Virus record (IMG/VR): IMGVR_UViG_3300032053_000685
Location: 1-20,020 of that record
Source of the DNA: a virus
Reading direction: 5' to 3' (one strand)
DNA length: 20,020 bases
Position numbers and translations under genes: made by a program. Below the pieces are notes generated by a model that did not search any database, had not been told where the DNA came from, and saw only the letters and a program-made list of their open reading frames with translations. Below are positions 1 through 20,020 of the stretch, piece by piece. Each line of letters starts with the position of its first letter. The stretch's first letter is position 1.

Positions 1-99
1 CGGGTTGAACAGCCGCGATATGGCGTTTGTTACGGGGGACACCGCCGACAAGAACATCGCCAGCAGTACTGCCCACCAACGCGATATTTTCTTGGTCAT
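1..99 (-). CDS. Start of a small membrane or secreted protein (3' end beyond window)
   Basis: Only the first 33 codons are visible; the frame is open to the left edge. The N-terminus MTKKISRW is basic, followed by a hydrophobic stretch WAVLLAMFLSAVSP and then VTNAIS, which looks like a signal peptide with a possible cleavage after TNA, or a single membrane segment. The ATG is two bases after the stop of the 277-aa gene and lacks an SD, suggesting coupled translation. Located just beyond the tail module, it could begin a lysis gene (holin or spanin) or a surface protein, but the visible part does not distinguish these. Confidence 0.6.
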   Translation of the reverse strand, partial: MTKKISRWWAVLLAMFLSAVSPVTNAISRLFNP

Positions 100-101
100 G
101 G

Positions 102-935
102 TTACGCGGGGCTGGGGGTGGTCGCGTGCGACCACCCAGACTCGACGGAGATGCCGGAGTACTGCATGTAGCTGTCCACCGCCGGGCCTGCCGAGGTCAC
201 GATGGACACCGTGGTAAGGTCAACTTCGAGGACCGTGGCAACATACGCTGGGTCGGTGGCGATATGTGCATCCCACGTAAACACGAAAGTTTTGCCCGTA
301 GTGAATCCGGTGAAATCAAAACCGAACGTCGATCCGCCCGCAGTGCCGAACGGCGTAGCGGTGGTGATCGTGCCGTTGACCTGACTGATGTGGTGGCCGA
401 ACACCAGCGCCGGGAAACCCGGCGCAAACGAGAACGTATTCGACAAATCGAACGTGATCTTGGTGAGCGAGTACGTGTCCGAATTGACGATGGTGGTGGT
501 GAACACCGTGTTGGTGGTGGGGCCGGGGATGGACATGTCGAATTCGCCAGTCCCCACAGTACCCGCCACATTCATGCACACCCACCCGTCTATGGTCACG
601 GGCCACCCGGCGACGTAGTTCGCCACCGCCGCCGTAGAGACTACCAAGCGGCCGTCGGGGACATACGGCAGACCCGAGTTCCACACCACCAGTGACGGCA
701 CCCCCAGTGTCTCCACCGGCCAGATGTAGAGGCGGTCATCATTGGTAAGTCGGAATGACCCGGAAGCGGGGTCGCCTACCCCGGGTGCCGTCTCAATCGT
801 GGCAACAGCCTGCGCGCCCGGGGAGAAGGCAGTACCGGCCAACACACCCCACTCCGGCGCAGTAGGGGTGGCCACGCCCACGCCCTCCACCTTGCTTGTG
901 GCGTCGTCAATCTGTGCGCGGTTGATGAAACTCAT
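102..935 (-). CDS. Putative tail-associated structural protein, 277 aa
   Basis: No family is recognised. The N-terminal 35 residues are mixed (MSFINRAQIDDATSKVEGVG), followed by a Thr/Ser/Val-rich, strongly beta-like sequence to the end. Aromatic-rich strands such as RLYIWPVETLGVPSLVVWNS, WPVTIDGWVCMNVAG and SFAPGFPALVFGHHISQVNG recall carbohydrate-binding or receptor-binding beta-sandwich modules. There is no signal peptide, membrane helix or catalytic signature. The start has a good SD (GAGGTG, eight bases upstream) overlapping the stop of the Ig-like gene. The neighbourhood (fibre, Ig-like protein) suggests a virion surface or adsorption role, but this is inference. The following gene starts two bases after its TAA. 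Confidence 0.75.
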   Translation of the reverse strand: MSFINRAQIDDATSKVEGVGVATPTAPEWGVLAGTAFSPGAQAVATIETAPGVGDPASGSFRLTNDDRLYIWPVETLGVPSLVVWNSGLPYVPDGRLVVSTAAVANYVAGWPVTIDGWVCMNVAGTVGTGEFDMSIPGPTTNTVFTTTIVNSDTYSLTKITFDLSNTFSFAPGFPALVFGHHISQVNGTITTATPFGTAGGSTFGFDFTGFTTGKTFVFTWDAHIATDPAYVATVLEVDLTTVSIVTSAGPAVDSYMQYSGISVESGWSHATTPSPA

Positions 936-940
936 GGTGT

Positions 941-1975
941 CTACACCTCACACATTGCCAGCGCATCGGTCAGCGTGGGGGGTGCCCCGCCGTTGGTCAG
1001 TCCGAAGTAAGCAGTTTGCGCCCCTGACTTCGTGGCTGCAACACTGTACGCCCCCGCTGTGGCGTTCGCCGTTGGGTTGGGTGTAGTAGCCAGCCCGTTT
1101 ATGTCGGTGACCGCTGTCGCGGTGAGCGACGACGGGGGGAACGTGCAGGATGCCCCCGACGCAGGGGCAGTGAACAGAACACTCACTCCCGCCACGGGAT
1201 TGTTCAGGGCGTTCGCTGCCCGCGCCACCAGTGGCAACGCAAACGGGAACTGCGGGGCGACGGACTGGTTGTTGCCAGAGTAGGGAGACAGCGCGACAAC
1301 CACCTCCGGGTCTATCGTCGTAAACGATACGATGTTGCTGTTCGTGTGGTTGCCATACGCCACAGTGAGGTAGAACTGCCCCAGCACTGCACTGGCAGTG
1401 AGAATGGGGGACATTGCTACACCGCTGCCGTTGGTGGTCACGAAGCGCGAGAGAGAACCACCCCCGGGCCACGTTCCCCTACCGGAAGGAACCGTGAACC
1501 CTACTGCCTGCCCCGGCATCGTGTTTCCGAACTGGTCTTGGATCAGCACAGATACCGCGAGGTAGTTCGAGTTCTGCGCTGCCGACTGCACCCCATTGGT
1601 CTGCGCGGACATGTACGTGGGTACCGGTGGGTCTACGTTGGTGAGCGAGTACACGCCGTACACAGTACCCACAGCTACCGACTGCACTGCCCCCAACCAC
1701 GCTCCCGGTATGTTGTTCGTGTAGAGGTTGTTGAACCCGGTGAATCCACGCCCCGAAGAATCAGTGGTCGTGTAGTAGGGCGCGGGGGTGAACCCAGACA
1801 GAGCGAACCCACCACCCGGCTCCACCCCCTGCGGCAGCGACCATACTATCGGCTCGTTCGGCATACTGTTGCCGTTCTCGTCGCGCAAGTAACACACGAT
1901 TTCTGCCGTATAGGTGTTCAGCGACACCTGCTGGTTGTCGCCGCCTATGATCGTAAGGGTGGTGGGGGTAGGCAT
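941..1975 (-). CDS. Protein with three tandem bacterial Ig-like domains, 344 aa
   Basis: The whole protein reads as three repeats of about 110 residues of the invasin/intimin (Big_1-like) type. Each has a Q-x-x-S/A strand, a V/L-x-D-x-x-GN-x-M/V-x-x-x-x-V core, a T/D-G loop and a final strand. Examples are YLRDENGNSMPNEPIVWSLP (about 30-50), VLIQDQFGNTMPGQAVGFTV (about 145-165), and NALNNPVAGVSVLFTAPASG with TAVTDINGLATTPNPTA in the third. There is no signal peptide. Such domains on phage particles bind carbohydrates or cell surfaces weakly and often decorate tails. It begins just after the fibre stop (TGAAATG), with a weak GGTG SD. The last codons carry the SD (GAGGTG) for the following gene. 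Confidence 0.82.
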   Translation of the reverse strand: MPTPTTLTIIGGDNQQVSLNTYTAEIVCYLRDENGNSMPNEPIVWSLPQGVEPGGGFALSGFTPAPYYTTTDSSGRGFTGFNNLYTNNIPGAWLGAVQSVAVGTVYGVYSLTNVDPPVPTYMSAQTNGVQSAAQNSNYLAVSVLIQDQFGNTMPGQAVGFTVPSGRGTWPGGGSLSRFVTTNGSGVAMSPILTASAVLGQFYLTVAYGNHTNSNIVSFTTIDPEVVVALSPYSGNNQSVAPQFPFALPLVARAANALNNPVAGVSVLFTAPASGASCTFPPSSLTATAVTDINGLATTPNPTANATAGAYSVAATKSGAQTAYFGLTNGGAPPTLTDALAMCEV

Positions 1976-1976
1976 T

Positions 1977-3599
1977 TCAGAACACCGAAGCGGTGGCGAG
2001 CAGGTGGCCGTTGGTGAGCTTTTCCATCGTCACAATAGCTTCCTTCAGCGGACCTGAAGAAAGCGTCGGAGCCACGCCGAGCGGCCACTTTACCGCCGCT
2101 GGCCACGTTATCGTGTATGTCGTCACCAGTAGAGTAAGGCGAAGGATGGTCCCGACAGGCACGTTGTTGATGGCCGCGATGACAGCATTGGCAGAGAGCG
2201 TCAACTCCTGCGACTGCCCATTGGCGAAGTCGATGGTGGGGGTGGCACCGAGCGTCGCGATGTACGGGGTCTGAACGAACGAGTGCGAGGTGGCATCCCC
2301 CGACACGGTGATCGAGGACGCCACTACCGGGCCAGTGAACGTGGCCCCCGTTACCAGAGCAGGCGCAGCCCCGAGCGCGGTAACTACGTCCGCACTGAGC
2401 AGCACAACGTCGCCGTAGCGCGTATTGAACGTGTTGACCATCGGCGGGAGCGCGGCAATTGCCCCGTCAACATACGTCTTGTTGGCGAGAGCGTTCCCCG
2501 TAGCCGGTGCCAGCGGTTGCAGAATGGGGCCGGTCATGGTGCCACCCGCCAGTGGCAGTTTCGCCGCGATGATCGGGTCCATCTGCGTCATCCACGACTG
2601 CACGTTTGTTACCGCAGGCAGCGTGGTGGTCGGGGTCATGGTCGTGGTGCTGGCCACCGCCGGTACCGCAGCGGACGGCATGAAATACCACCCATCCGGG
2701 TAGTCGCCCGACCCGGACGCTTTCATCAGGATGATCGCATCCCCAACTGCCACTGCCTTCGACTGCGATGTGTAGACGTTGCTGGAGTTGCCGACGTAGA
2801 TGGTGAGCGTGCCGGTGACGCTGATGATGTAGAAGTCACCCTTGTTGCGCCCCGTTTGCGATGGGTTGGCCCCCAGCGCGGCGCTCCACGGACCAACATA
2901 CGTTATGTCGGTGAACGGAAGCTGCGAAATCTGCACCTTCGTGTCCGACCCAAGCTGTGCCAACCCATTCGGCACGTTCGTCCGCGCCGTAATCGTGGCA
3001 ATTGCCGTACCGTAGTCGTTGGTAACCGTGAGCGCGTCCGGGGTGGCGGACGAAACGGTATTGATCGTGCCAGCCACACTCGCCGTGTTGGTGATCCGGT
3101 ACGTCATGGCAACATACGTCACCATAATCACTGCGCCGGTGATGATGAGTCCAGCAGGCGTGGAGGAGCCGTTAATCAGTATCGGGAGCGCGGCACTGCC
3201 ATTCACCGAGAGCGTCATCGCTCCGGTGTTTGACTTGTCCGCGAGTAGCAAGTACGAGGTGCCCGTCGTTGGATTCGTGGGGAGCAGCGCGGACGCTGTG
3301 TAGTTGTTCCCCGTGGAATCCGAAGCCGCTCCAGTGAGCCAAGAGTAGGCGAAGTCACGAACCTGTGCCGCCTGCGCCGCATCCGTAGCGGCCATAGCCG
3401 CCGCGAGCGCAGTGATTCGGAACCCGCCCATCGCCAGCGCAGCGGACATGCCGCCCTTGCCGGAGCGCGAGAGCGAGTCGGTGAGTGCCGTGCCAACATC
3501 GGCCAGAGTGGGGTTCGCCCACGCAGTGGCGATAGTCGTTCCAGCGACTACGGGGTTACCGGCGGGGAGATAGTAGTTGCCGAACGAGTCACGAGACAT
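1977..3599 (-). CDS. Tail fibre protein, 540 aa
   Basis: The N-terminus MSRDSFGNYYLPAGNPVVAG, then ATAWANPTLADVGTALTDSL and SRSGKGGM, is the conserved virion-attachment end of many podovirus tail fibres. The shaft is beta-rich, with fibre-type elements KLPLAGGTMTGPI, ALANKTYVDGAI and FNTRYGDVVLLSADVVTALG near residues 355-425. The C-terminal domain (PTIDFANGQSQELTLSANAV, TYTITWPAAVKWPLGVAPTL and a final GHLLATASVF) resembles the terminal beta domain of many fibres ending in a WP-G-x-x-P-T-L motif. It probably trimerises and contacts the host surface. The start at 3599 has an AGAGGA six bases upstream and fits the family N-terminus; a longer in-frame reading to 3641 is rejected. The next gene starts one base after the stop. 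Confidence 0.88.
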   Translation of the reverse strand: MSRDSFGNYYLPAGNPVVAGTTIATAWANPTLADVGTALTDSLSRSGKGGMSAALAMGGFRITALAAAMAATDAAQAAQVRDFAYSWLTGAASDSTGNNYTASALLPTNPTTGTSYLLLADKSNTGAMTLSVNGSAALPILINGSSTPAGLIITGAVIMVTYVAMTYRITNTASVAGTINTVSSATPDALTVTNDYGTAIATITARTNVPNGLAQLGSDTKVQISQLPFTDITYVGPWSAALGANPSQTGRNKGDFYIISVTGTLTIYVGNSSNVYTSQSKAVAVGDAIILMKASGSGDYPDGWYFMPSAAVPAVASTTTMTPTTTLPAVTNVQSWMTQMDPIIAAKLPLAGGTMTGPILQPLAPATGNALANKTYVDGAIAALPPMVNTFNTRYGDVVLLSADVVTALGAAPALVTGATFTGPVVASSITVSGDATSHSFVQTPYIATLGATPTIDFANGQSQELTLSANAVIAAINNVPVGTILRLTLLVTTYTITWPAAVKWPLGVAPTLSSGPLKEAIVTMEKLTNGHLLATASVF

Positions 3600-3605
3600 G
3601 TTTGT

Positions 3606-3611
3606 TCCTCT
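3606..3611 (-). promoter_or_regulatory. SD deciding start of the tail fibre gene
   Basis: AGAGGA lies six bases before the ATG at 3599 and overlaps the stop of the 530-aa gene. A longer in-frame reading from 3641 would start inside the previous gene and add residues unlike fibre N-termini, so 3599 is preferred. Confidence 0.75.
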
Positions 3612-5202
3612 ATTGGCCGAACATACGCGCCAAACCGGCATTGGTGGTGCCTGCCGTCAGGCGTTCAATCATTGCCGCTGCGGAAGGACTGATGGGCTTG
3701 CGGGACAGCGCGTTCCACAACGCGGCAGCGGTGCCAATGCCTGCGGCGGTGCCCAGCGTCGGGTTGGTGGCGAGCGCAGTCGCGCCCCCCATGCCCAGCG
3801 GTGCTCCCATCAACATACCGATGTAACCGGCCCGGTTCCAGCCGGTAGGTGGGTTGGTGATTGCCTGTGCGGACGCCTGACGTAACCGCTCCCCGGGCGT
3901 GCGGGCTACCTGATCTATGAAATCTGTGGCGGCGAGGGTGTTCTTCGGGAGAAGCTGCCCGGCGTCGCTTAGTCCCCTATCCGCAGACTTCAGCACATCC
4001 ATGAACGAGCCGTACTGGGCCTTCCACTGCTCGAACCCTGAGCGCATTGACGGGTTGGCAAGGACAAACGCATCGTCGTAAGCATCGCGGATCGCCCGAT
4101 ACGTCTCGCGCTCTGCGGAGTTGTCGGCGCTGTGCATGTTGTTTGTTGCGAATGACCGGCGCTTCATCAAGTCCTCGGCAGACAGCGCGTTAACCCCACC
4201 CCTCCGCTTGATGTCCTCCTTAAGAGCGTCCACCGCTTCGTCGAACTTGTTGAGCACGCCCTTCTGGCCCGTAGCCGCAAGGTTGTTGCCAATTTTATCC
4301 TTGGCGTCCCAAATATCAGAGATCACCTGAATCGCGTTGGAGTCCTTGCCGCTGTTGAACCCCGCCTTCATACGATCCAGCCGGTCAGCCATGTCAATGC
4401 GGGCCTGTCCCGTAAGTGCAGGCACCTCCATACCGGCGTTGCGTGTCTCGTTCCGCGTATGCCAATCCAAATTCTCGTGCCGATTGTTCCGCACCTTGGA
4501 CCCGAGGATCGGAATTTGCTCCAACGCATCCGACATTTGTTGGGGCAACCTCTCCCCGCTCTGCGTGCTGATGAGCGGACGGGGAAGCCCGCCTTCTTCC
4601 AAGATTTTCGCGTTCTCATTGCCGAACGGTGTTTGCTTGCGGAACGGCAGCGCGGCGCGGCCTGCTATTTGCCCGACACCTTCTGCGGCTGCACCTTGTA
4701 GAAAGCCTCTACCGGCTTCGTTCGCCAGATTGTAATTTTCCTTCGGCTCGAAAATGTTCAGGAGCGATCCGATGCCACCCTGCCGCGCTATCTGCGGAAT
4801 CATGCCCAGAGGCTTTCCAGCGGAGCCACCGGCCACGGCGAGGCCGAGGTCGGGCAGGAACTTCCCGAACGCACCGCCTGCGGTGTTGGACAGCGGCGCG
4901 TCGATGCGCTCCTTCTCGGCGGCTTGCTGCGACAACGCGGCCTCATCGCCCCACCCGAGCGACGCCGCCGCCTGCTGTGCCCCCAAGGTTGCGGACGGCC
5001 AGAATGACCCGAGTCCCTCCGCGAAACGCTGCATCGGGTGCCCGCTCGCCACCGGGCTGTATGTTGCCTTGTCCTGCTCGCGTTGCAGGTACGCCCTCCG
5101 CCCCGGGGTCACCGGGTCGAGCGGTATCTCTGGCACTCGGCTCCAGTCAATGCCCGACTCTGTGAGCGGGGGCACCTCGTCCCAGTTGATCCCGCTGGTC
5201 AT
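3610..5202 (-). CDS. Probable DNA ejection/internal virion protein 3, 530 aa
   Basis: This is a helical virion protein next to the two other ejection-like genes. It opens with two copies of a short motif, SGINWDEVP and SGIDWSRVP (residues 3-11 and 16-24). A Gly/Ala-rich region follows (about 95-180), with mildly hydrophobic segments such as PDLGLAVAGGSAGKPLGMIP. The central part is charged and helical (LDRMKAGFNSGKDSNAIQVI, DEAVDALKEDIKRRGG, RETYRAIRDAYDDAFV). Near the C-terminus (about 450-500) are candidate membrane-active helices (IGMLMGAPLGMGGATALA, LGTAAGIGTAAALWNAL), and it ends ARMFGQ. These traits fit a protein that inserts into the host envelope during ejection, but no homologue is certain from sequence reading. 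The stop TAG overlaps the SD of the tail fibre gene. Confidence 0.7.
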   Translation of the reverse strand: MTSGINWDEVPPLTESGIDWSRVPEIPLDPVTPGRRAYLQREQDKATYSPVASGHPMQRFAEGLGSFWPSATLGAQQAAASLGWGDEAALSQQAAEKERIDAPLSNTAGGAFGKFLPDLGLAVAGGSAGKPLGMIPQIARQGGIGSLLNIFEPKENYNLANEAGRGFLQGAAAEGVGQIAGRAALPFRKQTPFGNENAKILEEGGLPRPLISTQSGERLPQQMSDALEQIPILGSKVRNNRHENLDWHTRNETRNAGMEVPALTGQARIDMADRLDRMKAGFNSGKDSNAIQVISDIWDAKDKIGNNLAATGQKGVLNKFDEAVDALKEDIKRRGGVNALSAEDLMKRRSFATNNMHSADNSAERETYRAIRDAYDDAFVLANPSMRSGFEQWKAQYGSFMDVLKSADRGLSDAGQLLPKNTLAATDFIDQVARTPGERLRQASAQAITNPPTGWNRAGYIGMLMGAPLGMGGATALATNPTLGTAAGIGTAAALWNALSRKPISPSAAAMIERLTAGTTNAGLARMFGQ

Positions 5203-6785
5203 CACTGCACTCCTTCCGTCCCGTCAGAGTAGAGAACATACGTCTTGCCACCCTTGACAAGTTTTTTGACGATGGTCTTGCCGCCGCCTTCGCCGCCACC
5301 AACCCGTGCCTGCGCTGCCTGCTTGGCGACGTTGCTCTGGAACATGCGTGTGCGCTCGGCTTCCTTCAACATGCCCTTCAGGTTCGCCAGCACTTTCTCC
5401 GGCGGATCGGAAGGCTGCACGATGAACGGCGCAGCGCGACTTTGCTCGCCTGAGGTAAACGCCGACCCGTACAAATCGTGCGTAAGTTTAGCTGCGTGTT
5501 TAGCGAACTCCGAACGGGCTTGAATCTGCGCCTCGGTAAGGTTCTTGGCAGAGGCCCACACACCCAACGGGCCGGGAACCATGCCGAGGAGGGCACCACT
5601 CGACCCGAACGCGCCCTCGTTTGTTTCGGCCATCTCTAGCAGGCTTTTGATTGCGGAATGGTTCTCCATCGACGCCTGCACCTTGGCGACTTCCTTCTCC
5701 TTCGCCGCAACGGGCATGACCTCGCCAACAAACGGCGCTGCCTCCGGCCTGCCGTCTTCTCCCGCGCGGAACAGCGTGCCGTTGGGGGCGCGGTTCACCG
5801 GGCGTCCAGTAACTACATCATAACCTTGCAACGTAGTATGTTCCACCGGAGGAGATTTCCCCGCTGCCAACGCTTCCTTGAGAGCATACATCTGCTCCAT
5901 CTTGTTAATGTCGTTGGCAGCTTTGTATTCAAGCATCTGCTCCTTGAATATGCGGTCACGCTCTTTCTCCGACGCGGATTCCATTTGCTTCAGCGCAAGC
6001 TCATGCCTGCGATTGGACGCAAGTTCAGCAGCCTGTTCCTTCTTCGCCGCGATTGCTTCCGCCGCGAGGCGTGCTTTCTCCGGCGCGGCGATGGCGGTGT
6101 CCAACGCCTTCTCGGCCACCTTGGCGTGCATGGGCGAGAACGCCGCGCCCTTCGCGGCCCACTTCGCCATGTCTCCAATCTTCGCCGGGATCATCGGCGT
6201 CGCGGCGCGGTTCGGCACGAAGTCCTGTGGTGCCTGCGGGACCATCGGTGCGGCGGGGGCCGGTTCCAACGGTTGCATCTGTGAGTCCGCGAGCGCCATG
6301 GGAGCACCCGTCTCCATGTTGATCGCAGCGTCCTGCGCCAGTTTGTCCTGCTGCGCCGCCCGTGCGCTCATCCAATTTTGCACGTGCTGGTCTTGGTCGT
6401 ACTCGACCCCGGGCGTGTTGGGCGGCGGCGCGATGGGGCCAGTGCCCTGCACGCCGGGGTCAGCGGGGGTGTCGGTGGGCATCTGCCCCAACCACTCGTC
6501 TGCCGCTGCGCTTCGCCGCTGCGCGATGTCCTGAAGCTGCGCGTCCATCTCCGGCTGCGCGAGGGCATTTAGCCCCTGCGAGACGGCGGGGCCAAGCTGC
6601 GCGTAGTACGGGTTCACCCAATGAGCGCCCCTGTAGCCGCTGTCAACCGCCGGTTGGTTCGCAAGTTGCTGCATCAGCGCCCGCTTGCGGGCAATTGCTA
6701 TCTGCTCCTCATCGAAGCTCCCCGGCATGGAAGTCGAGGACTGCGACGGGTTGTACCCGAACGACCCTGAGTTGTTGAACGCCAT
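5202..6785 (-). CDS. Probable DNA ejection/internal virion protein 2, 527 aa
   Basis: This is a large helical protein in the ejection-protein position. The N-terminus is Ser/Gly/Asn-rich (MAFNNSGSFG) followed by DEEQIAIARKRALMQQLANQ, a pattern I recall in podovirus DNA-transfer proteins. Residues about 105-190 are Pro/Ala-rich linker. Residues about 215-308 are a strong coiled coil (KARLAAEAIAAKKEQAAELA, KEQMLEYKAANDINKMEQMY). The C-terminal domain holds GMVPGPLGVWASAKNLTEAQ and TSGEQSRAAPFIVQ with a final Lys/Gly-rich segment. No enzymatic motif is apparent. The ATG follows the preceding stop by one base, with AAGGTGA six bases upstream. Such proteins are packed in the head or tail and injected ahead of DNA to build a trans-envelope channel; that role is inferred from context. 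Confidence 0.72.
   Translation of the reverse strand: MAFNNSGSFGYNPSQSSTSMPGSFDEEQIAIARKRALMQQLANQPAVDSGYRGAHWVNPYYAQLGPAVSQGLNALAQPEMDAQLQDIAQRRSAAADEWLGQMPTDTPADPGVQGTGPIAPPPNTPGVEYDQDQHVQNWMSARAAQQDKLAQDAAINMETGAPMALADSQMQPLEPAPAAPMVPQAPQDFVPNRAATPMIPAKIGDMAKWAAKGAAFSPMHAKVAEKALDTAIAAPEKARLAAEAIAAKKEQAAELASNRRHELALKQMESASEKERDRIFKEQMLEYKAANDINKMEQMYALKEALAAGKSPPVEHTTLQGYDVVTGRPVNRAPNGTLFRAGEDGRPEAAPFVGEVMPVAAKEKEVAKVQASMENHSAIKSLLEMAETNEGAFGSSGALLGMVPGPLGVWASAKNLTEAQIQARSEFAKHAAKLTHDLYGSAFTSGEQSRAAPFIVQPSDPPEKVLANLKGMLKEAERTRMFQSNVAKQAAQARVGGGEGGGKTIVKKLVKGGKTYVLYSDGTEGVQ
5210..5215 (-). promoter_or_regulatory. SD deciding start of the 530-aa gene
   Basis: AAGGAG lies seven bases before the ATG at 5202 and only four bases before an adjacent in-frame GTG at 5205. 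The two starts differ by one residue. The ATG has the better spacing and shares its first base with the stop of the preceding gene. Confidence 0.55.
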
Positions 6786-6786
6786 G

Positions 6787-8187
6787 TCAGTTCACCTTCG
6801 AGTAATCGACCATGAGGTAGCCTGCCATCCCTCGGCTCACCGCTTCAGGCAGCGTTTGTTGGAGTTCCTGCGCCATCACGCCGCGCTCGCGCCGACCGGC
6901 GATGTCGTACTCGTAGAAGCTGTGACCCCCCGGCGTCTTGCCGAGCGCGACGATGTTGCTCTTGAGTCGCCGGTCGCTGCCGAGAGAGCCCCCCGCCGCC
7001 CCGCCGATTTTCGCGCCGACCGACGCCCCCATCGGTCCGCCAAAGTACGCGCCGAGAACACCCCCCGCTATCGTGCCGATACCGGACCCGATGCCTGCAC
7101 GCCCGGCGTTCTTCGCGTTGGCGGCGTCAAGCTGTGCTTGATACCCCTTCTGTGCCGCACCTACAGCGTCGCCCGTGTTGTACACTCCCATGTTGCCTTG
7201 ACCGATGTTGAAGTTGGCCGAGTCTGGTTGCGACAGGCTGTTGTAGCCCATCAACTCGGCCCACTGCTGCGCCCGGGAGCGGTCTTCGTGCGCCAGTTGC
7301 GCGGAGGCGGACGCTGTGCTCGCGCCGATGCTCGCCGACTGAATCTGCGCGTTCGCTGCGGTTTCTTGTCCGTGCTGAGTAAGCCACTGGCCCGCACCTT
7401 GACCTTGCGCGGCGTTGTGGAACGCGCCCAGCGTATCCACTTCGCTCTTTCCTTGGTTCCTGAGTTGCAGAATCATGTTCTGCAACCGCTCTTGCTCCGC
7501 GCCGCCGCCCGTAATGGCGTCGTTACGCGCACCCGCGTAGGCGCGTTCCTTCGCTTGGTTCATTATCTGCATGGCGTTGTTGAACGCCGGAGTGCCGGGG
7601 ACCAGACCCTTGTTGGCAAGCTGTGTCTCAAGGGAGCGCTGCTGCTCTGCGTACTGCGGGTCCAGATACCCCGTCTGCCGCTTGTAGAGGGCGTCCTGCA
7701 CCTGCTGGCGCTCTGCCGTAGTGTCTCCCGGCATCGGGGACAGCTTGGAGTAGTCCAAGTCCCTCTGGATGTCCTTGTTGACAGGGGACGGTCCTTCGGC
7801 CGAACCGCCACCGCCGCCACCGCCGCCACCGCCGCCACCGTACCCGTAACTACTGATCATACCGCCACCACCGCCACCACCACCGTACCCGCCGTAGTAT
7901 TGATTGGCGAACTGCCCTGCGGCAGTGTTCCCCATCTGCCCATACTTGAGGCGAAGGTCGGCGTTCTGCTCGTAAATAGGTTGTTCAGTGGGGCCGAATG
8001 AAGTTTTGTTAGTCACCTTCCCAGTAGCGGGGTCTGTAACCCACTCGTTGCTGGACCCAGTGGGCCCGACCTGCGTGTAGCGGTTTGCGTTCATCACATC
8101 AGTAGCGGCCTGCTTGTTCAAACCCGCTTGTTGTGTGTTGAGCGCCGCGTAATCGGGGGCGGCTGGCGTCTTGGCTTTCTTACCCAT
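6787..8187 (-). CDS. Ejection-type virion protein with C-terminal S74-like domain, 466 aa
   Basis: Domains in order: a polar N-terminal region (1-98); a glycine tract (residues about 99-128, with runs of eight and twelve Gly split by MISSYGY); a helical Gln/Ala-rich region (about 140-350); a glycine-zipper-like hydrophobic segment (IGSGIGTIAGGVLGAYFGG and onward, about 365-400); and a C-terminal peptidase S74-like intramolecular chaperone (404-466). The last begins SDRRLKSNI, containing the Ser and Lys expected for self-cleavage, and continues GVMAQELQQTLPEAV and VDYSKVN. S74 domains assist trimerisation of spikes and fibres and then cleave off, but here the domain is short and lacks the long C-terminal helix. 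Position before two other ejection-like proteins and the glycine zipper suggest a membrane-contacting ejection or tail-tip protein. The stop is one base before the next ATG. Confidence 0.78.
   Translation of the reverse strand: MGKKAKTPAAPDYAALNTQQAGLNKQAATDVMNANRYTQVGPTGSSNEWVTDPATGKVTNKTSFGPTEQPIYEQNADLRLKYGQMGNTAAGQFANQYYGGYGGGGGGGGMISSYGYGGGGGGGGGGGGSAEGPSPVNKDIQRDLDYSKLSPMPGDTTAERQQVQDALYKRQTGYLDPQYAEQQRSLETQLANKGLVPGTPAFNNAMQIMNQAKERAYAGARNDAITGGGAEQERLQNMILQLRNQGKSEVDTLGAFHNAAQGQGAGQWLTQHGQETAANAQIQSASIGASTASASAQLAHEDRSRAQQWAELMGYNSLSQPDSANFNIGQGNMGVYNTGDAVGAAQKGYQAQLDAANAKNAGRAGIGSGIGTIAGGVLGAYFGGPMGASVGAKIGGAAGGSLGSDRRLKSNIVALGKTPGGHSFYEYDIAGRRERGVMAQELQQTLPEAVSRGMAGYLMVDYSKVN
7804..7893 (-). 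repeat. Glycine-codon repeat tract
   Basis: The coding strand has near-perfect GGN glycine repeats in two blocks. The plus strand shows a nine-base period CCACCGCCG repeated about four times (about 7806-7841) and a looser ACCGCC block further on. Slippage by multiples of three would keep the frame and change linker length. Confidence 0.85.
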
Positions 8188-8614
8188 GAGTATCTCCAAT
8201 GAATCGGCAGTTCTTCTTCCACAGCACCATTAGGATGAGATCGCCTGACGGCATCGCCCCGCGCAACACTGCTTCGTTCTGAAACCCAAAATGTTCATTG
8301 AGCCTGCGTGCATCGCTGTTACTTGCTTCCACCTGAGCAGTGATCCGTTCCACTCCAAGGCGAACAAACGGGTAGTGAAAAATCGCATGGAGAAAAGTCC
8401 GAGTCATCCACCTTTTGCCGGGAATTCCGGCAATGTGCGCGAAGATGTTCGGTCCCGTGTAGTTCTCGTAGACCACCCCCGCTATGATCTCGCCACCTCT
8501 CTCCAGCCCCACTGCCGTGTGGTTTGCCCACCCCTCTGTTTCCAACAACCTTGCACAAAAGTCGCTGACCCGACCCCTGTCTGTTGTGAGCCTAAACCGT
8601 GCCACCGAGTTCAT
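8180..8614 (-). CDS. GNAT-family N-acetyltransferase, 144 aa
   Basis: This is a GCN5-related acetyltransferase encoded inside the tail operon. The typical order is present: an N-terminal strand ARFRL and helix GRVSDFCARLLETEG, the strand GEIIAGVVYENY, a core strand FAHIAGIPG followed by helix RTFLHAIFHYPF, then GVERITAQVEASNSDARRLN and EHFGFQNEAVLRGAMP, ending in the strand DLILMVLW. The N-D/A-x-x-A/R-R-x-x-E-x-x-GF arrangement resembles RimJ/RimL-like acetyltransferases. The canonical acetyl-CoA loop (Q/R-x-x-G-x-G/A) is replaced by PGKRWMTR, as in phage relatives I recall. An upstream in-frame ATG exists at 8650, but 8614 gives the smaller overlap with the preceding gene. The SD is weak, so the start is uncertain. 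Its substrate is unknown; virion or host protein N-termini are possibilities. Confidence 0.85.
   Translation of the reverse strand: MNSVARFRLTTDRGRVSDFCARLLETEGWANHTAVGLERGGEIIAGVVYENYTGPNIFAHIAGIPGKRWMTRTFLHAIFHYPFVRLGVERITAQVEASNSDARRLNEHFGFQNEAVLRGAMPSGDLILMVLWKKNCRFIGDTHG
8194..8197 (-). promoter_or_regulatory. SD deciding start of the S74-domain protein
   Basis: GGAG lies six bases before the ATG at 8187. A longer reading would begin at a TTG (8199) that is itself part of this SD, so 8187 is preferred. The gene then overlaps the acetyltransferase stop by eight bases. Confidence 0.6.
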
Positions 8615-10190
8615 ACACAAAATCCGTTGCGGCCCAAAGTGTCTCCACATCCTGCGCCACTACCATGTGCATTGCCGCCGCGTAGCCCATTCCCTCGACA
8701 CTCTGCCACCGACGGTAACGCCCGTACCGCACGTCCCACTTTGCCGCGTCCCAAATCGCTTGGTCCCAAATGTAATCTTCCGACGGTTGGGGTATCACGC
8801 TGGGTGCCAAAGGCTCGACCACCTCGAAGTCCACTTCCAGTTTTATCGCAGACGCGGGGACCGCCCCCGCCTGAAATATCGGGCGCACCATCGTCCATCG
8901 TTTCGTTATTCCCATCGACTGGAAGTAGTTGTACGCCGTGACCACCTCCAACTCAATCCGATCACCAATCGTCTCGTTCCACGGCACGTTGTCGAAGTAC
9001 CCAGTCCACGCCTGACACATACGCCCGTCTTTGGTGATGAAGTACGGACTGAGGCCGATCAGGCACGAGGACTGTATGTCCATGTTCGTGAACTGACACC
9101 ACGCGCCAGTGATCGTGTTCATTGCGTAGACCGTCACGCCGCCCTGATCCGCAGGTATGGGCACGACAATCCAAATCTGATTCTCGTTGGGAAAAAGCAG
9201 CATTTCCCACCCCACCTTATCGTAGTGCTCAGAAATCAACGAACTGATCGTATGTTGAATCTTGTCGGTGAGGTTGTCTGCTGTGTTGACCTTCGTACTC
9301 TGAAAAGCCCTCGACAATGGTTCTGCGCCGTTCGCCGTGAGCAAAATGAGATCGCCGCCGTAGCTCACACCGCAGCGACGGCCCACGGGAGCGCCCAGAC
9401 GGATCACACCCTCCAAGCCCCACGAAGCCGCGTCTTCCGGGTCAGTACCGCTGTAGACTGCGATCTCTCCGTTGCTGGAAATGAACACCAACTTATCGTT
9501 CATCCCGTCGCCAGAGTCGCCAGCCCACGTGTAGATCGCCATGAGGTAGCCGCCGAACTTGAATAGCTGACCGACCTCGAACGGTTGCGCCACACCACCA
9601 AGCTGATCCACCGGCAGAAACCACGCCTGCGTGCTGTTCTTCTGCACAAACCACAAACGCCTCTGATGCACGGCCACATCAACAAACGTTTTCGGGTCAA
9701 TACCGGAAATGTCGAACCCGGCGGGGGGCGGGGTCAGGTCTTCGAGCACCGTGGTGAACGCCACGCCGTTGTATATACGCGGACTGTCCACCCCGTTCAC
9801 GCAGTAGAGGTAGTTACCGCCCACGTTGCAAAACATCGTGGTCTGCCAGTAATCGCTCAACATACCGGTGATGCTGGCAGTGGGTGCTGGCCCGGTGGAG
9901 GTGATGACATACACCTTCCCTCCGGTGAACGCGATGACTGTCGGCGTCCCAGAAATGGGGCTGAACTCCGCGATGGTGGGGTTGGTGCCACTGGTCATCC
10001 CAACCACACGTTCTTTCCACCCTTGCCGCATGGTCAAGGCATAGGGGAACGGAAACCAGTTCTTCAACACAATCGCGTCCGTGGGCGGCATTGCCGCCAC
10101 ACTATCCCGAGCGTTCAACCCCCCAACAGGCGCAGGGACGCTGGCCGTCTTGATGACGGCACGACGGGGAGTGTTCAGCCACGGGTTCAT
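8592..10190 (-). CDS. Nozzle / packaged-DNA stabilisation-like protein, 532 aa
   Basis: This protein probably forms the distal tail nozzle or DNA-retaining hub, in the place of P22 gp10 or T7 gp12. The N-terminal segment APVGGLNARDSVAAMPPTDA with LKNWFPFPYALTMRQGW is a hallmark of this podovirus group. The body is a run of beta-rich repeats with aromatic and Gly turns, suggestive of a beta-propeller: for example IAEFSPISGTPTVIAFTGGK, KLVFISSNGEIAVYSGTDPE and RRCGVSYGGDLILLTANG. No membrane segment or enzyme motif is evident. It overlaps the 250-aa gene by four bases (ATGA). Its 3' end overlaps the acetyltransferase start by about 23 bases. Assignment is by context and family resemblance; exact fold and stoichiometry are inferred. 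Confidence 0.78.
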   Translation of the reverse strand: MNPWLNTPRRAVIKTASVPAPVGGLNARDSVAAMPPTDAIVLKNWFPFPYALTMRQGWKERVVGMTSGTNPTIAEFSPISGTPTVIAFTGGKVYVITSTGPAPTASITGMLSDYWQTTMFCNVGGNYLYCVNGVDSPRIYNGVAFTTVLEDLTPPPAGFDISGIDPKTFVDVAVHQRRLWFVQKNSTQAWFLPVDQLGGVAQPFEVGQLFKFGGYLMAIYTWAGDSGDGMNDKLVFISSNGEIAVYSGTDPEDAASWGLEGVIRLGAPVGRRCGVSYGGDLILLTANGAEPLSRAFQSTKVNTADNLTDKIQHTISSLISEHYDKVGWEMLLFPNENQIWIVVPIPADQGGVTVYAMNTITGAWCQFTNMDIQSSCLIGLSPYFITKDGRMCQAWTGYFDNVPWNETIGDRIELEVVTAYNYFQSMGITKRWTMVRPIFQAGAVPASAIKLEVDFEVVEPLAPSVIPQPSEDYIWDQAIWDAAKWDVRYGRYRRWQSVEGMGYAAAMHMVVAQDVETLWAATDFVYELGGTV

Positions 10191-10939
10191 GGCCCTGTCG
10201 GTCCAGTGTTCCAGTTACCATCACTGATGTTCCACGGACCAATGTAAATCGGCGACACACGCGGGGATAGCGATAGCCGAGGAGCGCCCTGATTGCGGCT
10301 CATCGCTTGGTTGAACATGATGTCAAAGTCGTTCTGCAACGCAGTAGTGTCGAATCCCTTGATCTGCCACAGCTTCAACTTGATCCCGTTGATCATCATG
10401 CGGGTGTTGAACATACACGTGGCAGCATCCGAGATTGCGGACTGTGCAGTGTTCCCGTCCTCATCGACCACCCACCCATTCGCGTAGTACATGAAGTCGA
10501 GTGTGAAGGGGACAAACACATTGCCACCCGTTACTGTCGGGGTCGGGAACAGTTCGACGGTATCGTTGATGTAGCGGTAGCGCAGGCGTGGGCCGAGCGC
10601 GACGATGCCGCTCTTGAGCGTTTGCCACTGCTGCGGAGTGGCCTGCCCGATGAGTGACCAGTGGTTCGTGCGGTCCCACTCTGTCTGGTCTATGGGACCG
10701 GCCCAGTCAGCGGGTAGAGGGTACGCCTCTTGGTTCTGTACCGTGGTCAGCGAAAAGTGCTTTTCGAGTTCCTTCCACCGATACTTTTCGTAGAGTTCTT
10801 GCCCGAGAGCGTTCCACAGACCGAAGATTTGCTGGCCGGTGGAGTCGCTCGCTTGAGCTACAGTATCTACTACCGGAAGACCAAGTTCACGCAGGGCCGA
10901 TTGGCATTGTTGGAGAATCGTCGGTTGCGGGTACGCCAT
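10187..10939 (-). CDS. Head-tail adaptor / tail tube A-like protein, 250 aa
   Basis: This is likely the connector that extends the portal channel after packaging (position of P22 gp4 or T7 gp11). The N-terminus (ILQQCQSALRELGLP, then DSTGQQIFGLWNALGQEL and YRWKELEKHFSLTT) is helical. It is followed by EAYPLPADW and EWDRTNHWSLIGQATPQQWQ with LKSGIV, a combination I recognise from podovirus proteins placed between capsid and nozzle genes. The C-terminal third is mixed, ending in a Gly/Asn/Pro-rich tail (GNWNTGPTGP). The ATG is preceded by AGGAG at six bases, overlapping the stop of the 59-aa gene, and the stop overlaps the next start as ATGA. Functional assignment rests on gene order plus remembered family resemblance; the structural class (gp4-like or gp11-like) is not settled by sequence alone. 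Confidence 0.72.
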   Translation of the reverse strand: MAYPQPTILQQCQSALRELGLPVVDTVAQASDSTGQQIFGLWNALGQELYEKYRWKELEKHFSLTTVQNQEAYPLPADWAGPIDQTEWDRTNHWSLIGQATPQQWQTLKSGIVALGPRLRYRYINDTVELFPTPTVTGGNVFVPFTLDFMYYANGWVVDEDGNTAQSAISDAATCMFNTRMMINGIKLKLWQIKGFDTTALQNDFDIMFNQAMSRNQGAPRLSLSPRVSPIYIGPWNISDGNWNTGPTGP

Positions 10940-10948
10940 TGTTCGCTC

Positions 10949-11128
10949 CTAGACCAGTGTTACTTCCTTGCGAACCGTTCCCACAGTGAAATACAGCTTG
11001 GTGCCGTCGTACTCGAACAGTCCGTCTTTGGTGACGGTGCGGAGCGGCCCGGGGACCAATACGAGTGTCCCCGGGTTGAACGCTTGTTCCCGTGTCCATG
11101 CGTTCTGGATTCGGTTGACTATGCCCAT
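10949..11128 (-). CDS. Small hypothetical protein, 59 aa
   Basis: This is a 59-residue ORF filling the space between the 209-aa and 250-aa genes. It begins MGIVNRIQNAW and ends GTVRKEVTLV, with an apparent all-beta core (TLVLVPGPLRTVTKDGLFEY, then DGTKLYFTVG). No family is recognised. It is probably real because its ATG shares a base with the preceding stop (TGATG), and its TAG stop is embedded in the SD (TAGGAG) of the following gene, leaving no non-coding space. Reading frame and orientation agree with its neighbours. A neck or head-completion accessory role is inference from position only. Confidence 0.65.
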   Translation of the reverse strand: MGIVNRIQNAWTREQAFNPGTLVLVPGPLRTVTKDGLFEYDGTKLYFTVGTVRKEVTLV

Positions 11129-11757
11129 CAGTTGCCCATGAGAGCTTTCCCAATGGCCCCGGTGATGCTGCCCTTCTCTTTCTGCCCGCGCCGCTCATCT
11201 GTCAGCGCTTCGAGCTTCGCCGCCATCTGCCGGAGTTGCTCATCCTGCGCGGCGAGGCGCGTGGTCAGTTCGTCATTCAGCACCGCAACACGCTGTGCTT
11301 CCGCAGTGTCTTTGGCGAGCTTGATGAAGACATCGGCACGCCGCCGGATTTCGTGACCGCCCATGAATTTCGCAGCATGGGAGTCGCTCATCGCAGCGAG
11401 TTGTTCCACTGTCATCACGCCGAGCGCCTTGAACTCGTACACCTGCGAAATGGAAAGTTGAGGCCACATCTCCAACGGTGTACCTTCGGGGGACTGCTCC
11501 ATATTCTTCTGAAACTTCTCCCACCGAGAAGCGAAACGCACCTTGTCCTCATCGGTCACCGGACGTTCCGCGATGCTGTTCTTGTCGCCGGGGACATGGA
11601 TGCGAATGTGCGGAACGTCGTCGAAAATAGGACGACCCTCCCGATCACTTTTTCCTTCGTTCTTGATCGCCTTCACAGAGAACACAACATACAGTTTGTC
11701 GTCCATTGCGAAGCGGTTGTCGAAACTGTGTTCGTCAAGCGTTTGTTCGAGAGACAT
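11128..11757 (-). CDS. Conserved phage protein with C-terminal coiled coil, 209 aa
   Basis: This protein is the first gene after the terminator. The N-terminal half is a compact beta-rich domain (KLYVVFSVKAIKNEGKSD, DDVPHIRIHVPGDKNS, then RPVTDEDKVRFASRWEKFQK). The middle segment EFKALGVMTVEQLAAMSDSH looks like a helix-hairpin-helix-style element. Residues about 140-195 form a charged coiled coil (KDTAEAQRVAVLNDELTTRL). I recognise this as a type of protein often found downstream of the capsid gene in podovirus-like genomes, but its role has not been assigned as far as I know; head completion is plausible. The SD is weak (AAGG, seven bases from the ATG). No convincing promoter is visible in the short interval after the terminator, so expression may rely on readthrough or antitermination. 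The stop shares a base with the next start (TGATG). Confidence 0.82.
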   Translation of the reverse strand: MSLEQTLDEHSFDNRFAMDDKLYVVFSVKAIKNEGKSDREGRPIFDDVPHIRIHVPGDKNSIAERPVTDEDKVRFASRWEKFQKNMEQSPEGTPLEMWPQLSISQVYEFKALGVMTVEQLAAMSDSHAAKFMGGHEIRRRADVFIKLAKDTAEAQRVAVLNDELTTRLAAQDEQLRQMAAKLEALTDERRGQKEKGSITGAIGKALMGN

Positions 11758-11791
11758 TGGGTTGGCCTTGTGTAGTTTTGTTTTTAGATGG

Positions 11792-11834
11792 AAAAAACCC
11801 CTCGGATCGGCGGAACTCCCGCTCCTCCGAGGGG
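11792..11834 (-). terminator. Rho-independent terminator after the head module
   Basis: On the minus strand CCCCTCGGA pairs perfectly with TCCGAGGGG (9 bp), with an inner GCGG/CCGC stem in the 19-nt loop, and is followed directly by TTTTTT. It lies about 30 bp past the stop of the 111-aa gene and is oriented to stop transcription coming from terminase through capsid. Confidence 0.9.
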
Positions 11835-11863
11835 AAGGCCCACCAGACCGAGGGGTACGACTA

Positions 11864-12199
11864 CTACGCAGTGGCTTCCGCAGCAGCGAGGAACAGGTAG
11901 TCGCCCGCGACAGGCGTCAAGCCCGTCAGGTTGTACCAGTTATTCCCTGTACCAGCGGCCACAGTCACGCCGTTTGTCACCCCGATAGGCGTGGTGCCGT
12001 TGGCGTTCGGGATTTGCCCCGAACCTACGCGCACAAACTGCGCGAGTCCCTTCGCCAAGTCAGCCGTAACGGCACGGGTGCCGAGTGTGAACGGGGCGTA
12101 CTTGTCACCGTCGCCCGTGGTATTGATGGCCCGGGCATCGGGCTTCCACAATTGGGACAGGCCCGCGCCTGCCATTGGGGTAGTCAGAGCAGCAACCAT
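11864..12199 (-). CDS. Putative capsid decoration/head-associated protein, 111 aa
   Basis: This small Ala/Gly/Thr-rich, probably all-beta protein is encoded immediately after the major capsid gene and before a strong terminator. The sequence has alternating short strands and turns (YAPFTLGTRAVTADLAKGLA, FVRVGSGQIP, TPIGVTNGVTVAAGTG, GDYLFLAAAEATA) with no membrane segment or catalytic motif. Placement after the coat gene, within the same terminator-bounded unit, fits a head decoration or stabilising protein made in high amounts. I do not recognise a specific family, and a minor head or connector protein is possible. A clear AGGAG lies eight bases before the ATG, within a 40-bp gap from the capsid stop that carries a seven-C run on the coding strand. 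Confidence 0.75.
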   Translation of the reverse strand: MVAALTTPMAGAGLSQLWKPDARAINTTGDGDKYAPFTLGTRAVTADLAKGLAQFVRVGSGQIPNANGTTPIGVTNGVTVAAGTGNNWYNLTGLTPVAGDYLFLAAAEATA

Positions 12200-12239
12200 A
12201 GCTGTTTCTCCTGAATAGAAGGGTTGGGGGGGTGGACGG

Positions 12240-13223
12240 TTACGTGTTGTCCAGCCGACCTTGCAGGGACGAATTCGAGGTCGTCAAGTTACCGGCGAAC
12301 GCGAGAATCTGCGTCACGGCGTCTTGATTGATCGAATACCGCTTGCCCGGGTCGAGCGCGACAAAGTTACGGTCACGGTGCGGACGGAAGAAGATGTACT
12401 TCGTGTTGAGGAAGTACGCCACCGTCGCGGGCATGTTGCCGCCCAAGCCGCCGTCCAGAACCACATCGGCGTCCATGAACTTGATGGACGGGAAACCGAG
12501 ATTGCCGGTGTCGGGCGAATTGAAACGCTGGATCGCCTGAAGGGACTGCATGTAAAACGCCCACATCAGGTTGTCCATCACGATCAGGTCAGGCCGATTC
12601 TGGCCGCGAACCTGCTTGGCCCACAAACGGTTCATGTACGTCTGGATGTTCGATGCGCTGATCGCTGCACTGCCAGTCGTCGTGCCCTTGTAAAGCTGCG
12701 ACGCCCAGAACGTCCACACGGCACGATCAATACCGCCGTAGGTGCCGGTAGCCGGGTTCGCCGGAACTGCGGCGAGCAGGCCGGTGAGTTCCTTGCCGCC
12801 GTAACCAGTGCCGTCAGCGTACAGACCCGCAGCAACAAGGTTCGCCATCGTGTCTTCGGCAACCGTCATGCGACCTTCGAGCAGGTCGATGATCTGCTCC
12901 TTGCCGGAGTTTTGCAGCATTTCCAGACCGGAGATCGTCACCGGGCAGGCCGCTTGCTTGATGTCGAACTGGGCGGCGCTGATAACGTCTTGCGCTCCCA
13001 CAGGCAGAGTCTCGTACCCGCTGTACCACCCGGCGTTCGCGTTCTGCGCGAAGCTGAGTTCCTGCATGATGACGTTACCGCCGGAGAACGGCTTGCTGTT
13101 TCCCCGTTGTTGCAGGCGGCGCAGGAGCGCGTTGTTCTTCGTTACGTTGTCCGCGATGATCCCGCTACGCGATTGGATCGTCGTAGCGATGATGTCGCTG
13201 ACTTGAGAATTGGCAAAGGCCAT
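12240..13223 (-). CDS. Major capsid protein (HK97-fold type), 327 aa
   Basis: This is the principal shell subunit. The N-terminus MAFANSQVSDIIATTI, with NVTKNNALLRRLQQRGN, then FSGGNVIMQELSFA and TISGLEMLQNSGKEQIIDLL, matches a well-populated podovirus-type major capsid family. The later parts GIDRAVWTFW, NRPDLIVMDN and a C-terminal FFRPHRDRNFVALDPG stretch are also typical. The family is regarded as HK97-fold. There is no obvious N-terminal propeptide or prohead protease in the window, which agrees with a separate scaffold gene. The start is fixed by an AGGGGG SD five bases upstream. The gene follows a 153-bp gap with a hairpin, so its expression may be set separately from the scaffold, as expected for the most abundant virion protein. 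The stop is TAA. Confidence 0.9.
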   Translation of the reverse strand: MAFANSQVSDIIATTIQSRSGIIADNVTKNNALLRRLQQRGNSKPFSGGNVIMQELSFAQNANAGWYSGYETLPVGAQDVISAAQFDIKQAACPVTISGLEMLQNSGKEQIIDLLEGRMTVAEDTMANLVAAGLYADGTGYGGKELTGLLAAVPANPATGTYGGIDRAVWTFWASQLYKGTTTGSAAISASNIQTYMNRLWAKQVRGQNRPDLIVMDNLMWAFYMQSLQAIQRFNSPDTGNLGFPSIKFMDADVVLDGGLGGNMPATVAYFLNTKYIFFRPHRDRNFVALDPGKRYSINQDAVTQILAFAGNLTTSNSSLQGRLDNT

Positions 13224-13335
13224 GAGTGCCCCCTATCAGGTGGAATGAAAACTACGCCGTTTGTTACGACGCTGGCCCTGATGAGGGTGCGGGGAGTCTA
13301 GATGGGGTCGCTGGCGACCTTCTGTCCCATGAGAA

Positions 13336-13362
13336 GGTAGGCTACCCCCGCAGTAGCCCACC
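13336..13362 (-). promoter_or_regulatory. Strong RNA hairpin upstream of the capsid gene
   Basis: On the minus strand GGTGGGCTAC pairs with GTAGCCTACC across a seven-base loop: ten pairs including one G-T wobble. It is followed by TTCTC rather than a T-run, so it is a poor intrinsic terminator on its own. It may pause or partly terminate transcription, protect the 5' end of capsid mRNA, or mark an RNase processing site between scaffold and capsid messages. The structure is directly visible; the function is inference. Confidence 0.5.
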
Positions 13363-13366
13363 TGTC

Positions 13367-13373
13367 AACATAC
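13367..13373 (-). other. Intergenic copy of the dispersed GTATGTT motif
   Basis: GTATGTT lies three bases beyond the scaffold stop codon, outside any gene, and runs directly into GACA to create a TTGACA hexamer. It is the only non-coding member of a set of 21 copies in the window and so cannot be explained by protein sequence. Confidence 0.6.
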
Positions 13374-13376
13374 GCT

Positions 13377-14471
13377 CTACACGCGCTTGGTGCCGCCGGG
13401 GGCGAACTGCGCTTCGAGGAATCCCCGCAGATTGCTGGCGTCTGGAAGCGCAGACCCGGTGGTGACTGCCCCGGGAGCGCCGTTGACGCTGGCCAGAGCG
13501 TTGCGGTTCTTGGCTTGACTCTCGACACGCCTAGTACTGTCGGCAAGCTGCATAGCCGCCCGAATCGTGGGGTCGGCCCAGCACGCCCGGTCATAGGCTT
13601 CCTGAAGGGTGGTTGCAGCCCCGCTGCCCAACATACCGGCCATGATCGGCCGCACCGTGGCGTAGTGTTCGTGCCCCGGCGAGCTTATGAACGCCTCCAA
13701 CTCGCTCACCACCTCCTGCTGAATCGTAGCTTGCTGGGCCGACCCCCGCCGCGCTTCCTCCAGCCTGCGGGTGTCCAGTTCCCGTTGCAGGTTGGCCTTC
13801 TCCGGGTCTATTTGGGCGTTGAGGTCGATGCCGTACTGGTTGGCCATCGCTTGGAACAGCGCCGTCTTGTGCTCCTTGGACCCATAGCGCAGGGTGTAGG
13901 AAGTCTCCAGAAGCGCCCGCATCGCCGCTTGGGGGGTAGCCCCCTCCCGAGACAAAATCTCGGCGTAGGGCGCGAATTCCTGCATTACCGAGTCCCCAAA
14001 CTTGCGGACCTCGGCGGCACGTTGCAGCCCCACTGCAATTTCCTTCTCGCGGCGGTGAATTTCACCCTTCAGGGCCGGATCAAGGCCCGCCCACTTTTCC
14101 TTGAGTTCGGGCGTCCACGAAGGCGGCGCTTCGTCGGCGGTTGCCACGACGGGCGGCGTCGCCACTTTGCCGTCAGTTGGTGCCCCCTCGGCCATTGCCG
14201 GCGCAGTCGGCGCAGCAGCGGTGTCTGGTTTCGCGGGTGCATCAGAAGGAGCAGCATCGGGGGTCTTTTTCAGAAACCGTCCAGAGGAATCCCGCCCCGT
14301 TCCCTTGTCTTGCGTAGCGGGGGTACTCGGAGCGGCTGGGGCAACTGCTTCCGCCGGTGCCGGAGCCACGGGGGCTGCGGCGGTGTCGGGTGTGGATGGG
14401 GCCGACTGCTCCATCGCGTCGATGGTTGCGGAGATTGAGTCATGGACAGACGCATTTTCTTCTGGGGGCAT
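13377..14471 (-). CDS. Scaffold-like head assembly protein, 364 aa
   Basis: This is the probable scaffolding protein that guides coat polymerisation and then leaves the procapsid. Evidence is its place directly before the major capsid gene and its composition: a low-complexity Ala/Pro/Thr-rich N-terminal third (residues 1 to about 115), then PPSWTPELKEKWAGLDP followed by a helical KGEIHRREKEIAVGLQRA segment, which is typical of podovirus scaffold proteins. A long charged helix follows (LQRELDTRRLEEARRGSAQQ, about residues 225-250). There are no cysteine clusters, membrane segments or protease motifs. An SD (AGGAA) lies six bases upstream of the ATG, one base after the preceding stop codon. 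The acidic or structured C-terminus (LRGFLEAQFAPGGTKRV) could contact coat protein, as in P22 gp8, though P22 uses a basic helix-turn-helix there. The gene is followed by a 153-bp gap. Confidence 0.82.
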   Translation of the reverse strand: MPPEENASVHDSISATIDAMEQSAPSTPDTAAAPVAPAPAEAVAPAAPSTPATQDKGTGRDSSGRFLKKTPDAAPSDAPAKPDTAAAPTAPAMAEGAPTDGKVATPPVVATADEAPPSWTPELKEKWAGLDPALKGEIHRREKEIAVGLQRAAEVRKFGDSVMQEFAPYAEILSREGATPQAAMRALLETSYTLRYGSKEHKTALFQAMANQYGIDLNAQIDPEKANLQRELDTRRLEEARRGSAQQATIQQEVVSELEAFISSPGHEHYATVRPIMAGMLGSGAATTLQEAYDRACWADPTIRAAMQLADSTRRVESQAKNRNALASVNGAPGAVTTGSALPDASNLRGFLEAQFAPGGTKRV

Positions 14472-14472
14472 C

Positions 14473-14796
14473 TTAGTTTCCTATTCTTCGGTTGGAGCCA
14501 CGTTGAACCGCCTTATCGGCGAATTCCCATAACCGCTCTCTCAACGCTTGGCGGTCTTTTGGGTCTTTTTGCGGAGCCTTGCGAACCTCGTCCCCCTTCT
14601 CGAAGGGAACGACGTTGTGCTTTCGCATGTGCTCGTAGTAGGCGCGCTTCCCCTCGACCACGGTTCCGTCAAGGGGTGAAACAAACGCTGGTATGTCTCC
14701 ATGCACCACTGGGAAATCGGAACTCCCCTCATCAACATAGATCACCTCCACCATTTCTTTAAGCGCGGGGTCGTAGCGGAATCTTCTGCGGGACAT
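14473..14796 (-). CDS. Conserved small phage head protein, 107 aa
   Basis: This small charged protein lies between portal and scaffold. It begins with a basic segment (MSRRRFRYD) and an MVEV strand. It continues with DIPAFVSPLDGTVVEGKRAY followed by YEHMRKHNVVPFEKGDE, a pattern I associate with short proteins found between portal and scaffold in podovirus-type genomes. No catalytic motif or membrane segment is visible. The start shares one base with the portal stop (TGATG), and a strong GGAGG sits seven bases upstream inside the portal C-terminal codons, so it is probably translated by coupling. It ends one base before the scaffold start. Its biochemical role is unknown; head assembly or portal association is inference from position. 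Confidence 0.8.
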   Translation of the reverse strand: MSRRRFRYDPALKEMVEVIYVDEGSSDFPVVHGDIPAFVSPLDGTVVEGKRAYYEHMRKHNVVPFEKGDEVRKAPQKDPKDRQALRERLWEFADKAVQRGSNRRIGN

Positions 14797-17240
14797 CAGT
14801 CGTCCTCCCCTTCCTTCTTCTCTTTGGCCGCGGACTCTTTCTGCTCCAACTCTGCGTCGGCGGCTTCCGCTTGTTGCTCCTGTCCGGCTTCGTGGGCTTG
14901 CGCCTGCTGCTCCATCGTCTGCGCGTGCTGCTGCGTCTTGATCTCACCGTCGATCTGCGCGGTCTGCACCTTCACGGCGGCGTCGGTCTGCGCGGCCTGC
15001 TGCTTCAGCGCGAATTCTTCCCGCATGAATTGCAGCTTGAGGTCGAACTCGCGCTCCTTGAATTGGAGGTCGAGCGCGTGCTCGCGCTCCTTGAACGCGA
15101 GGTCTTGCTGCTGCTCGCGCTCCTTCATCTGCATCTCGGCGGCGTCGGCGGCCTGCTTGGCCTGCTGATCCTGCTGCTTCATCGCCATCTCGGCCTGCAT
15201 CTTCTCGCCTTCCATCTTAGCCTTCACCATCGCCGGATCGGGCTTCTCGGGCGGCGGGCCTTGCTGCGCCATCTGCGAGATGGATTGTTCGATCACGCCT
15301 TCTATGTCGCGTCCGATCTTGTAGCCGCGCACTGACCAGAGCGTGACTTGCGCGATCATCGGAGCCAACTCCGGCATCTTCTCTATGGCTGGCACTGCTT
15401 GTTGCATCAGGAACCCGAAGTTCTGCATGAACTCGTTACGCGCTTCCTTTTCTTCCTTGTCGTCCGCCTTGGTGATGGAGTCCACCGACACACTGATCTT
15501 GTGCTGAATCAGCTTGCCATCCTTGACGAGTTGCACCGCTGCCGGGACATACTGGAAGTCCGGTCCCGCCGGGTCTTGCAGATCAGCGTTGACGATCAGC
15601 GTCTCCGGCTGGAAGAAGTTCACCATGATTTGCGCGGCCTTGTTGATGAGGTCGCTGGCGAACCGCGCGATGTCTTTCTGGGTGTCGTTGATGCGTATGT
15701 TGGCGAACTTCTCCTTGATGGACTGCGCGGTGGCCGTCTCCGAGGCCACGCTCGCACCACGCACGATGTCCGCAATGCCAGTGATCTCGTAAACGTCCTG
15801 CTTCACCACACCGCGAGCGTTGATGAGCCGTTCGAGTACGTTCATCACCATTTCGACGGGGAAGAAATCGACCACGCCCTTCAACCCGCCGCGCTCCGCG
15901 AACATCGCCCAGTTGTCCACCGGGATCATCGTGTTATCGACGCCCTCCGTCAAAAGCCTCTGCACCGCATCTTGAGTCTTGTCGTAGACGCCGATAACTT
16001 TGAGGGCCTGCGTAAGCAGGGAAATGCGATTGGTAATCTGATCCAGTTCCGTCGCTTGATCCTGATACATGCAGTAGTCGGGAAGCGGGATCGTGGAGTC
16101 ATTAGTAGTTGTTGCAAGAAGCGGCTTCGGACACGGAAAAAATTCGTCCAACTGAAACAGATCGTCCCGCTCGTCAAGGATTTCCGGGTGGTCTTCGCAA
16201 AGCCAATACACCTTGAGGTCATCTTTGCTCCAAATTTCCCAGATTGCAGCCTTCTTCAACACGCCGAGGCCGGGGCCGAACTCCTGATTGCCGCCGCTGC
16301 CCGCGTTGCTCGCCTTCTGCGTGGAAGCCGCTTCCGCGTAATTGAGCGGCACGTTATTGAACGCTTCCCCGAACCGCTTGACGCCGCTTGCGCGGGTCAT
16401 AAACACGCGCCGCGCCACCCACGTACATTCCTCCCATGTCCGTGACGGCGACATACGGAAGTCCTTCCAATGCACGTAGTCGAAGCACACCTTCTCGCCG
16501 GAGATGACGCCGGATTCGTAGCTGTCGTCCGTCACCGCCTTGTTCTGCAACTCCTTGGGCTGCGGCGGCGTGCGCGGCGGCTGCGGCGTGGGCGTCGGTT
16601 GCCCGAGCATCGGCAGCGGCCCCGGCGGCAGCGCCGTGGTGCCGGGAGGCAGGGGAGCCGGGGATGCGCCGGGCATGGCCGCGCCGGTCCCCCCTCCGGC
16701 TTGCACGGAAGTTGGTGGTACGGGTGTTTCCGGTGCCCCCGGCAAAGGATCGGGGCGGTTCTCGTACATGGGCGTGAGGTCGGCAACATACCGAACCCAC
16801 GCCGTGCCGCGTCCGGGGATCAGTCGGTCCTCGACGCAGGCGTTCATCGTGGCGTCGAATTGCGAGTGTTCGCAGACTGTGAACTCCAAGTTGCGCTCCA
16901 GAATGGCGGCGGCAACCCGGTTTACTTGATTGGTGGTGTCGAAACGGCGGCTAACCTCCGGCTTCGGGGGCTTGGCGTAGACCGCAGGCTTCAACGTCTG
17001 GACGTTCGACCAGAGTATGTTGAACTTCCGGTCCTGATCGTCGATGGAATCGCGCTCGTCACGGTATCGCTTGACGGTTTTCTCGGCCCGCTTGACGAAA
17101 CTAGCCTCGCTGCGCTTGGCCGAGTCAAGTTCCGCCTTCCATCGCTTTGCCTGACCCTCTTTGCCTTCGCCAAAATCGGAAACTTGATCAACAGACGCGC
17201 CTGCGCCGGAGGGCGACTCACTATTTGCTTGCGGATTCAT
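14796..17240 (-). CDS. Portal protein, 814 aa
   Basis: The portal forms the dodecameric channel at the unique capsid vertex and docks the terminase. Recognisable features are the N-terminal segment NILWSNVQTLKPAVY (about residues 74-88) followed by KPPKPEVSRRF, a signature of large podovirus-type portals, and a long central region with WEIWSKDD and VYEITGIADIVRGA (around residues 330-500). The length of 814 aa is at the long end; P22 gp1 is about 725 aa. Two extras stand out: a Pro/Gly-rich, probably disordered insert at residues about 165-229, and a C-terminal tail of about 140 residues rich in Gln, Ala and Glu that is predicted coiled coil, with four 11-residue repeats at residues 703-746. 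The start overlaps the preceding stop (ATGA), and a GGGGG lies a few bases upstream. The stop TGA shares its A with the next ATG. Confidence 0.88.
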   Translation of the reverse strand: MNPQANSESPSGAGASVDQVSDFGEGKEGQAKRWKAELDSAKRSEASFVKRAEKTVKRYRDERDSIDDQDRKFNILWSNVQTLKPAVYAKPPKPEVSRRFDTTNQVNRVAAAILERNLEFTVCEHSQFDATMNACVEDRLIPGRGTAWVRYVADLTPMYENRPDPLPGAPETPVPPTSVQAGGGTGAAMPGASPAPLPPGTTALPPGPLPMLGQPTPTPQPPRTPPQPKELQNKAVTDDSYESGVISGEKVCFDYVHWKDFRMSPSRTWEECTWVARRVFMTRASGVKRFGEAFNNVPLNYAEAASTQKASNAGSGGNQEFGPGLGVLKKAAIWEIWSKDDLKVYWLCEDHPEILDERDDLFQLDEFFPCPKPLLATTTNDSTIPLPDYCMYQDQATELDQITNRISLLTQALKVIGVYDKTQDAVQRLLTEGVDNTMIPVDNWAMFAERGGLKGVVDFFPVEMVMNVLERLINARGVVKQDVYEITGIADIVRGASVASETATAQSIKEKFANIRINDTQKDIARFASDLINKAAQIMVNFFQPETLIVNADLQDPAGPDFQYVPAAVQLVKDGKLIQHKISVSVDSITKADDKEEKEARNEFMQNFGFLMQQAVPAIEKMPELAPMIAQVTLWSVRGYKIGRDIEGVIEQSISQMAQQGPPPEKPDPAMVKAKMEGEKMQAEMAMKQQDQQAKQAADAAEMQMKEREQQQDLAFKEREHALDLQFKEREFDLKLQFMREEFALKQQAAQTDAAVKVQTAQIDGEIKTQQHAQTMEQQAQAHEAGQEQQAEAADAELEQKESAAKEKKEGEDD
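15003..15134 (-). repeat. Four hendecad (11-aa) repeats in the portal tail
   Basis: Four consecutive 33-bp units encode MQMKEREQQQD, LAFKEREHALD, LQFKEREFDLK and LQFMREEFALK. The DNA also repeats: the plus-strand string CTCGCGCTCCTTGAA recurs nearly unchanged at about 15048, 15079 and 15113. An 11-residue period fits a straight or right-handed helical barrel or coiled coil, consistent with a portal barrel extension. Confidence 0.8.
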
Positions 17241-18454
17241 CTGCTACCCCCGTATGGGCCTGATTGTTGTAGAAGCTGTTCGATCATTTCGGCGATCTTC
17301 GGCGCTTTCTTGTCGCTGGCGTTGAAGGGGTCGTACTCCGTCGTCGGAATCCCACGCCGCTCAAATTCGTCGCGCACATACTGCGTTGCTAGCGGGGTGC
17401 GCCCTGTGTCGTTCACCGCCTGTCTGGGGAACGCCGCCGCACCGATAGTCTCAGCGTTCAGCGGGAGCGGGCCTGTGGACTTCCATTCGGAGTACGCGGC
17501 GGGCGCACGGCGCAGATCGGTCAACAAATCCTGCGCCACGGGGTCGGTTTTCCCCGCCGCGTGACGCAGCGCCCGCATCGTCCACGACCCGCTCTTGGCA
17601 TCGGGGCCGATCAGCTTGTCGGCCATGAGGTTGCTCCACACTCCTTTCGGCTGCATCTCTGCCCATTCCAGCAGGTCTTTTTCAAACCCCTTGCCCCATT
17701 GAGTAGGTGTGAGCGCGTGGTCCAACACACCGGCCCCGGCGCGGCTGTTTTCGTAGTCCCGAAGTGACTGGAAGGAGGGTGATGCTTCGATAGCCAGCAT
17801 CTGCGCCAGAGATTTCGGGGTTGTGCCCTCTTTAAGTCGCAAATCGCGTGTGTCGAACTTCTGCCCCAAGCGCCCGCTTGGATAGTCGAGAGCCGGGGCC
17901 AACTCCCTGCCGCGCAGCGTGTAAACGTCGCGGTTGGTGAGGATGCCGCCGCGATTCTCCGGCCCCATGCCCAAACGTGGACTGAGAATCACCGAGTCGC
18001 CTGTCGTCATCGGAATTCGTGTGTTCCGCTGCCGAATGGCGAAACTGGGGCTCGACAATTCGTTGAAAACCTTCATGTCGGGGCCGACGAGGTGCGTCGC
18101 GTCCGACAGCGCATGGGTCATTTGCAAGTGCGGCAAGCCACCGGGGCGAATCGCCCCGATCAGGCCGAGGGCTTTGGCACCGGTTTTCATCGGGGGGCCG
18201 AGCATCTCGCCGAAAGTGCCCATCGTAGATGACTCTGGTGCGCCGCCCATCATGGCGTCGGCGTAGGCGCGGCCCTTGTCGGCCACGCCGGAATAATACT
18301 TGCCATACTCGTCGCGGGTGGGGGTCCAGTTGGCGGCGGTGTTGATGAGGCCCATCGCTTCGCCGGGCATCGCCGCGACGCCACGCACGGCCCCTTTGGC
18401 GGTGTCTTTGACCCCCGCCCAGATGCGGGCGAGTTCGTCGTCGTCGGGTGTCAT
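17237..18454 (-). CDS. Phage protein of unknown function, 405 aa, between terL and portal
   Basis: This protein is unusually placed, between the terminase and the portal. The N-terminal 100 residues are Gly/Ala/Met-rich, with amphipathic or mildly hydrophobic stretches (DTAKGAVRGVAAMPGEAMGL; GPPMKTGAKALGLIGAI). Residues about 105-185 carry the most distinctive part: GGLPHLQ, then NELSSPSFAI, TGDSVILSPRLG and ILTNRDVYTLRGRELAP. This arrangement (an L-S/A-x-PS-x-A/G-I strand, a GD-x-x-L/ILSP strand, then an acidic/aromatic stretch) recalls domains I have seen in large polyvalent or co-injected phage proteins. The resemblance is from memory and does not establish an enzymatic activity. The C-terminal half is helical and charged. 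The start at 18454 is supported by a GGGAG seven bases upstream and an ATGA overlap with the preceding stop. Its stop overlaps the portal start in another ATGA. A virion-packaged effector or ejection protein is my best guess. Confidence 0.8.
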   Translation of the reverse strand: MTPDDDELARIWAGVKDTAKGAVRGVAAMPGEAMGLINTAANWTPTRDEYGKYYSGVADKGRAYADAMMGGAPESSTMGTFGEMLGPPMKTGAKALGLIGAIRPGGLPHLQMTHALSDATHLVGPDMKVFNELSSPSFAIRQRNTRIPMTTGDSVILSPRLGMGPENRGGILTNRDVYTLRGRELAPALDYPSGRLGQKFDTRDLRLKEGTTPKSLAQMLAIEASPSFQSLRDYENSRAGAGVLDHALTPTQWGKGFEKDLLEWAEMQPKGVWSNLMADKLIGPDAKSGSWTMRALRHAAGKTDPVAQDLLTDLRRAPAAYSEWKSTGPLPLNAETIGAAAFPRQAVNDTGRTPLATQYVRDEFERRGIPTTEYDPFNASDKKAPKIAEMIEQLLQQSGPYGGSR

Positions 18455-18702
18455 CGGGATGCTCCCATCGGGGAGGAGGAACCGGCACCGGAGAGGAGCG
18501 CGAACAGGATGTCGTTGCGCCGTTTCCGGTTGCCCTGCATGACGGCCAGCTTGTGCTCGGCGGCGGTCTTGTTGAAGGGGCGCTTCTCGGACGGGTTCAA
18601 GGTCAGGGGGGTACGCACTTCATCCCCGAGCAGCTTGGCGAGCGCGGCGGCGCGGGTGGCGGCGCGGGACTTGTTCGAGTCGTGCGAGCGTGTGTTGCTC
18701 AT
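18451..18702 (-). CDS. Small basic hypothetical protein, 83 aa
   Basis: This small hydrophilic protein sits between the terminase and the 405-aa gene. I do not recognise its family. It is rich in Arg and Lys (SNKSRAATRAAALAK near the N-terminus, GNRKRRND in the second half) and has no membrane segment, so nucleic-acid or portal/terminase contact is possible but is only inference. I chose the ATG at 18702 over an in-frame ATG at 18717 because 18702 forms a 4-base ATGA overlap with the terminase stop and has a GGAG nine bases upstream, whereas 18717 has no SD-like sequence. Its own stop overlaps the next start, again as ATGA, which implies translational coupling. It could be mistaken for a small terminase subunit, but its position after terL and its lack of a recognisable HTH argue against that. 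Confidence 0.75.
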   Translation of the reverse strand: MSNTRSHDSNKSRAATRAAALAKLLGDEVRTPLTLNPSEKRPFNKTAAEHKLAVMQGNRKRRNDILFALLSGAGSSSPMGASR

Positions 18703-20020
18703 ATCCGGTTGCTCCATCGGCCCACTGGCCGCTTCACCGTGTCCCAGAGTTTCTCAAGCTGGATGCCATCGCTGATTTTAGGCTTCGGTTGCAGGCGTGG
18801 TGGAACATACACCGGCGTAGCCCCGAAGTCTTCCTGATACCCGAGCGCCCCGATGCGGAGCGCGTCCGCGTAGTCCGAACACCAATCATGCCGGGGCTTG
18901 CTGCGGAACGTTTGTTTGGATTCGTCGTACTCGTACTGGTACTGGCGCATCGCTTCCAACGCCCGGGCGCAGCGTGTCTTGTCGAAGCGAGCGGTCCGCA
19001 GCATGAGCCGAGTGGCCTGAATCCCGTCCTGCACCGACAGGGACGGAACGGCACGAGCGCGTATGCCGCGAGCAAGCAACTGCTCCACCGTGGAGCGGCC
19101 CGTCTGGAAAGTGTCGGCCCACGCATCGCGGGGCAGGTAGTGATACCCCGGCTTGAAGCCATACTGGAGCTTCCGGTCCTCCACTAGAGAGGCTACGTCG
19201 TGGACATCGTGTCCGCGCACGGCGAGGCAGTCGGTGAAGTGGGGGACTTTGGCGATGATCTGAAAGAACCACACCACACAGAAGTCGGAAAAACCGATGT
19301 CCCAGCAAGTGTGTGTCGGTATGTCGGGCGCGTAGTCCACGGCGGCGATCTGGGTGGGGTGTTCAGGCGTGTCCACCTCCATCGCCTTCACCGCCTTACC
19401 GTAAATGGACCCCTTGATGGCCGCGCCGAAGTCGTTCTCGAACTCCTGCGCGTAGGTGTCCTCGTCCATGACCAGCCGGGCGTCGTCCAACTCCTGCTGG
19501 GGCAGTATGTTGGACTCGCTGGCCTTCAAGTCCATGAAGTACCACCCGGTGGGGCCACCGTAGGACTTGCGGGCGATCTCGTACATCTCCCAGAACTCAT
19601 TCTTGCCGGCGGCGGTGCCGATCCAGACCGCCCACCCGATGCGGTCGGCGAGCGCGGGGCGGATCACCTCGGTGAAAACGGATTGGCGCATGGATGCAGG
19701 CTCGTCCACCACGATCCCGTCCCAGTACTGGCCGCGCAGGTTGTCGGCGTTGTCCGCGCCGTGGAGCGTGATGCGGGAGCCGTTGACGAGCATGACACTG
19801 AGTTCGGCGATGGAGGCGCTGCGGCGGAAGCCTTCGCTGTAACGGAGGAGGTAATCCCACGCGATCCGCTTCGCTTGTTCCCTGAAGGGGGCTAGGTAAG
19901 CGTACCGCGCATGTTCCTTCTGCGTGTGGAGGGCGCGGCCAATCAACTCGTTGACGGCGGCGACGGTCTTGCCGGCGCGGCGGTGACATACGAGGAGTGC
20001 CCAACGCTCCTCCCGGGCGT
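18699..20020 (-). CDS. terL: Terminase large subunit (5' end beyond window)
   Basis: This is the packaging motor ATPase and nuclease, which translocates DNA through the portal and cuts the concatemer. The reading frame is open to the right edge, so the N-terminus is missing; 439 residues are visible. Seen in the fragment: a Walker A motif HRRAGKT at residues 12-18, preceded by the beta strand RWALLVC; a Walker B motif GIVVDE ending at residues 105-106, with the catalytic Glu; and a coupling-type motif WIGTAAG near residues 132-138. An RNase H-like nuclease half follows, with a likely metal-binding Asp in TCWDIGFSD (about residue 240) and a late acidic pair in SDYADALR (about residues 382-385). 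These are the standard landmarks of tailed-phage large terminases. An internal TTG at 19946 is not the start, because the Walker A motif lies upstream of it. The stop overlaps the next start in an ATGA junction. Confidence 0.93.
   Translation of the reverse strand, partial: AREERWALLVCHRRAGKTVAAVNELIGRALHTQKEHARYAYLAPFREQAKRIAWDYLLRYSEGFRRSASIAELSVMLVNGSRITLHGADNADNLRGQYWDGIVVDEPASMRQSVFTEVIRPALADRIGWAVWIGTAAGKNEFWEMYEIARKSYGGPTGWYFMDLKASESNILPQQELDDARLVMDEDTYAQEFENDFGAAIKGSIYGKAVKAMEVDTPEHPTQIAAVDYAPDIPTHTCWDIGFSDFCVVWFFQIIAKVPHFTDCLAVRGHDVHDVASLVEDRKLQYGFKPGYHYLPRDAWADTFQTGRSTVEQLLARGIRARAVPSLSVQDGIQATRLMLRTARFDKTRCARALEAMRQYQYEYDESKQTFRSKPRHDWCSDYADALRIGALGYQEDFGATPVYVPPRLQPKPKISDGIQLEKLWDTVKRPVGRWSNRI
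18712..18715 (-). promoter_or_regulatory. SD deciding start of the 83-aa gene
   Basis: GGAG on the minus strand lies nine bases before the ATG at 18702. The competing ATG at 18717 has no purine-rich sequence upstream. Together with the ATGA overlap with the terminase stop, this supports the shorter start. Confidence 0.5.

What the first reader, a model, noticed from the sequence alone, without database searches (positions are those of the whole stretch)
6787..7150. S74-like self-cleaving domain attached to a glycine-zipper segment
S74 chaperones normally end fibres or spikes. Here a short version (SDRRLK to VDYSKVN, 63 residues) follows a glycine-zipper hydrophobic stretch in a protein located with ejection proteins. 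One reading is that the domain keeps a membrane-active region soluble or organises trimers until virion assembly, then releases it.
Basis: partly seen in the sequence, partly recalled or inferred. Interest (0 to 1): 0.5.

Follow-up and report, generated by a model that had tools for sequence, protein, structure and literature searches.

The report
Self-cutting cap on DNA-injection protein
A protein that a short-tailed virus of bacteria probably injects with its DNA carries, right after a greasy glycine-rich tail, a tiny version of a known self-cutting chaperone; several relatives without it stop about where the cut would fall, so it is probably a removable cap, but no cut has been shown.

Summary
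Window 6787-8187 (-) encodes a 466-aa protein whose last 63 residues match Pfam Peptidase_S74 above its cutoff (27.2 vs 22 bits), directly after a glycine zipper (11 GxxxG; 5.6 in shuffles). Gene order puts it at the P22 gene 7 (DNA-ejection) position. It is not unique: the arrangement recurs in three PHROG families. In 79 dereplicated sequences the Ser, Asp and Lys of SDxxxK never vary. Homologues without the domain exist (12 of 80 loci in one scan); nine distinct ones stop a median of 16 residues after a GGLF landmark, the distance at which Ser stands in 72 S74-bearing ones. P22 gp7 and a Kuravirus injection protein likewise end in bare glycine zippers. I read the domain as a self-removing C-terminal cap on a membrane-active tail. 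Against this, it lacks helices alpha1 and alpha4, and the alpha4 leucine zipper is needed for cleavage of the relative MYRF; natural S74-less forms show that it is dispensable; cleavage and trimers could not be tested. The domain is already in GenBank notes; ten searches of an open-access library showed me no paper on it. New variant of a known kind.

The parts
6787..8187 (-). CDS of the 466-aa virion/ejection-position protein (phrog_6121), P22 gene 7 position
   Evidence: ORF; ATG with GGAG upstream; phrog_6121 E 2.3e-32 over residues 6-469 of the 470-aa ORF; synteny
6790..6978 (-). Short Peptidase_S74 domain, Ser404-Asn466, 63 residues, without alpha1 and alpha4
   Evidence: PF13884 above cutoff; AF2 pLDDT about 90 or more; profile hits to 6f45, 7dc3, 3gud
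6976..6978 (-). Ser404 codon, predicted nucleophile (cut before it)
   Evidence: S invariant in 79 of 79 dereplicated sequences; equivalence to the MYRF/endoNF Ser by the SDxxxK motif and PMC8326128
6961..6963 (-). Lys409 codon, predicted general base
   Evidence: K invariant in 79 of 79
6979..7098 (-). Glycine-zipper hydrophobic segment, residues 364-403
   Evidence: 11 GxxxG against 5.6 shuffled; pLDDT under 50 over model residues 366-399
8180..8650 (-). GNAT-like protein, P22 gp14/IVPA position
   Evidence: phrog_4470 E 9e-41; the phiGT1_16 note links the syntenic gene to P22 gp14
8592..10190 (-). Tail tube B / P22 gp10-like protein
   Evidence: phrog_5107 E 5.7e-112, named 'amidase' there; phiGT1 synteny
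10187..10939 (-). Tail tube A / gp4-like adaptor
   Evidence: PF24175 SU10_adaptor 36.8 bits, cutoff 27; phrog_6013
5202..6785 (-). Protein at the position of the second ejection protein (P22 gp20)
   Evidence: position only; no Pfam or PHROG hit, no tblastn match
3610..5205 (-). Protein at the position of the third ejection protein (P22 gp16)
   Evidence: position only; no Pfam or PHROG hit, no tblastn match
14796..17240 (-). Portal protein
   Evidence: phrog_12082 E 3.7e-166; tblastn hits in 10 phage records, Mx8 and Mx9 among them

Best explanation
The protein is the first ejection protein of a P22-like (Mx8 branch) short-tailed phage. Its working C-terminus is a glycine-zipper hydrophobic tail (inferred to enter or line the membrane part of the ejection channel). 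The 63-residue S74 domain is a self-removing C-terminal cap: it keeps the hydrophobic tail covered after synthesis, then its Ser404-Lys409 dyad cuts at Gly403|Ser404 when the protein oligomerises during assembly, leaving the bare zipper that S74-less relatives have from the start. Shown: domain, dyad, zipper, gene order, S74-less relatives ending at about the same point. Inferred: cleavage, timing, trigger, membrane role.
For: S, D and K of SDxxxK invariant in 79 of 79 dereplicated sequences from 131 and, in a sample fetched with the N-terminal part only, in 45 of 45 dereplicated from 68; no dyad-dead S74 was seen there. 12 of 80 loci of that scan lack S74, none cut by a contig end, none with an S74 match (E 0.01) in the next 600 nt. 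GGLF to Ser: median 16, range 6-28, n=72; GGLF to C-terminus in S74-less: median 16, range 11-21, n=9. On a tree of the rest of the protein 14 of 104 rows lack S74 and need 9 changes. The most hydrophobic 16-mer ends within 12 aa of Ser in 155 of 158 S74-bearing sequences (redundant set) and within 12 aa of the C-terminus in 12 of 15 S74-less; in P22 gp7 it is the last 16 residues. A Kuravirus injection protein of phrog_4287 matches that profile only to position 321 of 392 and ends in a bare glycine zipper, while phrog_4287 proteins of 7-11, LAh_9 and BUCT695 carry S74. MYRF is cleaved by the same dyad without the upstream Arg of fibres.
Against: Helix alpha4 is absent (median 6 residues after VDY, 4 in the window) and the model has a strand pair where alpha1 would be. 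In MYRF cleavage needs a trimer and the alpha4 leucine zipper: a zipper mutant still oligomerised but was not processed, so contacts made elsewhere may not be enough. Dyad invariance equals that of other columns (9 of 62 invariant), so it may be structural. S74-less relatives show the cap is dispensable. Ends at a domain boundary are also what plain module gain or loss would give. Three of 15 S74-less sequences (L004, and one contig seen twice as L100 and L173) do not have their most hydrophobic 16-mer at the C-terminus. The window's closest non-identical homologue (L004, 54-56% identical) lacks S74.
Confidence: 0.5

Rival explanations
1. The S74 domain is not cut. It stays as a small folded cap or docking domain on the ejection protein in the virion, for instance binding the portal or neighbouring ejection proteins, and leaves with it.
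For: Both classical trimer helices are missing and MYRF needs the alpha4 zipper to cut; the domain is predicted with confidence in a single chain.
Against: Ser and Lys are among the invariant columns in 79 of 79; S74-less relatives end about at the scissile position and would lack such a docking domain.
Confidence: 0.3
2. The domain is a folding or oligomerisation chaperone like that of fibres, and its chief task is to bring three subunits together; cutting is secondary or absent.
For: Sequence family S74; the MYRF and T5 pb1 domains are trimers (passages of PMC8326128 and PMC4690869).
Against: alpha1 and alpha4, which strengthen and drive the MYRF trimer, are absent; the model has a mostly helical body and an unstructured zipper before the domain, not a beta-helix; relatives do without the domain.
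Confidence: 0.12
3. It is a mobile leftover of a fibre gene, attached by recombination and kept without a function.
For: Repeated gain or loss (9 changes) and a dispensable domain.
Against: Nine invariant columns including the dyad among 45 dereplicated sequences; presence in three protein families; no S74 remnant found downstream of the 12 S74-less genes.
Confidence: 0.05

Closest known systems
Peptidase_S74 / intramolecular chaperone auto-processing (ICA, CIMCD) domain of endosialidase K1F, T5 pb1, GA-1 neck appendage
   Same: Pfam profile, Ser-Asp...Lys, core motif GVxAQEV..PEAV, C-terminal place
   Different: No alpha1, no alpha4 coiled coil, no upstream triple beta-helix in the model; sits on a protein at an ejection position; four longer S74s found in records that also hold a short one seem to have both helices (by eye)
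MYRF ICA domain (PDB 7dc3)
   Same: Ser-Lys dyad, cut independent of an upstream Arg, an aromatic pair that the alignment places like MYRF Y615/Y617 (inferred), link to a membrane segment
   Different: MYRF keeps the alpha4 leucine zipper and needs it; its membrane segment lies after, not before, the domain
P22 gp7 (phrog_598), DNA ejection protein
   Same: Gene position after gp14, C-terminal glycine zipper; proteins of PAE2, H6/1, 199E37-1 and Vibrio phage 1.090.B with a phrog_598 match carry the same short S74
   Different: No S74; known processing is N-terminal, by the host protease OpdA; the window protein has no phrog_598 hit
phrog_6121 'virion structural protein' (Mx8 p54, phiGT1_17) and phrog_4287 'DNA ejection protein'
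   Same: Both PHROG profiles end in the S74 region; phiGT1_17 carries a GenBank note on PF13884
   Different: The window protein is a distant phrog_6121 member with long poly-glycine tracts

Membership tests
Pfam Peptidase_S74 (PF13884) | Profile score above the curated cutoff | tested here: met
   27.2 vs 22 bits
Pfam Peptidase_S74 (PF13884) | Ser and Lys five residues apart (SDxxxK) | tested here: met
   Ser404, Lys409; invariant in 79 of 79
S74 / ICA auto-processing chaperone (functional class) | C-terminal alpha4 coiled-coil helix | tested here: not met
   4 residues after VDY in the window; median 6 in the family, longest 24 in BUCT555; only 3-4 helical residues there in AF2
S74 / ICA auto-processing chaperone (functional class) | alpha1 helix between SDxxxK and the first core strand | tested here: not met
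   AF2 gives strands 53-61 and 67-73 there; a model, not a structure
S74 / ICA auto-processing chaperone (functional class) | Fold match to solved ICA structures | tested here: inconclusive
   7dc3_B rank 3, Z 3.2, rmsd 2.2 A, 49 residues, 29% identity, among unrelated kinases; Foldseek PDB none at E <= 0.001; predicted viral structures: best hit an ICA-named protein, E 5.4e-6
S74 / ICA auto-processing chaperone (functional class) | Trimer | not testable with these tools
   only single-chain prediction was on offer
S74 / ICA auto-processing chaperone (functional class) | Self-cleavage before Ser | not testable with these tools
   needs protein
phrog_6121 virion structural protein | Full-length profile match | tested here: met
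   E 2.3e-32, profile 5-387 of 392
P22 gp7 family (phrog_598) | Profile match | tested here: not met
   no phrog_598 hit up to E 0.1 for the window protein; P22 gp7 itself scores 320 bits
P22 gp7 family (phrog_598) | Gene order gp4-gp10-gp14-gp7-gp20-gp16 | tested here: met
   same order of positions, the last two by position only, and no gene between the gp10-like and GNAT genes where P22 has its tail needle

The most novel reading that the evidence does not exclude
A distinct minimal class of S74, stripped of both trimer-forming helices, is a self-cutting C-terminal cap for the glycine-zipper tail of first ejection proteins in several podovirus lineages, with the cut triggered in trans by oligomerisation of the ejection protein itself rather than by fibre folding.
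Probability: 0.35. Interest if true: 0.7.

Novelty: new variant of a known kind. Interest (0 to 1): 0.5.

Why it matters
How ejection proteins of short-tailed phages hide their membrane-active parts until infection is, as far as I know, open. A removable cap with a known dyad gives a one-residue test (Ser404 or Lys409), and the S74-less relatives are natural controls. If true it would take S74/ICA auto-processing beyond fibres and MYRF, and show whether a domain without its coiled coil can still cut.

Tried and rejected
phmmer of the whole protein against PDB sequences gave no S74 structure; the three alignments shown are low-complexity glycine-linker matches; ignored. tblastn at E 1e-5 in phages gave no match; at E 10 it gave the S74 and backbone hits used later. 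A profile of 16 C-termini was too diverse for the search for related loci. Foldseek against PDB gave nothing at E <= 0.001; no solved fibre S74 appears in the VIA list, which excludes nothing. A tree of the S74 domain alone (68 columns, 85 rows; backbone labels partly assumed) is unresolved, so exchange of the domain between backbones is inconclusive. SU10 virion mass spectrometry (passages of PMC4281155) is no test: a Kuravirus relative, EcoN5, lacks S74, and SU10 itself was not checked. A Citrobacter podovirus paper (PMC4925675, passages) mentions endosialidase only for a K1F fibre. One search counted 10 changes with L213 wrongly filed as S74-less; one search corrects this to 9 (starred branches force 7 of the 10, and the S74-less label is clustered, 1 of 500 shuffles as low).

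The 158 and 15 include repeated contigs and only proteins of 200 aa or more. The 72 and 9 are sequences with a GG[LM]F landmark, distinct by segment. The 79 are 131 sequences dereplicated at 80% identity, found partly through the domain; 3 of 134 rows had no S74. Sequences cut by a contig end were left out. Identical rows were dropped from the tree.

Full report
What is there. The window is a 20,020-base virus record. The protein of interest runs from an ATG at 8187, with GGAG upstream, to the stop at 6787 on the minus strand, 466 aa. Its last 63 residues, Ser404 to Asn466, match Pfam Peptidase_S74 at 27.2 bits against a cutoff of 22. The 40 residues before Ser404 hold 16 glycines and 11 GxxxG motifs; shuffles average 5.6 and 1 of 5000 reaches 11. 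Over its whole length the protein matches phrog_6121, 'virion structural protein' (E 2.3e-32).

Setting. Gene order on the minus strand is portal, two proteins taken by position for scaffold and capsid, gp4-like adaptor, gp10-like tube B, GNAT protein, S74 protein, two large proteins, fibre-like protein. P22 has portal, scaffold, coat, 4, 10, 26, 14, 7, 20, 16, and the authors of phiGT1 equate the GNAT protein with P22 gp14 (note; legend in PMC10386132, passages seen). The S74 protein therefore stands where P22 gp7 stands. This is positional: the window protein has no hit to the gp7 family phrog_598, and the two proteins after it matched nothing in Pfam, PHROGs or the phage collection.

How common. 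The same architecture occurs in phiGT1, Mx8, Rhizobium, Sulfitobacter and Microcystis phages (phrog_6121), in Salmonella phage 7-11 and Aeromonas phages LAh_9 and BUCT695 (phrog_4287, 'DNA ejection protein'), and on a phrog_598 (P22 gp7 family) N-terminal part in PAE2, H6/1 and Vibrio phages 199E37-1 and 1.090.B. Of 48 virus records searched with PF13884, nearly all chosen because they had yielded a relative, 46 have a match; the two without are P22 and ppBjS10J. One of the 46, Vibrio phage 1.090.B, gave only another, longer S74 protein; its short domain was not listed there. It has been annotated (phiGT1 note; 'peptidase_S74 domain-containing structural protein' in a Rhizobium phage; 'putative ejection protein', pfam13884). 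Five paper searches that paired S74 or chaperone terms with ejection, injection or DNA-transfer terms and the other five showed me no paper that discusses it; I saw listings, and passages of eleven papers; only open-access papers are in that library.

A stripped S74. From Ser to the C-terminus the family has a median of 67 residues (61-89, n=79), with a median of 6 after the VDY motif (n=78); BUCT555 with 24 is the longest and may keep part of a helix. The AF2 model of the window's C-terminus (61 sequences) has the S74 part at pLDDT about 90, with strands 53-61, 67-73 and 76-80, helix 83-89, two short strands and a four-residue helix, and an unstructured zipper; the full-length model agrees and puts a mostly helical body before the zipper (mean pLDDT 68, pTM 0.32). 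In MYRF alpha4 forms the coiled coil and alpha1 a collar (PMC8326128, passages and section 7). Neither is seen here. Four longer S74s in records that also hold a short one have 89-127 residues from Ser and, by eye, sequence for both helices.

The dyad. Ser, Asp and Lys are invariant in 79 of 79 dereplicated sequences. Because that set was found partly through the domain, I took a second sample with the N-terminal part only: 68 of 80 carry S74, and in 45 dereplicated ones Ser, Asp and Lys are again invariant, among 9 invariant of 62 columns. The MYRF family is likewise strict for S, D, K and a G (PMC3742443, passages); the G of GVMAQE here is 78 of 79 (that it is the same G is inferred).

The natural experiment. 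Twelve of the 80 loci lack S74; all have complete reading frames and none has an S74 match in the next 600 nt. They end in or just after the hydrophobic GGLF segment. Measured from the GGLF landmark, S74-bearing proteins reach Ser after a median of 16 residues (6-28, n=72) and S74-less ones reach their C-terminus after a median of 16 (11-21, n=9). On a tree of the rest of the protein 14 of 104 rows lack S74, needing 9 changes. L198 sits among S74-bearing near relatives, and sequence alignable with the start of their next gene follows closely after its stop. L004, the nearest non-identical relative of the window protein, also lacks the domain, as do ctMlz233 and ppBjS10J, the latter with a longer tail. 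P22 gp7 ends in a zipper whose last 16 residues are its most hydrophobic. The EcoN5 injection protein matches phrog_4287 to position 321 of 392 and stops in a glycine zipper, while 7-11, LAh_9 and BUCT695 go on into S74.

Reading. A form without the cap exists in nature, and it ends about where a cut would leave the capped form. With an invariant dyad this favours a cap that takes itself off. P22 data fit in outline: gp7 is present in about 12 copies, binds procapsids through residues 21-154, is released during DNA delivery, and is trimmed at its other end (PMC8402733 and PMC4992974, passages). The main difficulty is that MYRF needs its alpha4 zipper to cut, and a zipper mutant oligomerises without cutting (PMC3742443, passages). 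If the short form cuts, contacts from the ejection protein must stand in. I put the cap reading at 0.5.

Novelty. The domain and the host protein family are known; the helix-less form as a conserved cap on glycine-zipper ejection proteins, with S74-less natural controls, I did not find described in the searches named. New variant of a known kind.

Noticed in passing
window 7804-7839 and 7861-7884 (-): Two poly-glycine tracts (Gly12, residues 117-128, and Gly8, residues 102-109) inside the ejection-position protein; L004 has a milder Gly/Ser-rich version.
   Followed up: no
window 941-1975 (-): 344-aa protein with three Big_1 bacterial Ig-like stretches (PF02369, 54.5 bits) beyond the fibre gene.
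   Followed up: no
window 3610-5205 (-): The protein at the gp16 position has its own Gly/Ala-rich hydrophobic stretch near the C-terminus (by eye), a second candidate membrane-active segment.
   Followed up: no
window 17237-18454 (-): 405-aa protein between terminase and portal with no Pfam or PHROG hit.
   Followed up: no
window 8592-10190 (-): phrog_5107 is named 'amidase' but the syntenic phiGT1 gene is annotated as tail tube B (P22 gp10-like); the PHROG name is probably wrong.
   Followed up: partly
L007 5839-7194: Stenotrophomonas phage BUCT555 homologue keeps 24 residues after the VDY-like motif, perhaps a remnant of alpha4.
   Followed up: no
L012 5767-6768: Mx8 p54 has the S74 core but a divergent end where others have VDY.
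   Followed up: no
L015 2871-5285: Roseobacter phage CRP-738 has the short S74 on a much longer 804-aa protein.
   Followed up: no
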